A stretch of DNA of 64,000 nucleotides from positions 1 to 64,000 of the forward strand of contig NZ_CP012850.1 of the NCBI RefSeq assembly GCF_000802205.1, read 5' to 3'. Positions 1 through 64,000 of this stretch are shown piece after piece. Origin of the DNA: Candidatus Nitrosocosmicus oleophilus. Lineage in GTDB: Archaea > Thermoproteota > Nitrososphaeria > Nitrososphaerales > Nitrososphaeraceae. A program made the translations under genes and the position numbers. Positions within the stretch are counted from its first letter, which is position 1; every line of letters starts with the position of its first letter. The notes beneath the pieces were generated by a model that did not search any database, had not been told where the DNA came from, and worked only from the letters and a program-made list of their open reading frames with translations.

Positions 1-269
1 ACAGAGTGACTTTTGTTAAAATCTTGATATCAATCTGTTCTTCCTTAAGATCCGACAATAATTTGCGGAAGGAATCATGACTGATTCTAAGTGATTTAGA
101 AAATGATGAATAAGGCCCACAAAAAAAGATGTATTTAGAAGTAATTCTGCAGATATCTAGGTATCTATTCGGATCTGAAGATATGTCATTCAATTATTTG
201 AATACACCCCTAGATAAGAATAGTTATGAAAGGTAATATGAGGTTTGAGTGTATTAAATAAGCATTTAT

Positions 270-680
270 TTATTTTATTTGAGATTCGACAGGCTTCTTC
301 ATCAATAACATGCTTATCTTTTCTACGACAGTAGTTGGACTGATGGGTTTTACCGCAAATTCATCTGCACCGTAATCTAAGACTCTGGTCTTACTGTTTT
401 CGTTTTCAGCAAGTGCAAAAATCTTTACATCGAGATTCAATTTTCGTATATTTACAATTAACATGGGGCCTCTATCGGCAGCTATCGTGCCGTTTATTAG
501 TATTATATCAACCCTATTATTCAATTCCTTCAGCTTTGCTAGACATTCTATAGCACTGGCTGTCTTGTATACCTTAAACTTGGCCAAATTGAAATGACCT
601 GCTAAAATATTAGAGACATCAATATCATCCTCTACTAATATAATAGAATGTTTATTATCTACAGTGGATTCGGTCAGCAA
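270..680 (-). CDS. Stand-alone response-regulator receiver domain, phospho-acceptor Asp apparently lost
   Basis: 136 residues, a single CheY-like receiver fold with no output domain. The N-terminal acidic pair (VEDD, about residues 16-19) and the C-terminal conserved lysine (AVKP) are present. At the position where the phosphorylated Asp follows the third strand (normally LLD-x-x-MP) the sequence reads DIILINGT, so Asn replaces Asp. The usual Thr/Ser after strand 4 is Ala (FALAENE). Known for the family: such pseudo-receivers are usually not phosphorylated and work by protein contact. Role here is inferred. No kinase is adjacent. Compare the intact receiver at 6933-7361. Confidence 0.8.
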   Translation of the reverse strand: MLTESTVDNKHSIILVEDDIDVSNILAGHFNLAKFKVYKTASAIECLAKLKELNNRVDIILINGTIAADRGPMLIVNIRKLNLDVKIFALAENENSKTRVLDYGADEFAVKPISPTTVVEKISMLLMKKPVESQIK

Positions 681-825
681 CTATATAGATAGACCACATC
701 TCAGATAAATTAATCTTTCCAGAATTACGAAACTTTACATATGTACTGATTTGTTGCTTGGTGGATTAATTGGTTAACACCCTCAAATAAATCAAATTCA
801 AAAATAAAAAAGGTCGAACGGATTT

Positions 826-1263
826 CTAATCAGAATCTAGATCGAGTGCGGGAGCTGGAACAATTACCACTGGTTTACCTATCGCCTTAATCAATGTATT
901 TTGAATTTGAACCAGGTTTTGCTGTATGGCAGTTTCATTGTCGTCATTTAATGCCAAAATAGCGTCATTTGTATAATTTAATAATCTTTCTTTCATTAGT
1001 AAATCTGAAGAACCGGATGTAGAATTAGTTTGGTTTGTCTGTGATTGTATTAGTGGTTCTGTTTGGCTAATGTTTGCTTGGACAGGTTGACTTACATTTT
1101 GGTTGGTTTGGTTACTAAAGTCAGGGGCAGTGGTATTAGCAATAGGAGTGGTATTTGCTACCAGTTGACCATAACCGCTATTGCTTGTCGTACTTAAAAT
1201 CATCATCAAGCTTAGGGACATGATAACTGGAACAACTATTTTCATAAATGATTCCATCATCAT
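826..1263 (-). CDS. Secreted Asn/Thr/Gln-rich protein, function unknown
   Basis: 145 residues. The N-terminus has a Met-rich start (three possible ATGs and MKIVVPV), then a hydrophobic stretch (VPVIMSLSLMMIL) followed by small polar residues, as in a Sec signal peptide. The mature part is rich in Asn, Thr, Gln and Ser with many N-x-S/T sequons, then a more ordered helical C-terminus ending in Asp residues. I recognise no domain. Low-complexity composition resembles the other secreted proteins of this window (1735-2211, 55367-55561). Confidence 0.6.
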   Translation of the reverse strand: MMMESFMKIVVPVIMSLSLMMILSTTSNSGYGQLVANTTPIANTTAPDFSNQTNQNVSQPVQANISQTEPLIQSQTNQTNSTSGSSDLLMKERLLNYTNDAILALNDDNETAIQQNLVQIQNTLIKAIGKPVVIVPAPALDLDSD

Positions 1264-1734
1264 TTCTAGGTCAACAATATTTATATAAATGATTGGAACA
1301 ATAATCGCAACTTTTCAATACCTATTAGTATTATATATAATAACGTTATAGTTTAAGGTTCAATATCAAAAGGATTGTTAATGATATCAAAAGGATATTG
1401 ACTTGACCAGTGCTATTAACTCAATCTACCTAATTCAAACTTGTGAGAATAATCAAATGAGGCCTATGAACAAGCCATATATTATTGCTTAATCAAGTCG
1501 AAAGTCATCGTTAGAAAGCTTATTTTTGATGAATTTAGACAAAGCAAGGTTGAATATATTATCGAATATAAAATCGCATTAAAACTAAAAACAATTCTCT
1601 CGATTAGTCATTATCATAATATTTTCTAGAAATTTGTAACATGTTTAACTAAGGTATGATTAAATTTTTTAATAAATGAAAAATAGAGACTAAAAATAGT
1701 CTAGTTCTAGATTACTGCAGAGGATTGAAATCTC
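1264..1734. other. Intergenic stretch, 471 bases, no gene seen
   Basis: AT-rich sequence between two convergent-sense secreted-protein genes, both on the minus strand. It must carry the promoter of the 826-1263 gene (TATA-like TATTTATATAAA just upstream of 1263). I see no credible ORF or RNA gene. Confidence 0.5.
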
Positions 1735-2211
1735 TCACTGTGTGTTGTTTGCTGATGATAAAGCATTGCTTTGATTTTCAGGTTCTACATACTGTTCCTG
1801 TTCCATTCCTTGTCCTAGTGAGGTATTACCACCTGAGAGGGATGTATTATTACTCATGATTTCTTGATTTCCAGATGTTAAGTTCTGTAATTCTTGAAAG
1901 GATCCAACATCTGTTGATGTTTGGTTGGCTGAACCAGTGCTTGAAGCATTGCCAGATGTTTGGTTGGCTGAACCAGTGCTTGAAGCATTGCCAGATGTTT
2001 GGTTGGCTGAACCAGTGCTTGAAGCATTGCCAGATGTTTGGTTGGCTGAACCAGTGCTTGAAGCATTGCCAGATGTTTCATTACCACCCATCATTCCCGA
2101 TGTCAAATTATTAAAGGCTTGACCAATTTCCTCTACAATATTTTGTGCATGTGCCACCTGAACTACTGGTATAAACAATACTGAAAGTAGCAATAATGAT
2201 AAATATTTCAT
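1735..2211 (-). CDS. Secreted protein with four identical 13-residue Ser/Asn/Thr repeats
   Basis: 158 residues. A clear signal peptide (MKYLSLLLLSVLFIPVVQVAHA) precedes a short region (NIVEEIGQAFNNLTSG) that matches the N-terminus of the small protein at 55367-55561 almost residue for residue. Four tandem copies of SGNASSTGSANQT follow, encoded by identical 39-base DNA repeats (1921-2076), then a Gln/Asn/Ser tail. The repeats carry many N-x-S/T sequons, so surface display and glycosylation are plausible but inferred. Exact DNA repeats suggest recent expansion and easy length change. Confidence 0.75.
   Translation of the reverse strand: MKYLSLLLLSVLFIPVVQVAHAQNIVEEIGQAFNNLTSGMMGGNETSGNASSTGSANQTSGNASSTGSANQTSGNASSTGSANQTSGNASSTGSANQTSTDVGSFQELQNLTSGNQEIMSNNTSLSGGNTSLGQGMEQEQYVEPENQSNALSSANNTQ
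1921..2076. repeat. Four perfect 39-bp tandem repeats inside a secreted-protein gene
   Basis: Unit boundaries 1921-1959, 1960-1998, 1999-2037 and 2038-2076. All four copies are identical in DNA. The unit is a multiple of three, so copy-number change keeps the frame. Because the unit lacks stops in several frames it also opens spurious ORFs on both strands. Confidence 0.95.
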
Positions 2212-2445
2212 TAATGATTTTAGTTCATCATGATTTAAATAGTTGTACCCATTTATAAAATTCGAAAATATCTACAAGATACTAGTATACTTGAGTCTAT
2301 CAAAGCCGATTTGCTTTGTTTTTGACATTGAAATTAGATATTTTGTTCGAATCTCAACATATATTTTGAGACAAATTTCCAAAAACAATGTAAAATAAGT
2401 GTAATCATCGAGATTGACGGAACGAGAAAAACATATAACGCCTCT

Positions 2446-2904
2446 CTATTCGGAAACATTTTTTTGAGCAATAATTTTGATTGGTTTTATTTTTATGATG
2501 CATTCTCCTTTGACGGCGTTTCTCTTGCCGTATTTTTCAGCATTCTCTTTTCCCATGTATCGTTCAGCTATGCGGCTGGTTAAACGTAAAAGTTCGTCAT
2601 GACTGGGGTGTTGATCTATTTCGGCTATTCCATAGAGTATTATAAAAGAAAATGGAGGTTTTTGATCATCCACACTTAAACATATTTTAGGATTAGATAT
2701 CAAATGTCTCGCCTTTACTGAATTATGAAAAGTTGTAAAAATTACTGTAAAATCCTTATTACCGCTACTACTAGGATCATGATCAACAACAAACCAAACT
2801 GGAGCTACATGAGGAATACCATCTAAAGATGCTGTTGAAACTTTAGCGGTCATTGTGCCAAGATTTAAAAAGTTCATGACTTCTTGAGGATTCATTTCTG
2901 TCAA
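2446..2904 (-). CDS. Pyridoxamine-5'-phosphate-oxidase-like flavin/F420-binding split-barrel protein
   Basis: 152 residues. The pattern TAKVSTASLDGIPHVAPVWFVVD near the N-terminus, followed by FTVIFTTFHNSVKARHLISNPKICLSVDD, is typical of the FMN-binding split barrel, PPOX class, in the group that often uses F420 in archaea and actinobacteria. Expected role: small cytosolic redox protein using F420H2 or FMNH2; the substrate cannot be told. Full length for the family. Monocistronic as far as seen. Confidence 0.8.
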   Translation of the reverse strand: MTEMNPQEVMNFLNLGTMTAKVSTASLDGIPHVAPVWFVVDHDPSSSGNKDFTVIFTTFHNSVKARHLISNPKICLSVDDQKPPFSFIILYGIAEIDQHPSHDELLRLTSRIAERYMGKENAEKYGKRNAVKGECIIKIKPIKIIAQKNVSE

Positions 2905-3267
2905 GTTTCTTAAATAACAATATTAGAGTTATCATTTAAAAACTTGAAATCCATTTCAAGTGAAATAATACTTGATATTCTTAAAAATTCAACTAGAAAA
3001 ACAAAAAGATTGCTAAATCGGCTATGCATACCTTAATCCTTAAGTTTGTCTCGTAGTTGATGATTTAATTCACAAGTAAGCTAAGATAATAATTTCTCTT
3101 TTTGTACAGTATCATCATATATAATTATCTACAATAGTAACAATATATCAAATAATATCGAAATCAATTTTCATTACAAACTAAGAGCAAATATATCCAT
3201 AAAAATAATACAGAAATGAGTATCACAACCATGATATATCAAAATTCAGTTATAGATTTAGATAATA
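2905..3267. other. Intergenic stretch between divergent genes
   Basis: 363 bases between the minus-strand split-barrel gene and the plus-strand repeat-protein gene. GATATATC at 3232-3239 lies about 30 bases before the ATG at 3268 and is a reasonable TATA box for a leaderless transcript. Nothing else recognised. Confidence 0.5.
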
Positions 3268-3540
3268 ATGAGTAACATAACAAAAAACTATAAGGTTGGA
3301 CTTTTCGCAATGTTTATTGCAGCTGCCCTAATTGGATCCGTAGTAGCATTTGGCGATAACATGGCATATGCAGGCGGAAAACACAAAAAATCTAATGATG
3401 CAGAGCAAGCAATTGAACAAGACCAAGAAAACGAGCAAAATGCACAATGTGTATCCGGTGAATTTACCTTAGCATCATGCAACAACTTAGGCTTCCTTTT
3501 CCAGAACAACGAAGGTAACTTAGCCTTAGGTCAACAATAA
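3268..3540 (+). CDS. Secreted single-unit member of the curlin-like repeat family
   Basis: 90 residues. A signal peptide (hydrophobic AMFIAAALIGSVVAF, cleavage probably after AYA) is followed by one repeat unit: AEQAIEQDQENEQNAQCVSG, a second Cys in ASCNN, and a Gln/Asn/Gly segment ending NLALGQQ. This is the same unit found twice in the proteins at 6292-6726 and 38043-38477, eight times in 9712-11178 and six times in 55915-57030. It is more charged (Glu/Asp) than the others. Likely exported; the Cys pair could form a disulfide. Function unknown; a minor subunit or capping form of the family is possible. Confidence 0.75.
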   Translation: MSNITKNYKVGLFAMFIAAALIGSVVAFGDNMAYAGGKHKKSNDAEQAIEQDQENEQNAQCVSGEFTLASCNNLGFLFQNNEGNLALGQQ

Positions 3541-3840
3541 ACCTCCTCTTTTTTTTACCAATATATTAAATTCAATCAAATTAAAATAAGAATAAACTTT
3601 TTTAACAAGTGGTCAAAATCCAATATATATACATTTATTCAAACAATATTTCATTCCCATTTTGTGATATTGTTTAAATTTCAAATGGTCTTGTTGTAGA
3701 TATCTTTGAACGTTAATCTTTAAGAAAATACCCGACCTAGTTTAATAGGCTTAAATCGAAAGACAGTGTATGTTATTAGATAATAATCAAAAAAAGATTG
3801 GACCGTACTTTGGATTACCAAATAAAATGGTATTGTTTAA

Positions 3841-4869
3841 CTAATTATTGGTAAAGATATTATAAAGCTCGCCATCAGTATGATTGGCGTAATTCCAAAT
3901 TTCAGTATTAGTTTTCAATTGTCTAAATGAGTCTTTATCTTTGATATCTAATTGATCATATAATTTTTGACCAATTACAATATGGTCGGCCTCCGCAAGT
4001 GATGTCATCTTAACCGCCACACTTATGGTGTATCCTATTAGGTCCAAATGAGGAGTTTTTAGTATTGTTTTTTCAAATTCGTAAATATCAATTCCGTACT
4101 GCACAACAGCAACTTCCCCATAATCAATTCCTACCCTTACTTTGAGCTCAGGATAGTCATATTGATTCAAAATTGGATTGATACCTTCTTTAATAACCTT
4201 GATCATGGTCAAGGCGCAACTAATACCGTTACTAAATTGAAGAGCTGCGAAACTATTGTTGGGTCCTGATTCCCCTTCCGAATCATTCATCTTGTTTATG
4301 TATTGTTCTTCCCTAGTAGTATCTTCTATAACAAAAAAAGCCAAAACTGCATCTCCAATATATTTTAAAACATAACCTCCATACAACGATATTATGCTTG
4401 TCATTTCCTGAGCAAATGATCTGATGATGGTTGTCAATCGATCTATAGGTATAGTTAAGGCCATTTTCGTAGAGCCAACTAGGTCAATATGCAGCATTAC
4501 TAATCTCAATTTAGATTCTGCGTTTTGTTCCAAAATACTCTGGGTTTCTTTTACTATGATATTTAATTCAGGTTTTGCTTTCAGCGCATTCCATGTCCTA
4601 AATTGTGCTTCTTTTACGACTGAATTGACGTCTATAATAGCATCGAGATAGAATTTGTTCAAAAGGTAATTTGATAAATTATTTTTAGTATTTCCTCCCT
4701 CCATTTTATTCTCATTTTTAATAATATCTCTTATGATGTCTTCATTAATATCTAATTCAAGTGAAATTATTTCCGGTTCAATTCCAGAATTATATAAGTT
4801 AAGTATAGTTCTTTTTTGATCTGAAGCTTCAGGCGATTTATTCACCAATACATCATTAAATTTTTGCAT
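3841..4869 (-). CDS. Class III adenylate/guanylate cyclase
   Basis: 342 residues. The catalytic domain starts near residue 125 (LVMLHIDLVGSTKM), where the Asp is the first metal ligand; the second metal Asp is in GGYVLKYIGDAVLAFF. Later motifs (VRVGIDYGEV, DLIGYTISVAVKMTSLA) complete the class III fold. Reaction: ATP or GTP to cyclic nucleotide plus pyrophosphate; specificity cannot be read safely. Residues 15-55 look like a helix-turn-helix (ILNLYNSGIEPEIISLELDINEDIIRDII), an unusual N-terminal partner. No transmembrane segment, so cytosolic. A paralogue without this N-terminus lies at 39600-40424. Confidence 0.85.
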   Translation of the reverse strand: MQKFNDVLVNKSPEASDQKRTILNLYNSGIEPEIISLELDINEDIIRDIIKNENKMEGGNTKNNLSNYLLNKFYLDAIIDVNSVVKEAQFRTWNALKAKPELNIIVKETQSILEQNAESKLRLVMLHIDLVGSTKMALTIPIDRLTTIIRSFAQEMTSIISLYGGYVLKYIGDAVLAFFVIEDTTREEQYINKMNDSEGESGPNNSFAALQFSNGISCALTMIKVIKEGINPILNQYDYPELKVRVGIDYGEVAVVQYGIDIYEFEKTILKTPHLDLIGYTISVAVKMTSLAEADHIVIGQKLYDQLDIKDKDSFRQLKTNTEIWNYANHTDGELYNIFTNN

Positions 4870-5188
4870 TAGATATAAAGGTGATATCTGAATAACAAAT
4901 CTATTTTTTCATTATTTTCTATTTGCCAAATTCTATTTACTAAAACCATTTCAAGATTAACTTTCTAAATCTTTTCACATGGAATATGATTCTTTGAAAC
5001 GGGGAAGGGGTGACGAAGAGGGAAGCTGTCGAAGTTGGATAAACAGCCCGAATTAGTTTTATCGTGTATTAAAACAATAATACATCGTTTGATTAGACTA
5101 CTTCTATATTACTTCTAACTAATTGGATAAAATAAGTTTAATGCCGGAAATCGTTTCATAATCTGATCCGTCCATAATTTGTCTATAT
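4870..5188. other. Intergenic stretch, no gene seen
   Basis: 319 bases with no supported ORF. A purine-rich patch GGGGAAGGGGTGACGAAGAGG lies at about 5000-5020. No clear hairpin or promoter beyond AT-rich background. Confidence 0.45.
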
Positions 5189-5440
5189 TTAATATTTCCA
5201 GTCTTCTGAAACTCCATTCCACCACGATCTATTTTCCACGATATCTTTTCCAATTTCCTCCTTTATTCTTATCTCTACCGAATAGAACATGTTTTCCATT
5301 GCATCAGTTCCACCATCATTGTACAATTCTGTTCCAATTTCCTTAACACGTTGCTTCTTTGTTTCCAAATCAGAGGCGTTTGGGTTTTGCAAGTAGTATG
5401 TGAACAAATCAATTAATTCTTCTTCTAAATATGCATCCAA
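5189..5440 (-). CDS. Small acidic soluble protein, function unknown
   Basis: 83 residues, no signal peptide or membrane segment. Predicted helical, with a repeated pattern of acidic and aromatic residues (DAYLEEELIDLFTYYLQ, then SVEIRIKEEIGKDIVENRSWWNGVSEDWKY). Codon use fits a real gene. The Trp-rich C-terminus is distinctive. I do not recognise the family, though it has the look of a conserved archaeal hypothetical. Confidence 0.55.
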   Translation of the reverse strand: MDAYLEEELIDLFTYYLQNPNASDLETKKQRVKEIGTELYNDGGTDAMENMFYSVEIRIKEEIGKDIVENRSWWNGVSEDWKY

Positions 5441-5746
5441 TCACTTATTCTATGTTTTTCTAGTATTTTATTATTTTCTTGATAGGCAATTGAGTAATGA
5501 TGTAAATGATCTGGAGTCTATTTTGGTGGGCATCTTTATCTTTGTTGTCATGATGACTTTATCTTCAATCGAATACCCTGTTTACACCCTATGTCTGTCT
5601 GAGTAAAATAATACTAACGGCATATACTGATTTGAAGATAAAAGTAAACCTAAATCATATTTTGTACAAGAATTCTTTGCTACGAAAAATGATCGGATGC
5701 ATTTGAGTGAGAAACATGCAGTTAGTATTTTATAAAAAAACGATCT
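5441..5746. other. Intergenic stretch between two minus-strand genes
   Basis: About 306 bases, no credible gene. An open plus-strand frame here starts inside the neighbouring gene on the other strand and has no recognisable protein features. Confidence 0.45.
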
Positions 5747-6082
5747 TCAAATTGATTCATAGGCCTCTTTAATTTCTGGTTCAATACTTTGAATCTCCTG
5801 AGTATTACTAACTACATATTCTTTAGTTGGGTCCTTCCTGTTCTTTCTAATCCCAATTATGAGATCATTATTCTTAGGATAAATATCTAGGAAATACCTG
5901 AAAGTCAATGACTTCGCATAGACTATCCTATGAGGTCTAACTTCTTCAATCACATTATCTCCTAAAGATAAAACAAATTCTCTGAGATTGACCAATAGTA
6001 TCTCTATATCTTTACCCAAATTTACTAAATGACTTTCAAATGAAATATTTGCTTTGTCTGTTAGAAATCCAAATTTGTTCAT
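5747..6082 (-). CDS. Small protein resembling the DUF5655/predicted-transport fold
   Basis: 111 residues, soluble. The pattern SLGDNVIEEVRPHRIVYAKSLTFRYFLDIYPKNNDLIIGIRKN resembles the C-terminal domain called DUF5655 (found alone or after DUF4287-type regions), where a Val-x-x-x-x-Lys-x-Tyr-x-Ala-x-Lys pattern precedes a beta-hairpin. Assignment from memory of the pattern only. No catalytic residues obvious. Divergently placed from the repeat-protein gene at 6292. Confidence 0.55.
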   Translation of the reverse strand: MNKFGFLTDKANISFESHLVNLGKDIEILLVNLREFVLSLGDNVIEEVRPHRIVYAKSLTFRYFLDIYPKNNDLIIGIRKNRKDPTKEYVVSNTQEIQSIEPEIKEAYESI

Positions 6083-6242
6083 AAATAAATATTTAATTAG
6101 TTTTTCAACCTATTTATAAGTTTAAGATTCTTTTAAGTTTAAACACATAGCATTCGCAATTAGCTAATGTACATGCTTTGAAGATTAATTCAAATTTTTT
6201 AGACCGATTGTCTGATTCTAAAACTGCTAGAATATTAGTTTA

Positions 6243-6260
6243 TTGCAATCAGTTAGCAAA
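6243..6260 (+). promoter_or_regulatory. Conserved upstream element TTGCAA-N4-TTAGCAAA
   Basis: TTGCAA at 6243-6248 and TTAGCAAA at 6253-6260 form an imperfect inverted repeat (TTGC-N9-GCAA). It ends exactly 32 bases before the ATG at 6292 and directly abuts a TATA-like TTATATTTTTT (6265-6275). The same element at the same distance occurs at 11210-11227 and 38509-38526, in front of two other members of the family. Position just upstream of TATA suggests an activator site or an unusual BRE. Confidence 0.65.
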
Positions 6261-6291
6261 TCCATTATATTTTTTCTATTGTATCAAAGGT

Positions 6292-6726
6292 ATGAATAAA
6301 ACAAATATTCACTACAAAAACAACAAACTCTTTGTCGCATCCATTGCAATAGTGGTAGCATTAGCCCTATTTGTCAGTCCAATGCTCAATGTAGATGATG
6401 CTTTAGCCACACACAACAAGAAAAATAAAGCAAAACAGTCCATAGACCAATCACAATCATCAAACCAAAATGCACAATGTGTATCAGGCGTAACAACCTT
6501 TCTCTCATGCAACAATGTCAGCTTCCAACACCAAAAGAATAGTGGAAACAATGCATTAGCACAAGGTGGACAGGGTGGAAACTCTGCAGAACAAAGTATC
6601 AGCCAATCTCAATCTTCTAGCCAAAACAGCCAAGTAGTATCTGGTGGAGACACAATCGGTTCTGGTAACAACATTAACGTCCAAAGTCAAGAAAACACGG
6701 GAAGTAATGCATTAGCACAAAGCTAA
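6292..6726 (+). CDS. Secreted two-unit curlin-like repeat protein (copy A)
   Basis: 144 residues from ATG 6292; the frame is open further upstream to 6178, but that part overlaps the promoter element and TATA box shared with the paralogues, so I prefer 6292 (leaderless). A hydrophobic signal (LFVASIAIVVALALFVSPML) ends near DDALA. Then a basic linker (THNKKNKAK) and two repeat units: first with a Cys pair (QNAQCVSG, LSCNN), second Cys-less (NSQVVSGG, GSGNN). Each unit ends in Gly-Asn-Asn/Ser-Ala-Leu-Ala-Gln, the spacing seen in curlin repeats. Nearly identical to 38043-38477, including about 100 bases upstream. Likely exported structural protein; function inferred. Confidence 0.8.
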   Translation: MNKTNIHYKNNKLFVASIAIVVALALFVSPMLNVDDALATHNKKNKAKQSIDQSQSSNQNAQCVSGVTTFLSCNNVSFQHQKNSGNNALAQGGQGGNSAEQSISQSQSSSQNSQVVSGGDTIGSGNNINVQSQENTGSNALAQS

Positions 6727-6932
6727 TTTTTTTTCTTTTTTTATATTGCATGTATTAATTACACTTTTCTTTTCAATCTTGATATCCATTAATCACTAAA
6801 ATATATACACGTTATCTCCATTGCTATTGTTTTCACTCAATGTCTATTTTCATTTCCAAACCAGTAGTTGAATTTGATACAACTAACATCAAAATTAATG
6901 GTTAGAGGAGGTCTTTATCGCTCATCAGATCT

Positions 6933-7361
6933 TCATTTTAAAACATCAATGATGATTTCCCTCAAACGTTCTAATGCGATGGGCTTGCAAATCAATCCAT
7001 CTAGTTTTATATTAGGGTTTAGATTTCGTGTAATTTCATCTTGTGTGATATCATAGGCAGATATTAAGATCGTCTTTATCTCTGGCCTGATGGCTTTTAC
7101 CTTATTTATCAATTCATATCCATTCATGTTAGGCATGCGCATATCTGTTAATAGCAAGCTATACATTTCCGGATTCTCTTTAAATTCCTTATATGCCATG
7201 TCTGGGTTGTCAAAGGTAGAGATTTCCATGCCTGCCAATTTTAGAGCTTTTTGGTAAACAAATAACAAATCCTTCTCATCGTCTACAATCAGAAGGCGGC
7301 ATTGATTGCGATTAGAGGAGGTGTTCTTTGTATGGTCAGGCAATAGTGAATTTAATTGCAA
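6933..7361 (-). CDS. Stand-alone response-regulator receiver domain (intact)
   Basis: 142 residues: CRLLIVDDEKD acidic pair, phospho-acceptor Asp in LLLTDMRMPNMNG, Ser in ILISAYD, Lys in ICKPIALE. All receiver residues are present. No output domain, as is common in Nitrososphaeria, where many receivers act by protein contact. Some 40 bases of basic/polar N-terminus precede the domain. The kinase partner is unknown; the closest kinase is at 14094-15944. Confidence 0.85.
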   Translation of the reverse strand: MQLNSLLPDHTKNTSSNRNQCRLLIVDDEKDLLFVYQKALKLAGMEISTFDNPDMAYKEFKENPEMYSLLLTDMRMPNMNGYELINKVKAIRPEIKTILISAYDITQDEITRNLNPNIKLDGLICKPIALERLREIIIDVLK

Positions 7362-7994
7362 TTGCTATAAAAGTTTTTAAAATCAATTTCCATAAAGAGA
7401 AACACAACTAATAGATTAATTCCTGATATCCTTTGATCAACTTGATATACAGATTCATTTACATCCTTGATTATATAACAAATAAGGCTGAGCGTGTCGA
7501 GCCCATTATGGGAGTTTTTCTTAAGAATTTTTTGCAAACTAGATCATAGCATTGATCATAATTCCATTATTTAACCAGCTTAATTTTTTTCATCTGTGAT
7601 AAACGTTATAATTATTTTCAATCAGTCATGTTCCTGCCGTAGAACCATGATAGATATATTTATTTGGAGCCCTTAAGGGGCTCTAATCATGTTTGCTTAA
7701 AAAGCACCCATGAGAGAACTTGATATCAGTATAACTTTAACATATTTATGAATTATGATAAATAGTTAGTTCAAGTTCCAAAGTAGATTCCTTTTTTTTG
7801 TGAATCATTTTGATATACTAATGCAAAAAAAAGACTATCAGATAATCAATTAAAGGTGTACCACTACGGATACGTCATTTTTCAAAATATCATGATCTTC
7901 TCAATATTTCGATAAGGAATTCATCCCAAATCAGGGCAATAATAAACCTCAATTATTAATACAATAGTTAATACAAAGTACATAGTTACCTTTA
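7362..7994. other. Long intergenic stretch with a small GC-rich hairpin
   Basis: 633 bases without a credible gene. The only structure I see is GAGCCC-TTAAG-GGGCTC at 7667-7683, a perfect 6-bp stem with a 5-base loop in AT-rich surroundings. It could be an RNA hairpin or a protein site. Confidence 0.5.
7667..7683. other. Perfect GC-rich hairpin in intergenic DNA
   Basis: GAGCCC TTAAG GGGCTC, isolated in a 30% GC background, about 300 bases from either gene. Not followed by a T-run, so not a typical terminator. Confidence 0.4.
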
Positions 7995-8294
7995 ATGATA
8001 GTTAGAGTTTATTTTTATAAAGAAACAAATCCTGAAATCATGCTTGGCTCAAGTAAATTAAGTCGACAAGCCCTCTCTACGATTTATGAGTTGGTATGGG
8101 AAGTAGAATTTAAGAATATTGTTAGCCCAGGAAGAGTTTGGATAAAGTTCGTCGAAGAAGTAAATCCTTTTGGTATTTCCTTAAAATGCAAAAGACATCA
8201 TTCCAAGATAACTATGGGTGACATCATACAGATTTCTGAAGATTTTTACATTGTATCTGATGTTGGTGTGAAAAAAATTACTTTGATTTATTAG
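7995..8294 (+). CDS. Small soluble protein, function unknown
   Basis: 99 residues, mainly beta by pattern (MIVRVYFYKE, FKNIVSPGRVWIKFVEEV, FYIVSDVGVKKITLIY). No signal peptide, membrane segment or motif recognised. Codon use and start placement (ATG after an AT-rich promoter-like stretch) support a real gene. Lies upstream of the ion channel but separated by 298 bases. Confidence 0.5.
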   Translation: MIVRVYFYKETNPEIMLGSSKLSRQALSTIYELVWEVEFKNIVSPGRVWIKFVEEVNPFGISLKCKRHHSKITMGDIIQISEDFYIVSDVGVKKITLIY

Positions 8295-8592
8295 TTCTAA
8301 TCTAAAATTTCTTAATAATAATTAGCTCAAAAACCTTCACGGAAAATGAAATGTACGTATGTGTTCAACAATGCTTTATCTTGTACACATAATTCTCATT
8401 CTGGATTCTCAATGCCTAAAATCAGTCGAGTATCAAATATTTCTATGATAATACATATACTCTACACCTTGGATCTCGGGGAGGAGATTGGAAGATAAAA
8501 GTGGATAAGAGCGATATCAATTTTGATTACATTCTGCTTCCACCATCACAGATCCAAAATTAGAAATATTCTCAAGTAGCAATTTACATAGT

Positions 8593-9384
8593 ATGCTTAC
8601 CTCGATAAGAAAAATAATCGAATATCCTGCCTTTGATAATTTCATAACTTTAATAATATTATTGCAAGCCGCAGTTTTAGTATTAGAAACCATTCCAGCT
8701 TTTAACGACTATTTTCTAATATTTGAAATTATTAGTGCCATGGTTTTGGTTGTTTACATAATCGAAGCTGGCTTAAAGATTGCTGCATCCTACCCTCACT
8801 TTTCAACTTATTTCAAGAATGGTTGGAATATTTTGGATTTTTCAATAATTGTAGTCTCTTTGCTACCCCTTAGTGAAGGATACACCACTGTCGCTCGTTT
8901 AGTTAGACTCTTGCGGGTAACAAGGCTAACTCACAGATCTAAAGAAATGTCTGTTGTAGTTATGACAATTATCAAATCGATCCCTAGTATGTTAAATATC
9001 TTTTTACTCTTGTCTCTGCTCTTTTTCATGTATAGTATCGCTGGATATTACTTATTTAGCGACATAGATCCAATTCATTGGGGTTCCCTTTCTAAATCAC
9101 TTTTAACACTATTCCAAATATTAACACTTGAAGGGTGGATAGAGGTCATGTCTGCAGTCACTCATGTCAATCCTTTATACGGAATTTATTTTATTAGTTT
9201 CATAGTGATAGGAACGTTCATAGTTATTAATATTTTTGTGGCGGTAATCGTAAGAAAGTCTGAGGAAGCGTACAAGAATTTGGAAATCGAACTAGCTAAT
9301 CCGGTTAGCCAAAAGGAAATATTATTCGAAATAAAGGAAATAAGGAAGAAAATTGAAGATTTAGAATCTAAACTCTCAACTTAG
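8593..9384 (+). CDS. Single-domain voltage-gated cation channel, probable Ca2+-type selectivity filter
   Basis: 263 residues with the plan of prokaryotic NaChBac-type channels: S1-S4 (residues about 10-120), S4 with Arg at every third position (ARLVRLLRVTRLTHR, about 101-115), S5, pore loop and S6. The selectivity filter is T178-L-E-G-W182 in TLFQILTLEGWIEV. Sodium channels of this family have TLESW; the Gly variant is known from the calcium-selective channel CavMr, so calcium permeation is likely but inferred. S6 carries the expected Asn (VINIFVAVIV). A short C-terminal coiled coil (EILFEIKEIRKKIEDLESKL) fits tetramer assembly. Membrane protein; role in signalling unknown. Confidence 0.88.
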   Translation: MLTSIRKIIEYPAFDNFITLIILLQAAVLVLETIPAFNDYFLIFEIISAMVLVVYIIEAGLKIAASYPHFSTYFKNGWNILDFSIIVVSLLPLSEGYTTVARLVRLLRVTRLTHRSKEMSVVVMTIIKSIPSMLNIFLLLSLLFFMYSIAGYYLFSDIDPIHWGSLSKSLLTLFQILTLEGWIEVMSAVTHVNPLYGIYFISFIVIGTFIVINIFVAVIVRKSEEAYKNLEIELANPVSQKEILFEIKEIRKKIEDLESKLST

Positions 9385-9711
9385 TTATTGTGTAAGAATG
9401 TATACTGATATTGTCAACACAACAGGACTATATCAGTAATTGAGATTTAAATGGGTTCAAAATTTCATTTGTATTTGAATCTTCAATTTCTACTTCTGTT
9501 CCAACACAATGTGAATCAAGGTTATATAAAATGAATAAACATTGGTTAGTTTTTTCTTGGTATATGATGAGGAGTCGACAATGTTTTAGAAAAATTTTTT
9601 TACAATATTTGATATTTGAGTAAGAGCTGGCCTGTGTTGATCTATGTAAATTTGATTAGTTTGTAAGATGCTTTGATTGAATTTAATATATTGGTAAAAA
9701 AAAGAGGAGGT
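9385..9711. other. Intergenic stretch between convergent genes
   Basis: 327 bases after the channel gene and after the stop of the repeat-protein gene. No ORF or clear terminator; a short A/T-run (TTTTTTTACAATATTTG near 9595) is the only candidate termination signal. Confidence 0.4.
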
Positions 9712-11010
9712 TTATTGTTGACCTAATGCGTTATTTCCGCTATTTACTTGGTTTTGGAAGTTTTCGTTGTCACAAGATACAATAGCATCTTTACCGGACA
9801 CACATTGTGAGTTTTGGTTAGAGGATTGTGATTGGCCTATACCTTGGTTAGCCTTGTTACCGCCACTGCCACTACCGCCACTTTGGGCTGCTGCATTGTT
9901 TCCGGTGTTAGTTTGGCTTTGAGTATTCTTGTTGCTACATGAATTGCTTAAGGAACCGCCTGCTACACATTGTGCGTTTTGGTTAGAGGATTGTGATTGG
10001 CCTATACCTTGGTTAGCAGTGTTACCGCCTTTACCACTACCACCTTGTTGTCCTACTGCATTGCTTCCGCTGTTTGCTTGATTTTGAGTACTGGTGTTAT
10101 TACATGAATTAGCTACGTTTCCTCCACCAACGCATTGTGCGTTTTGATTAGAGGTTTGTGATTGGCCTATACCTTGGTTAGCAGTGTTACCGCCTTTACC
10201 ACTACCGCCACTTTGGGCTGCTGCATTGTTTCCGCTGTTTGCTTGATTTTGATTATTTACGTTATTACATGAATTTGCTGTATTTCCACCAGATACACAT
10301 TGTGCGTTTTGATTAGAGGTTTGTGATTGGCCTATACCTTGGTTAGCAGTGTTACCGCCACCACCTTTGCCTTTTCCGCTTCCACTACCGCTGCCAGTAC
10401 CACCTTGTTGTCCTACTGCATTATTTCCGCTGTTTGCTTGATTTTGTTTGTTTACGTTATTTCCCGAACCAGTTGTATCGCCACCAGACACTACACCACT
10501 ATTTTGGTTAGAGGATTGTGATTGGCCTATACCTTGGTTAGCCTTGTTACCGCCTTTGCCACTACCGCCACTTTGGGCTGCTGCATTGTTTCCGGTGTTT
10601 TTTTGATTCTGGTCATTTACATTGTTTCCTGACCCTGCTGTATTACCACCAGACACTACACCGCTGTTTTGGTTAGAGGATTGTGATTGGCCTATACCTT
10701 GGTTAGCCTTGTTACCGCCTTTACCACTACCACCTTGTTGAGCTAATGCGTTGTTTCCGCTGTTTGCTTGATTTTGTGAATTCAAATTATTGCAAGAAAC
10801 AAAAGTACCAGTTCCTGAAACGCACAAGGCATTTTGGGCAGATGATTGTGCTTGACCGATTGCTTGGTTAGCAGTGTTACCGCCTTTACCACTACCACCT
10901 TGTTGAGCTAATGCGTTGTTTCCGCTGTTTGCTTGATTTTGTGAATTCAAATTATTGCAAGAAATAAGAGTACCAGTTCCTGATACACAAACACCAAGTT
11001 GCGTTGAACT
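9712..11010. repeat. Tandem coding repeats of about 150-190 bp, eight copies
   Basis: Eight degenerate repeats of the ANQGIGQSQ...NNALAQQ unit. Stretches of DNA such as the GATTGGCCTATACCTTGGTT segment recur almost unchanged, so recombination between units is likely. The Gly/Ser/Lys linker after unit 4 is expanded (GSGSGSGKGKGGGG). Confidence 0.85.
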
Positions 11011-11178
11011 TTGTGATTGACCTATACCTTGATTGGCTGAATTGCCTTGAGCAAATGCATTCATCGACATCGAAGTTGGCCCTATCAAAAGTAATAATGA
11101 TAGTGCTACTACCGCTGCAAATGACGTTAGGATATTTTTCCCACTGTTCATTTTATATTGAATAATAGAGTTATTCAC
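9712..11178 (-). CDS. Large secreted curlin-like repeat protein, eight units
   Basis: 488 residues from GTG 11178. This start is chosen because the upstream element TTGCAA-N4-TTAGCAAA ends 32 bases before it, exactly as for the ATG of the paralogues at 6292 and 38477; an in-frame ATG inside (MNSGKN) and an upstream one are alternatives. After a signal peptide (ending near MNAFA) come eight units of about 50 residues: ANQGIGQSQSSNQNAQCVSG, variable T-rich turn, SCNN, QNQANSGNNALAQQ, then a GGSGKGGN linker. Units 1, 2 and 5-8 have two Cys; units 3 and 4 replace them by Val/Gly. Gln and Asn recur at fixed spacing, as in beta-solenoid amyloids. Likely a surface or matrix fibre protein; inferred. 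Confidence 0.8.
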   Translation of the reverse strand: MNNSIIQYKMNSGKNILTSFAAVVALSLLLLIGPTSMSMNAFAQGNSANQGIGQSQSSTQLGVCVSGTGTLISCNNLNSQNQANSGNNALAQQGGSGKGGNTANQAIGQAQSSAQNALCVSGTGTFVSCNNLNSQNQANSGNNALAQQGGSGKGGNKANQGIGQSQSSNQNSGVVSGGNTAGSGNNVNDQNQKNTGNNAAAQSGGSGKGGNKANQGIGQSQSSNQNSGVVSGGDTTGSGNNVNKQNQANSGNNAVGQQGGTGSGSGSGKGKGGGGNTANQGIGQSQTSNQNAQCVSGGNTANSCNNVNNQNQANSGNNAAAQSGGSGKGGNTANQGIGQSQTSNQNAQCVGGGNVANSCNNTSTQNQANSGSNAVGQQGGSGKGGNTANQGIGQSQSSNQNAQCVAGGSLSNSCSNKNTQSQTNTGNNAAAQSGGSGSGGNKANQGIGQSQSSNQNSQCVSGKDAIVSCDNENFQNQVNSGNNALGQQ

Positions 11179-11209
11179 CCCCTTATTAACATAAAATAAG
11201 TATATTTGG

Positions 11210-11227
11210 TTTGCTAACAAGTTGCAA
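11210..11227 (-). promoter_or_regulatory. Conserved upstream element TTGCAA-N4-TTAGCAAA
   Basis: On the minus strand TTGCAA (11227-11222) and TTAGCAAA (11217-11210), 32 bases from the GTG at 11178. A TATA-like AAATATACTTATTTTA follows. The four central bases differ from the other two copies, whereas both arms are identical, which points to protein recognition rather than mere recent duplication. Confidence 0.65.
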
Positions 11228-11582
11228 TATTCTAATACTCTAGGATTTCTAGAATTATGAATATTAACATGAACTGATATTGATCAAATTATGTAGTAGA
11301 TTTAGATGGTAATGTACTGAAAAAGTGTAATACGCAAAACTAATAATTCTAATTTAGATACTCAAACAAACAGACATTGAATCTCTCAATCCACAGTGAT
11401 TCAATTCGTAAATCAATCATAATAATTAGAATACTAATTGACTAAGATCAAACGATTATCCTTTTCTTTACAATACAATAATCGGGAAAGTCAAATGGAT
11501 GACATAACAAAGAAAAGAATATTTTAGATATCATGCTATCGTATTTGAATAAATTTAAATAACATCTAAAGATATTACACAT
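11228..11582. other. Intergenic stretch between divergent genes
   Basis: 355 AT-rich bases. AATTTAAATAA at about 11548-11558 is a plausible TATA box for the alkyltransferase gene at 11583. Nothing else supported. Confidence 0.45.
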
Positions 11583-11951
11583 ATGAAGCAAAATAGTCCC
11601 AAGCAGGACAAGAATATAAGCAAAAGATCATCTACCAATACAATAAACAGTGAAGATGTTTATAATATGCTATTAACCATTCCAAAGGGCAAAGTTTCTA
11701 CCTATGGAGATCTTGCCAATGCACTTGGAAACCCGTCTGCTTCAAGGCATGTTGGAAGAATCTTGAGCAAGAATCCAAATCCGATTAAAGTACCTTGCCA
11801 CAGGGTCATCATGTCTAATGGTAAAATAGGTGGGTATGCCTTGGGGACACAGATGAAGAAAGAATTACTGCAAAATGAAGGAGTTATTTTTGCTGATGAC
11901 TATAGAGTAAACGAATTTAGCAAGGTTCGCTATTATCCAAAAAAAGGATAA
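11583..11951 (+). CDS. Methylated-DNA--protein-cysteine alkyltransferase-like protein
   Basis: 122 residues covering the DNA-binding/active-site domain only. The helix-turn-helix (KGKVSTYGDLANALG, SASRHVGRIL) is followed by the active-site motif PCHRV with acceptor Cys72, then the GGYALGTQMKKELLQNEG segment. Reaction: irreversible transfer of the alkyl group of O6-alkylguanine to Cys, a suicide repair reaction. The N-terminal domain of classical Ogt is replaced by about 20 polar residues, so this is the short archaeal form. The presence of Cys (not Trp as in ATL proteins) supports real transferase activity. Confidence 0.9.
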   Translation: MKQNSPKQDKNISKRSSTNTINSEDVYNMLLTIPKGKVSTYGDLANALGNPSASRHVGRILSKNPNPIKVPCHRVIMSNGKIGGYALGTQMKKELLQNEGVIFADDYRVNEFSKVRYYPKKG

Positions 11952-12077
11952 TTCAATTAATCAGAGATAAGTTCATCCACATATCTACCGATCACAAAAT
12001 AGTTGTAATTTAAAGATCGTTATAAAATATCAGGTTACCAAAATATGGCAAAATAGTAAAAATATAAATTAAAAAAA

Positions 12078-12245
12078 TTATGATGTTTCTAACTCATTTA
12101 TCCTTTCTGATACTCCTTTGACCTCTTTCTCTAAATCATTTTTGTATTCTTTCAATAAATCTACTTTTTCCTCACGAGTTAGAAAGCTTCTTGATTTCTG
12201 TGCTCCAACAGCATTTACACCATTGTAACTACAACCGCAACCCAT
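12078..12245 (-). CDS. Small Gly/Cys-headed coiled-coil protein (copy 1), divergent from padR
   Basis: 55 residues, starting MGCGCSYNG and continuing into one helix with heptad character (LTREEKVDLLKEYKNDLEKEVKGVSERINELE). Two Cys at positions 3 and 5 could bind metal or thiol ligands. A paralogue (MGYGCYGSSY...) lies at 37137-37283, with the same helix and the same operator at the same distance. The head-plus-helix plan resembles DUF5320-type small archaeal proteins, but this is tentative. Placement back-to-back with padR and the shared inverted repeats suggest PadR control. Confidence 0.7.
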   Translation of the reverse strand: MGCGCSYNGVNAVGAQKSRSFLTREEKVDLLKEYKNDLEKEVKGVSERINELETS

Positions 12246-12268
12246 TATTCCACCCCCTCATCCATACC

Positions 12269-12321
12269 ATCGGACATACGATACATAGTATTCAAGATGT
12301 ATTTATATATATCGGATACCC
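12269..12321. promoter_or_regulatory. Inverted half-sites around a TATA box, between the coiled-coil gene and padR
   Basis: Left half GGACATACGATA (12272-12283), right half TATCGGATACCC (12310-12321), spacer 26 bases with TATATAAAT in it. The left half begins 27 bases upstream of the ATG at 12245. At 37310-37359 the two halves are perfect inverted copies with the same 26-base spacer. Because the half-sites flank the promoter and padR is adjacent, the simplest reading is a PadR operator controlling both directions. Inferred. Confidence 0.65.
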
Positions 12322-12337
12322 AATATCTCTATTATCT

Positions 12338-12406
12338 ATGCGCGGAGAAAGGGTGGACATAGAAAGAATGAGGAGCAGGTGGAGGAGGAGGATAAGTAGA
12401 GAATGA
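12338..12406 (+). CDS. Possible 22-residue Arg-rich leader peptide coupled to padR
   Basis: ATG 12338 opens a frame MRGERVDIERMRSRWRRRIS plus two residues, ending in TGA that overlaps the ATG of padR (ATGA, 12403-12406). The ATG is about 27 bases after the TATA-like ATTTATATAT, as expected for a leaderless transcript from the operator region. Its purine-rich codons also supply the Shine-Dalgarno-like GGTGGAGGAGGAGG before padR, so the frame may be accidental. Confidence 0.3.
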   Translation: MRGERVDIERMRSRWRRRISRE

Positions 12407-12708
12407 GAGAGGGTGGAGATTGCTGTGACATGAGAGGAATGCTGGGCTTTCTGATCCTTTTCTTACTTTCAAAAAAACCCATGCACGGTCAAGAACTAGC
12501 GGGAGAAATTGCAATTAGAAAAGGTGAGAAGAAACTAAGTCCCGGAACAATATATCCGGCACTAAAAGGTCTAAAAGAATTAGGTTTCATTATAGAGGAA
12601 AGAGACGGAAAAACAATTGTTTACAGTTTGACTGAGAGAGGCGAAAAGGCTTTGAAATTAGCCAAAAGAAAATTCATTAAGACTTTTTTTGGCATCTTCC
12701 CAGAATAG
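12403..12708 (+). CDS. PadR-family transcriptional regulator
   Basis: 101 residues, a winged helix of the PadR family: MRGMLGFLILFLLSKKPMHGQELAGEI, then LSPGTIYPALKGLKELGFIIEERDGKTIVYSLTERGEKAL, a full DNA-binding domain with only a short C-terminal helix (PadR subfamily 2 plan). Start at ATG 12403, with ATG 12430 (before RGML) an alternative. Family knowledge: dimeric repressors that often autoregulate and respond to small molecules. The two inverted half-sites upstream, repeated at 37.3 kb, are candidate operators. Two adjacent Cys (DCCDM) near the N-terminus are unusual and match the Cys head of the divergent protein. Confidence 0.88.
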   Translation: MREGGDCCDMRGMLGFLILFLLSKKPMHGQELAGEIAIRKGEKKLSPGTIYPALKGLKELGFIIEERDGKTIVYSLTERGEKALKLAKRKFIKTFFGIFPE

Positions 12709-12831
12709 TGTCATCCGATAAAACCCCATTCATAGAATATTGAACTCATTATGATAAAATAGTCCTGTTTTACAAATAAAATTAATAAAAAAGCCAAATG
12801 CTCTTTAACCCTGGGCAAAAACAGTCCTTGA

Positions 12832-13836
12832 TCAATTAGACGGTATAAACAACTGAACGTTGTTATTGGTGGTATCTGCCACATATACACGTCCATTGGA
12901 ATCAATGGTTATACTCTCTGGTTTTGAAAATTCCCCAGGACCTTCGCCCATTTGTCCAAATCCTGTGATATAGGTACCGTTTTTTGAAAATATTTGAATT
13001 CGTTGGTTGTCTGAGTCTGTCACATATAGATTTGCGACCTTGTCGAATGCTATTACTGCGGGATGATTAAATTCTCCGGGGCCTTTTCCTTCTGTCCCCC
13101 AATCTCTAAGAAATGTACCGTTGTTAGAGAAAACTTGAATTCGATTATTCCCATAATCAGGCACAAAAACATTATCGCCACTATCAACCGCAACATCCCA
13201 AGGCATTTCAAACTGATCGTTCCCTGGACCTCCGCTACCCCATGAAGCCACTAACGTACCATTGGGAGAGAATTTTTGAATAGTATCAAGATCTCTGTCA
13301 GATACAAAGACGTTATTCTGGGAATCCACTGCAATGCCATGTGGATGCACAAAATTCGCACCACTATTATCATTTTCCCCCCAAGATGTTATGAACGTAC
13401 CATTGGGAGAGAACTTTATAACTCGTTTGTTATTTTGATCTGTAATGTAAATATTCCCTTGCTTATCAATTTCACTGCTGTGAGGATGATTAATAGGAAT
13501 TCCTTTGATAGTTTGATTTCCCCATTTTAGAATAAAATTTCCATTCATATCATATTTCTTTATTTCATTTGACTGAATATCGTTGACATACAAGTTATCG
13601 TTACTATCTACTATTATTCCTTCAGGTTGAAAAATTTGAGTAGAATTTGGGTTTTCAGTTTGTGAAGATACCTCTCTTTTAAAATCAAATTTTGTATCAG
13701 GTGATATATGGCCAAATGAAGAAGGGACATGATTTTGAGCAAATACAATAATCGTTGAACAAGATAACGACATCAAAACAACAGATACAGCGCAACAAAG
13801 AAAAAATTCGCATTTAGTTTGCGTACAGTTCCACAT
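12832..13836 (-). CDS. Secreted NHL-repeat beta-propeller protein
   Basis: 334 residues. Signal-type N-terminus (hydrophobic FFLCCAVSVVLMSLSCSTIIVFA). The rest is six NHL blades with the recurring pattern P-x-G-I-x-V/I-D-x-x-N/G-N-V/I-Y-V-x-D-x-x-N-x-R-I-Q-x-F-x-x-N-G-T. NHL propellers bind proteins, RNA or small ligands or have lyase activity; no catalytic residues can be assigned. Exported; stands alone. Confidence 0.85.
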   Translation of the reverse strand: MWNCTQTKCEFFLCCAVSVVLMSLSCSTIIVFAQNHVPSSFGHISPDTKFDFKREVSSQTENPNSTQIFQPEGIIVDSNDNLYVNDIQSNEIKKYDMNGNFILKWGNQTIKGIPINHPHSSEIDKQGNIYITDQNNKRVIKFSPNGTFITSWGENDNSGANFVHPHGIAVDSQNNVFVSDRDLDTIQKFSPNGTLVASWGSGGPGNDQFEMPWDVAVDSGDNVFVPDYGNNRIQVFSNNGTFLRDWGTEGKGPGEFNHPAVIAFDKVANLYVTDSDNQRIQIFSKNGTYITGFGQMGEGPGEFSKPESITIDSNGRVYVADTTNNNVQLFIPSN

Positions 13837-14093
13837 ACGGATATTATGGTTAATATATAATATTTAACTTGTCCAAAATCATGCAGAAATACAAAAAAAT
13901 GAGCGAGATAGCTCACCTTTGATGACTAATAACCTAATAATTCAACTGCGTAATGAAAAATCAAATATGGAGCATATTCTAGGAAAAAAGCGTAGATCTC
14001 AAATAAATCAACAAACCAAAACACAGTTTTTGTGAGTTTATGCAATAATAGAGAAATAACAATTTATTCTTGTCATTTACATAGTTACATATT

Positions 14094-15944
14094 ATGAAAC
14101 TTGGCAGATTCAATAATGTAAAAGAATCAATCTCAAAGTTTTTTACAGTAAATAATTCAATCTATATTGCTGCTATTTTCATAGTCATAATCCCGCTTAT
14201 TTCATTTTTCTACTTACAGCAAGAAACAGAAAACAGCATAAGAAACAGCATATTTGAACAACAAAAACAAGTTCAAATTGACTCGAGTCGTGCGATAGCA
14301 CATCACCTGCAGTCGGATATAGAATTGATTCTATCAAGGCTGCAAGGACTAGCAATGTCTGGTAATATTCAAGAGGGTGATTTTACCTCCAATTTGACTA
14401 AAATGCTATTGACAGATTATTATGACAAGATAAGTTCCACTACTCCTGTGGACAGGGTGTTCCTTCAAGATAAAAATGGGATTGCTGTTATCGATATGGC
14501 CCCTGATGGAAATCTCTCTTATGCAGGAAAGGACTTTTCTTTTAGGAGCTGGGTTAATCAGACAAAAAACACAATGTCTCCTGTAATTTCTGACATGTTT
14601 GTTGGAGTAGATGGTAAAAATAGAATTGCAATGACTTATCCAATCACCACCACAAATAGTAGTGGTTCTTATTATAATGGCCTGGTTGGTGTAGTAATTC
14701 CAACAAATGAATTTTTTAACTATTACGGTAATATTTACGACATAAAGTCACAGTATTTGTCAGTTTTAGATAACAGAGATACGTTGTTGGTACACCCTTT
14801 ACCAGCAATCGTAGGAAAACCTTTTTTTGGAAATTTTACCCAGAACATAACTGGGCACAATGACAAGCTAAACAATCTAATAAAAACAGTCATGTCAGGG
14901 ACTCCGTCTTCTGAGGTATACAAGTTCTTAAACAATGAAAGACTAACTTCGGGATACCCGGTTTTCGTTGAGGGCTCTCCCAAGTACTCTGTATTTGTGA
15001 TATCCCCAACTTCATTTATTTATTCAAAAATTAATGAAATAATAGACAAGGAAAGACTGCAAATGCTGACTTTAATAATAGCCATAATCGCGGTAGTATT
15101 GTTATTGATTTTGTTCCTAAGTAAAGTTAATAGTACCTTGGATAAATCAGTTAAGAAAAGGACCAAGGAACTAGAAGATACAAACAGGAAACTCGAAATA
15201 GCAAATAGAAATGTCCAGATTCACGATGATATGCAGAAGGAATTCATAAACATAGCTGCTCATGAACTAAGAAATCCAGTACAATCTTTGCTTGGCTTCT
15301 CAGATATTTTAATGAAATTGATTGGTAACGTTGAGTTGTATAAACATCCTATGGAAGCAATAAATAGAAATGCAAAACGGCTCAAGAGGTTGGTAGATAT
15401 AGTCTTTGAAATATCGCAACTAGATAATGATTTATCGCTACTAAGTAAAGGTCCAATTGATCTCAAGGAATTGATGACAGACATAATGACTAGTTACCAA
15501 GATCGGAAAAAAGGTGATCGCAAGTATAACATCGTGCTTGAAGAGTCATATGCTCCTAATGACAGTCAAATATTAAATGCTGACGAATCTCGATTGACAC
15601 AAGTAATCATGAACTTGATAGACAACGCCGTGGAATTTACGAAAGACGAGGATGAGATAAAAATAGATATGAAAAAAATAAACAATGGAAAGGAAATAGA
15701 GGTAACTATAAGTGACCCGGGACAAGGAATTCATCCAGATGATTTACCATTGTTATTTACTAGATTTGTAAAAAAATCAAGAAGGGGAACAGGACTTGGT
15801 TTGTATGTTTCTAAAAAGATAATTGAGGCCCATGGTGGAAAGATTTGGGCTAAAAACATTCAAGACGGGAAGGGTGTAACTTTTGGATTTAGTTTGCCAG
15901 TACAAGACCAACTCTCCAATCCAGACAACTTTGATGATCGATGA
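14094..15944 (+). CDS. Membrane sensor histidine kinase with extracellular Cache domain
   Basis: 616 residues. Two membrane helices (about 22-41 and 322-345) flank a roughly 280-residue double-Cache sensor (FLQDKNGIAVIDMAPDG, SVLDNRDTLLVHPLPAIVGK). A coiled-coil linker (KRTKELEDTNRKLEIANRNVQ) leads to HisKA with phospho-acceptor His390 in IAAHELRNPVQSLLGF, then the ATPase domain: N box (QVIMNLIDNAVEF), G1 (ISDPGQGI), G2 (RRGTGLGLYVSKKIIEAHGG). All catalytic motifs are present. Ligand unknown. No regulator is adjacent. The truncated gene at 48094-48654 is a relative of its sensor part. Confidence 0.9.
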   Translation: MKLGRFNNVKESISKFFTVNNSIYIAAIFIVIIPLISFFYLQQETENSIRNSIFEQQKQVQIDSSRAIAHHLQSDIELILSRLQGLAMSGNIQEGDFTSNLTKMLLTDYYDKISSTTPVDRVFLQDKNGIAVIDMAPDGNLSYAGKDFSFRSWVNQTKNTMSPVISDMFVGVDGKNRIAMTYPITTTNSSGSYYNGLVGVVIPTNEFFNYYGNIYDIKSQYLSVLDNRDTLLVHPLPAIVGKPFFGNFTQNITGHNDKLNNLIKTVMSGTPSSEVYKFLNNERLTSGYPVFVEGSPKYSVFVISPTSFIYSKINEIIDKERLQMLTLIIAIIAVVLLLILFLSKVNSTLDKSVKKRTKELEDTNRKLEIANRNVQIHDDMQKEFINIAAHELRNPVQSLLGFSDILMKLIGNVELYKHPMEAINRNAKRLKRLVDIVFEISQLDNDLSLLSKGPIDLKELMTDIMTSYQDRKKGDRKYNIVLEESYAPNDSQILNADESRLTQVIMNLIDNAVEFTKDEDEIKIDMKKINNGKEIEVTISDPGQGIHPDDLPLLFTRFVKKSRRGTGLGLYVSKKIIEAHGGKIWAKNIQDGKGVTFGFSLPVQDQLSNPDNFDDR

Positions 15945-16110
15945 CTACACAGGATTATCGATTTGAAATCAAAAATTATTCAACAAATATTGTTATCAAA
16001 AGTTTCTACTTTAAATTAAATAGATGGATTGACTGGATAAAGGATAATACAAAGGTATAAATCAATATAGTATCGGTAGATAAGAGTACAACGATGTAGT
16101 TAGTTGGTAT

Positions 16111-16773
16111 CTAGCTCTTCTGCAACTGGGCTATTTTTTGATCAAAGTAAATTTTCCAAGGTTCGGGCAAAAATTTTGATTTTGTTGCTTTTTTCATTTT
16201 AGATATACTTCCCTCATCATTGCGATCATTTATATATAAACTAACAATATCATTTATAGTAACATTATTTTTATCCTTGTATAATAATTTTATGTTGTCA
16301 CCAGCACCTAATTCACCTTCTTCTAATACCTTGTAATATATTCCTGGACGTCGACTATTGACGAATTTCTCTAGGATATCCATGCGACCAAATTTGATAC
16401 CCAGTTTGTAACAAGGCATTCGAGGTTGCGTTACAGCTAACCGAGATGAACCGATTTGATATTGATCACCTATGTTTACCTTGTCCTCGTATAAACCCTG
16501 AGTGGTTAGGTTTTCTCCAAACATTCCGAAAGGCATAACAATTGTAGGGTATACTTCTTTCCAATATTTGTAATGTTCCTCAGGATATGAATAAACCGCT
16601 TTATCAAATCCACCATGAACCGAAAGGTCTGCTTGTGCATCCCCAGCCAAATTAAGTGTGGTTACTTTTACCCTTCCCTCTACAGGTTCTTTGAATATGC
16701 TCGTAACAACTTGTCGCTTCCCGTATGAAACCTGTTTGGGTAGTCCTACATTAACTGAAACCACTTTCATCAT
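16111..16773 (-). CDS. MOSC-domain protein, YiiM type
   Basis: 220 residues. The MOSC core is complete: GDAQADLSVHGGFDKAVYSYPEEHY, FGENLTTQGL, and the conserved Cys in QPRMPCYKLG. The C-terminal helical segment matches the YiiM group. Family role: molybdenum-cofactor binding and reduction of N-hydroxylated compounds or sulfur transfer; substrate here unknown. Context supports this: it opens a 10-kb run of molybdenum-cofactor genes. Confidence 0.88.
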   Translation of the reverse strand: MMKVVSVNVGLPKQVSYGKRQVVTSIFKEPVEGRVKVTTLNLAGDAQADLSVHGGFDKAVYSYPEEHYKYWKEVYPTIVMPFGMFGENLTTQGLYEDKVNIGDQYQIGSSRLAVTQPRMPCYKLGIKFGRMDILEKFVNSRRPGIYYKVLEEGELGAGDNIKLLYKDKNNVTINDIVSLYINDRNDEGSISKMKKATKSKFLPEPWKIYFDQKIAQLQKS

Positions 16774-16864
16774 AGGTCCTGTATATACCTAACATGGAAG
16801 TTATTTTTAACTTTAGTTCTAGACTTGATTTTAATTAAATTGCTTTTGATTGTCTGAATTAATT

Positions 16865-17664
16865 CTAATTATATTTTGTAATTCGCAGGTCTATCTGAAT
16901 TGCTATTATTCCGATGACGTACAAAAGCATCAATGGTCCTACTACAAACCACATGGTTATTCCGCTCCCATCAGGAGTTATGATTGCACCCAGAATGACC
17001 AAAAAAATAACCACGTATCTCAAATTGTCCTTCCAGAAATTTGAATTAACGATTCGTGTTTTGGTAAGAGCCCACATGGCTACTGGAAGTTGAAAGGCAA
17101 ATCCAAATATTAACAACATATTTACAACAAAAAAGATAAAAGGAGTTATTTCAAAAAAGTTAATACGCTTATAGCCTGTCCATATTGGTACAAGAAATCG
17201 AGAGTATAGGGAATTGCAACATAATAAGAAAATAGACAACCCATTACAAATAATGATATAATCGGTACAACGATTCTCTTAATGATTTTTTTTTCAGAAT
17301 AATGGAGTGCCGGATTTAAGAAAGCGAACAGTTCTCCAACTATAACTGGCAATGATCCCACAATCCCAATTATGATAGCCACGTATACCTGTGCCGTAAA
17401 GGCCTGTCCTGGGGTGGTTTGTATCAAGCTAACGTTATCTGGCAATAAGTCGTTCTTTAATTGGGAAATTACTTGATTAGATAAACTGTTAAAAGTATCA
17501 GGATAGAGGATAAATAAACCATATCCATCAAATTTGACGACGGTGACACCAAGAGTCATGCACACAGAAACCAATATTATCATTATAATACATATTCTGG
17601 TTACTCTTATTCTGAGTTCGTTTAATAATTTTACAAATGGTTTATCCTCAGATATCTTTATCAC
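16865..17664 (-). pseudogene. tatC: tatC, Sec-independent translocase subunit, split by a frameshift
   Basis: Two overlapping frames together make one TatC. The first (17146-17664) carries the N-terminal cytoplasmic segment, first helices and the periplasmic region with LPVIVGELFAFLNPAL; it stops after QYGQAISVLTFLK. The second (from about 17160 down to 16865) continues with ITPFIFFVVNMLLIFGFAFQLPVAMWALTK and the last two helices. The break is at a run of six A at 17153-17158 (six T on the coding strand); one more T would give TFFEITPF and a full-length protein of about 266 residues. Either a sequencing error, a real mutation or slippage. Role: twin-arginine export of folded proteins, fitting the neighbouring molybdoenzyme. 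Divergent from moaA. Confidence 0.85.
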
Positions 17665-17804
17665 CTTTGTCTAATCCACCCAACCTAATAAACTGTTATA
17701 GCAACTTTGATCTTAAATTTTTTTACTGGTGGGTAAGAGGTGTTCTGTAAAGGCCTATATACATCAAATGGGCTTTAAGACTTATCACGCTAGAGGAGAT
17801 GTAA

Positions 17805-18800
17805 TTGAATAATAACCTTGTAGACGGTTTTGGAAGAATAGCAAAGAAACTAAGAATTTCAATAACTGATAGATGTAATATGCAATGTGTTTACTGCATG
17901 CCCTCAAACAATACAATTTGGTTAGAGCAAGACAGTCTTCTGAGTTTTGAACAAATAACTCGCCTTGCCAAGATATTTGTATATTTAGGAATTGAAAAGA
18001 TAAAAATTACAGGAGGAGAACCTACAGTTCGTGGTAACGTAGAGAATCTAATCAAATCTTTATCCTCTATTAAAGGATTAAGATCGATCAGTATGACTAC
18101 AAATGGAATACTAGTCAAAGATAAAATAAAGATTCTCAAAGAATCTGGGCTAGAAAGTTTAAACATTAGTTTGGATACATTCAAGCCTGATAGATTTAAA
18201 GCCATGAGTGGAATTGATGGCTTTTATAAAGTAAGGAATGCAATAAATACTGCAATAGATGAAAATTTGCCAGTAAAAATTAATACTGTAATTATTAAGG
18301 GATGGAATGATGATGAAATACCACATTTTGTAAGATTTTCTAGAGACACCGGATGTGTTGTTAAATTTATTGAGTTTATGCCATTGGATGGAACAGGCAT
18401 GTGGTCTGACGAATTGGTAGTAAGTAAGAAAAAAATGATAGAGATAATAAACAATGACTTTGATCAACTATCTCCACTTCATAACGATAAATCTGACCCA
18501 GCTAGATTATACACTTTTGAGGATGGGAAAGGAGTTATAGGATTTATTCCCTCCATCACAGAACCTTTTTGTCAAAACTGTGATAGAGTTCGGATTACTG
18601 CAGATGGTAAACTTTACAGTTGTTTATTTGACAAGTCAAGCAATAATCTAAAGAGTTTACTTGATGGAGGAAAATCAGATATAGATATAATCAAGTGTAT
18701 CAACAAGTCAGTACAGGAAAAACCTGAAGGAATCATTAAGATTATTAAAACACATTCATTAAGACCAACTTTGAATGTTATGCACACTATAGGTGGATAA
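17805..18800 (+). CDS. moaA: GTP 3',8-cyclase, MoaA (molybdenum cofactor step 1)
   Basis: 331 residues. Radical-SAM cluster C24-x3-C28-x2-C31 (DRCNMQCVYC), GGEPTVR, and the C-terminal cluster C256-x2-C259-x13-C273 (EPFCQNCDRVRITADGKLYSC). Converts GTP to 3',8-cyclo-7,8-dihydro-GTP for cPMP synthesis by MoaC. Ends in the family's double glycine (TIGG). Start is TTG 17805, six bases after a good GAGGAG; no upstream ATG fits. Divergent from tatC. Confidence 0.95.
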   Translation: MNNNLVDGFGRIAKKLRISITDRCNMQCVYCMPSNNTIWLEQDSLLSFEQITRLAKIFVYLGIEKIKITGGEPTVRGNVENLIKSLSSIKGLRSISMTTNGILVKDKIKILKESGLESLNISLDTFKPDRFKAMSGIDGFYKVRNAINTAIDENLPVKINTVIIKGWNDDEIPHFVRFSRDTGCVVKFIEFMPLDGTGMWSDELVVSKKKMIEIINNDFDQLSPLHNDKSDPARLYTFEDGKGVIGFIPSITEPFCQNCDRVRITADGKLYSCLFDKSSNNLKSLLDGGKSDIDIIKCINKSVQEKPEGIIKIIKTHSLRPTLNVMHTIGG

Positions 18801-19009
18801 ACACCTAGTTGAAAAACAGAGGTGTAGAAAATAGTTTGCAAAGCATAAAACGGGATTCTAATTAGCAAGAATGTACCAGTTTTTTGATGATAGCGATAAA
18901 TCAGATCTATTCCATTATTTTCTAATTGATTCACATTTTCAAATCACAAACAAACAATACTGATTATGGGCCAAAACAAAAGTGGTCTTTGATATTAAAA
19001 ATGTCAATT

Positions 19010-20755
19010 TTATACTGAAATATTTACTTGATTATAGCCTCCAGCGCCACTTGGGAATGGCTCTTCTAATTCAGAGGTCTGGATCTGACCGGTCTTGTCT
19101 GTTGCTCTCACGATAATTTTATAGTCCCCTTTATCTGCAGCTGTAAATCCACTTGTCCACAAAACCCATGTATATTGTGATAATGGATCTTTGACTATCG
19201 CAGTTTTCCACGTAGTTCCCCCATCTACACTTACCTCAACTTTGGATATTCCTCTATCGCCTGCAAATGCTATTCCAGCAACAGGGATGTTTTTACCATT
19301 CAGGAAGCTGCTATTAGGTACCAAATTAGGAAATCTGTCATCTATGGGTTGATTGCCAGGTATAACTATAGATGAATAAATATTTTTGATACCACTATTT
19401 GTCCACCCTTTTCGTTGCCAAAAACCTTCGTATGTTTTATCTACCAATTCTATTTCTGTGATCCATTTTGGATTCATCATTCCGTAGAATCCAGGCACTA
19501 TAGCTCTTACTGGATATCCATGTTCGTTGGTCAATGGTGAATTATTCATGTCATACGCCAAAATGGTACCATCCATCATACCATTCTCCAATGGAATTCC
19601 TACATCGTATCCATCTGAACATCTAAACACAATATATTTAACGCTAGACTGAACTCCAGCTTTAGAAAGGATATCCCTAAGTCTCACTCCCTTCCATAAG
19701 GCGGTGCTTACAAGATTTCCACCTATTTTGTTGCTAATACATGTCAAGGTTGCAAATTCTTCAACTGAATTCATACCCTTAAAATCTTCATAGTTAATTA
19801 CAACAGGATTATCCACTAGTCCTTTGACAGTGAGATTCCAGTCATTAGCGTTGATACTGGGTACTACCGTGTTTATATCAATTCTATAAAAAATATAAGT
19901 TGGAGTTACTTCAGCGTCTACTAGTGGAGTAAGAATAGGATTTTCAAAACCAGGGGGTTTAGATTTTGATTGCAAAACTTGTTGAATTGACTTGTCAAGG
20001 GCTTGGGGTGTTCGTTGCTGTTGTCCTGACCCAGAAATTAAACGGTTAAATCCAAGATACACTAATGGGATGGCGATAACTGAAATTATCAAAGCACGTA
20101 TCATGTCCCTCTTAGTGTAGTCGACATCGGCAGTTTTGTTACTTTTATTTATAACATCAGTACCACTACCATCATTAGAAGGAATTTCAACCGGATCAAT
20201 TTTCTTATTCTTATTACCAAACAAGAATGCAAAGATCAATCCATAAGCAGCACTTGGTAATAAAAATAATACAAATGAATTGACGGGAATCGATACGGAT
20301 TGTCCAGGAGTGGTGCTAAGTACCAAGAAAACAATTGTGAGTGTAATCAAAATCAAGTAAGAAATGAACGTAGATAGTATGAATTTAAATACATAGTGGG
20401 GCGATTTCATTTTTATAAACAATTTACCCAAAATGATACCGATTATACCCCAAAGTAGGATGTTAACCACTGTTGCACCTATGAATGTAGAATATTTAGC
20501 CAAAGGACCTAGTGTTAGTACTGCTTGCGATTCTATTTCTCCAGATGTAATTGAGATTAATCCCTGGGAAGCAATTTCAGGTATGAATAATCCATTAATG
20601 GTTAATTTCAAGAAAATTGATAAAGATAAACCCACAATTCCTGCAGCAAGACCAAAAAGGAAAAACACAATATAATTATTGCCCCTTATCCTGAGGACCA
20701 CTATATAATCAAAAATATTGAGAGATTTAAGGTTTTTTCCAAATTTATTCAACAT
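19010..20755 (-). CDS. Membrane-anchored molybdopterin oxidoreductase, sulfite-oxidase fold
   Basis: 581 residues in two parts. Residues 1-240 hold about five hydrophobic segments (near 28-52, 90-112, 125-150, 160-180 and 220-240). The rest is a sulfite-oxidase-type domain: NDWNLTVKGLVDNP, molybdenum-ligand Cys in ATLTCISNKIGG, GVRLRDIL, PVRAIVPGFYGMMNPKWITEIEL, and a C-terminal Mo-co dimerisation domain (VEVSVDGGTTWKTA). The last helix is preceded by TKRDMIRA, a Lys-Arg variant of a twin-arginine motif, so the catalytic domain may be exported folded by Tat. Electron acceptor unknown. It is the only Mo enzyme in the cluster and its likely client. Confidence 0.85.
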   Translation of the reverse strand: MLNKFGKNLKSLNIFDYIVVLRIRGNNYIVFFLFGLAAGIVGLSLSIFLKLTINGLFIPEIASQGLISITSGEIESQAVLTLGPLAKYSTFIGATVVNILLWGIIGIILGKLFIKMKSPHYVFKFILSTFISYLILITLTIVFLVLSTTPGQSVSIPVNSFVLFLLPSAAYGLIFAFLFGNKNKKIDPVEIPSNDGSGTDVINKSNKTADVDYTKRDMIRALIISVIAIPLVYLGFNRLISGSGQQQRTPQALDKSIQQVLQSKSKPPGFENPILTPLVDAEVTPTYIFYRIDINTVVPSINANDWNLTVKGLVDNPVVINYEDFKGMNSVEEFATLTCISNKIGGNLVSTALWKGVRLRDILSKAGVQSSVKYIVFRCSDGYDVGIPLENGMMDGTILAYDMNNSPLTNEHGYPVRAIVPGFYGMMNPKWITEIELVDKTYEGFWQRKGWTNSGIKNIYSSIVIPGNQPIDDRFPNLVPNSSFLNGKNIPVAGIAFAGDRGISKVEVSVDGGTTWKTAIVKDPLSQYTWVLWTSGFTAADKGDYKIIVRATDKTGQIQTSELEEPFPSGAGGYNQVNISV

Positions 20756-20875
20756 TCATTTGTATCGGCCTAACAGATAATTTGACTCACAGTTACTTTA
20801 TGACTATAAAGCCTAGACACTTGAGTTATGGCGCAATCTTAATCTTATATAGATAATTTATTCTAACTGTAAATA

Positions 20876-21793
20876 ATGGGTGGTATGATTGATGTCGGTG
20901 ACAAACCAGAATCCCTTAGAACCGCTGTTGCTCAAGCACTCTTATCTTTTGATAACAAAATTATGAGCATAATAAAGGATGGAAATTCTCCAAAGGGGAA
21001 TATTTTTGAAATAGCAAAAGTGTCAGGTACTCTGGGAGCTAAAAAAACTTCAGATCTTATTCCTTACTGTCATCCTATTCCGATTGATGATGTAAAGGTG
21101 GCTGTTACTATTGAACCTAGCCATGTTAGAATACTTGTCAAAGTAAAAAGTATTTGGAAAACAGGGGTCGAGATGGAGGCGTTAACGGGAGCAACTATCG
21201 CAGCATTATCCGTATATGATATACTAAAGCCTTTGGACATATCTTTATCAATTGATAACATTAAATTATTAGAAAAGCATGGAGGGATTGGAGATTTTAA
21301 GGAAAACTATGATAAGAAGCTTGAAGCAGCAGTCATTACGATCAGTGATTCTAGAAAGAAAGATCAAGATGAATCTGGAAAATTAATAATTAATACCCTT
21401 ACCTCAAACGGATTTGATATTATTGACTATAAGATAATTCCTGATGAAATTAAATTAATAGAGCAAGAATTGATATATTATTCTGACAAACTCAAAGTAA
21501 ATATTATTATTACTACTGGAGGAACAGGAGTAGGACCACGTGACGTCACCCCAGAGGCTACAAAAAAAATCATAGAAAAGGAAGTATTAGGTATAACAGA
21601 AAATCTTCGAGACTATGGACAAAGCAGGACCCCCTTATCCATGCTCTCACGTGGGGTTTCAGGAATAAGAGGAAATACACTAATTGTGAACATGCCCGGT
21701 AGCACCACTGCAGTATCTCAATCCATAAGTGCGCTATTTCCAGGGGTAATGCATATTTTTAGAATGATTGCAGGGCATGGTCATCACAAATAG
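20876..21793 (+). CDS. moaC/mogA: MoaC-MogA/MoaB fusion protein (molybdenum cofactor)
   Basis: 305 residues. Residues 1-145 are MoaC: GGMIDVGDKPESLRTAVAQ, LIPYCHPIPIDDV, GVEMEALTGATIAALSVYDM-like segment, GGIGDF. Residues 150-305 are MogA/MoaB: AVITISDSRKKDQDESG, ITTGGTGVGPRDVTPEA, MLSRGVSGIRGNTLIVNMPGS. The first domain makes cyclic pyranopterin phosphate from the MoaA product; the second adenylylates molybdopterin. Both active-site motif sets look complete. Fusion of non-consecutive steps (MoaD/MoaE act between them) is notable. ATG at 20876 as used is in an AT-rich leader; the domain starts at once, so no N-terminal extension. Confidence 0.92.
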   Translation: MGGMIDVGDKPESLRTAVAQALLSFDNKIMSIIKDGNSPKGNIFEIAKVSGTLGAKKTSDLIPYCHPIPIDDVKVAVTIEPSHVRILVKVKSIWKTGVEMEALTGATIAALSVYDILKPLDISLSIDNIKLLEKHGGIGDFKENYDKKLEAAVITISDSRKKDQDESGKLIINTLTSNGFDIIDYKIIPDEIKLIEQELIYYSDKLKVNIIITTGGTGVGPRDVTPEATKKIIEKEVLGITENLRDYGQSRTPLSMLSRGVSGIRGNTLIVNMPGSTTAVSQSISALFPGVMHIFRMIAGHGHHK

Positions 21794-21823
21794 TAAGGTT
21801 AAACATACACATACACAGATGCT

Positions 21824-23116
21824 TTATCCCATAAACTGGATGTCGTTAACGTATGAGTAACCTGGCAAAATATTTACTTGTACCACGTCTCCCTTGAATA
21901 GATTTGTCACATTTTCAGGAACAGTCACATAGCCATTAGTATTGACTATCAGTGAAATACTTTGGGTTTCACCAACTACTGGTTTTGCATAGAACTTTTC
22001 TTTTATTTTTGTAAGGCGGACGTATACTATTTTTCTAAAATCACGAAATTTCTTACGGCAAGTCCAATCTTCAACCATTGTAGCAGAAATGCTAAAAACA
22101 TTAATAGTAGGTTGTCCCGAAAATAGGGATATTAAGGGCCTTGCAAATACAAAAAAGGCATTCAAACTTCCTTGAATTGGTCCGGGCATAACTATTATGG
22201 GTTTTTTGTTTACGAAGCCAAGTCCTGTTACCCTACCCCGATCTAGTTTTATTTTATGAGCTATAATTCCAGAAGATGTCATCGAATCAATAGTTGATTT
22301 CACAATATCCTGCTTACCAGCTGATGTTCCACCTATCGTTATGATTAAATCAGAGTTTTTTATTGCATGATTAATTTTCCTTTGGAGGATGCCTACGTCG
22401 TCTGGTGTAACTCCCATATCTATCGATATCCCACCTAATACGTTTACTAAGGAAGAAATAATTGGACCATTAGTGTTAACTACTTTATTTTCTTTATTTT
22501 TTCGATAGTCTTGAATATCATCTGTAAGTTCGTTACCTGTAGGTATAACAGCAACTAGAGGTTTTCTAAAAACTGAAATTTTACTAATCCGCAGAGAAGC
22601 CAAAAGGCCCATGTGTTGAACTCGTATCACCTGTTCTTTATATAACACTTTTTTTCCTTTCTTAATATCCGATCCAATTGAATATACAAAATTTGTTTTT
22701 TCTATGGGTTCAACTATCTCCACTAGAGCATTATGGATTAATTTTGTATTTTCTACAGGTATAACTGCATCGGATTTTAAAGGCATATATCCACCAGTTT
22801 GAATTCTATATGCTTCTCCTTTTTTTAGGATATGGCGGGGCGTAATCCCTAAGGTAGATTCAGAACGTGAAATCTTTAAAACAATTGGATTTTTCTTAGA
22901 TGCATTAGTCACATCCTTAGATCGGATTGCATATCCATCCATGTGAGAAGAATCATAGGCTGGTATATTTTCTTGAGCAATAACGTCATCTTTTAAGATC
23001 CTTCCAAGAGAGTTAAAAACAGGAACAAGTTCTGTATTCTTAGGAACCGTTATGTTTTCTAAGAGAATTTTGAATGCCTTATCTACTGTAAAATAGAGAT
23101 CAGAATGTTTTTTCAT
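21824..23116 (-). CDS. moeA: Molybdopterin molybdenumtransferase MoeA
   Basis: 430 residues, full length. Motifs: NIPAYDSSHMDGYAIRSKDV, GEAYRIQTGGYMPLKSDAVIPVENT, VAVIPTGNELTDD, TNGPIISSLVNVLGG, TIGGTSAGKQDIVKS, VMPGPIQGSLNAFFVF, and the C-terminal domain IV. Inserts molybdate into adenylylated molybdopterin. Convergent with moaC/mogA (30-base gap), same strand as moaE and moaD. Confidence 0.93.
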   Translation of the reverse strand: MKKHSDLYFTVDKAFKILLENITVPKNTELVPVFNSLGRILKDDVIAQENIPAYDSSHMDGYAIRSKDVTNASKKNPIVLKISRSESTLGITPRHILKKGEAYRIQTGGYMPLKSDAVIPVENTKLIHNALVEIVEPIEKTNFVYSIGSDIKKGKKVLYKEQVIRVQHMGLLASLRISKISVFRKPLVAVIPTGNELTDDIQDYRKNKENKVVNTNGPIISSLVNVLGGISIDMGVTPDDVGILQRKINHAIKNSDLIITIGGTSAGKQDIVKSTIDSMTSSGIIAHKIKLDRGRVTGLGFVNKKPIIVMPGPIQGSLNAFFVFARPLISLFSGQPTINVFSISATMVEDWTCRKKFRDFRKIVYVRLTKIKEKFYAKPVVGETQSISLIVNTNGYVTVPENVTNLFKGDVVQVNILPGYSYVNDIQFMG

Positions 23117-23232
23117 ATATTAATTCATCCTTTTGATATTGAAAGCGACATTAAGTTTGTTGAATATCACGTATGACATATAATTCAAATTTTTACTTTC
23201 AGAATTTGATCCAAATATCTGTATTTGTATTC

Positions 23233-23778
23233 TCAATTTGTCTTGATTGATTTCCCATCCACCCATTTTTCATCGCCTTTTGATAGAATTTCCTTTTTCC
23301 AAATTGGTACCTCTTGTTTAATCCTTGCAAGAATGAATCTACAGGCAGTAAAGGCATCTTTACTATGAGGAGTTGAAAGTGCTATGACTACACTGTTGTT
23401 GCCTAAAGCTAATTTACCTATCCTATGAACTATTTTAATTTTTTTAATACCATACTTTTCCATAGCCTTTTCTTCAATATTTTTTATCTTATTTTCAGCC
23501 ATTTTTACGTAGGATTCATAATACATTCCTTTTACTTTTCCATTCATTCCAAAGTTTCTTACAGAACCTAAAAAAATTACAGTTGCCCCAGAATGTCCTT
23601 CGGCGTCCACCATCGAACTTATGACGTCATTGACATCAATATCTGAATTCGTTATTCTCTGAGAAGATAATGTTGATGATAGCTCGAGTGAATCGTTGTT
23701 CTTCATAATATTATGGGAATCATTACTTGAATTGAGTTCTGATTTATTGGTCTTTTTTTGCAAATCTCTACTTTTCAA
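23233..23778 (-). CDS. moaE: Molybdopterin synthase catalytic subunit MoaE
   Basis: 181 residues. Core: GHSGATVIFLGSVRNFGMNGKVKGMYYESYVKMAENKI, VHRIGKLALGNNSVVIALSTPHSKDAFTACRFIL, and the catalytic Lys region IKQEVPIWKKEIL. Transfers sulfur from the MoaD thiocarboxylate to cPMP. A polar, Ser/Asn-rich N-terminal extension of about 45 residues is unusual. Starts 7 bases after the moaD stop: a two-gene unit. Confidence 0.92.
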   Translation of the reverse strand: MKSRDLQKKTNKSELNSSNDSHNIMKNNDSLELSSTLSSQRITNSDIDVNDVISSMVDAEGHSGATVIFLGSVRNFGMNGKVKGMYYESYVKMAENKIKNIEEKAMEKYGIKKIKIVHRIGKLALGNNSVVIALSTPHSKDAFTACRFILARIKQEVPIWKKEILSKGDEKWVDGKSIKTN

Positions 23779-23785
23779 ATCAAAA

Positions 23786-24055
23786 CTATCCTCCAGAAAT
23801 CGGTGGTAGAAGGGCTACTTCGTCAGCATTTTTTAGAATTAAGTTTGAGTTCGAATTGACAATGCGGTAATTGACAGAAATTTTTATGTTCTTTATGTTT
23901 TTTATGTTTGGATACCGGGTTAGTATAATTAATATTAGTTCCTTTATTGAAGTATTTGTGGACAACTCCATTATTTCCTCCTTTTTTCTAGTTATTTCAT
24001 GTATGAAGGCAAAATAAAGGACGGTGACACGAATCTTTGGCATCAGAGTTGGCAT
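23786..24055 (-). CDS. moaD: Molybdopterin synthase sulfur carrier MoaD
   Basis: 89 residues, beta-grasp (ubiquitin-like) pattern: VTVLYFAFIHEITRKKEEIMEL, LRYPNIK-type segment, ADEVALLPPISGG. The required C-terminal Gly-Gly is present, for adenylylation and thiocarboxylation. Immediately upstream of moaE. An activating enzyme (MoeB-type) is not in this window. Confidence 0.92.
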   Translation of the reverse strand: MPTLMPKIRVTVLYFAFIHEITRKKEEIMELSTNTSIKELILIILTRYPNIKNIKNIKISVNYRIVNSNSNLILKNADEVALLPPISGG

Positions 24056-24335
24056 AGATACATCTACTATTTAAAACGATAAAAACCATATATGTATTGT
24101 CTGTGATTTGGTCTAGTAGACTGGATCCATTCCAAATTGGTCGGATTGCTAAAACAGTACGTTAGTCAGAAACATTGTTTTAAATAGCACATTATGAAAC
24201 AATGAAAAGATAATCACACTGCAAATTGATAATAACTCTTTATCCTGTTTGAGGGTTAAGATATTTTATGTCACAAAATGCGTAGGAGTAACTATATGAG
24301 AATTCGATCAAGATAAAAAGGCGACGTAATAAAAT

Positions 24336-24752
24336 TTAAACTAAAAGCTTATCGATTTCCTTGTCGATTTCTCTTAAGATAAAATCCAGGTCTTTTTTTA
24401 GATTATTTAGCGCTTCTATAGAAAGACTATTTATTTCTACGTCTTTGTAAAAAAACCTCTGCGACCCAATCATAGAATGAGATAAATCTATTCGGAAAAG
24501 GGGTTTTGTTTCTTTTGTCTCATTTATTAATTTCACGTCATTTTCATTACTTTTCTTTTTCTTATTTTGAGAATCGACTTTAGATTCGGTATTAGGGTCA
24601 TGTGAATGAGAATGAATTTCGATCACTGAAGAATAAATAGAAATTTTGTTAAAATCAATATCAAGGATTTGCTTTATTTCGTTAAGGATTTTTTGTCTTT
24701 GACTATAGTTCTTGTTAATTTTCTTATTTATTCTATTTCGTAAATCTTTCAA
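24336..24752 (-). CDS. Coiled-coil protein of unknown function with His-rich patch
   Basis: 138 residues from TTG 24752. Basic helical N-terminus (RNRINKKINKNYSQRQKILNEIKQIL), a central IEIHSHSHDPNTES patch with three His, and a long acidic/basic C-terminal helix (EALNNLKKDLDFILREIDKEIDKLL). It lies between moaD and the ABC transporter on the same strand, but with gaps of 147-280 bases, so operon membership is uncertain. Not recognised. Confidence 0.5.
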   Translation of the reverse strand: MKDLRNRINKKINKNYSQRQKILNEIKQILDIDFNKISIYSSVIEIHSHSHDPNTESKVDSQNKKKKSNENDVKLINETKETKPLFRIDLSHSMIGSQRFFYKDVEINSLSIEALNNLKKDLDFILREIDKEIDKLLV

Positions 24753-24899
24753 CTACAAGAAAATGGATGCACCATTTTTTTATAAATCTTTAAAGGTTCT
24801 CTTGCTTGCGAACAAGATCCATCAAAAGTTTCATAGTCAAATGGCCAATCATGGGGTAATTCACCAGCGATAGACTCTCCAAATAGCAAACGACTTCAT

Positions 24900-26009
24900 T
24901 CATGAAATCTTATATCCCTTTTTTTCTTCACGTACAATGTGAGGAGCAGTAGCCTTGAATATGGCATACACATACTCTCCCTCGATGATCTTTAAATGAT
25001 CCTTAGATTCCTGGGTAATCCTCGATACTAAACTAATGTTATTAATAACTAAATGAATATTTAGAATACCCGTTTTTATGTTCGAAGCATAAATGGCAGC
25101 TACCTTTGTCTTAATTATGTTTCTTGCGCTGGTACGGACATAATCTACAGCCAAGATAATATCTTCAGGCTTTATCAATACTCCTACTATGGAATCAATT
25201 GGATAATCTCCCAGGATTTCAAATTCATGTTCTCCCACTTTGAAAGTAGTAATCCCATTTGTTGAGTCAGTAACACAGCCCTCCAAATAATTATGATCCT
25301 TTTGAAAAAACTCTGATAGTGATGAGGTTGACATGGGTTGATTATTTGGAAAAGTTAACATTGTTTTTAGTGTGTCAGTCTTTTTGATAACGCCTTTTTC
25401 TAATACCGAGACAGAATCGGCGAGTGCGTATACATCATCTTCAAAGTGCGTTACGTATATTCCCAATACTCCCTCTTCCTTAAGTATTCGTCTAAGATCC
25501 TTTCTCAACTGAACTCTAGTTTTAGTATCAAGATGAACAAGCGGTTCATCCATGAGCATTATTTTTGGTTTAGTTACAAGCATTCGCGCTAAGGAAATTT
25601 TTTGCATCTCCCCGCCACTTAATGCATATATATCTCGGTCAAGAAGATTAGAAACTCCAAAGGACTCTACTAGTCTATTAATTTGTGATCTTTTGTTGTC
25701 TCTGATAGATTTTCTAATACCAAATACAATATTCTCATAGACGTTCAAATGTGGAAAGAGACTTGGATTTTGGAAAGAATATCCTATCCTTCTTGATTCA
25801 ATAGGTGTATTGGTTATATCGACATCATTGATGTGGATAGACCCTTTGTCAGGTTTGGTCAATCCCACTATTAGATTTAAAAGAGTAGATTTGCCGCTTC
25901 CAGTGGGCCCTATTAACACCATAATTGTATTATCCTGTAATTTCAGATCAATTGGTCCTAATGTAAATCCTGGAAACGACTTTACCAAGTTAATTATTTC
26001 TAGAGTCAA
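24900..26009 (-). CDS. modC: Molybdate/tungstate-type ABC transporter ATPase
   Basis: 369 residues from TTG 26009, two bases after the permease stop and seven after GGTGGAG; an ATG at 26069 is possible but would overlap the permease by 59 bases and add residues before the ABC fold. Walker A GPTGSGKST, Q-loop SFQNPSLFPHLNV, signature LSGGEMQKISLAR, Walker B IMLMDEP, H-loop YVTHFEDD. Residues after about 240 form a TOBE-like domain (IKPEDIILAV, VRTSARNIIKTKVAAIY), where the oxyanion binds for feedback. Substrate assigned from the TOBE domain and the molybdenum cluster; sulfate or another oxyanion cannot be excluded. Confidence 0.85.
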   Translation of the reverse strand: MTLEIINLVKSFPGFTLGPIDLKLQDNTIMVLIGPTGSGKSTLLNLIVGLTKPDKGSIHINDVDITNTPIESRRIGYSFQNPSLFPHLNVYENIVFGIRKSIRDNKRSQINRLVESFGVSNLLDRDIYALSGGEMQKISLARMLVTKPKIMLMDEPLVHLDTKTRVQLRKDLRRILKEEGVLGIYVTHFEDDVYALADSVSVLEKGVIKKTDTLKTMLTFPNNQPMSTSSLSEFFQKDHNYLEGCVTDSTNGITTFKVGEHEFEILGDYPIDSIVGVLIKPEDIILAVDYVRTSARNIIKTKVAAIYASNIKTGILNIHLVINNISLVSRITQESKDHLKIIEGEYVYAIFKATAPHIVREEKKGYKIS

Positions 26010-26010
26010 A

Positions 26011-26844
26011 CTAATTTCTCCACCATGGGTCTCCAAAACTAAAGATTCTATTGTTTTTTCTGGTATCACTACTTGATTTTTTCACAATTATAGAATATAC
26101 AATGACGAGAACTATTGAAAGTAAAATAGACAAGATTATTCCCGGAATAGCTTGTGACAAACCTCCTAGCGCATTATCTTCATATATCTGGATAGAAATG
26201 GTGTGGGGATTATAAGCTAACATCAAAGTCGCTCCCAATTCACCAATGGCTCTTATCCATGTCATCACTATTCCAATCAAAATTCCTTTTTTTGCAAGCG
26301 GAATCGAGATTCTTACGAAAACTTCTAAATTTCTCTTTCCTAGAACCCGTGCAACATTTTCTAATGATTTATCTACTGAATCGAATGCAGCCATACTGGC
26401 AAGGATCATAAATGGAGAGGCAACATATGTTTGAGCTATGATAATCCCTATTATTGATTGAGTAAACTCGACATTGGGAAAGAGTCTATCCAAAAATGAT
26501 TGGGGATTAAACACCCCTAGCAGGAGAGCACCACTAGCAAGTGGTGGCAACACTAAAGGAATAACAATGATAATTTGTGCAATAGATCTGCCTGGAAATT
26601 TATATCTTGATAAACAATATGCCAAGGGTATGCCAAATAATGCAATCAACAAAGTGGATACTGACGCAGTACCTATGCTTAAAACAAAAGCGTCAATGAC
26701 TCTTGGCCTAGTGAGTGATTCTAGCAAGTTGTTAGGTTCAACAAAAATCAATATACTAAAGAGCGGATAAATGATATATACCAAGGCAATACCGGATAAA
26801 ACACATATTACAAGTTTGAAGTTGATGAATCTGGTATTATTCAT
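26011..26844 (-). CDS. modB: Molybdate/tungstate-type ABC transporter permease
   Basis: 277 residues, six membrane helices. The EAA loop that contacts the ATPase reads ENVARVLGKRNLEVFVRISIP, followed by WIRAIGELGATLMLAYN, which is the pattern of ModB/WtpB/CysT permeases. Upstream partner of the ATPase. The substrate-binding protein that normally starts the operon is missing here: the upstream 26845-27000 is non-coding and the next gene is unrelated. Confidence 0.88.
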   Translation of the reverse strand: MNNTRFINFKLVICVLSGIALVYIIYPLFSILIFVEPNNLLESLTRPRVIDAFVLSIGTASVSTLLIALFGIPLAYCLSRYKFPGRSIAQIIIVIPLVLPPLASGALLLGVFNPQSFLDRLFPNVEFTQSIIGIIIAQTYVASPFMILASMAAFDSVDKSLENVARVLGKRNLEVFVRISIPLAKKGILIGIVMTWIRAIGELGATLMLAYNPHTISIQIYEDNALGGLSQAIPGIILSILLSIVLVIVYSIIVKKSSSDTRKNNRIFSFGDPWWRN

Positions 26845-27000
26845 AGATTTATTCTTTGAAAAAACTAGTTATCTCGATTGCATTTATTATTATCGTGTCT
26901 CTTAATCGTTATCTTCATACCTGCTCGGAGGTAATATCGAAATTAAACGTTCAATGAAAGTAGTTTTGTATCCGCATATGGCGTTTTATGTTTTATGTGA

Positions 27001-28726
27001 TTAGTCGATTTTATACGATGTGACATGAGATTGCAATTGAGATTTAGAATCGATGTTCTGCAAGCTTCTTACTATATTAATGAGTACATTCCAAGCTTCA
27101 TTTTTGGAAGTTGTTCCGATATTATTATATCCAATACTACTAGCTGAATTTCTGCCTTGAGATGAGATATTAGTTAGAAAGCTGATATTTTGAAATGAAA
27201 CTAATAGCTGACTCATGTTTATGATATCATCATTTGTTACACCATTATTCATAAGATACAACAAAGAAGGAACCACGAGGCTTTGTTTGTAAATTTGATT
27301 TGTATTGTGGAGCTTCAGATTCTAACTTTTCCCGTGTTGTCGTCAGTTCTTTTATTTTAGTTTCAAAGCCTAGTTTAAAGTCATCCTGATTCTCAACATC
27401 AGTTAGAAATTTTGTAACGGCATCCCATACTGGTATATCATTGGCTAATGCGATTTCAATAATCATGGAGTGCAGTTGTTTAAGACTTTTAGAATTAAAC
27501 CCCATCACGTCGAGTTCCCAATATGTTTTCATAGTTATCCTAGATACATCAAGCTGAGAATTTAATGATGCAATCTGTTTGAGCAAGCTTTGTAATATGG
27601 GAGCATTTAGATCTATATCATTTTGAATGTGTTCTCTATCTTTTCTTAATGATTGATTTTGTTTGTATACTTTCAGGATATCGACAATATTGTAATTGTA
27701 AGTCTTAAAGTCATTAATAATTGATGAAAAAAATGGGATTTCTTCATCTAGGTTCATGTTATGGTTCTCAGACAAATCTTGTTTTGAGAAATGATACCAC
27801 CGCAAATGAGATAAAATGGTTTTGTTTTTGCTATTTATTTCTCTAAGATCGTTGTTTTGAGTTGATTTTTTGTTTTCTAAAACGGATATTTCAATTTCCA
27901 GGGAGTTCCTGTACTGCTCACGTTCTTTGCATTCTAGTTTGATTTGATTGATATAGTAAGAAACTTGCGAAATAAATGGGATTTCGATGGATACACCAGC
28001 TGATCCATTGGTCTGTTTTGTTGACGCATTACCTTTAATCTCAAGGTTTTGTAGAATATCATTATCATATTCTCCATTTGGTGCCCTTGTAGAATTAATC
28101 GTGTTAATAGATTTATTCTCACTATCGGTGGACAAAGAAAGATCAGAGTTTTTGTTAATACCAGAGGTAAATTTATACTCAAGAGAAGGATAGAAATCAA
28201 ACAGATCTTTGATAAATCCTATAAATTCGAATGGCTTGATATTATACTTTTTACAGTTGTTATATATGTTTTCAATAAAATGGTGAATATCATTTTTTGC
28301 TATTGTGTCATTATTTCTTCTTTTTTTCGCTAATGCTTGGTATGATGATCTAAATAAACCACAACCATTTTTTCCTCTGTCCAGGCCAATTGTTTCGTTT
28401 CTTATCACTTCCAAAAGATTTTGTTCGGATGCATGATGATCCAATTCTTCAAACTCATCATTAATACCCAATTCCCTTAAAATTTGAGCAATTCTAAACC
28501 CCTAAGCACATTCTTGAATTGTCAATCCTGATTTGTTTACAGTGATTGCAAATTCTCTTATTTCATCAACTCCAATGCTCCCGAGGTTATCCTTCCAACG
28601 TTTAACCAGATTGTATACGGTGCCTTTGGATAGATTAGTTTCTTTGACTATTTGATCAAGGGTTTTGCCATTGAGATATTTTTGGATGATAGTGGAATTG
28701 CTAAACTGTGTAATTTTAGTAGTCAA
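27001..28726 (-). pseudogene. HTH/coiled-coil protein of a Nitrososphaeria family, interrupted by amber stop and frameshift
   Basis: Three frames form one gene. TTG 28726 starts a helix-turn-helix (YLNGKTLDQIVKETNLSKGTVYNLVKRW) that reaches SGLTIQECA and stops at TAG (28502-28504). Reading through, the same frame continues GFRIAQILRELGINDEFEEL and then a long helical part (ENIYNNCKKYNIKP, IPFISQVSYYINQIKLECKERE) to about 27285. There the frame breaks (stop at 27245), and the other frame resumes VVPSLLYLMNNGVTNDDIINMSQLL to 27001. From memory, intact relatives read IQECAQGFRI, so Gln to stop is the simplest event. A DNA-binding regulator family of unknown target, expanded in these archaea. Probably dead, unless read through. 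Confidence 0.8.
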
Positions 28727-28980
28727 TAATAACTATAAAACTCCAGCCTTATAAGAAAAAGTCATCTTTTGGTCAATATTTTAGTCAAAATGGTCACGAA
28801 AATAGTCAATATATTTGTGTTTAAAATAGGCTTTAGATAATATCAAAGATTAAAGTCCTTAGTCAAAACATATTCAAATAGTTATTTTGATGACAAAGAG
28901 GTAGGCAGTATATAGGTAGCCCAGTCTAAATCATATTGATGTAATAATGTTGAAAAAAGATCGAATCCTAAGATTACGAT

Positions 28981-30567
28981 CTATTGTAAGTAGGGTTTAG
29001 CATGTATTTTTTTGCTTAGGATTATAGACATGCTTATTGCAGCTACTGAAAACACCAGGGCGCTAAGAAATATCAGGTCAAAAGAAAACGAGGAAGGTAG
29101 TGATTTAGTAATTCCCTGTATGTTAATTAGCGACTGGTTTGTTTGCATATACATTGCAGCCAAAGCTGGTCCAATTGACGACCCCACAATTCTCAACATT
29201 GTACTAATCCCCATCGTTACACCCGTAAATTCAACAGGTGTTGATAGAATGGTGACGTTTACTGCCCCCACGGAAGCAAGGGAGAGGCCAGTCGATAATA
29301 TTGCCAAGCCTATAGAGATTGAGATCTCTGTTGAATGAAACAAATACAAAATGGAAAACCCGGTCGCTGTAAGAATAGTACCTATAATCATTGGCTTTAT
29401 CGATCCCAGTTTTGAAATGATAAATCCAGAAGTAGGTCCAAATATTAAGAGGACTATTGCGAAAGGCAGTTGGATTTTACCGGTATTGATGGCATTTTCA
29501 CCAAATCCTATGGGTTCTGGGCTTTGTACTAGTATAGGAATAGTCTGAAAAACCATAAACATCGACAAACCTACTATCATAATGATCATATTTGAAAGCA
29601 AGATTGGTGGTCTCAAGAAAATTCTAAAATCAATTAAAGGATATTCGATTCGCCTCTCCAAACGAACAAAAAAGAATAATGATGTCGCTCCAATTACTAA
29701 AAATGGCGCGATTTGTTCCAAAGAAGAGTAAGGACTAGCAGTAGCAATACCAGAAAGATTTGATGTATTTTGATCTGGCGATGTTTGCAAGTATGTTAAG
29801 GAGAGCAGAAAAGAAACAATAGTAATTGCTAGTAAAATTGATCCTTTAATGTCTATTTGAGAATAAATCATTTGTTTTTTCTTTGGAATTATATTTGTAG
29901 AATTTTTCAGTAAATTTGTGTGTTTGTCTTGTTTTTCGTCCTTTTGTTCAAGATTATTGTTATCAGAGACATTAACATATTTTCGTATCATTAGCAGCAA
30001 TAGTATTGAAAGAGGAATTATCGTAAAAAATGTCATCTTCCATCCAAATTCATGAATAATCAAGCCACCGACTGATAATCCAATGACTGAGCCTGCTGCA
30101 AACATTGAAGTAATGATTCCGGTTGTGATGGAAATTCTTTCCCTTGGAAACTGATCTCGAATAATGCTAAATGCTATAGGAAACATTCCTAGCCCAATGC
30201 CCTGAATTGTTCTTGCTATTATCATAGTGAGAAAATCGTTCGCAAATCCGCCTAAACAAACCCCGACAGTGTAAATGGCCATGATAATTAGCAAAACTTT
30301 TTTTCTGCCATAGATGTCAGACAGTTTGCCCGCTATAGGGGTCATAACAGCCCCTGCTATCAAATACGATGTCAAAATCCAAGATGATGACCCATATGAG
30401 ACATCAAAATCATTGATTAGGGTAGGAATGGCAGGTATCAACATCGTTTCTGCATACATAACCATTGTTGCAAGACAACTAAGAATGACTAGTACTTTCC
30501 ACGGCTGTGATACTGTGAGTAGACTTTTGTAATCAAAAGACGACCCCTTTATTCTTTTAGATGTCAT
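28981..30567 (-). CDS. MFS drug/solute exporter, DHA2 (14-helix) type
   Basis: 528 residues, 14 predicted helices. Motif A (GKLSDIYGRKKVLLI) between helices 2 and 3, motif C-like GMFPIAFSIIRDQFP and SVIGLSVGGLIIHEFGWKMTFFTIIPL, as in EmrB/QacA proteins. A hydrophilic central loop (NLEQKDEKQDKHTNLLKNS) is long. Proton-driven export of toxic compounds is the family role; substrate unknown. Transcribed after the MarR gene with a 46-base gap, so a regulator-exporter operon. Confidence 0.9.
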   Translation of the reverse strand: MTSKRIKGSSFDYKSLLTVSQPWKVLVILSCLATMVMYAETMLIPAIPTLINDFDVSYGSSSWILTSYLIAGAVMTPIAGKLSDIYGRKKVLLIIMAIYTVGVCLGGFANDFLTMIIARTIQGIGLGMFPIAFSIIRDQFPRERISITTGIITSMFAAGSVIGLSVGGLIIHEFGWKMTFFTIIPLSILLLLMIRKYVNVSDNNNLEQKDEKQDKHTNLLKNSTNIIPKKKQMIYSQIDIKGSILLAITIVSFLLSLTYLQTSPDQNTSNLSGIATASPYSSLEQIAPFLVIGATSLFFFVRLERRIEYPLIDFRIFLRPPILLSNMIIMIVGLSMFMVFQTIPILVQSPEPIGFGENAINTGKIQLPFAIVLLIFGPTSGFIISKLGSIKPMIIGTILTATGFSILYLFHSTEISISIGLAILSTGLSLASVGAVNVTILSTPVEFTGVTMGISTMLRIVGSSIGPALAAMYMQTNQSLINIQGITKSLPSSFSFDLIFLSALVFSVAAISMSIILSKKIHAKPYLQ

Positions 30568-30613
30568 TTTCTTTAACCTCCCAGTTTTTTATTGTTTAAT
30601 CCTTTTACCAATT

Positions 30614-31162
30614 TCATGTGCTAGTTTTTGTGGATGCAAGTCGTTTCTCAATAATAATGTTCGATGTAGGCTGACTGATCAATTCCCGTTTTTGTTTGAT
30701 TTCTTCTGAGCAATTCAAATTGAATTTATCTTGCAAATTAAGCCACATTTGTTCCAAAGTATTTTTTGTTGTGGAAATATCCTCGTCAGAAATTTGACCT
30801 AGACATATTTTTTTTATTTCAGACACACATTCTATAGTATCATCAAGAAATCCGTGTGCCTTTTCGGTTAACAAAATGCGATTAATTCTTCGATCCCTAG
30901 GGTCGAGATTTCTGATTACTACTGCATCCTTTTCCAATTTATCGATTATTGGAATAAGGGTCGGTCCTTCCAAAGCTAATTTATCAGCAATTTCCCTCTG
31001 AGTTAATCCAGTAGCATTATTTGCAAGTATTATTAGCACCTTCCATTGCCCAAAGGTAATACCAAATTTCTTACGCAATTCTTGGTCTATCACATAAACT
31101 AACGATTTACCCATCCTATTGATAATAAAACCAATGCTATTTTGAAAATCATATTTAATCAT
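30614..31162 (-). CDS. MarR-family transcriptional regulator
   Basis: 182 residues. Winged helix: QWKVLIILANNATGLTQREIADKLALEGPTLIPIIDKLEKDAVVIRNLDPRDRRINRILLTEKAHGFL, with the wing motif DPRDRR. Dimerisation helices at both ends; a polar C-terminal tail of about 35 residues. Likely repressor of its own operon with the MFS exporter; candidate operator at 31182-31191. Confidence 0.92.
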   Translation of the reverse strand: MIKYDFQNSIGFIINRMGKSLVYVIDQELRKKFGITFGQWKVLIILANNATGLTQREIADKLALEGPTLIPIIDKLEKDAVVIRNLDPRDRRINRILLTEKAHGFLDDTIECVSEIKKICLGQISDEDISTTKNTLEQMWLNLQDKFNLNCSEEIKQKRELISQPTSNIIIEKRLASTKTST

Positions 31163-31181
31163 ATATTATACACTAATAAGT

Positions 31182-31191
31182 AGTATACTAA
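31182..31191. promoter_or_regulatory. Perfect palindrome TAGTATACTA upstream of marR
   Basis: Ten-base perfect palindrome 20 bases before the marR start, immediately downstream of a TATA-like TTTAAATA (about 31200-31207 on the minus strand). Partial copies (ATAGTAT, GGTATACTT) lie at about 31196-31230. MarR proteins bind palindromes in this position; inferred autoregulation. Confidence 0.5.
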
Positions 31192-31374
31192 TCAATAGTA
31201 TTTAAATGATTAGTTGAGAGGTATACTTTAGTCAAAGCAATTGAATCCATATCTATACCATTCTATTCTATAAGAAATCAAAGCAAAGATGGTATTATAA
31301 CAGATATTGCGTCGATATGGGGTCATCGTTGTCAGAAAATAATTTGTGATACGGTTTAGCTAACATTAGATCTA

Positions 31375-32499
31375 TTACGAAGGAGCGAGTTTTGAGTGTT
31401 CATCCTTTACGTGGGCCTTTTTCGACGCTATCAAATTTCTCAGCTTATGAATCCCATATCCTGATTTTGATGAAATGGCAATTTTGTCGATTGAATCGTC
31501 CATGTATTTCATTATTTCTTGTATTTTATCTGATTTGGTAGTCTCTACTTTGGTTAAAACTATGTGTAATTTTGACTTGTCGATTTTGAGTTCTTCAAGA
31601 ACATTCCAACAACTAGAATATTTTTTACCAATATCCTCTAAATTCTCTGAACAATCAATCAAAAAGAAGATCAAATCGGCTTCTAGTGATTCTTCTAATG
31701 TGGATTTGAAAGCGTCTATCATGTAATGTGGAAGTCTGCTGATAAAACCTACTGTATCCACAACCAAGACATCTACGTCACCCTTATTGTCAATATTACT
31801 AGAATTGTCAAGTGATCTGGTGGTGGTTGAAAGTGTTGTGAACAGATTAGCAGATGTTTCTTTATTTTCTTTTGTAAGTAGATTGAAAAGAGTTGTTTTT
31901 CCTGAACTTGTATATCCAACAAGGGAAACGATGAACATTCCTTTTCGTAGTCTTTGCTTGCGATATTCGTGACGCTTGAGATTTGCATCTTTTAATTTTT
32001 CTTTCACAAACCCCATCTGTCGTTTTAAATCACGGAATTGAACATCTACGATATATTCACCCATTCCTCCTTTTCCTACTCTCTCATTACTTTTACTCAT
32101 GAGCTTCGCGTTTTCTCTTACACGAGGCATCTTGTATTGAATCTCAGCTAATTGGATTTGCAGTTTGGATTCATTCGTTGTAGCCCGAGAATAGAAAATA
32201 TCAAGAATCAATCTTTCTCTATCAATTATTGGAATTTCTATGAGTTCTTCTAAATTAAATATCTGTTTTGCACCTAAATGTTCATCAACAAATATTTTTT
32301 CTATATTACCCGCTTGTGAAACAAATTGTTTTATTTCTTCAGCTTTGCCAAACCCCATACCATATTTAGCGCGGTTTAGGTACTTTTGAGTAAAAACCTT
32401 TACTACCTTATATTCTGGCATTGATTCAACCAAACTTTTAGCCTCTTCTATGGCAAAATCTTCAGGATAAGTAACTAGTATTATATTGGCTTGATGCAA
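31375..32499 (-). CDS. hflX: GTPase HflX
   Basis: 374 residues. N-terminal HflX domain (AKSLVESMPEYKVVKVFTQKYLNRAKYGMGFGKAEEIK; FVDEHLGAKQIFNLEEL; DRERLILDIFYSRATTNESKLQIQLAEIQYKMPRV), the Gly-rich KGGMGEY linker, and the G domain: G1 GYTSSGKTTLF, G3 DTVGF, G4 TKVE. HflX binds ribosomes and can split or rescue stalled ones under stress. G4 has Glu in place of the usual Asp (TKxD), worth noting. Monocistronic. Confidence 0.92.
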   Translation of the reverse strand: MHQANIILVTYPEDFAIEEAKSLVESMPEYKVVKVFTQKYLNRAKYGMGFGKAEEIKQFVSQAGNIEKIFVDEHLGAKQIFNLEELIEIPIIDRERLILDIFYSRATTNESKLQIQLAEIQYKMPRVRENAKLMSKSNERVGKGGMGEYIVDVQFRDLKRQMGFVKEKLKDANLKRHEYRKQRLRKGMFIVSLVGYTSSGKTTLFNLLTKENKETSANLFTTLSTTTRSLDNSSNIDNKGDVDVLVVDTVGFISRLPHYMIDAFKSTLEESLEADLIFFLIDCSENLEDIGKKYSSCWNVLEELKIDKSKLHIVLTKVETTKSDKIQEIMKYMDDSIDKIAISSKSGYGIHKLRNLIASKKAHVKDEHSKLAPS

Positions 32500-32883
32500 A
32501 TTAATGACTTTTCCATATGATTACACGGTTCATATTTGTTATACATGTGTATTGGATAAATATATTTTGAAAGTCTAACAGATGTCTTAAACTCTAGAGC
32601 AAATAAGAACAAAATGAGAATTTCTTGTTACTTCCCTTTTGGTCATCAGGATTCAAGACTGATCAATTCATTTTATCAAAGTATTGATATGATTCATTAA
32701 TTAGAAAGAACCTAGTCCAAAATAGAAAAGGGTTAGAATCAATGAGGTTTTACAAGTCACTAGTTTAAAAGTCAGTATTATACCTTATTTCAGAATAAGA
32801 ACATAAATGGTTTATGTATGAACTAGAATATCATAACATTATTTGAACTTAAATGAAAATAGTAGAAGAAATTGGTTATCCCA
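32500..32883. other. Intergenic stretch, no gene seen
   Basis: 384 bases between two minus-strand genes. Contains the hflX promoter region; no ORF or RNA gene recognised. Confidence 0.45.
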
Positions 32884-33141
32884 TTAGACACCTATTTCTG
32901 CTGCTAACTTTAACATCTTCTTACCCTCTTTTGTTAGTTTGTTGTAGGTTCTGTTCTTTACAATGTTTCTTTCTACCAACCCCCTCTCTGAGGCTTTAAG
33001 CAATAACTTGTGTCCATAGCCGTATGCACCAAGTTTTTTCAACAAGTCTCTAGTAGAATATTCGTTCTCACCAATAGATTTGATCAATTTTACCAAAGCT
33101 CGTTCTTCTATCATTATTTTGATTAGGTTTGCATCTCGCAT
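32884..33141 (-). CDS. Small winged-helix protein
   Basis: 85 residues: ALVKLIKSIGENEYSTRDLLKKLGAYGYGHKLLLKASERGLVERNIVKNRTYNKLTKEGKKMLKLAAEIG. This is a compact winged helix with the LT-x-x-G-K wing seen in archaeal PadR/MarR-like small regulators. No effector domain. Target unknown. Flanked by the insertion sequence. Confidence 0.7.
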   Translation of the reverse strand: MRDANLIKIMIEERALVKLIKSIGENEYSTRDLLKKLGAYGYGHKLLLKASERGLVERNIVKNRTYNKLTKEGKKMLKLAAEIGV

Positions 33142-33331
33142 ATCAGTAATGACACAGATTGGCTATTTATTAGTTACCTTTTGATGGCAACAAATATCTC
33201 CTTTGGAGACGATCATAGAACCATTAAGGTCTACTATTCACAACATAATACACTAATCTCATTAAAGGATACCCATGGATTTGGATATTTTGTATCATAT
33301 TTTCAATACATAGAAAGGCTAGCAATGATCA

Positions 33332-33340
33332 GTTTTTAAT
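33332..33340. repeat. Target-site duplication, left copy (GTTTTTAAT)
   Basis: Nine bases identical to 34338-34346 on the other side of the insertion sequence. Nine is the duplication length known for the IS903 group. Confidence 0.8.
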
Positions 33341-34337
33341 TGCTTTGTTGCATAATTCCTTATTCTCCGGTTATCATCATGATCATCATGTTATATTCTT
33401 CTAAAAATGTTATACAATGATACTTTTATCATGATCTCCTTTACCATGTTTTGAAACCTGTTTGCTGATGTGTATTCACCAAACATTCTCTTTATAGCTG
33501 AGACCACAGTTTCAGATATCCATCTCTGTCCGTATTTTCTTTTTGTCTTCCATTTCAACAGATCCTTTGCTTGTAACTTTACTTCGTTGTTCCTTAACCT
33601 ATTGTTTTTAGGAGAAACAATAGAGTTCCTTCTTACCTTTATACCTGGATTGATCTTTTTGTCCTCAAGATACACAAAGTTTGGATTTGAATCATAGGCT
33701 CCATCAGCTAGTACCGATTTTATCTTTACAGTGTTTGGTTCTCTCGAATCCAAAACATGATTGACTAGTTTCTTTAGCATTTTCCCATCATGTACCTTCT
33801 CATCTGTCACTTCCAAAGCAATGATTTTCCTGGTCTTTATGTCTACAGCAACGTGGATCTTGAGATATCCTTTTCTATTTTGTGTATTCCATTTCTCATC
33901 CATCTACTGACCTCTGTTAGTAATCTTGATACCTGTACTGTCTATTGATATTATTAGGTCATCATCGTCATCCATCTTGTCTCTTTTAATATCGATGTTT
34001 AGCTTGTTGATTCGTTTACAGATGTGACCATAACTTGGTGGATTAGCAGGTAACCTTTTTCCTGTGGCCTTAATTATACCTTGGGTTTGTCTGTATGGTA
34101 GGTGAAATAAATAGCGAATGTAACCAATGGCCAAGATGAAAGAATCTGGAAATACAAATGGTTTACCCTTTTTGTTTATATTCATATTCTCTATCTCTGA
34201 ACCCCAACCATCAAGGAAATCATACGAGAAGAGGATCTCACCGCGTTGAACTAATGAGCGATTGTAAGAGGGCCAGTCTATCACAAATAATCAATCTGTT
34301 CATTCCAGCTAAATATGTTGAGTTAGGCGACAAAGCA
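33341..34337 (-). mobile_element. IS5-family, IS903-like insertion sequence (997 bp)
   Basis: Ends are 18-base imperfect inverted repeats: TGCTTTGTTGCATAATTC at 33341-33358 and, reversed, TGCTTTGTCGCCTAACTC at 34337-34320 (15 of 18 match). These resemble the known IS903 end GGCTTTGTTG. Flanked by the 9-base direct repeat GTTTTTAAT. One transposase fills the element but is interrupted by an in-frame stop. Inserted in intergenic DNA. Confidence 0.85.
33391..34284 (-). pseudogene. IS5/IS903-type DDE transposase, interrupted by in-frame TAG
   Basis: Two consecutive frames in the same phase: 34284-33904 (126 residues) and 33903-33391 (170 residues), separated only by TAG at 33906-33904. Catalytic residues span both: first Asp in LIISIDSTGIKI, second Asp in SVLADGAYDS, Glu in WISETVVSAIKRMFGE. 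Around the stop the reading NRGQ-stop-MDEKW corresponds to NRG-x-W-M in related transposases, so Trp TGG to TAG is the likely change. The element is then non-autonomous unless the stop is suppressed or a homologue supplies transposase. Confidence 0.85.
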
Positions 34338-34346
34338 GTTTTTAAT
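34338..34346. repeat. Target-site duplication, right copy (GTTTTTAAT)
   Basis: Pairs with 33332-33340. Confidence 0.8.
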
Positions 34347-34514
34347 TACAGACATATTTTTACACTGAATGGTAATTCAAATTAAAATCAAACGAAGATT
34401 TAATTAGATTAATACCGACAATATTGACTCGGTTTAGAGGGGTCCTGTTCTCTTAATCCTTATCCCCTAAGTAATTAAAAAGCCTTTATACTCCATGAAA
34501 TAATAATAAGTGGA

Positions 34515-35612
34515 ATGATATCAAAATTTTTAGAGAAAAATCTACCCGTATTCTCTTTTATAGCAATATTAAGTGCGTTAATCCTATTAATCTCCAATTC
34601 ACTGGTTCCCAATCAAGCCCTAGCAATCACATTGGAGGAACAAGAGGGAGTTCCAAATTTGGTTCTAGTTTCGACGTCAACCAATAGTCAACAAGACCCA
34701 AACAATTCAACTTCCGTTAATGCTACTCAAATACCAGAAAATGCCAAGGGACCTACTATACCTTCCAAGGGTTACTTAGTCGAGGAAATACGCGACGGTC
34801 TTTATTGGGTTACTGATGGAGTTTATAATACAATGTTTCTTGTGAGTGATGATGGCGTAATCGCTGTTGATGCACCGCCATCCCTGGATGAAAATTACAT
34901 CAAGGCAATTAGAGAAGTGACAGACAAACCAATAAAATATGTGATTTATAGTCATTCTCATATCGACCATATCGGGGCTGCTGGAAACATATATCCAGAC
35001 AACGTCACTATTGTAGCTCAAGAAGAAACAGCCAAATTATTAAAAATTGCAAATGATTCGAATCGACCAATCCCTACCGTCACCTTCAAGGACAATTATA
35101 ATCTGACCCTGGGTAATCAAACTCTAGAGCTTGACTATAAGGGTGTCAATCATGAACCTGGTAATACATACATTTATGCTCCAAATCAAAAGACGTTGAT
35201 GTTTGTAGACGTCATCTTTCCAGGTTGGGTTCCATTCAAGGATTTGGCTATAACCAAGAATGTATCTGGTTTTGTACAGGCTCATGACATAGTATCAAGT
35301 TACGATTTTGATACGCTTGTGGGTGGTCACCTCACCAGGTTAGGCACTATGGAAGATGTGAAAATTCAAAAGGAATTCATCACGGATTTGATCAATGCTT
35401 CAAAGACAGCAAATAGCAAAATTAACTTTATGGACTTTGTTTCAAAATATGGACTCACAAATCCATGGCTTACATTTTCTGAATACGCTGATGCAGTAAC
35501 TGATGAATGCACTAATACAATGTTAGCAAAATGGAAAGATCGATTAGGAGGAGCAGAACAATTTACAGAGAGTCATTGTTGGATAATGACTGAAAGTCAG
35601 AGAGTTGATTGA
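34515..35612 (+). CDS. Secreted metallo-beta-lactamase-fold hydrolase
   Basis: 365 residues. Signal-type N-terminus (VFSFIAILSALILLISNSLVPNQALA) then a linker and an MBL fold: VIAVDAPPSLDENYI, metal motif SHSHIDHIGAAGN, HEPGNTYIYAPNQKTLMFVDVIF, and GGHLTRLG with the last His. The HxHxDH set is complete, so a two-metal hydrolase acting outside the membrane. Resembles the quinoprotein-relay/SoxH-like and lactamase-like groups rather than true lactamases; substrate unknown. Confidence 0.85.
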   Translation: MISKFLEKNLPVFSFIAILSALILLISNSLVPNQALAITLEEQEGVPNLVLVSTSTNSQQDPNNSTSVNATQIPENAKGPTIPSKGYLVEEIRDGLYWVTDGVYNTMFLVSDDGVIAVDAPPSLDENYIKAIREVTDKPIKYVIYSHSHIDHIGAAGNIYPDNVTIVAQEETAKLLKIANDSNRPIPTVTFKDNYNLTLGNQTLELDYKGVNHEPGNTYIYAPNQKTLMFVDVIFPGWVPFKDLAITKNVSGFVQAHDIVSSYDFDTLVGGHLTRLGTMEDVKIQKEFITDLINASKTANSKINFMDFVSKYGLTNPWLTFSEYADAVTDECTNTMLAKWKDRLGGAEQFTESHCWIMTESQRVD

Positions 35613-35901
35613 TTGATTAGCATAATTATATTCATTCATCAATCAATTCCTTTTAATATTGAAAAACATATATAATTTTTTAATAAATATCAAGAAATTG
35701 AGAATCATTTAAATTTGGATTTTCTTTATCCATGAAATTACTCTTAATTATTAGATGGTATTTGAAAGAGTATTTGAATCATATTACTTGAATAAACGCA
35801 ATATGTGGTATTCGTATCATATGAAAAAGATGTATCATGATATGATTGATTCTTACCTCATTACCAAACATCATATAAGCAGGGTCTTTGCAATCTACCA
35901 T

Positions 35902-36408
35902 ATGAACTCTTTTTCCAAACTTACATTAACTATCTTGGTAATGTTATTGATTCTTAATTACGCCAAATTTCCAAATTTCGTCTTTTCCCAAAATAATAAA
36001 ATCAACGTTAATCCCATTGTTAACAGTACATGGATAAGTAAACGTGATAACCTCAACATAACAATGTCATTAACTCCTCCAATGCCAATAATTGATCAGA
36101 CGACAAAAATCAACTTTGAAGTAAAAAAATTGGATAACCAAAGTTTTCTCAACAATGCTAGTGCAAAGATAACAATAACCGATCAAGATGGAAGACTATA
36201 TAAATTTGAAAATAAATTTTTTCCAATAATAAATGGAAAAGTTTCTATGGATTATCTTTTCCCTGTCGAAGGAGAACATGAAGTCATCTTACGGTTATAC
36301 AATAATTCTATGCCATTTACTGTAAGCTCATTTAATATAATAATACCACAATCGATCCCCAAGGATAATAATTTAATATCCAACCTTTTTGGCAATCTGT
36401 TCCACTAG
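35902..36408 (+). CDS. Secreted beta-sandwich-like protein, function unknown
   Basis: 168 residues from ATG 35902, chosen because a signal peptide (KLTLTILVMLLILNYAKF, cleaved near FSQ) follows at once; the frame is open back to 35755 but that part would put 49 residues before the signal. The mature protein shows an Ig/CopC-like pattern (NLNITMSLTPPMPIIDQTTKINFEVKKLD, SAKITITDQDGRLYKFEN, MDYLFPVEGEHEVILRLYN). No catalytic motif. Confidence 0.6.
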   Translation: MNSFSKLTLTILVMLLILNYAKFPNFVFSQNNKINVNPIVNSTWISKRDNLNITMSLTPPMPIIDQTTKINFEVKKLDNQSFLNNASAKITITDQDGRLYKFENKFFPIINGKVSMDYLFPVEGEHEVILRLYNNSMPFTVSSFNIIIPQSIPKDNNLISNLFGNLFH

Positions 36409-36531
36409 GTTGTTTAACTTTATTACAAACCAAGTTCACATCGGAACGAGATTTTGGGTATCATGTTTAGACGATCCGTCTGAGTTGATCAAAAATCATA
36501 AAAGAAATTCATAAAGAAGCCATGTAGGCGT

Positions 36532-36789
36532 CTATTTCTTAACCCATTCATCACCTTTTTTCTTGTATTCTTTCTTCACAGCAGCCCAAGCTACTTTGTG
36601 AGCCACTTCTTCCACATCCTCCTTTGCACCACCTCTCCTCTTTTTGGGGTTTTCATATTGTTTCAGGGCGCTAGCATGTGCTTCTTTAAAAATATGCTGA
36701 GCGTGTTCAGGCAGCTGATCTATTCTTTTCTCTGTTGCATCAGATAATTCGACGGCGTCCACTTTTTTCTTTTTGTCTTTTTCAGGCAT
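36532..36789 (-). CDS. ChaB-domain protein
   Basis: 85 residues. ChaB pattern: IDQLPEHAQHIFKEAHASALKQYENPKKRRGGAKEDVEEVAHKVAWAAVKKEYKKKGDEWVKK. The family includes E. coli ChaB, named as a cation transport regulator of ChaA, but its biochemical role is unclear; in archaea and viruses it is a small stand-alone helical domain. Lys-rich tail. Monocistronic. Confidence 0.85.
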   Translation of the reverse strand: MPEKDKKKKVDAVELSDATEKRIDQLPEHAQHIFKEAHASALKQYENPKKRRGGAKEDVEEVAHKVAWAAVKKEYKKKGDEWVKK

Positions 36790-37136
36790 TTCATTTACAC
36801 CTTAACCATATTTTCCATGAAATTTCATGGTGATTAAGTCTTGTTCCATTTAGCACTGATCATCTGTACCTCCCTTTTCAAACCATAATTCGCAATTTTT
36901 CATGCAAGAGAGTACGCAACATACATTAAATACTAATTACTTTACCCATTTATTTAGTAAAAATTAGAATACATGAATAAAAAATCAAAGTTTGTAAAAA
37001 AAGAAATGTTTATCAAATAAGCATATCACAACAATAGACAATTTAGGTGGCTTGATCTGTATAGCCTTTGGCTAAAATAGTAACGCTTTACCATTTTAAT
37101 AGGATCAGCCAACGTAAAAGAAACATAAAATAGAGA
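36790..37136. other. Intergenic stretch, no gene seen
   Basis: 347 AT-rich bases between two minus-strand small genes. TTTCATGGAAAATATG-like inverted segments near 36815-36830 (TTCCATGAAATTTCATGG) are weak. No ORF supported. Confidence 0.4.
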
Positions 37137-37283
37137 TTAATTTACCTCTAATTCTTTTATTCTCTCCTCTACTCCTTGAACCTCTCTTTTCAAATCTTGA
37201 TGATACGCCTTCAATAGTTGAATTTTCTCTTCTTTGGTTAGAAAACTTCTTGTATAGCTTGATCCATAGCAACCGTAACCCAT
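37137..37283 (-). CDS. Small Gly/Cys-headed coiled-coil protein (copy 2)
   Basis: 48 residues: MGYGCYGSSYTRSFLTKEEK then a heptad helix (IQLLKAYHQDLKREVQGVEERIKELE). Closely related to 12078-12245 (SFLT-x-EEK, V-x-GV-x-ERI-x-ELE shared), with a shorter head holding one Cys. The operator half-sites and their distance to the ATG are the same as at copy 1, but no padR gene lies beside it. Likely a second target of the PadR at 12403. Confidence 0.7.
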   Translation of the reverse strand: MGYGCYGSSYTRSFLTKEEKIQLLKAYHQDLKREVQGVEERIKELEVN

Positions 37284-37309
37284 TATTTCACCCCCCTATC
37301 CATTCCATC

Positions 37310-37359
37310 GGACATACGATACATTAAGAATAGGTCGTATTTATATATATCGTATGTCC
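37310..37359. promoter_or_regulatory. Perfect 12-bp inverted half-sites around a TATA box (second copy of the PadR-locus operator)
   Basis: GGACATACGATA at 37310-37321 and TATCGTATGTCC at 37348-37359 are exact reverse complements, 26 bases apart, with TTATATATAT between. The left half starts 27 bases upstream of the ATG at 37283, as at 12272. Conservation of both halves and spacer length while the rest of the flanks diverge supports function. Confidence 0.7.
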
Positions 37360-37792
37360 AATATCATTTTCTGATTTACTGAATTAACTGAAGGCAGGAG
37401 TAAAGATCCGAAGGACGATAACGCCTTCGACTCCTTTCTCTCAAAAAGCAGCAATAAGGCACGGCACTATATGGTTACAAATGGGATAAAGAAGGAAAAA
37501 CCATCATAAAAGCGGCTAGTTCTACTTCCTTACAATATTCGGTGATTTGATCAGAGCAAAATGATAGACTGAAAAACCACAATATTAAACACCTGTACAA
37601 ACATGCAATTTTACAAATGGGATCAAGATCGGAATTTCAATTTATTAACCATTTTGGCAAGTAGAACTTGGTCGAACAAAGTAGCATTAAAAACTATGGG
37701 TAGAATCAATTAGAAGAGTGATACTCACCATGATATCAAAACAAGCCATAAATGATTATAGTTTTATTTATTAACTCCTATGGAGATAGCTA
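37360..37792. other. Intergenic stretch, possibly decayed sequence
   Basis: 433 bases with short open frames only (for example one reading NKARHYMVTNGIKKEKPS near 37455-37510) and no start codon or full domain. May hold remnants of an older gene; I cannot identify it. Confidence 0.35.
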
Positions 37793-37987
37793 TCAAATTC
37801 TTGTTAGACAATTGTCAATCGAGTCAGACAAGAAATTATGGTTACTATGAAAATGTTCTTCTATATTATTACAATTAAGACAACTCCAAGTAATGACTTC
37901 TTCGCATGAAGAATTGGATACATTCAGGCATATTTGATACGGTTCCAAAATCGATCCGCATTTTTTACGAGAATCTATATTGTGCAT
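37793..37987 (-). CDS. Small Cys-rich protein, possible zinc binder
   Basis: 64 residues with Cys at KKCGS, QICLN, SSCEE, WSCLNCNN and DNCLT, plus His in EEHFHSNHNF. The WSCLNC pair and CEE could form a treble-clef or ribbon site. Length and codon use allow a real gene but I do not recognise the family. Confidence 0.45.
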   Translation of the reverse strand: MHNIDSRKKCGSILEPYQICLNVSNSSCEEVITWSCLNCNNIEEHFHSNHNFLSDSIDNCLTRI

Positions 37988-38042
37988 TTTCTATCTCCTT
38001 TGTTTTCGGTCAACGTTTTCTAAAAAATAAAAAGACTTGGAC

Positions 38043-38477
38043 CTATCCTTGTGCTAATGCGTTACTTCCTGTGTTTTCTTGACTTTGGACGTTAATGTTG
38101 TTACCAGAACCGATTGTGTCTCCACCAGATACTACTTGGCTGTTTTGGCTAGAAGATTGAGATTGGCTGATACTTTGTTCTGCAGAGTTTCCACCCTGTC
38201 CACCTTGTGCTAATGCATTGTTTCCACTATTCTTTTGGTGTTGGAAGCTGACATTGTTGCATGAGAGAAAGGTTGTTACGCCTGATACACATTGTGCATT
38301 TTGGTTTGATGATTGTGATTGGTCTATGGACTGTTTTGCTTTATTTTTCTTGTTGTGTGTGGCTAAAGCATCATCTACATTGAGCATTGGACTGACAAAT
38401 AGGGCTAATGCTACCACTATTGCAATGGATGCGACAAAGAGTTTGTTGTTTTTGTAGTGAATATTTGTTTTATTCAT
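38043..38477 (-). CDS. Secreted two-unit curlin-like repeat protein (copy B)
   Basis: 144 residues from ATG 38477. Almost identical in protein and DNA to 6292-6726, in opposite orientation 32 kb away; differences are a few synonymous changes and the last residue (Gly for Ser). Homology continues about 100 bases upstream through the TTGCAA-N4-TTAGCAAA element and TATA box, then stops, and ends at the stop codon downstream. A recent duplication or gene conversion. Units: one with a Cys pair, one Cys-less. Confidence 0.8.
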   Translation of the reverse strand: MNKTNIHYKNNKLFVASIAIVVALALFVSPMLNVDDALATHNKKNKAKQSIDQSQSSNQNAQCVSGVTTFLSCNNVSFQHQKNSGNNALAQGGQGGNSAEQSISQSQSSSQNSQVVSGGDTIGSGNNINVQSQENTGSNALAQG

Positions 38478-38508
38478 ACCCGTCATACAATAGAAAAAAT
38501 ATAATGGA

Positions 38509-38526
38509 TTTGCTAACTGATTGCAA
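38509..38526 (-). promoter_or_regulatory. Conserved upstream element TTGCAA-N4-TTAGCAAA (third copy)
   Basis: Minus-strand TTGCAA (38526-38521) and TTAGCAAA (38516-38509), 32 bases before the ATG at 38477, next to TATATTTTTTC. Same sequence as at 6243-6260 because the whole region was duplicated. Confidence 0.65.
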
Positions 38527-38903
38527 TAAACTAATATTCTAGCAGTTTTAGAATCAGATAATCGGTTTAAAAAATTAGAAAAAATCCGGTAGGAATTTGA
38601 GAAAAAGATTAGAAAATATATCAACTAAAGAGTAAAGACTAGACTTGGAAATTTCATCTAAACTCATTATATCACTAAAATTTGATACTGATAAATAAGT
38701 TCAACCAAATTGAAGTTTCATTATTAACTACATCTCATCACAATATAAATGGTCGCACAATATAGAAGATCATTTACATATGAAATTATGAATTTTGAAT
38801 GGCTTTTAAACAAATAAGGTAAAATTCGGATAATACCCATTCAAAATTGTATATAATTATATATTTATGATATGTTTAATACGAGCCATTTATCTATATA
38901 GCC
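38527..38903. other. Intergenic stretch between divergent genes
   Basis: 377 AT-rich bases. The first 70 belong to the duplicated upstream region shared with 6.2 kb. TATATTTATGATATG near 38860-38875 is a likely promoter for the gene at 38904. Confidence 0.45.
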
Positions 38904-39263
38904 ATGGATTATGATCAGATTTGTAAGAAAGTTTTAGACATCGATCCAAAAGTTCGTTTTGCAGGCATTTGTGATGAAACCGGTGAAACAAAGTATGGCG
39001 GCATGAGAGATGGGAAACCAAGTCTACTTTCGCCTCAAGAATCACAAAAATCTAATTTACAAGCACTGGGTAGATGGGGACTGAGAAAAACGCTAACTAG
39101 TAAAACAGGAAGGGGAATATATGCAATGACAGAATATGAAAAATTAAAACGAATAACCATTCCGTTGGATGATGATGATCATCTCCTGGTGGTGACTACC
39201 GAAGTTGATGCGGATCACGGAAATATCATTAGTAAAACTCTCAAATTAGTTAGCCAGGAATAA
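38904..39263 (+). CDS. DUF6659-like conserved archaeal protein
   Basis: 119 residues, soluble. Pattern: DYDQICKKVLDIDPKVRFAGICDETGETKYGGMRDGKPSLLSPQESQKSNLQALGRWGLRKTL, TEYEKLKRITIPLDDDDHLLVVTTEVDADHGNII. This matches my memory of the Nitrososphaeria family DUF6659, with a profilin/roadblock-like alternation of strands and helices. Function unknown; often present in many copies in these genomes. Confidence 0.7.
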   Translation: MDYDQICKKVLDIDPKVRFAGICDETGETKYGGMRDGKPSLLSPQESQKSNLQALGRWGLRKTLTSKTGRGIYAMTEYEKLKRITIPLDDDDHLLVVTTEVDADHGNIISKTLKLVSQE

Positions 39264-39599
39264 AAAGAAACAATCTATTTTTTTGGATCCTAGGCAGATC
39301 CATTTTAGATCATTGATATAAATTCGATTCAAGGTCTTATCAAAAACAAGACGGTACCTATAATCGATACATCCTAGCGATTGAACCACAATCTTTTTAT
39401 TAATATAATAAAGACTTCCATTACCGCACTTTACTTTTATAAGGACTAAGAAGCTGAGAATGGTCAAACGTGAAGGAATATGTTTGTTATATGAGTCGAC
39501 ATCGACTTCATGCAGCAAACGATTTCAGGTGTAAGAAAGTTATGCAGAATACAAGTTGGTCTATAAATCTTTTTAAAGCATGATTTTAGAATTTACTCT

Positions 39600-40424
39600 T
39601 TGAAGGGAGAGAATACGGACTCGGATAAGCATATAGATAAAGATAAGCTAGATGATGAAGACAGAAGGGTTCTAGAAGACATTATTTACAAAAAGACTAA
39701 CGAGAATGAAAAGGAAACAGAAATTTTTGATCTGAAGACTTTGGTCAATTTGAGACAAGATCGATTATGGGGGGCAATAAAAGAAAGATATCGATACAAC
39801 ACATCTATTAAAAGAGGCCAAGACTATTTGCTAAGACATGTAGATTCTAAAGTATCATTAGTAGTTATGTATGCTGACTTGGTCGGCTCCACTAAGATGA
39901 GCATGACCTTGCCGGTAGAAAAATTAGTGACGGTTGTAAGGGCGTTTTCCCATGAAATGTCCTCAGCCATAGAGAGCCTTAATGGATATGTTCTAAAATA
40001 TGCAGGTGACGCGGTTATCGCTTTTTTTCCTTCCGGATTCAACAAATATCTAACATGTGATAACGCATTCAGATGTGCTGAGTCCATGATTAATATCCTT
40101 AAGGATGGTATCAATCCTATCCTAAGTAAACATGATTACCCGAGTCTTTCCGTAAAAATTGGTATCGACGAGGGAGAAAACATAGTATTCCAATACGGTT
40201 ATGATAGGAGTTCTCAGGTTGATATTTTGGGATACACAATGAATGTAACTTCGAAAATTACATCTATTACATCACCCAACGAAATATCTGTTGGAGAAAA
40301 TGTTTATAAGTTACTACATCCACAGATTCAAACGAATTTTAAGCAAGTCAATTTTGATAATAGCGATTGGAAATATATTGACATAAAAACAGGGGATCCG
40401 TACAAGGTGTATACTTTAAAGTAA
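39600..40424 (+). CDS. Class III adenylate/guanylate cyclase
   Basis: 274 residues from TTG 39600 (weak start; the next in-frame start would cut into the conserved region). First metal Asp in VVMYADLVGSTKMSM, second in GYVLKYAGDAVIAFFP; VKIGIDEGENIVFQYG and DILGYTMNVTSKITSI complete the fold. Compared with 3841-4869 it lacks the HTH-like N-terminus and has a short charged N-terminal segment. The two share STKM, LNGYVLKY-type and GINPIL segments, so they are paralogues. Cytosolic; regulator unknown. Confidence 0.85.
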   Translation: MKGENTDSDKHIDKDKLDDEDRRVLEDIIYKKTNENEKETEIFDLKTLVNLRQDRLWGAIKERYRYNTSIKRGQDYLLRHVDSKVSLVVMYADLVGSTKMSMTLPVEKLVTVVRAFSHEMSSAIESLNGYVLKYAGDAVIAFFPSGFNKYLTCDNAFRCAESMINILKDGINPILSKHDYPSLSVKIGIDEGENIVFQYGYDRSSQVDILGYTMNVTSKITSITSPNEISVGENVYKLLHPQIQTNFKQVNFDNSDWKYIDIKTGDPYKVYTLK

Positions 40425-40699
40425 TCGGCCATCAAACTAGTATCAACCCTGTTTGATCTTATTCCAATACTTATGCTGATTATGTTTTTTTACCACTTTG
40501 ATTATCGTCGCCTTTATTATATTATAAAGCAATTTCATTTATACACTTGTACTAATTAGTTCTATGATTTGCTGTACTATATGACAATAATGTTTAATAC
40601 CTATTTTTTGAAATTGCAGAACTTGCTAATAAAACTTATTCAAATTGGGATAAAAATACTGATCGGTAAACTTTAATCTACTATAAATAGAGATACACT

Positions 40700-42364
40700 A
40701 TGTATAAAACTAAACTTTTATTTTCCTTTTTTATTTCATCAGTTATATTACTTTCCTTAGCAATCATTCCATACAGCGTCCATTTATCCTTTGGCGCTTA
40801 CGCAAAAGCACCTGTGGCTCCTCGTGGACCTACTATTAAAGATGACAATCTCGTTGTTGAAAAAATTACTGACGGTTTAGACTTTCCCACTAGTATGGCA
40901 TTTTTAGGACCCAACGATATATTAGTAACCGAGAAAGTAACAGGAAAAGTCATGAGGGTACTGGGTGGTCAAATACAAAACGAGCCGGTCCTGGATGTAC
41001 CTGTGGCTAATTCCATTGAACGTGGTCTACTGGGTATTGCCGTATCTAAACAAGTTGATGGAAAAACGTATGTTTTCTTGTCTTATACGGAATCTGGAAA
41101 TGGAGTAGATGGTAGTGATTTTACGGATCAGACAGATCCATTGGGGAATAGACTATATCGTTATGAATTTGTTGATGGTCGATTAATAAATCCTGTTCTC
41201 TTGTTAGATTTAACCGCTATTCCCGATAATGGTAGAGGTGAACACAATGGAGGTAAGATCTTGATAGGGCCAGATAATAACATTTACTATGTAATTGGGG
41301 AGGTCGGTGGTCACAGAACACAGGCTCAAAATATAGTGGACGGTCCAGCACCTAATGGTCTTGGAGGTATTCTAAGAATTACACAGGACGGCAATGTAGT
41401 AGATGATGGTTCCATATTTGGCAAAGGATTGCCACTGAATGTTTACTATGCCATGGGTATTAGGAATAGCTTTGGTATGGATTTTGATCCGTTGACTGGA
41501 AACCTATGGGACACAGAAAATGGACCTACTGCTGGCGATGAAATCAATTTGGTATTTCCGGGGTTTAATAGCGGTTGGTCATTAATTCAAGGATTTTCAA
41601 AGAATGATTTTCTTGGTACGGGTACAACCTCGGATGATCTGGTATATTTTGGCAAAGGATCATATGCTGAACCTAAGTTCGACTGGGTAAATCCAATCGG
41701 GATCACTGCATTAAAATTCTTAAATTCTGCTAAGTTAGGACAAGAATATCAAAATAATATGTTTGTGGGTGATATTAACAACGGTCTTTTATATCGTTTT
41801 ATCCTTAATCAGGCTAGAGATGGCATACTCATAAACGATACTTCCTTAGGAAATATCAAATCATTAGCAGATTATGAGGTTAATGATCCTAAGGAAAATC
41901 AACCCGTAGTTTTTGGACAAGGCTTTGGCGGGATAACCGATATTCAGGTAGGTCCGGATGGATATCTATATGTATTAAGCTATACGGGATCATTGTTTAG
42001 AATTCTTCCGTCTTCAGACGGCTTGGCTGGAGAAGAGAGTCAACTCGCGGATAAGACAGGAACTAACGATACCCAGAATGATAACTCTGTACCCGTATCC
42101 ATTGTAGGAATAAATGGATATAATTCTTATTCACCAAATCCTGTAAAAATACAAAAAGGTCAAACTGTAACTTGGTATAATGGGGATGCTATTTCCCATA
42201 CTGTTACATCTGGTATAGATGGTGACACGGATGCGGGAAAGATGTTTGATTCGGATGCAATAATACCAAATCAGCACTATAGTATAACTTTTGATAATAC
42301 TGGGGACTATCAGTATTATTGCATTTATCATCCATCTATGGTAGGTGAAATTATGGTGGAATGA
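40700..42364 (+). CDS. Secreted PQQ-dependent sugar dehydrogenase fused to a C-terminal cupredoxin
   Basis: 554 residues. Signal peptide (LLFSFFISSVILLSLAIIPYSVHLSFG). Residues 55-435 form a six-bladed propeller of the soluble glucose/sorbosone dehydrogenase family (DGLDFPTSMAFLGPNDILVTEKVTGKV, ERGLLGIAVS, GRGEHNGGKILIGPDNNIYYVIGE, GIRNSFGMDFDPLTGNLWDTENGP, GGITDIQVGPDGYLYVLSY). Residues 465-554 are a plastocyanin-like copper domain with His in ISHTVTS and the Cys-His-Met set in YYCIYHPSMVGE. The fusion would pass electrons from substrate oxidation (via PQQ) straight to copper. Outside the membrane. Substrate unknown. Confidence 0.88.
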   Translation: MYKTKLLFSFFISSVILLSLAIIPYSVHLSFGAYAKAPVAPRGPTIKDDNLVVEKITDGLDFPTSMAFLGPNDILVTEKVTGKVMRVLGGQIQNEPVLDVPVANSIERGLLGIAVSKQVDGKTYVFLSYTESGNGVDGSDFTDQTDPLGNRLYRYEFVDGRLINPVLLLDLTAIPDNGRGEHNGGKILIGPDNNIYYVIGEVGGHRTQAQNIVDGPAPNGLGGILRITQDGNVVDDGSIFGKGLPLNVYYAMGIRNSFGMDFDPLTGNLWDTENGPTAGDEINLVFPGFNSGWSLIQGFSKNDFLGTGTTSDDLVYFGKGSYAEPKFDWVNPIGITALKFLNSAKLGQEYQNNMFVGDINNGLLYRFILNQARDGILINDTSLGNIKSLADYEVNDPKENQPVVFGQGFGGITDIQVGPDGYLYVLSYTGSLFRILPSSDGLAGEESQLADKTGTNDTQNDNSVPVSIVGINGYNSYSPNPVKIQKGQTVTWYNGDAISHTVTSGIDGDTDAGKMFDSDAIIPNQHYSITFDNTGDYQYYCIYHPSMVGEIMVE

Positions 42365-42506
42365 TTAATTGTGTATAAGATATAATAACATGTTTACAGC
42401 CAGACATGATATTTCTAAAACATCTTAGCAAAAAAAGGCAGAGTCTATATCTTAATTATTCCAAATTGAATGAAGTATATATACACACAAAATAAGGTAA
42501 ATCTGT

Positions 42507-43029
42507 TTGTCAAAATATTTATTATCAGTAGTAAGCACATCTGTTCTACTCACAAGTTTACTTCTCATTCCATATATTAGTAATATTCAAGCATTGCCTG
42601 TCCGGGATGGTAAATAAATGAGTTTTTTTAATGCATCGAACGTCATATACGAGGGGAATGGTGAAAAATTATTGAACAATAAAATATATCATTGATACCC
42701 TATTTGTAACAGAACAAAAGTATGTCGAGAACGGATTATTAAATGGTGTCGAAAATGTGACCAATACTCAGACATATTTAAACACACATATATCAGATGA
42801 TATACTCCTGGGAAAAGGAAATGGAACTATTGAAACTATGGATGGACAAAATATCACCTGGATTTCTTCAGACATTGGAAGACAGATTGATGATAAATGG
42901 GTATTTAACGGCATAACTCTGTTCAATAATACTCAAGGAGATTCTTTGTCGATTTTAAATAACAGTATCGCTTTAACAAAAAGTCAGTCAGGTCCCATTC
43001 TTGCAGACTATATGTGGCTCTTAGAATAG
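42507..43029 (+). pseudogene. Decayed secreted-protein gene
   Basis: TTG 42507 starts a good signal peptide (YLLSVVSTSVLLTSLLLIPYISN, ending near QA) that runs into TAA after 36 codons. After several breaks a frame resumes at about 42700 with LNGVENVTNTQTYLNTHISDDILLGKGNGTIETMDGQNITWISSDIGRQ and ends LADYMWLLE at 43029. The two parts fit one secreted protein of about 160 residues. Family not named. The 90-residue tail alone has an ATG but no export signal. Confidence 0.55.
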
Positions 43030-43357
43030 ATTGATGGGAAAACGGTATTGCCGTACTAAAATAATTCTCTTAATTATTTTTTCTTTATTTTTTACTAACA
43101 TACCTAATGGGTTATGTAATGTTGGATCTAGGACGTTTTGGATAGATTGAGAAAATCTTTATTTCGTGAAATAGCGTAACTAACTCTATTATTTTTGTAG
43201 GATCTGATTTTGTATTAGTTTAATAGAATCCTAATACCACTACCACAAGAAACCTAATCCTTGGATATGAATAAATTGAACAATGTATCTAAAGTATCTA
43301 CAAATCCTTTTTCTAATTTTTGGAAGAAAAAATTTGTTATTATGAAACTACTACAAG
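43030..43357. other. Intergenic stretch between convergent genes
   Basis: 328 bases. AATTCTCTTAATTATTTTTTC near 43060 could act in termination. An open frame at 43261-43461 overlaps the CHRD gene on the other strand and lacks protein character. Confidence 0.4.
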
Positions 43358-43951
43358 TTATTGTTTTGCAATTTGACCACGAATTTCGTCATCCAAACCA
43401 AACAGGCTTAGAGAGTCAGGATGATAGGCATAAACTTGTACATAGGCACTACCATTATTAAAAAGATTGACTAAATCTGTTATATTTTTGCTATCTGCTA
43501 ATGGTCCAAATTCAAAGGTTTGTGGAAAAACTGTTCCATTGAAGAAGAGTTTGGTCCTTTCATTTTCTGAATCGGCAGATGTACAACAAATTTCTGAAGG
43601 TAGGGACGTAGTTGTTTGATACAAAGTAGTCACAGCAGGTCCATTTTCGTTCTTTTGGCCCAAGTGAACTTCAACTTTTCCCACGTCACTATTTAGATTT
43701 GTGAGATTTATTTCGTAATATACCTCATTATTGTTGTAGTAATGATCATTGGTGATAAATTTAACAATACCAGTTGCATTTGTGTTTACGGGAGGTATGT
43801 TGTTCACACCAGCTAAGTTTGCTACATACGATTGATTTTGTTGTGTCGGTTGCAATAGCTTTGATTCAAACGATACAACTGTTCCAGTTAGCTGGATAAT
43901 AAAATACAATGATGCGATTATCGTAATTGATAATATTAGTGCGGCACACAT
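43358..43951 (-). CDS. Membrane-anchored or secreted CHRD-domain protein
   Basis: 197 residues. N-terminal hydrophobic helix (ALILSITIIASLYFIIQLTGTVV) and then a CHRD (chordin) domain: YVANLAGVNNIPPVNTNATGIVKFI, VYYEINLTNLNSDVGKVEVHLGQKNENGPAVTTLY, and GSAYVQVYAYHPDSLSLFGLDDEIRGQI. Two adjacent Cys (ICCTS) lie in the middle loop. CHRD proteins are extracellular; their function in archaea is unknown. Confidence 0.82.
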   Translation of the reverse strand: MCAALILSITIIASLYFIIQLTGTVVSFESKLLQPTQQNQSYVANLAGVNNIPPVNTNATGIVKFITNDHYYNNNEVYYEINLTNLNSDVGKVEVHLGQKNENGPAVTTLYQTTTSLPSEICCTSADSENERTKLFFNGTVFPQTFEFGPLADSKNITDLVNLFNNGSAYVQVYAYHPDSLSLFGLDDEIRGQIAKQ

Positions 43952-44331
43952 ATTCCAACGTAAGAAGCATTAGGTTAATTATTAAATATTTACTAATAAT
44001 GTAGATGCATGGGCTCTTATTTGTAGACACGTTACTTAAATGACTTGGCGGACTTTTGGATAATTGTTGATTTATCATCAAGACATGATGATGGATTATT
44101 TGCTCCAGGGTTTCTCCTGACCATGGTCGTGTAAATCTTTGAAAAAATCCAACTATCAAGAGGACCTCAATCCTAATGGATGCATTCTCATCAGTTTTTG
44201 ATAGAGGGCCATCTATTTTTACTTCATCACAAGTTGCTGAAATAAATCACAAATGAATAGTTAAGGAAATGACATACCTCATAAATTAATATGTCTAGTA
44301 TGCGAATTTATATTAAGGAATTTTTAGAAAA

Positions 44332-44607
44332 ATGAATTCTAATCATATAAAGCGAATTGATTTCACTAAATCAGTAGAATATGACGATAAGGAAGATGTT
44401 TATTATGTGAAATCAGTTACTACAGGAGAGAAATATAAAATTAATAAATTAAAAGATAATAACCATTGGTTTTGCACATGTAAAGGATATTTATATTCGG
44501 CTGGAAACCCCAAGAAATGCAAACACACTCAAAGGATTAGAGTTATTGATCAGTTGTACAAAAAATACGCTGATAAGATTACAAACATGGAATTAGAAGA
44601 TAGGTAA
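44332..44607 (+). CDS. SWIM zinc-finger protein
   Basis: 91 residues. SWIM motif Cys-x-Cys-x(n)-Cys-x-His in WFCTCKGYLYSAGNPKKCKHTQRI. SWIM domains bind DNA or proteins and in archaea occur as small proteins linked to recombination or repair (Sws1-like). N-terminal strands (KEDVYYVKSVTTGEKYKINKL) are typical of the fold's start. Stand-alone. Confidence 0.8.
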   Translation: MNSNHIKRIDFTKSVEYDDKEDVYYVKSVTTGEKYKINKLKDNNHWFCTCKGYLYSAGNPKKCKHTQRIRVIDQLYKKYADKITNMELEDR

Positions 44608-45108
44608 TTTGCCTACAGTAATGTGAACAGTATGGATATCTAGCAATTTTTTTAATAGAGAAATTCTACATTGATTGCGCGACTACCCCTTGCAAAAGAT
44701 CTATAGTTGATTCATGCTTTAGATAAGCATAGTTTTTTTTTTGTTAGATTATCTTTAATATTGAATTGAATTTCCACGGATGAATCCAACACGAGACGAA
44801 ATATATTACCTCTTAAAAGACAAGGACATTTTAGATTAATCGTCTGTCTGTTTTTTTATCTGATCCATAATGCATCAAAAAGTGTAACAGAGGAAAAGAC
44901 CTTTAGAGTATTAAAAGTCAAAACATAACAGAATAATTACAAACCTGTCAAAAATATAATAAATCTCAAAAAATTAAATAGACATATCAACAGTATAATT
45001 GATATAGACTAACATGATAGGACACTTTTGTTCTAAGTATAAAGAAAAGTTAGAGCGATATAGATTAATTCGTCTCAGAAATACAAATTTTTACAGAGGT
45101 GAATTTTA
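44608..45108. other. Intergenic stretch, no gene seen
   Basis: 501 AT-rich bases. Only tiny open frames (for example 18 codons at 44780). AGAGGTGA at 45095-45102 is the ribosome binding site of the next gene. Confidence 0.45.
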
Positions 45109-45453
45109 TTGACGTCATATAGTGATAGTAAGAAGAGTGAAGACAATATAGCAGAGAATGACCCTATTAGAAATATTCCTATACTTCCTACATTGACAAG
45201 CATCTTATTAGAAATAATACAAACTCAAGATATTTTTCATATGGGGTTTCAACCTGAATTCAGTGAATGCGATATTAGTGTATACGAATTCAGAAACTAT
45301 CTTGATATAAGAAGGGAAGTTTTGCAAAAGTTGATCGGTTACCAATTTCCTCATGGACAGATACACTTTTTCCTTTTGAATATAGACAAACAATCAGAAG
45401 AAATAGATAATAATATCAAATATTTTGGAATTCCTCACTGTTGGTCGCACTAA
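45109..45453 (+). CDS. Soluble protein, function unknown
   Basis: 114 residues from TTG 45109, placed six bases after AGAGGTGA. Acidic; pattern NIPILPTLTSILLEIIQTQDIFHMGFQPEFSECDISVYEFRNYLDIRREVLQKLIGYQFPHGQIHFFLLNIDK suggests a small alpha/beta domain. No motif recognised. The TTG start is supported by the ribosome binding site. Confidence 0.5.
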   Translation: MTSYSDSKKSEDNIAENDPIRNIPILPTLTSILLEIIQTQDIFHMGFQPEFSECDISVYEFRNYLDIRREVLQKLIGYQFPHGQIHFFLLNIDKQSEEIDNNIKYFGIPHCWSH

Positions 45454-45652
45454 CTATAATGAAGTTTCTTTCCAAATTTGAATTTAATAAAGGACAACTT
45501 TTTAAATTAGAATTTAATCAGATACACCAATAATACTGCCTATATCACTTTCACCATTAGAATAGATTTATCAAACGTACTTGTTTTTTACACCTGATTC
45601 TCAAAACAAGCATATTATATGTAGTAACAGAAACCTAAAAATTCCACTATTA

Positions 45653-45877
45653 CTATGGGACTTGGGTGGTATTGGTATTAGTTGTTTGATTTGATCCTGA
45701 CGTTATTGTGGCTGTTTCTTCTTCAGCAATGTAAACATCTTCATATGCATTCCCTGTAGGTTCATCTATACCCGACAATATGGTAGCATTTGTATCTACT
45801 GGATAGAATATTGAACCATATAGAATTCCTGTAAATATTAGCACGATGCCATACAATTTAATCTTGACTCGTCTCAT
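45653..45877 (-). CDS. Small membrane-anchored protein with acidic Thr-rich tail
   Basis: 74 residues from ATG 45877 (an ATG nine bases upstream is an alternative). Basic start MRRVKIKLYG, a hydrophobic helix (IVLIFTGILYGSIFYPV), then an acidic tail (AYEDVYIAEEETATITSGSNQTTNTNTTQ). The chosen start overlaps the stop of the preceding gene as ATGA, which implies translational coupling. Confidence 0.55.
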   Translation of the reverse strand: MRRVKIKLYGIVLIFTGILYGSIFYPVDTNATILSGIDEPTGNAYEDVYIAEEETATITSGSNQTTNTNTTQVP

Positions 45878-46116
45878 AAACTCCAATTATGATGGATGCT
45901 TATATTTTTGATGGCATGATTCAAGGTTTTTCGGTCTAATCTCCTAATAACTTCTATAGTCTTACCAAATTTCATGGATTGATATATGTCTTTACCAGAT
46001 TTAAGTAATTTACTGTGAAGAAATAATATACTTTCCATAACTAATGAGATAAGGCATATTATCCCAACCTGCAATAACACATTTTCAAATAGAAGATTTG
46101 AATGACAATACAGCAA
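45874..46116 (-). CDS. Small membrane protein, function unknown
   Basis: 80 residues from TTG 46116 (internal ATGs possible). One hydrophobic helix (VGIICLISLVMESILFL) and a basic cytoplasmic tail (GKTIEVIRRLDRKTLNHAIKNISIHHNW). The TGA overlaps the ATG of the next gene; that overlap is the main support. Confidence 0.4.
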   Translation of the reverse strand: MLYCHSNLLFENVLLQVGIICLISLVMESILFLHSKLLKSGKDIYQSMKFGKTIEVIRRLDRKTLNHAIKNISIHHNWSL

Positions 46117-46233
46117 TGCGAGGCAGTAACAAGTTGAATTCCTCAGACTGAACCAACTAGTTTGCCTTCCAGTGTTGCATTGAGAAATATTGATTCTTGC
46201 TGTATACTTTCAACATAAGTTCGAGTCACTTCA

Positions 46234-47712
46234 TCACTCCTGTGGTGTGAATGGATCGACCACCTCAACGATGCCCATCATACCGGTATCCTCATGTGGA
46301 AGAATGTGACAGTGAAAGACGAATTTTCCAACAAAATCTGTGAATGGGATACGAACCACCACCTCACCACCCTGTGGAAGCACTACTGTATCCTGCAAGC
46401 CATGTGCATTATATGGTTGGCCATTCACTGACATCACCTGAAAGTCATTGACATGAATGTGGAATGTATGATCTTCATTATCGCTATTTTTAAGTGTCCA
46501 CTCCTCCACGTCTCCAAGTTTCACTATATAGTCGACCCGGTTATGATCAAAAACTTTGCCGTTTATCTGGTTAGTTCCCACGTCGCCAAATCGGGTTGCT
46601 GTTTGGTTGTCTGGGGAGCCATTGAAGACTAGCGTACGTTGAGTCTGGATCTGAGCATCTCCTAGGTCATGTCTTGGTACTAAACTCGAAGGAGTGACCT
46701 CTGTTGTCTGAGCTCCATCTTTGCCTTGTACGTTTACCGTTGCTAGGGTTACCTCAGAGGTAGGAGAGAATCCCGAGCGGTTGTATGGGAGCGATTTAAG
46801 AGGATAAGTTCCATTTTCTCCACCAGTAACCAGTACTTCAAATCTCTTGCCAGCGGGAAGCACAAGGTTTTTTCCATCCCAGACTTCCCAAACAGGGTTA
46901 CCGTCTTCTGCGATTATATGGAAGGTGTGACCGGGCAATGTTATATTGTAAAATGTTGCAGGATCAATATTTGCAAATTGCCATAGCTGAGTCTCCCCAG
47001 ATGAAATATTTATAACAGGATTAATTTGACCATTGACGGTAAAATAATTTGCCCACTTATATATTGGATTAGTTGAACTTCCGTTCAGGCTCCATGGAAA
47101 AGCCTTCAAGACAAACGTCTGCTGAGTGATATTGTTCAAAGCACTAGGTAGTAAGTCTTCTAAGCCCTCGATTTTGATCAAACCCGACATCCCGCCACCC
47201 ACTTGAGTAGTAGCGAGACCGTGGAGGTGCGGGTGATACCAAAAAGTTCCTGTGGGATGATTGATCGGGATGTCAAGCACGTACTTTGCAGTTTCTCCGG
47301 GTTCCACGACACGAAAGATATTGTCTGAGCTACCGGTCGGTGACACATGCAGACCATGAAAATGTATATTAGTTTGATCTACCTCGTTAACAAGGTTTAC
47401 CACCAGTCGTTCACCAGGTTTGATGTGTAAAGTTGGTCCCATTAGCGATCCATTATAAACCAGCGCTGTGACTGATTCGTTTCCAACCAAACCCTGCTTC
47501 TCTTCAATGATGAGTGAAACTTCCAATATTCCTTGCTTATTGCTGTACATGTCTGAAGGCTTTGAGAAATTCATACCCTTAAGAGGTGACGACTCATCCT
47601 GACCAAGAGCAATTTGGTTAGCAGTAATCATATATGTCAACGATGTCATAAACATAGTAACAAATAGGTAAGTCGAGTTACAGTGTAATAGTCTCTTGTC
47701 TCTAAATCTCAT
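46234..47712 (-). CDS. Secreted three-domain multicopper oxidase (laccase-like)
   Basis: 492 residues. Signal-type N-terminus (LFVTMFMTSLTYMITANQIALG). All four copper motifs are present: IHFHGLHV, GTFWYHPHLHG, EDHTFHIHVNDF and FVFHCHILPHEDTGMMG, giving one type 1 site (Cys, two His, Met) and the trinuclear cluster. Oxidises a substrate while reducing oxygen to water; likely phenol, metal or manganese oxidation, substrate not assignable. GC content of the coding DNA is near 48% in sampled lines against roughly 33% around it, and codons differ, which suggests fairly recent transfer. Confidence 0.9.
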   Translation of the reverse strand: MRFRDKRLLHCNSTYLFVTMFMTSLTYMITANQIALGQDESSPLKGMNFSKPSDMYSNKQGILEVSLIIEEKQGLVGNESVTALVYNGSLMGPTLHIKPGERLVVNLVNEVDQTNIHFHGLHVSPTGSSDNIFRVVEPGETAKYVLDIPINHPTGTFWYHPHLHGLATTQVGGGMSGLIKIEGLEDLLPSALNNITQQTFVLKAFPWSLNGSSTNPIYKWANYFTVNGQINPVINISSGETQLWQFANIDPATFYNITLPGHTFHIIAEDGNPVWEVWDGKNLVLPAGKRFEVLVTGGENGTYPLKSLPYNRSGFSPTSEVTLATVNVQGKDGAQTTEVTPSSLVPRHDLGDAQIQTQRTLVFNGSPDNQTATRFGDVGTNQINGKVFDHNRVDYIVKLGDVEEWTLKNSDNEDHTFHIHVNDFQVMSVNGQPYNAHGLQDTVVLPQGGEVVVRIPFTDFVGKFVFHCHILPHEDTGMMGIVEVVDPFTPQE

Positions 47713-48093
47713 ATTTAGCTACTGATCGAACTAGATATATATGAACATTCTTAGGAGTTGATTTTTGACCTAGATATTTATTCGGAGATCAAATATTTTT
47801 TTCACTAATTGGACCTAAATCCGCTTATCGATCCCACTTTCAACATTACCAAAAATAATAATCTAGATCAAAAATAAATAGGGTTTGGAAGAGACTTTAG
47901 TTACTAACCATAAGCAAGATAAATTGGCTCCCAAATTGACCAATTGGAGAACCAGGTTTGATGACTTAGAAAGCACGCATTAAACCTGAACTCTATTACT
48001 TTTTCTCGAACTATTCAATCTTAGATGAAGTTGTTTGAGTATAGATATTATGTTATAAATTTGAGTAACCTCAATATTAGAAGCATGATCGAT
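47713..48093. other. Intergenic stretch, possibly the remnant of a sensor kinase
   Basis: 381 bases. Holds the oxidase promoter at its left end. The right part follows the stop of the truncated sensor and may be decayed downstream sequence of it, but no kinase motif is visible. Confidence 0.4.
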
Positions 48094-48654
48094 TCACTTC
48101 AACGTTTTTGCTGCAACTGATGCAACTATTACACCTTCAAAGGAAGTCATATTATTATTGGTTTGTGATTGTGATTCTAACAATCCTGTTTGATTAATTT
48201 TGAGAATTGGAAATGAAATAAACATTCTAGGCACATTATCATTAGGGTCTATAACCTTACTGATGTATGGAATTTTACTCTGTTTTGGAATCTGGAAATA
48301 CTCCCTGTAACTCAAGTCGATATCTCTGTAGTTCGCATTTTGGCCCTTTTCAATTCCGGTGAAAGTTTTCAATCTTCCAGTGCTATCCAAGTAATAATAA
48401 CCATCTGTCAGATTACTTGTGGACTCTAGTCCAAAATTTAACAAGGTTTGAATTTTAGAAATGTTTCCTTCCATTGTTGAAGGGGAATTAGCAATTATTA
48501 ATAAATTGGACGTTATAGCAGAAATTGCATTTGTTAAACTATTGTAAATACTATAGGCTTCTATCTCGGCGTTTGTTTGCAATTCATTTATAGCAAGTTC
48601 TTGAATTTGATTCGCTGTTTGAGTAAAATAGTTGTAAGAAAATATAGCCAACAT
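48094..48654 (-). pseudogene. Truncated Cache sensor fragment of a membrane sensor protein
   Basis: 186 residues: end of a first membrane helix (MLAIFSYNYF), then Cache-type sensor (NELQTNAEIEAYSIYNSLTNAISAITSNLLIIANSP; GYYYLDSTGRLKTFTGIEKGQN, YREYFQIPKQSKIPYISKVIDPNDNVPRMFISFPIL) ending abruptly at VASVAAKTLK and TGA. In intact relatives a second membrane helix and kinase follow. Upstream, the same frame reads VLSFYL-stop-FASSI, so the N-terminal helix is also broken. Both ends lost. Confidence 0.65.
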
Positions 48655-49238
48655 GATTGAAGATGCAAACTATAGGTAAAATGATAGCACTCTTATTATA
48701 TTCCAATAATCGCAATATTTTAACAAAGTTTATTATGTTTTATTTATAATTGGTCTATTAAATTCGTACATACCGGTACCTCAGACGTATAATAACAGCA
48801 AGGATAGAAATAATCCAGATGGTCATCTTAATAGATTAATTTCCAAGTACAGCAAAAAGTAAAATGATAGTTAGAATTCCAAATATGATAGCTATTGCTA
48901 ATTGTGACTTTCATATTTGATAGAAGATTATAAAGCTAGAATGTAAAATTGAGAGTATGTGTGTTACGATTGACCGCACATAAACGAGATAATTACAAAG
49001 AGAATAAGACAGTTGTTGGATGAGTTGATGAAGAAGTTTACTTTGCTCAGAAATCATCAAATCATGAAAGTAGTTTTTTATAGAAATTATAAAATTCATC
49101 TCTAACTGACAATCGTATCTAAAAATTGTGGTCCTGGATGAGGTTGAGCAGATTTTATAATCGCATATTAACTTGATGGTCTTTAAAACTGATTACTCTA
49201 TAAGTATTACTTCTTGAATTCAGAAAGGTCATTAAATC
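48655..49238. other. Intergenic stretch, no supported gene
   Basis: 584 bases. A 62-codon minus-strand frame (48911-49099) has a composition like translated AT-rich DNA and no motif, so I do not call it. Confidence 0.45.
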
Positions 49239-49493
49239 TTAATATCTCATCAAATCCACAACTAATTTCAATTTTGATATCTCGTCTTTCAAAACCGAAA
49301 TTTCATTGTTATCCTTTGTATATTTTAATAATCTTTCACAGGCTTGAATCTGACCCAGCATCAATTCACCTCTATTTAGACAAAGACTATGAGCAGAGTC
49401 AAGAAAATGATATGAAACACTTTTTCCTCTTTCAATACCGCCACAGGTTTTTGCTTCCACTAGATATGGTATTTCATTTTTAACTATGTTCAT
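49239..49493 (-). CDS. Small soluble protein, function unknown
   Basis: 84 residues. MNIVKNEIPYLVEAKTCGGIERGKSVSYHFLDSAHSLCLNRGELMLGQIQACERLLKYTKD then a helix ISVLKDEISKLKLVVDLM. Three Cys, helical pattern, non-random codon use. It looks like a conserved archaeal hypothetical but I cannot name it. Confidence 0.55.
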   Translation of the reverse strand: MNIVKNEIPYLVEAKTCGGIERGKSVSYHFLDSAHSLCLNRGELMLGQIQACERLLKYTKDNNEISVLKDEISKLKLVVDLMRY

Positions 49494-49898
49494 TGTTATT
49501 AGTATAACAACCTCACTAATAAGGTACTAGTACATAGTAATGATGTATATGTCAATCGAATTAGAATAATATGATATTCATTTTAAAGAATAGGGCCCGA
49601 AATAACAAATTTATGGCAATATAGGATCAGCGGTTCTGTGCTTGTTAATCAGTATTATGGACCAAAGATGAAGATTTAATATCAAATAAGATAAGGCCGG
49701 TTTTAGATTCACGACACAAAGAACGGATAGGCTGATACTCCTTGGTTCATGAAATTGTTTCAAGCCGCCTATGAAGTGAGGTGATCCATGTTCACATATG
49801 ATAGAATACAGCTGATCCGGATGATGCCCGATTCACAATCTTGGTAAATCAGAAGACATTCGATCATTTTTAAAAATTGATGATAATTATTAACTTGA
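49494..49898. other. Intergenic stretch, no gene seen
   Basis: 405 bases, no ORF or RNA gene recognised. Confidence 0.45.
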
Positions 49899-50396
49899 TT
49901 AATTTTTTTCTCTTGATAGTGGTTTAGCCTTTTCCCACAGACTATGAAATAAACTTTGTTTTCTATTAATCATATATTCAGAGTTGCTCCATAGAATTCG
50001 GTCGGGGTCCTTGTTAAGTGGGTTGAACAATGGTTTTATACATATCCTATTATCAGATATTTGAAAATTATCTTGGATGTTGTTTAAACACCTTATATCA
50101 CAATATCTCAAAGATTTTAGAAAACAAACGCTATTCTCACTTGATTCTGTTATTACACGAAATTTGATGCCTTTTTGTTTAGACAGTTTTTCAACATGAT
50201 AAATTATTTCTCTGTAGCCTTTCAAAATATGTCCAAGCATCCTCTTATCCCAAATGATAGTAAGTTCACTTAAAGGTAGGATTAACGAATCTAAATAAAT
50301 AGCCAATAGTATATCTGGATTGTTAACAATTGTAGTTATTAGGGGAAATTTGTAATTAGATTCCTTTAGTTTCCTAAACGAACACGAGTTAAGCAT
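49899..50396 (-). CDS. Stand-alone protein resembling a sensor-kinase input segment
   Basis: 165 residues with no kinase, receiver or membrane part. The order VEKLSKQKGIKFRVITESSENSVCFLKSL ... RCLNNI ... FQISDNRICIKPL ... ILWSNSEYMINRKQSLFHSLWEKAKPLSRE resembles, from memory, the input region before the HisKA domain in many Nitrososphaeria multi-sensor kinases (patterns like IRHVKNLPP ... LISNEP ... SLFEELW). If so, this is either a detached fragment or a separate sensor protein. The start is not certain. Confidence 0.45.
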   Translation of the reverse strand: MLNSCSFRKLKESNYKFPLITTIVNNPDILLAIYLDSLILPLSELTIIWDKRMLGHILKGYREIIYHVEKLSKQKGIKFRVITESSENSVCFLKSLRYCDIRCLNNIQDNFQISDNRICIKPLFNPLNKDPDRILWSNSEYMINRKQSLFHSLWEKAKPLSREKN

Positions 50397-51083
50397 ATTC
50401 TAGTTAGTTCAACAACAGTTATAAACTTCAAATTCAATTACAATTCTTGAATATAAATTGAATACTCAACCGAGATTTATTTTCGCATTTCACAAAGCTG
50501 TATGATCAATTATTAATGAGATGTAATAAATAATCAGCATTTTTATCTTCTCAGCAAGGCCAATCTTTCAATTCAGTAAGCAGTGTATTGGGAATGACTA
50601 CTTTGATTGCATCAAGGTATATGACCGTTATGTGCCGCCTTTAGGGCGCCGCCGATCCTTTGTCCACTATAGATTGATTAATACCCTTTCAATCTATCTG
50701 GTTTCAACGTTGTCAGGGTGTTTCCTATTGTTGCTTTTTATAAGATTAGGGTTGTTGCCAAAAACAACAGTAAGAAAATCCTTGACATCCTTGACAACCC
50801 CCGACACATGAAGGAGTGTTTAATACCAACTAACATCATTGGAGGCAATAAAATAAAACCATCACTGTTCCATATTAATAACAATTGTTGGGGTTATTTA
50901 CCAAATTAAATAAAAAATTACACCAGTGAAATGATTAATTGTTCGATCTTCTTCAGTCAGAGATTTTGATTGGTATACCATATTGATGCTTTATTTGTCA
51001 AATAAGTTTGCAATTGTTTTATATAATAAATTCTCAAAACACTTGTGTTAAAACAGGAAATATTTCGATGGAGCAACACCATC
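50397..51083. other. Gene-poor stretch with hairpins and a possible decayed frame
   Basis: 687 bases. Contains a GC-rich patch GCCGCCTTTAGGGCGCCGCC (50634-50653), a 9-bp inverted repeat ATAGATTGA/TCAATCTAT (50669-50677 and 50689-50697), and an open frame from GTG 50718 to 50909 (63 codons) that I cannot identify. Probably remnants of a mobile or foreign segment. Confidence 0.4.
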
Positions 51084-51221
51084 ATGAGTGAGATCAATAA
51101 TTTTCTAGATAGAGGAAATAGAAAGATTGTTAATATTCAAGTGGTGAAAGATTTTGATACTGAACTCACTGGAGTGAATTATATAGTTTTTTATGAGGAA
51201 GGCGCTGACATAACTTTTTGA
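51084..51221 (+). CDS. Small ORF of 45 residues, function unknown
   Basis: MSEINNFLDRGNRKIVNIQV then VKDFDTELTGVNYIVFYEEGADITF. Regular codon use and beta-strand pattern suggest a real small protein or the surviving part of one. Preceded by AT-rich promoter-like DNA. No motif. Confidence 0.4.
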   Translation: MSEINNFLDRGNRKIVNIQVVKDFDTELTGVNYIVFYEEGADITF

Positions 51222-51602
51222 TTTTTATTTTTAAAAATAATTCCATTCCAGAAACCATGTCTGCTGGACCAGATTCGAGTCCCAGTCTAGGTTCAAAATT
51301 GAAGTATAATCTTGCTTCTAACAATCAAAATCTAAACCCGTGGATGCAAGAAACGGGTTCAAATCCCGACCAATCATATGTATTAGGATAATTGGTGACT
51401 ATCTTTATTTTAGTCATCAATGAAAAAATGTTGCATGCCCGCTACCGCCTAGTTCTAAAGTGCCTATCCACAATAATTAATACTAATTCATATTTTGTAG
51501 ATATAAGGTAAAAGACATGATTTACCATAATAATAAAATTTTAATCAGATAACAGATTTTCAATAAATATTTATTTTTATACTTCATTGCTATGAAGTAT
51601 AT
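51222..51602. other. Intergenic stretch holding a tRNA-3'-end-like sequence
   Basis: 381 bases. The only recognisable part is the T-arm-like sequence at about 51335-51376. The promoter of the gene at 51603 must be at its right end (ATTTATTTTTATAC near 51570). Confidence 0.4.
51335..51376 (+). other. tRNA 3'-end-like sequence (T-arm consensus)
   Basis: ACGGGTTCAAATCCCG at 51353-51368 matches the T-arm/B-box consensus GGTTCAAATCC, followed by ACCAATCA like an acceptor 3' strand. No matching 5' acceptor (TGATTGG) or D-arm is at the right distance, so it is not a complete tRNA. It may be the remnant left by an element that integrated into a tRNA gene, or coincidence. Confidence 0.3.
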
Positions 51603-52460
51603 ATGAAAAATAATTCAAAAGGCGCAATAATTATATCATTATTTATTCTTACAGCACTACTTACCACTGCATATCAATTTCAATCATCTTTTGGTTTTCC
51701 TTACACATGTCTAGATGCAAGGCAAGGAAAGGCGCCAATAGCAGTTTCTGGAAACAATGTGTATGTGGCTTGGTGGGGAAATAGCTCAGGAAATTATGAG
51801 GTCATGTTTAAGTCATCAAATAACGGTGGTCAGACATTTGGCGACAAAATTAACTTAAGCAATTCTACCAATGGAACATCTGTGGAGGCAGATATTGCTA
51901 CATCAGGGAGTAACGTATATGTTATCTTTGCAGATAACAAGACAGGTAATGCTAATTTATATATCGTAACCTCAAACGATAATGGGAAAACATTCAATCA
52001 AGATATAAAACTAACTGACAATTCTAATTCGTCTTTGAAAAACAATACACTCTTGTCTCAAATGAATTCATACGATGTAAAAGCATCTCCATATGAGCCC
52101 AAGGTAGCAGCTGAAGGTAATAACGTATATATAATAGCAACGGGGGGGGAAAAGAGCAGTACAACTTATGAAACAGACGTCTTTTTAAAAGTCTCAAATG
52201 ACAGCGGCAAAACTTTTGGAAAAGACATTAACTTGAGCCAATCACCAGGAATTGCCTCTGATAGAATTCAATTAGAAGCAATGAACGATAAGGTGTACGT
52301 GACATGGTGGGACAAAAAAATGGATGGCTCAGATGAACCGCTAATGAGAATCAGTGATGATGGAGGCCAAACATTTGGTGATAAAATAACCCTTTCAGCA
52401 AATACTACTCAATTCAATAATAATAACACCGCTGGCATATCCTTCTCCCCTTCTTCCTAA
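51603..52460 (+). CDS. Secreted sialidase-like (BNR/Asp-box) beta-propeller protein
   Basis: 285 residues. Signal peptide (GAIIISLFILTALLTTAYQFQSSFG). Four Asp-box-like motifs (SNNGGQTFG, SNDNGKTFN, SNDSGKTFG, SDDGGQTFG), each followed by D/N-K-I-N/T-L, and preceded by VYVAWW-type strands. Six-bladed sialidase-like propeller in part; four blades visible, so somewhat short. No sialidase Arg triad, so enzymatic role unlikely to be sialidase. Surface protein; function unknown. Confidence 0.8.
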   Translation: MKNNSKGAIIISLFILTALLTTAYQFQSSFGFPYTCLDARQGKAPIAVSGNNVYVAWWGNSSGNYEVMFKSSNNGGQTFGDKINLSNSTNGTSVEADIATSGSNVYVIFADNKTGNANLYIVTSNDNGKTFNQDIKLTDNSNSSLKNNTLLSQMNSYDVKASPYEPKVAAEGNNVYIIATGGEKSSTTYETDVFLKVSNDSGKTFGKDINLSQSPGIASDRIQLEAMNDKVYVTWWDKKMDGSDEPLMRISDDGGQTFGDKITLSANTTQFNNNNTAGISFSPSS

Positions 52461-52754
52461 TACACGTTTTTATTTCAAGTCATTAAACTAAATACGGAAT
52501 AGTGTCTATGTGATTATTTTTGCCCCTAGTGATTTTTCTTTCACTACTTGCCGTGGATTGGTGTGGACAAAGGGTTACCAACCGGGAATATCTGGGTTGT
52601 CATATATTCATCTGTAGTTCTGATGGACCAAATTCTTTGAATGGATCGGTTAAGTCAGAGGAAGACCCAATGAAGATGAAGATTATTCTGATAAAGAAAA
52701 GATTTTGTATTGACACCAGTTTACAATAAGAAAAGCTAAATGGTGTATTAGTTA

Positions 52755-53294
52755 CTATTGAGGCAACTGATACTTCCAATTAACCACTACATTGTCTATA
52801 AGAAAGTTGTCATCTGTGTTAGGGTTCCTTAAGAACTGTATACTGTTCTCACCTTGTTTTAGAACATCTTCATCTAGCAAGACTGTTAAGGTTGCCCAGT
52901 TTTCGGTTCCAGAATTTCCAAAGTTACCCCCGGCGCTAGTTACATGTTGTCCATTAATTACTATTGTATGTCCCTCAAAGTATGATCCGTATATTTGTAC
53001 CAGTAGATATCCGCTTCCACTTGGGGTACTGTCAATTGTGAAATTAAAAGTGTCTGACACATCACCTCTATATGGATAACCTGGTGCAAATATATCGTTT
53101 TTATTGTCTCCAAGGTGTTGTTGGATAGGCACTACCACAAAGTCCGAAGATTGCATCGTGGTAGTTGTCGTAGTCGTTGTTACGTTTTGGCCGCTTACAA
53201 CATTAACTGACGCACCTTCCAAACTCAATATTCCAAATAATGCTATCATACTAATAAAAACAATATGTCCTTTTACAATTGAATGATTTGCCAT
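52755..53294 (-). CDS. Secreted beta-sandwich protein with Thr tract
   Basis: 179 residues. Signal peptide (IVFISMIALFGILSLEGASV), then a run of eight Thr encoded by a repetitive ACN tract, then a jelly-roll-like domain (FNFTIDSTPSGSGYLLVQIYGSYFEGHTIVINGQHV, WATLTVLLDEDVLKQGENSIQFLRNPNTDDNFLIDNVVVNWKYQ). The last part resembles carbohydrate-binding jelly rolls. Function inferred only as surface binding. Confidence 0.65.
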   Translation of the reverse strand: MANHSIVKGHIVFISMIALFGILSLEGASVNVVSGQNVTTTTTTTTMQSSDFVVVPIQQHLGDNKNDIFAPGYPYRGDVSDTFNFTIDSTPSGSGYLLVQIYGSYFEGHTIVINGQHVTSAGGNFGNSGTENWATLTVLLDEDVLKQGENSIQFLRNPNTDDNFLIDNVVVNWKYQLPQ

Positions 53295-53661
53295 ATTGAC
53301 TAAGTAGAATTATAATTTATAAAGATGAGGTAATTATGACTAAAGTTTCCTTTGCTCAATATTATTTAGCGCTTGGAATAAAAAGTCAAGACATACAAAG
53401 CATTATGAGTTTGATTTGTAGGTTGTCCAGAAGTTGTATATCTAGTAATTATAAAGCCAGTCAGAGCCGCTCTTAGCGGGCGGCGCTAAATCCAGTGTTT
53501 TATGAAAAGTCAGTCTTAAAATGACAATGTGGAGTTATGTAACAATAACTGGTATAATCCAGCTACCCAGAATTAAAGAGGCGGATTTCATAAGAGATCC
53601 TCAATTGGAATGATAATCATTTTTTATATACTTTGTCTATTATCTTTTATCAGTATCGCGA
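53295..53661. other. Intergenic stretch with a GC-rich element
   Basis: 367 bases. The patch GCCGCTCTTAGCGGGCGGCGC at 53466-53486 can fold (CCGCT-CTT-AGCGG) and resembles the GC-rich patch at 50634. No ORF. Confidence 0.4.
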
Positions 53662-53889
53662 ATGTCATGTAAAGGGATATGTATTAGACATAAGGCAAAA
53701 ATTGATGGTTTTAGTAAGAATAGATATCTTGAAGGCCAGAAACGTTGTCAAACATGTAGCATCTTCATAATATGGGACGTTAGTTTATTCTGCCCTTGCT
53801 GTAATATGAGACTAAGAATAAAACCTAGAAATGGTAAAGCTAAAGTCGTTTATAAAAAGGGTTCGAAAACAGGATGTACTCAAAAATAA
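53662..53889 (+). CDS. Small zinc-ribbon protein (paralogue of 57448-57687)
   Basis: 75 residues. Cys at CKGIC near the start and CQTC plus CPCC (KRCQTCSIF, LFCPCCNMRLRIKPR) give a zinc ribbon; basic C-terminal tail (GKAKVVYKKGSK). The order CK-x-IC, Y-x(2)-G-x-K-x-C-x(2)-C-x(2)-F, CPCC-x(3)-LR-x-KPR is shared with 57448-57687. Probably nucleic-acid binding, of the kind common in archaeal mobile and virus-derived DNA. Confidence 0.65.
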   Translation: MSCKGICIRHKAKIDGFSKNRYLEGQKRCQTCSIFIIWDVSLFCPCCNMRLRIKPRNGKAKVVYKKGSKTGCTQK

Positions 53890-53989
53890 GATAATTTCTT
53901 TACAATGACTCTAGAATTTATTTGCTCAATGATTCATCCCAAAAAATATATTCTCTAGCAATGCCAATTCATTTTAAGATGAAATAGAC

Positions 53990-54194
53990 ATGGGAGTCTT
54001 ATTATCTCGCTATAGCAGAAGCCATAAACCTGCAGAGCAATTATACAAAGAAGAATTTTCTGACTAATCCAAATAGAAGCAATGAATTCTATGCTAAAGT
54101 ATTTGGACAGTATGGAGATGAATCGATCTCTGAATCAGTTTCTTATGGTTTTGCAGTATGTTTTGAGAAAATACCTACATTGTGGTCCACTTAA
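53990..54194 (+). pseudogene. ThyX-like gene fragment, frameshifted
   Basis: One frame from ATG 53990 reads GVLLSRYSRSHKPAEQLYKEEFSD and stops; a neighbouring frame continues FLTNPNRSNEFYAKVFGQYGDESISESVSYGFAVCFEKIP to TAA at 54192. Together they match the N-terminal part of archaeal ThyX-like proteins, where LMARYSRS precedes an FY-x-x-V-x-x-GYGDDS segment. The rest of the enzyme is missing. Flavin-dependent thymidylate synthases make dTMP; this copy cannot. Identification from pattern memory. Confidence 0.5.
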
Positions 54195-54539
54195 CTATTG
54201 CATTTTAGAACATTGGACTAAATACTATATCGCAGTACGGGCATCTCATACCGAGTAAAATTGCTATTGAGGTTTATAAACCATTTTGCGATATGATTCA
54301 TTTAGATTCTTTAGTATAAGAATATGTAGCCACATTGCATAATAACTTTCACGTAACTAAAACCCAATTATCTGGATGGAGAGGTATTCTTCTCGAGATC
54401 TTTTCCCCTTTCCATCCAGTATATATTGCTACTTTGAGATACAATATTATACTAGAAAAATGTTATATATTAAGAGACTGTTACTAGATTTATGTCTACA
54501 ACAATATTACAAACATCCAAGAGTAAAGAAATATAGAAA
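54195..54539. other. Non-coding stretch with one long inverted repeat
   Basis: About 345 bases with many stops in all frames. CTGGATGGA (54372-54380) and TCCATCCAG (54411-54419) form a 9-bp stem with a 30-base loop. Confidence 0.45.
54372..54419. repeat. Stem-loop, first of three related elements
   Basis: Perfect 9-bp stem CTGGATGGA/TCCATCCAG, loop 30 bases. The right arm is preceded by TTTCC-type sequence as in the two stem-loops at 54893 and 55027. Confidence 0.5.
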
Positions 54540-54796
54540 TTGAATGTAAATAGCAAACACTATACTAAAAGTAGCAGAGTCAAGTTATAGAGGATTAGCT
54601 AGAAAAAAAATGTATTGTTCTTTCCTATCCTATGTACAACTGGGTTTACTTTCTAATGCTTATAGAACATGAACTTATGAATTATAACGATGATACTCAA
54701 AAATATCCTATAACCGAGAAAGGATGTCAATTCATTAAAGATTATGAAAGGCTAGCTGGATTAATTCCTGAAATAGATGTACCAAAGGCCAATTAG
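54540..54796 (+). pseudogene. Frameshifted small winged-helix gene
   Basis: One frame reads VAESSYRGLARKKMYCSFLSYVQLGLLS and then stops; the next frame continues LIEHELMNYNDDTQKYPITEKGCQFIKDYERLAGLIPEIDVPKAN to TAG at 54794. The combined pattern (K-x-MY-x-x-FLSY-x-QL, L-x-x-x-EL, Y-x-ITEKG-x-x-F-x-x-Y-x-x-L) is that of the abundant single-domain winged-helix proteins of Nitrososphaeria. A loss of bases near 54650 explains the break. Confidence 0.6.
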
Positions 54797-54892
54797 GTGT
54801 TTAATCCTCCTCTTTTACTATCATTAAATACTATTTTATGCTCATGAATTTACCTCAAATGACGATTTGACATTAGTGTGATGTCGTCTCAT

Positions 54893-54948
54893 AATGAGGT
54901 AGGTTACTTCGGCATGTATTCCCATAGATACGAGTTTCCTACCTCATT
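54893..54948. repeat. Stem-loop AATGAGGTAGG / CCTACCTCATT
   Basis: Perfect 11-bp inverted repeat (54893-54903 and 54938-54948) with a 34-base loop. A near copy follows at 55027-55084. Confidence 0.65.
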
Positions 54949-55026
54949 TTCTATTATCATTATGTAATATCTTAAATATTCAATATTGCTCAAATATCCA
55001 TCTGAGTAGTGAACTGTCAATTCATT

Positions 55027-55084
55027 AATGAGGTATGTTATAACGATTCCATATATCCCATCAGCAACGCTTTCCTACCTCATT
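55027..55084. repeat. Stem-loop AATGAGGTATG / CCTACCTCATT
   Basis: Arms at 55027-55037 and 55074-55084, one mismatched pair, loop 36 bases. Arms and the TTTCC before the right arm are shared with 54893-54948 while the loops differ, so the stem is the conserved part. Confidence 0.65.
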
Positions 55085-55190
55085 TCTATCTTCTCATTAT
55101 TTCTTTAGTCTAATTTTCTCTTCTTCATGTCTAGTTATAAAGTAGTAAACATCGGATCTAGTCAACCCTTACGCATATTATAATTCATCA

Positions 55191-55301
55191 TGACTAAAGA
55201 ACCAATCATTGACCCTGATCCAAATGCTGCCGGGTCTTATGGAGGATCTGAACTACGGCCTCCTTTCGGATTAACCACTTTTTTCTATTCAAAAGTATAA
55301 G
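55191..55301 (+). CDS. Small ORF of 36 residues, function unknown
   Basis: MTKEPIIDPDPNAAGSYGGS then ELRPPFGLTTFFYSKV. Pro/Gly-rich, compositionally unlike translated intergenic DNA, and its ATG follows a promoter-like AT tract. Could be a genuine small protein or the head of a lost gene. Confidence 0.35.
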
Positions 55302-55366
55302 CTAGCGATTATCAGGCAGGACATCTATGTACTGTATTTTAATACACCATGTGGTCATGTTAATGT

Positions 55367-55561
55367 ATGAAATACCTACTCTTAATATTGCTTTTAGTAT
55401 TAATAATACCAATAAACCAAGTCATATATGCACAAAGCATTGTCGATGAAATAAGCAAAGTATTTGATAATTTGACTAGTGGCCTTTTGGGAAACAAAAA
55501 CACAACCGATCCTTCAACGACTGTTGATATGTCCCTTGGTAATATTAATAATACAAACTAA
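55367..55561 (+). CDS. Small secreted protein, repeat-less paralogue of 1735-2211
   Basis: 64 residues. Signal peptide MKYLLLILLLVLIIPINQVI plus YA, then QSIVDEISKVFDNLTSGLLGNKNTTDPS. It aligns with MKYLSLLLLSVLFIPVVQV...QNIVEEIGQAFNNLTSGMMGGNET of the 1735-2211 protein. Here the Ser/Asn/Thr repeats are absent. Exported; function unknown. Confidence 0.65.
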   Translation: MKYLLLILLLVLIIPINQVIYAQSIVDEISKVFDNLTSGLLGNKNTTDPSTTVDMSLGNINNTN

Positions 55562-55914
55562 CATCTCAAGTCGATCGATCGCAATAGCTACTGAATCAAT
55601 GCCATGTTAGATTTTAAGAGTTATTCCGGTAGTCTTATTATTCCCAAAAAGAGGATATTGCGGGGTTTTTGATTTAGAATTCATATGAGAGAGATCTTCT
55701 TTTGTTATAATTATCTATATCAATTCCGAGGTCTTGTTTAATAATATCTTCTTCTTCTCTGGCTCCAATCGGGATAAACTGTGCATTATAAAACCCAATC
55801 AACTGTGTATCCTTAAATGCAGATGATGAAATTGTTTTTTATGAATAAGTGACTACTATCTTGTGTTAGCCGCAAGTGAGACTATTATAAAAGATAAATA
55901 AAAAAATATAGGAT
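55562..55914. other. Intergenic stretch between convergent genes
   Basis: 353 bases. Contains short open frames only. CCAAAAAGAGGATATTGCGGGGTTTTTGA near 55645-55675 is the most GC-rich part; no structure claimed. Confidence 0.4.
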
Positions 55915-57030
55915 TTATTGTTGTCCGACAGCGTTACTACCGGTGTTTGTTTGACTTTGTGTGTTTGCGTTGTTTCCTGAACCAGCAGTGTTGCCACCAG
56001 ATACTACACCACTACCTTGGTTAGAGGATTGTGATTGGCCTATGCCTTGGTTAGCTGTGTTGCCACCACTACCACTACCACCTTGTTGTGCTGCTGCATT
56101 GTTTCCAGTGTTTGTTTGACTTTGTGTGTTTGCGTTGTTTCCTGAACCAGCAGTGTTGCCACCAGATACTACACCACTACCTTGGTTAGAGGATTGTGAT
56201 TGGCCTATGCCTTGGTTAGCTGTGTTGCCACCTTTTCCACTACCACCGCTCTGTGCTGCTGCGTTACTACCGGTGTTATTTTGACTTTGTGTGTTTGCGT
56301 TGTTTCCTGAACCAGCAGTGTTGCCACCAGATACTACACCGCTTTTTTGGTTAGAGGATTGTGATTGACCGATTGCTTGGTTAGCTGTGTTACCACCACT
56401 TTTACCTTTTCCGCTTCCACTGCCACCTTGTTGTGCTAATGCGTTATTTCCGGTGTTTTGTTGGTTTTGTGCATTCAAGTTATTACAAGAAACTAAAGTT
56501 CCGGTACCTGATACACATAGTGCGTTTTGGTTAGAGGATTGTGATTGACCGATTGCTTGGTTAGCTGTGTTGCCACCACTTTTACCTTTTCCGCTTCCAC
56601 TGCCACCTTGTTGTGCTAATGCGTTATTTCCGGTGTTTTGTTGGTTTTGTGCATTCAAGTTATTACAAGAAACTATAGTTCCGGTACCTGACAAACATGC
56701 TGCGTTTTGGTTAGAGGATTGTGATTGGCCTATGCCTTGGTTAGCCTTGTTACCGCCTTTACCAGTACCTCCTTGTTGTGCGGCTGCATTGTTTCCGCTG
56801 TTTGCTTGGTTTTGTGCATTCAAGTTATTACAAGAAACTAAAGTTCCGGTACCTGATACACATAGTGCGTTTTGGTTAGAGGATTGTGATTGGCCTATGC
56901 CTTGGTTAGCTGTATTGATTGTAGCAAATACATTCACGGTCATTGAAGTTGGACCTACAAGTAGTACAAATGATACTGCTAATACGGCGAAAGTCATTAA
57001 AGCTTTGTTTACAGTAATGAAATCATTCAT
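55915..57030 (-). CDS. Secreted curlin-like repeat protein, six units
   Basis: 371 residues. Signal peptide (KALMTFAVLAVSFVLLVGPTSMTVNVFA) similar to that of 9712-11178. Six units: 1-3 carry the Cys pair (ALCVSG, VSCNN), 4-6 are Cys-less (SGVVSGGNTAGSGNN). Each unit ends Gly-Asn/Ser-Asn-Ala-x-x-Gln and is joined by Gly/Ser/Lys linkers. A TATA-like TTATATA lies about 24-30 bases before the ATG, so leaderless, but the TTGCAA-N4-TTAGCAAA element of three paralogues is absent. Likely exported structural protein. Confidence 0.8.
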   Translation of the reverse strand: MNDFITVNKALMTFAVLAVSFVLLVGPTSMTVNVFATINTANQGIGQSQSSNQNALCVSGTGTLVSCNNLNAQNQANSGNNAAAQQGGTGKGGNKANQGIGQSQSSNQNAACLSGTGTIVSCNNLNAQNQQNTGNNALAQQGGSGSGKGKSGGNTANQAIGQSQSSNQNALCVSGTGTLVSCNNLNAQNQQNTGNNALAQQGGSGSGKGKSGGNTANQAIGQSQSSNQKSGVVSGGNTAGSGNNANTQSQNNTGSNAAAQSGGSGKGGNTANQGIGQSQSSNQGSGVVSGGNTAGSGNNANTQSQTNTGNNAAAQQGGSGSGGNTANQGIGQSQSSNQGSGVVSGGNTAGSGNNANTQSQTNTGSNAVGQQ

Positions 57031-57447
57031 CTAATGATTATAACTAATAAGAGTATATAAGTTCATTTATGTGATCATTGAATATAACAATATTTCATAT
57101 AGATTTTTTACCCTGTTAACTTAAGAAATGGAATATTTTGAAGAAATCTATCTCTTACATGTCAAATATAGAAAGCATGACATCTTAATACATTGGTAGT
57201 GCTTTGTATTTTTGTACATCGTTATCACCATATATTAACATTCAATATCATATGCCTAAAGCGAAATAAAGGTATACCGATCTGTGGCATATTCATGGTA
57301 ACCTCTCAACAATATTATATGTAATCGCCTTTTTGTTACAGTGATCCAAAAAATAAACTACATCTACAAAGCAAATTGAATCTCAAATTTATCCTTTTAT
57401 CGGTTCATAATTTATATAGTCGGATAGTTTATCCAATACTATACGAA
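57031..57447. other. Intergenic stretch between divergent genes
   Basis: 417 bases. Left end is the promoter of the repeat protein. An open frame extends upstream from the zinc-ribbon gene to 57376 but the homology with its paralogue begins only near 57457. Confidence 0.45.
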
Positions 57448-57687
57448 TTGGTTCAACAATGTAAAGATATATGTTCTAGCGCCCTAGGAAACACAAGAAG
57501 GATCAAGGGCATTAGTCCATATAAACAAGGACTAAAATGGTGCTCAGTTTGTAGAAAATTTCTTCAAAAAGTAGACACCCCCATTGACTGTCCTTGTTGT
57601 GGAACTCAATTACGCAAAAAACCAAGAATAAATAGACACAATAAGGAATTATATAATGAGTTTCTAGGAGTTAGACGGATCGAGTAA
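57448..57687 (+). CDS. Small zinc-ribbon protein (paralogue of 53662-53889)
   Basis: 79 residues from TTG 57448, chosen because the paralogue starts two residues before the shared CK-x-IC; the open frame begins at 57376. Cys pairs: CKDIC, WCSVC, DCPCC (CPCCGTQLRKKPR). Basic. Two copies flank the secreted proteins of this zone. Likely nucleic-acid binding; unproven. Confidence 0.65.
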   Translation: MVQQCKDICSSALGNTRRIKGISPYKQGLKWCSVCRKFLQKVDTPIDCPCCGTQLRKKPRINRHNKELYNEFLGVRRIE

Positions 57688-57898
57688 CCATTGGTCCATG
57701 TTCGATCTGATTAAGAAACTAAATTTTAGTTGTATTTACAAAATAATCGTTTTATAATTAACTAACTACTTGAATATCAAGATCGAGACTATCAAATACA
57801 CACATCTTTTATGTCAAGTTGTAATCGATACTATAGTAGGTGATTGAGAATACTCAGTGATCCATTAAAGTTCTTGATAATGGTAAAAAAAGATGTTG

Positions 57899-58621
57899 TT
57901 AGGCAGTTATTCTGGCTGTTTCATGGGGCTTAAATTTATTCCACATAATTCCAAATATAGTACCTAGAACTAAATAGAACATAACCATGGTACCAAAAGT
58001 AACGGCTCTAAATGCGTTGACTAATTCCATTGGAGCAGTTATTTCATCAGGATTTGCTGGAAATATTGCATAAATAGAAGCAACCAGACCCAAGTAAATT
58101 ACAATAATTACATACTTGCTGTAACCAATTCTTCGTAATTTATACATGAGAATACTGACACCCAAAGCTATTAATCCAGATGCCAGTTGATAGTTAGTAT
58201 ACAAACTATCCCTTAATCCAATAGTCTCCGGATCTCCTACGGCAGGTGGGTTTGCAGGATACTTGATGAATGGAACAACATATAATGATAAACACATTAT
58301 GGCTGCTAAAATAAGTGCTTTTTTCCTATCGTCCGAGGACGGCAAATACTTTCTTGATATTACATAAACAATCCCTAAAATCGCACCATATGTTAACCCC
58401 AAAAATGCTCCTGCCGCAAAAGTTCCTTCCTTTTGCCACACCCTGTATGAACTCAATTCATCAAAATCAACTACCTCGCCAGATGCAATACTGTTATCCA
58501 CCTCAATTCCTATAGCTTGATCTATAAATGGCTCTGCAACAAAGTAATTAACGCCTGCTAAAATTACTCCAGCTATAATACCAGACAAAAGAGATATAAA
58601 AATAAATGTTAAAGATTTCAT
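57899..58621 (-). CDS. cbtA: Predicted cobalt transporter subunit CbtA
   Basis: 240 residues with about six membrane helices. CbtA patterns: ISLLSGIIAGVILAGVNYFVAEPFIDQAI, EGTFAAGAFLGLTYGAILGIVYVISRKYLP, VPFIKYPANPPAVGDPETIGLRDSLYTNYQLASG. The family is predicted to import cobalt, from its association with B12 riboswitches in bacteria. Ammonia-oxidising archaea make cobamides, so the need fits. Follows cbtB by 42 bases. Confidence 0.88.
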   Translation of the reverse strand: MKSLTFIFISLLSGIIAGVILAGVNYFVAEPFIDQAIGIEVDNSIASGEVVDFDELSSYRVWQKEGTFAAGAFLGLTYGAILGIVYVISRKYLPSSDDRKKALILAAIMCLSLYVVPFIKYPANPPAVGDPETIGLRDSLYTNYQLASGLIALGVSILMYKLRRIGYSKYVIIVIYLGLVASIYAIFPANPDEITAPMELVNAFRAVTFGTMVMFYLVLGTIFGIMWNKFKPHETARITA

Positions 58622-58663
58622 GATCTATAATCTACTTCACTAATGTATATGAAATAACAAAAA

Positions 58664-58882
58664 TTAATGGCACGGGAATCCTGCTGCATGTCTTATATCA
58701 TGAGTAAATTCATGAAGCCACATTGTGTCATAAGCTTCACTTCCCTGCACCAAACTAAATAATTGGCCTTGATCATATCCGACTATATATATACTAAAAA
58801 TTGCAATAATGGCTAAAACTGCGATTGAAACCTTTGGAATTCCATCTTTTTCTACAACTCTTTGATCATGATGTAGACTCAT
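58664..58882 (-). CDS. cbtB: Predicted cobalt transporter subunit CbtB
   Basis: 72 residues: one membrane helix (VSIAVLAIIAIFSIYIVGYDQGQLF) and the His-rich C-terminus MWLHEFTHDIRHAAGFPCH, diagnostic for CbtB and a likely metal site. First gene of the cbtBA unit. A TATA-like CTTTATATATC lies about 25 bases before the ATG. Confidence 0.9.
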   Translation of the reverse strand: MSLHHDQRVVEKDGIPKVSIAVLAIIAIFSIYIVGYDQGQLFSLVQGSEAYDTMWLHEFTHDIRHAAGFPCH

Positions 58883-59192
58883 GATGCATTTACCATTTTC
58901 GAGATATATAAAGTATTGTATGGTTTATCCAACAATTCATGATTGAGACTAAAGGAGAAGTCAAAGAGAATAAAGTGACGCTTGAATCCACAAAAATCTG
59001 AATTTTTTACTAGTTTAATACCACATTATGTAATAGATAAAATTTTTGAAACATAGATTATGATCTTTGGTAATAGATAGTAATTTGGAGTTGAGTATTC
59101 AGAATCTGGTATCGACATTAATTATCGCGTCAATCATGAGAACCAAATAAAAGAAGAGATAAAATTAAATTTGCAAGATACTAATTTATAAT
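58883..59192. other. Divergent promoter region of cbtBA and the DUF4443-like regulator
   Basis: 310 bases. No cobalamin-riboswitch sequence is evident. ATTATGTAATAGATAA and related AT-rich segments near 59025 precede the regulator gene. A regulator operator is likely here but I cannot point to a clear inverted repeat. Confidence 0.4.
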
Positions 59193-59858
59193 GTGCATCT
59201 TGTGGTCAATACCCTAAAAGCCATATCTAGTAGATACGCACCTAGTAGAATTCTTTCTTTCAACTCTGCCCATGTATTCAAGACACTACAACTATTAAAA
59301 AGGGATGGGCACGTTAGTAGACTTTTATTGATTAATGAGCTGGGTTTAGGAGAAGGCTCCATAAAGACTTTGATAAAGCATCTTAAAATGGAAAAATTAA
59401 TTCTTACAACTCAAAAGGGAACGACGATGACTGAAAGGGGGGAAAAGATTTTTGAAGAGATGTCACAATATATTTGCTCTGAAACACAAGTACCCAAAAG
59501 CTCGATATCGATTGCTGAATATAATCATGCCATTCTTTTAAGAAATTTGAAATTTGCTATTAAGCGAGGCGTTGAGCAAAGGGATGCAGCAATTAAAGTA
59601 GGAGCAAAAGGAGCTACGACACTCCTGTATAACAATGGGAAATTTCTTATCCCGGGTTCTAAATTTAACGCTCTAAAAGAAGAAAAAGCTATAGAGAAGT
59701 TGTTGAAAGACAATCTAAAGCCCATAGAAAACGATATCATCGTGATTGGAAGCGATGACAATAGCTACATAACTGCTGAGCTTGCATCTAAATCTGCTGC
59801 ACTTCAAACGCTCGAAAATCATGAAGATCATAAGGGATTAGAATTTATCATTAGATAA
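59193..59858 (+). CDS. Winged-helix regulator with DUF4443-like C-terminal domain
   Basis: 221 residues. N-terminal winged helix (SAHVFKTLQLLKRDGHVSRLLLINELGLGEGSIKTLIKHLKMEKLILTTQKGTTMTERGEKIFEEM), then a C-terminal domain with KFAIKRGVEQRDAAIKVGAKGATTLLYNNGKFLIPG, the DUF4443 hallmark as I recall it. Such proteins are archaeal regulators, often next to metal or thiol genes. Divergent from cbtBA, so control of cobalt uptake is a fair guess. DNA-binding in the cytosol. An ATG-type start further in is possible. Confidence 0.75.
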   Translation: MHLVVNTLKAISSRYAPSRILSFNSAHVFKTLQLLKRDGHVSRLLLINELGLGEGSIKTLIKHLKMEKLILTTQKGTTMTERGEKIFEEMSQYICSETQVPKSSISIAEYNHAILLRNLKFAIKRGVEQRDAAIKVGAKGATTLLYNNGKFLIPGSKFNALKEEKAIEKLLKDNLKPIENDIIVIGSDDNSYITAELASKSAALQTLENHEDHKGLEFIIR

Positions 59859-60059
59859 TTTATAACATAATAATAAATAATGAAAAACAAGGATCAGTAA
59901 ATGTATTATTCACATAACGCAAATTAAATGTCAATGATGATCAATAAATAATGAAACATAGTAAAAGGCCCTTTCCTTCGTAACGTGCATCAAATGTAAA
60001 TAGAACACATCCCGATCAATATTACCAATTCTTATTAATGTGGCTTTTTTACAACATAT

Positions 60060-60473
60060 ATGAATAATCCTGTGAGTACCATTTTCGAGGAATTAGTAAA
60101 AGATGTAATTTTACTTGATGACATTATGTTATCGATAAGAAGTGATGGTGCAATAGCAGAGGTCAGACTGGAAAAAAATACTCCATTTCGAATTAAGGAA
60201 CCATGGGCTACTATAGGAGATGAAAAGGGGGCATGGCATGTTCACGTCAATATCCAAGAAACAAAAGAGGCCAAGTTCATCATTGAATCAAGCGAAGATG
60301 GTCGAAAAAGATACAGTATTAGATTCTTTAACTCTGAAAATAGATTAGTCATGCGTGTGAATTTTACGAAAATGTATAATGCAGAAAATGAGGTAATTAA
60401 GGAAAGTTTAACAAGATATGAAAATTTATTCGCAAAATACGGGAAAAAAGAAACAATAGTGTTACAACCCTGA
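60060..60473 (+). CDS. Soluble protein, HutX/ChuX-like pattern, function unknown
   Basis: 137 residues. Pattern SIRSDGAIAEVRLEKNTPFRIKEPWATIGDEKGAWHVHVNIQETKEAKFIIESSEDGRKRYSIRFFNSENRLVMRVNFTKMYN suggests a single beta-sheet fold of the heme-utilisation HutX/HemS type, which has the conserved W-H-V/I-H strand. Heme or ligand binding is a guess. The ATG at 60060 directly follows an AT-rich promoter, compatible with a leaderless message. Confidence 0.55.
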   Translation: MNNPVSTIFEELVKDVILLDDIMLSIRSDGAIAEVRLEKNTPFRIKEPWATIGDEKGAWHVHVNIQETKEAKFIIESSEDGRKRYSIRFFNSENRLVMRVNFTKMYNAENEVIKESLTRYENLFAKYGKKETIVLQP

Positions 60474-60671
60474 TGCTACCAGATATGATTTTTCCCCAAG
60501 ATACCAAATAGTTGTAATGAAAGTAGTCCCCCGCTCATCCAGATGATTTAGAATTCTAAAAAATTTAGAAATATAATGTTTAAAGTTATTGTTAATGAAA
60601 TTTCTAATTAGAGTTTCAATTCCAACTACACAAGGTAATGAAATGGTAAAGGATCCAAATTTTTAAAAAAT

Positions 60672-60869
60672 ATGGAGGACTATATCAAAAGTACAAATGC
60701 TGAATCAGCATATTTTACTGTTTACGAAGGGGACAGAACAGCAATTTTCACAATTGAAGTTATCTCAGCAGATCAAATGCCAAAAGTTTGCGAACCCTTG
60801 TTTATGTTGGGTGGAAAAGTGCACTGGAATATGGTAATGACTCTTGATGATTTAAAGAAGGGATTGTAA
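60672..60869 (+). CDS. Small conserved soluble protein (DUF3303-like)
   Basis: 65 residues: EDYIKSTNAESAYFTVYEGDRTAIFTIEVISADQMPKVCEPLFMLGGKVHWNMVMTLDDLKKGL. The ferredoxin-like beta-alpha-beta pattern with ADQMPKVCEPLF-x-x-GGKV resembles DUF3303-type proteins, possibly monooxygenase-like dimers. Assignment by pattern only. ATG 60672. Confidence 0.6.
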   Translation: MEDYIKSTNAESAYFTVYEGDRTAIFTIEVISADQMPKVCEPLFMLGGKVHWNMVMTLDDLKKGL

Positions 60870-61176
60870 CAAAGGCAAGAAGAACAGCTCTTGTTTTTGT
60901 ATCCCCGTTTTCCTTGTTGAGACGCCAGCATTTTAATATAGAATTATGGAATCTTCTTGAAATAACAATCGTGATTTAACAAATTCATTCAAATATTGGA
61001 ACGAGAATAATATTTCACTCCAATGATCCCTTCTCCTATGCAAGGATGTGATTTCTTAATAAAATTTGCTCAATATTTGACAATAAGGGTCTGCAGATGA
61101 AATGTAATAAGCACTCTTAATATTGGACTTTTAGGTTTTGCAAATATTTATATCATAATATTGTCATATATTGGTT
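60870..61176. other. Intergenic stretch between two plus-strand genes
   Basis: 307 bases. Ends in the cupin promoter TTTATATC (61147-61154), about 25 bases before the ATG. Nothing else. Confidence 0.45.
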
Positions 61177-61665
61177 ATGAATGTAAATAATTCCAATAAT
61201 TTATCACATTCTTCAAATGACGATGATAAGTCATTTCAACAGTTTGATTTAGATGGTATAGATTTTAACATAGTATTATCAGGAAATAAAACAGGTGGAA
61301 AATATTCATTGCTTGAATTGCACTTCTCGACAGAAAAAGAAAACGAAGTCCCCTTGCATCTGCATAGTAGAGAAACCCTAGTAATTTATATCCTTGAAGG
61401 AAACTTTTCCTTTAAATATGGTAACGAGAAAATAGATGGAAATCAAGGAACTCTTTTAAAATTTGAAAAAGATATCCCACATTCATATAGAAAAACTGGA
61501 AAAACTCCAGGACGATTGTTAATATTATTTTTTCCTGCAGGCTTTGAAAACTTTTTCCTAGATTTAGGACTTAACCAAAGCAAAATGAAACAGTCTCGCG
61601 AAGAGGATCAGGTTCTATTACATGTATTGGAAAAAAAATATGGTGGAAAATTTGTGTTTGGATAG
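61177..61665 (+). CDS. Cupin-domain protein
   Basis: 162 residues from ATG 61177 (a TTG at 61171 also fits the frame, but the TATA box position favours the ATG). Single cupin barrel: EVPLHLHSRETLVIYILEGNFSFKYGNEKI (His-x-His ... Glu metal motif 1) and FEKDIPHSYRKTGKTPGRLLILFFP (motif 2 with His). Metal-binding set is complete. Quercetinase-like or oxygenase-like small cupins look like this; substrate unknown. Cytosolic. Confidence 0.82.
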   Translation: MNVNNSNNLSHSSNDDDKSFQQFDLDGIDFNIVLSGNKTGGKYSLLELHFSTEKENEVPLHLHSRETLVIYILEGNFSFKYGNEKIDGNQGTLLKFEKDIPHSYRKTGKTPGRLLILFFPAGFENFFLDLGLNQSKMKQSREEDQVLLHVLEKKYGGKFVFG

Positions 61666-62086
61666 GATATTTTTTATATAGTAGCAGGGAAAAGATTACT
61701 AAAATCAAATTGTCTATAGGAATATTAAAAAGTAATAAATTAAGCCTTGAAAATGAATTTATTGTTTTATCAATTTTATCGTTCTAAAGACAACTATAAA
61801 ATCGTATGTAATGCCTCAAAAAATCGCATAAGATGAACTTTTTGATTCTTTCTCAAGTCAAAAGTTGTGATTATCAAAGAATCCAAAATTAATATGAATA
61901 ACAAAGATTCCTCCTAGAAATTCATATGTGGGAAAAAGGGAGAAAATTCCAAAAAGTTATGACAAAATTAATAAATTTAACAACATAAGACAACAAGATA
62001 TATTTTGATCTTCCATTTTTCCATATAGTTGTGAAAAGATTTTTCTATTTCTTTAACGCCGATTCAATAGAAATGGAGGCAAATAA
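61666..62086. other. Intergenic stretch, no gene seen
   Basis: 421 bases. AATGGAGGCAAATAA at 62072-62086 is the ribosome binding site of the dehydrogenase. No other feature. Confidence 0.45.
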
Positions 62087-63136
62087 ATGAAGGCGGCAGT
62101 TTTTCGCGAACATGATAAAGACCCCGAGAAGGTTGTAAAAATAGAGGACATTGAAGTCCCAAAATTAAAACCTGATGAAGTCTTGATAAAAGTTGAAGCA
62201 ACTTCATACAATTATAATGACTTGTGGGCTATCTGGGGGAGGCCAATTAAAGTTCCAATGCCCCATGTTTCGGGGACGGATATTTCGGGGACTGTGGTGG
62301 AATTAGGTGAACAAGTTACATCTCTTGAGAAGGGAGACAGGGTCGTATCCCACGGAAACCTAAGTTGCAGAATTTGTAGTATGTGTACATCAGGTAGAGA
62401 ATATGATTGTGAAAAAAGATTAGTTTGGGGTTTTCAAACTGGTCCTCTATGGGGAGGATACTGTCAATATGCTCATCTACCAGAAGTCAATGTAGCAAAA
62501 ATAAGCGACAACATATCATTTGAGGACGCAGCAGCGGTCTCGATGGTAGGAATGACCTCCTGGCACATGCTAGTTGATAGAGCCAGAATGAAACCAGGGC
62601 AGACAGTTTTGATAATGGGTGGAACAAGTGGCGTAGGAATGGTAGGTATTCAAATTGCAAAACTATACGATTGCACTGTCATTGCAAGTGCAGGCAACCA
62701 ACAGAAAATGGATAAATGTTTAGAACTCGGCGCAGATTTTGTCGTAAACCACAGACAAGAAGATTGGTATAAGAAAGTAAGAGACATGACTCAAAAAAAG
62801 GGAGTTGATATTGTGTTTGAACACATAGGTAAAACCGTATTTCCACAAGAGGTATCCCTTTTAAAAATGGGAGGAACATTGGTATCTACAGGGGCTACTA
62901 CAGGTTATGATTCCACGATAGATCTGAGGTATCTTTTCTTTAGAGGAATAAACATAGTGGGTGCAACACAAGGTACCAAAGCGGAGCTTGAGGAGGTTTT
63001 GTTTTGGACTTCAAAGAAGAAAATTAAACCATTGATAAACGCAGTGCTACCATTTAGTGAAATGGTAAAAGGACACCTGATGATGGCTAGAGGAGATCAA
63101 ATAGGTAAAACTATCACGACACCGCAAAAACTCTAA
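62087..63136 (+). CDS. Zinc-containing alcohol dehydrogenase-like (MDR) oxidoreductase
   Basis: 349 residues. GroES-like N-terminus with MPHVSGTDISGTVVELG, structural-zinc Cys set in CRICSMCTSGREYDCE, and Rossmann motif MGGTSGVGMVGIQIAKL. The catalytic-zinc Cys of classical ADHs is replaced (YNYNDLWAI), as in quinone-reductase-like members, so zinc may be structural only. NAD(P)-dependent reduction of an aldehyde, ketone or enone is expected. Good ribosome binding site GGAGG upstream. Confidence 0.85.
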   Translation: MKAAVFREHDKDPEKVVKIEDIEVPKLKPDEVLIKVEATSYNYNDLWAIWGRPIKVPMPHVSGTDISGTVVELGEQVTSLEKGDRVVSHGNLSCRICSMCTSGREYDCEKRLVWGFQTGPLWGGYCQYAHLPEVNVAKISDNISFEDAAAVSMVGMTSWHMLVDRARMKPGQTVLIMGGTSGVGMVGIQIAKLYDCTVIASAGNQQKMDKCLELGADFVVNHRQEDWYKKVRDMTQKKGVDIVFEHIGKTVFPQEVSLLKMGGTLVSTGATTGYDSTIDLRYLFFRGINIVGATQGTKAELEEVLFWTSKKKIKPLINAVLPFSEMVKGHLMMARGDQIGKTITTPQKL

Positions 63137-63260
63137 ATTTAAATAAAAATATTAATCTATGAGAAAAAAGTAAAGAAATCAAAAAATATGGTAAACCAGT
63201 GGGTTAATGGAACAAGCGTAGAACCACTCATTCTACACCTTGTATTATTTGCTATAGATC

Positions 63261-64000
63261 CTATGTTACCTCATCTCCATAATACTGACCGTGAATTCCA
63301 AATGGAATGTGATGTGGTACTGATGCTCTTGCAATTTCCTTAAATGATTTTGAATCTAGAACTAGTAAAAAGGATTTACCACTATTTGGATCAAGAACGA
63401 CAGACAAAACCACCCCATCATCTTCCACTTTGGCACCATGTCGAGGCACAAAAACTGGTTCTCCGGGTTGACAATTCTGTTCAGTCCAACTAACAGAGTC
63501 TCCAGTTTGTACATCTATCTTGACTAATCGATATGTAAAACTGGTAACTGATGACATCCCTACAGCGTATAAAAAGTTATAATTCCTCGTATTAAGCTGA
63601 TAATTTATCCTTGGTAACTCCAGACCCTCATGCATTATTTTGTATCCCACAGACCCGTCGTCTAGACCAATCGTAAAACGACGATATTGACTAACCGGAA
63701 TATCCATGGGGTCGTTTCCTCTCAATACATCAAGATAGAGAGAATTTATAATGTTATTGTCTTTGTACGTTATCATATCAATGACTACCTTATTATCTAC
63801 TTCAAATGCGTTTATGTGATGAAACGCAAAGAAAGGTTCAGAGGAGTAGATCCCAACTACCTTCCCATCCAGTCTATTTATTAATGTAAATTTTGTTCCC
63901 TGTTCTGGTCTCCATTTAAAATTCTCAATAAATGGTCTGCCTGATAAAAGCAAATCAAGGGAATTAACTACAAGCGGAAATTCTACCAAGACTATATAAT
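63261..64000 (-). CDS. Carotenoid oxygenase family protein (C-terminal part; runs off the window)
   Basis: The frame is open to the window edge (...YIVLVEFPLVVNSLDLLLSGRPFIENFKWRPEQGTKF), so the start lies beyond 64000. Carotenoid-cleavage-dioxygenase patterns: SEPFFAFHHINAFE with an iron-ligand His, PRHGAKVEDDGVVLSVVLD, and the last His in PHHIPFGIHGQYY near the stop. About 245 of an expected 450-500 residues are seen. Non-haem Fe(II) enzyme cleaving a carotenoid or apocarotenoid double bond; might supply retinal or an apocarotenoid. Substrate unknown. Confidence 0.85.
   Translation of the reverse strand, partial: YIVLVEFPLVVNSLDLLLSGRPFIENFKWRPEQGTKFTLINRLDGKVVGIYSSEPFFAFHHINAFEVDNKVVIDMITYKDNNIINSLYLDVLRGNDPMDIPVSQYRRFTIGLDDGSVGYKIMHEGLELPRINYQLNTRNYNFLYAVGMSSVTSFTYRLVKIDVQTGDSVSWTEQNCQPGEPVFVPRHGAKVEDDGVVLSVVLDPNSGKSFLLVLDSKSFKEIARASVPHHIPFGIHGQYYGDEVT

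Follow-up and report, generated by a model that had tools for sequence, protein, structure and literature searches.

Organization of the locus

The window analyzed here comprises the first 64,000 nucleotides of contig NZ_CP012850.1 of Candidatus Nitrosocosmicus oleophilus. It carries two homologous small genes on the minus strand, small gene A (12078–12245; 55 aa) and small gene B (37137–37283; 48 aa). The product of small gene A has a Gly/Cys-bearing N-terminus (MGCGC) and one C-terminal helix; structure prediction yields one helix and a disordered Cys-bearing N-terminus. On the plus strand, padR (12403–12708) encodes a 101-aa winged-helix regulator with an N-terminal DCCDMRGM motif. Downstream of small gene A lies the gene of an MGMT-type DNA-binding domain protein (PF01035; 11583–11951), and downstream of padR, in convergent orientation, that of an NHL-repeat beta-propeller protein with a signal-like N-terminus (12832–13836). 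Two other minus-strand ORFs of the window (9712–11220 and 38043–38624), both with Asn/Gln-rich repeats of the NQGIGQSQSSNQNAQCVSG type, appear to be mutually related.

Judged by profile and predicted fold, the padR product is a PadR-family regulator, set apart by its operator, the layout of its promoter and its partner family. Its sequence matches the PadR profile PF03551 with 48.4 bits (gathering score 27), and the AlphaFold model (mean pLDDT 87) displays a winged-helix fold with a long C-terminal helix. The best fold matches of this model are TA0346, LmrR and Rv3488, and RosR of Halobacterium is also retrieved. Rv3488 of Mycobacterium tuberculosis, which senses metal, has the PadR fold and is a close structural match, although the protein studied here does not reach the equivalog cut-off of the Rv3488-type family (NCBIfam NF053635; 28.8 vs. 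140 bits). The Cys preceding Asp-Met-Arg-Gly is present in 105/105 homologues and the Cys-Cys pair in 87/105, as expected of a thiol- or metalloid-responsive repressor; these counts are partly selected, because DCCDMRGM was among the patterns used for fetching the relatives. Most of the 15 more distant class matches, found without this pattern, keep only the second Cys. In the PadR fold, the invariant N-terminal Cys is placed just before helix 1.

Two dyads flank a shared TATA box

The earlier note on this DNA described inverted 12-mers, 26 bases apart, at 12272–12321 and 37310–37359, each 27 bases from the ATG of a small gene. These coordinates are borne out: GGACATACGATA is found on the plus strand at 12272–12283 and 37310–37321, and the arm-to-ATG distance is 27 bases at both sites, the small-gene ATGs being located at 12245 and 37283. 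At the second site (site B) the exact inverse of GGACATACGATA occupies 37348–37359, so that the two arms are perfect and 26 bases apart, whereas at the first (site A) one arm is intact and the other (12310–12321; TATCGGATACCC) is degenerate, matching at only 9/12 positions. At the same GC content and spacing, a perfect 12-mer inverted pair would be expected by chance 0.13 times per 64 kb.

The alignment of about 50 orthologous promoters reveals the underlying anatomy. The arms of what had been taken for a single inverted repeat with a 26-bp spacing are present, but they belong to two separate palindromes: each is part of its own ~18-bp palindrome with the core ATYGGNNNNCCRAT, and two complete dyads flank one near-symmetric TATA box. 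Because each arm is near-palindromic, the inverted relation between them follows almost automatically. Towards padR the full palindrome of the alignment reads ATATYGGATATCCGATAT, and towards the small gene ATATCGTATGTCCGATAT; their dyad symmetry (6.0 of 9 pairs) exceeds that of shuffled sequences (2.6, with a maximum of 3.5 in 2000 shuffles). Sites A and B are less regular than the consensus of the relatives, having 5 to 7 of 9 symmetric pairs. At site A, operator 2 (ATCGGACATACGAT; 12269–12282, dyad centre 12275.5) lies where transcription of small gene A is expected to start, followed by a TATA element (ATTTATATATAT; 12301–12312) whose near-symmetry would make it usable in both directions, and by operator 1 (ATCGGATACCCAAT; 12311–12324, dyad centre 12317.5), which directly adjoins the TATA box towards padR, its centre 42 bp from that of operator 2. 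Site B has the same layout, with operator 2 (ATCGGACATACGAT) at 37307–37320 (dyad centre 37313.5), the TATA element (ATTTATATATAT) at 37339–37350 and operator 1 (ATCGTATGTCCAAT) at 37349–37362 (dyad centre 37355.5), the centres being again 42 bp apart. The operator pair and the TATA box are kept in about 50 loci across many genera, with a variable spacer; the dyad centres are 40–42 bp apart in 51/54 loci. The statement that only these parts of the intergenic DNA are conserved does not hold, since the bases closest to the ATG, including the ribosome-binding site, are also conserved.

In most of the scorable loci, the start codon in the padR direction is located 25–36 nt from the TATA box, so that the promoter looks bidirectional; this spacing is as would be expected for a leaderless transcript. 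The small-gene ATG, in most loci, lies ~30 nt beyond the centre of the second dyad and follows a ribosome-binding site. At site A, a 22-codon open frame (12338–12406, plus strand) starts with an ATG 32 nt from the TATA box and ends with a stop codon overlapping the ATG of padR (ATGA). This frame with its overlapping stop is common to N. oleophilus and G333, while in some relatives (e.g., G209 and G126) the corresponding stretch is in frame with padR and fused to it. A frameshift with translational coupling is a possible explanation for the 22-codon frame.

Genome-wide occurrence of the composite

A genome scan for the half-sites, as suggested by the earlier note, gave different outcomes for the isolated arm and for the whole arrangement. 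Lone 12-mers with ≤2 mismatches are at background (246 genome-wide vs. 270 for the reversed control), so that information comes from the composite only. With ≤3 mismatches allowed, the dyad-plus-TATA pattern has 3 matches in the genome, two of which are sites A and B, and 0 in the control. Within the genus, a composite profile reaches E ≤ 1e-12 only at small-gene promoters; the next matches have E ~0.003, leaving aside opposite-strand readings of the same sites and a relic in G187. In this genome, the composite with its TATA box is essentially confined to the two small-gene promoters. A pattern match at 2784832 (2 mismatches) was set aside, as it is missed by the double-operator profile, and the near-matches at 52962, which falls within a coding ORF, and at 34749 (2 mismatches) are attributed to chance.

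Co-occurrence of padR and the operators

Among 400 Nitrososphaeria genomes, the composite is found in 37/37 of those with this PadR clade and in 3 of about 363 of those without it, a contrast for which Fisher's P overstates the link because related genomes are not independent. G114 and G253, both draft assemblies, carry an intact composite with no PadR detected; in G187, which has no PadR match, the operators have eroded and the small gene has become a pseudogene. The double operator seen in G253 before an apparently decayed HtrA-like start (G253:C127:4985-5044; L248) is a strong one. Where contigs are intact, padR is almost always transcribed divergently from the small gene.

Within Nitrosocosmicus, padR is linked to small gene A in six genomes and to small gene B in five, and the operators at both small genes are generally retained whichever one padR adjoins. 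The padR genes beside A form a clade apart from those beside B, which is consistent with reciprocal loss after duplication or with relocation; G182 keeps two padR copies, one broken by stops. Under either history, one PadR would now face two operators in most Nitrosocosmicus species. The invariable co-occurrence, the position of the padR start one TATA-to-start distance away, and the linkage of padR to A or B according to species with both operators generally kept, all support the earlier proposal that PadR probably controls both small genes and its own gene.

Further candidate targets and other archaea

Promoter comparison extends the regulon beyond two loci. The promoter of a Rieske gene carries the operator in 3/3 genomes having this gene, including the one at 228386–228805 here, the profile matches being weak; likewise, weak matches recur at the promoters of orthologous SDR dehydrogenase genes in relatives. 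Both are single-operator promoters, with only the site upstream of the TATA box, and one search pattern was drawn partly from such sites, so that its exact matches are not independent evidence. In two other genera (g5 and g8) the complete composite precedes the gene of an HtrA-type protease, which in one genome is divergent to an SDR gene.

Beyond this lineage, the same PadR type is divergent from the arsenite methyltransferase gene arsM in Methanosarcinaceae and in Hermod-, Thor- and Bathyarchaeota; the arsM partner is above the NCBIfam cut-off in 5/5 tested cases, and the remaining arsM-like neighbours were judged by eye. In DPANN archaea the partner is again the Cys-bearing small protein, while more distant, single-Cys PadR relatives adjoin a glyoxalase-fold or FMN-reductase gene. 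At one of these distant loci (L161, in G055), an HtrA-like gene adjoins the divergent pair of FMN reductase and PadR. The arsM gene of N. oleophilus itself (1820371–1821171) has a separate divergent regulator-like gene and lacks this operator. This rules it out as a regulon member, and in this species a role of arsenic as the signal thus lacks direct support. In the open literature searched, we found no description of an archaeal PadR with this operator or of an arsM-PadR link.

Proposed mechanism and alternative explanations

We propose that the sites are operators of the PadR encoded at 12403–12708, which would act as the autoregulated repressor of a thiol- or metalloid-sensing regulon, and we assign to this reading a probability of about 0.8. 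Operator anatomy, conservation, co-occurrence, recurrence at other genes and cysteine conservation are read directly from the sequences; from these we infer DNA binding, repression, the inducer and the function of the small proteins. PadR dimers would bind the two ~18-bp palindromes, about four DNA turns apart: one directly against the TATA box, towards padR, and a second over the small-gene start site. Once occupied, the operators would block TBP/TFB and the polymerase, silencing both small genes and padR, the latter along with small gene A because the TATA box is common to both at site A. The positions of the two dyads argue for such a repression by occlusion. The inducer, possibly an arsenite-like metalloid, an electrophile or an oxidant, would act on the conserved N-terminal cysteines and release PadR, thereby switching on the Cys-bearing small proteins and the Rieske protein here, and the HtrA protease, the SDR dehydrogenase or ArsM in relatives. 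It is the N-terminal Cys together with the partner genes that point to thiol-reactive or metalloid inducers.

PadR could instead be an activator or a dual regulator, recruiting TBP/TFB in one direction from the TATA-adjacent dyad and repressing through the other. Indeed, read towards the small gene, one dyad is positioned directly upstream of the TATA box, from where archaeal activators can act, and the Rieske and SDR promoters have only this upstream site. However, read towards padR, the same dyad falls between the TATA box and the start codon, and the second overlies the site where the small-gene transcript is expected to start; both placements are typical of repressors, and we consider either mode unlikely. 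Occurrence of the composite in G114 and G253 would fit a different regulator binding the palindromes, padR being merely a linked target, but this is less probable still, given that all PadR-clade genomes have the composite, that the link with this PadR type persists across phyla while the partner genes change, and that the operators are eroded in G187, where padR is missing. Finally, an RNA element, e.g., a hairpin or an attenuator, could arise if the inverted repeats paired within a transcript containing the two; yet with the TATA box between the arms, the small-gene transcript would start near operator 2 and never contain operator 1, and each arm alone is a DNA-type dyad, which makes this explanation very improbable.

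Comparison with known systems

The putative repressor resembles LmrR of Lactococcus and cdPadR1 of Clostridioides difficile as a small winged-helix regulator, by Pfam (PF03551) and by fold. PadR proteins bind inverted-repeat operators, often located in the promoters of their own genes. Autoregulation is a known property of such proteins, and cdPadR1 has two inverted-repeat sites in its own promoter (PMC5050560). Known PadR operators read ATGT-N8-ACAT or TACT-N11/12-AGTA, in contrast to ATYGGNNNNCCRAT here. This system also differs from LmrR and cdPadR1 by its N-terminal Cys-Cys-Asp motif and by a nearly constant spacing of four DNA turns about an archaeal TATA box. RosR (VNG0258H) of Halobacterium salinarum, an archaeal winged-helix protein that the cell needs to respond to extreme oxidative stress (PMC3443676), is a close structural match to PadR. 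It is absent from the sequence matches of PadR; the comparison covered the fold.

Few regulons have, to our knowledge, been characterized in ammonia-oxidising archaea. In the present case the regulator, the operator and several of the targets are identifiable from sequence, so that binding and induction can be tested directly. The presence of the same switch in several archaeal phyla, in some with arsM as output, offers a route to metalloid or thiol stress sensing in archaea, and links a small-protein family that lacks annotation to a class of function. More tentatively, and with the odds in our view against it, these loci might represent an undescribed, phylum-spanning archaeal stress regulon, built on a Cys-Cys PadR and a portable, bidirectional promoter with two dyads. 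Its output would be arsenite methylation in several phyla and, in Nitrososphaerales and DPANN archaea, a new family of tiny Cys-bearing coiled-coil proteins, which would bind the toxic thiol-reactive agent directly. The suggestion made earlier that the small protein is the effector arm of the circuit is a guess. With respect to known families, the two window proteins score 16.7 and 16.6 bits against DUF5320 (PF17253; gathering threshold 27), to the end of which the C-terminal helix of the small proteins shows a resemblance: 17/21 members give weak matches, aligning to the C-terminal third of the profile only.
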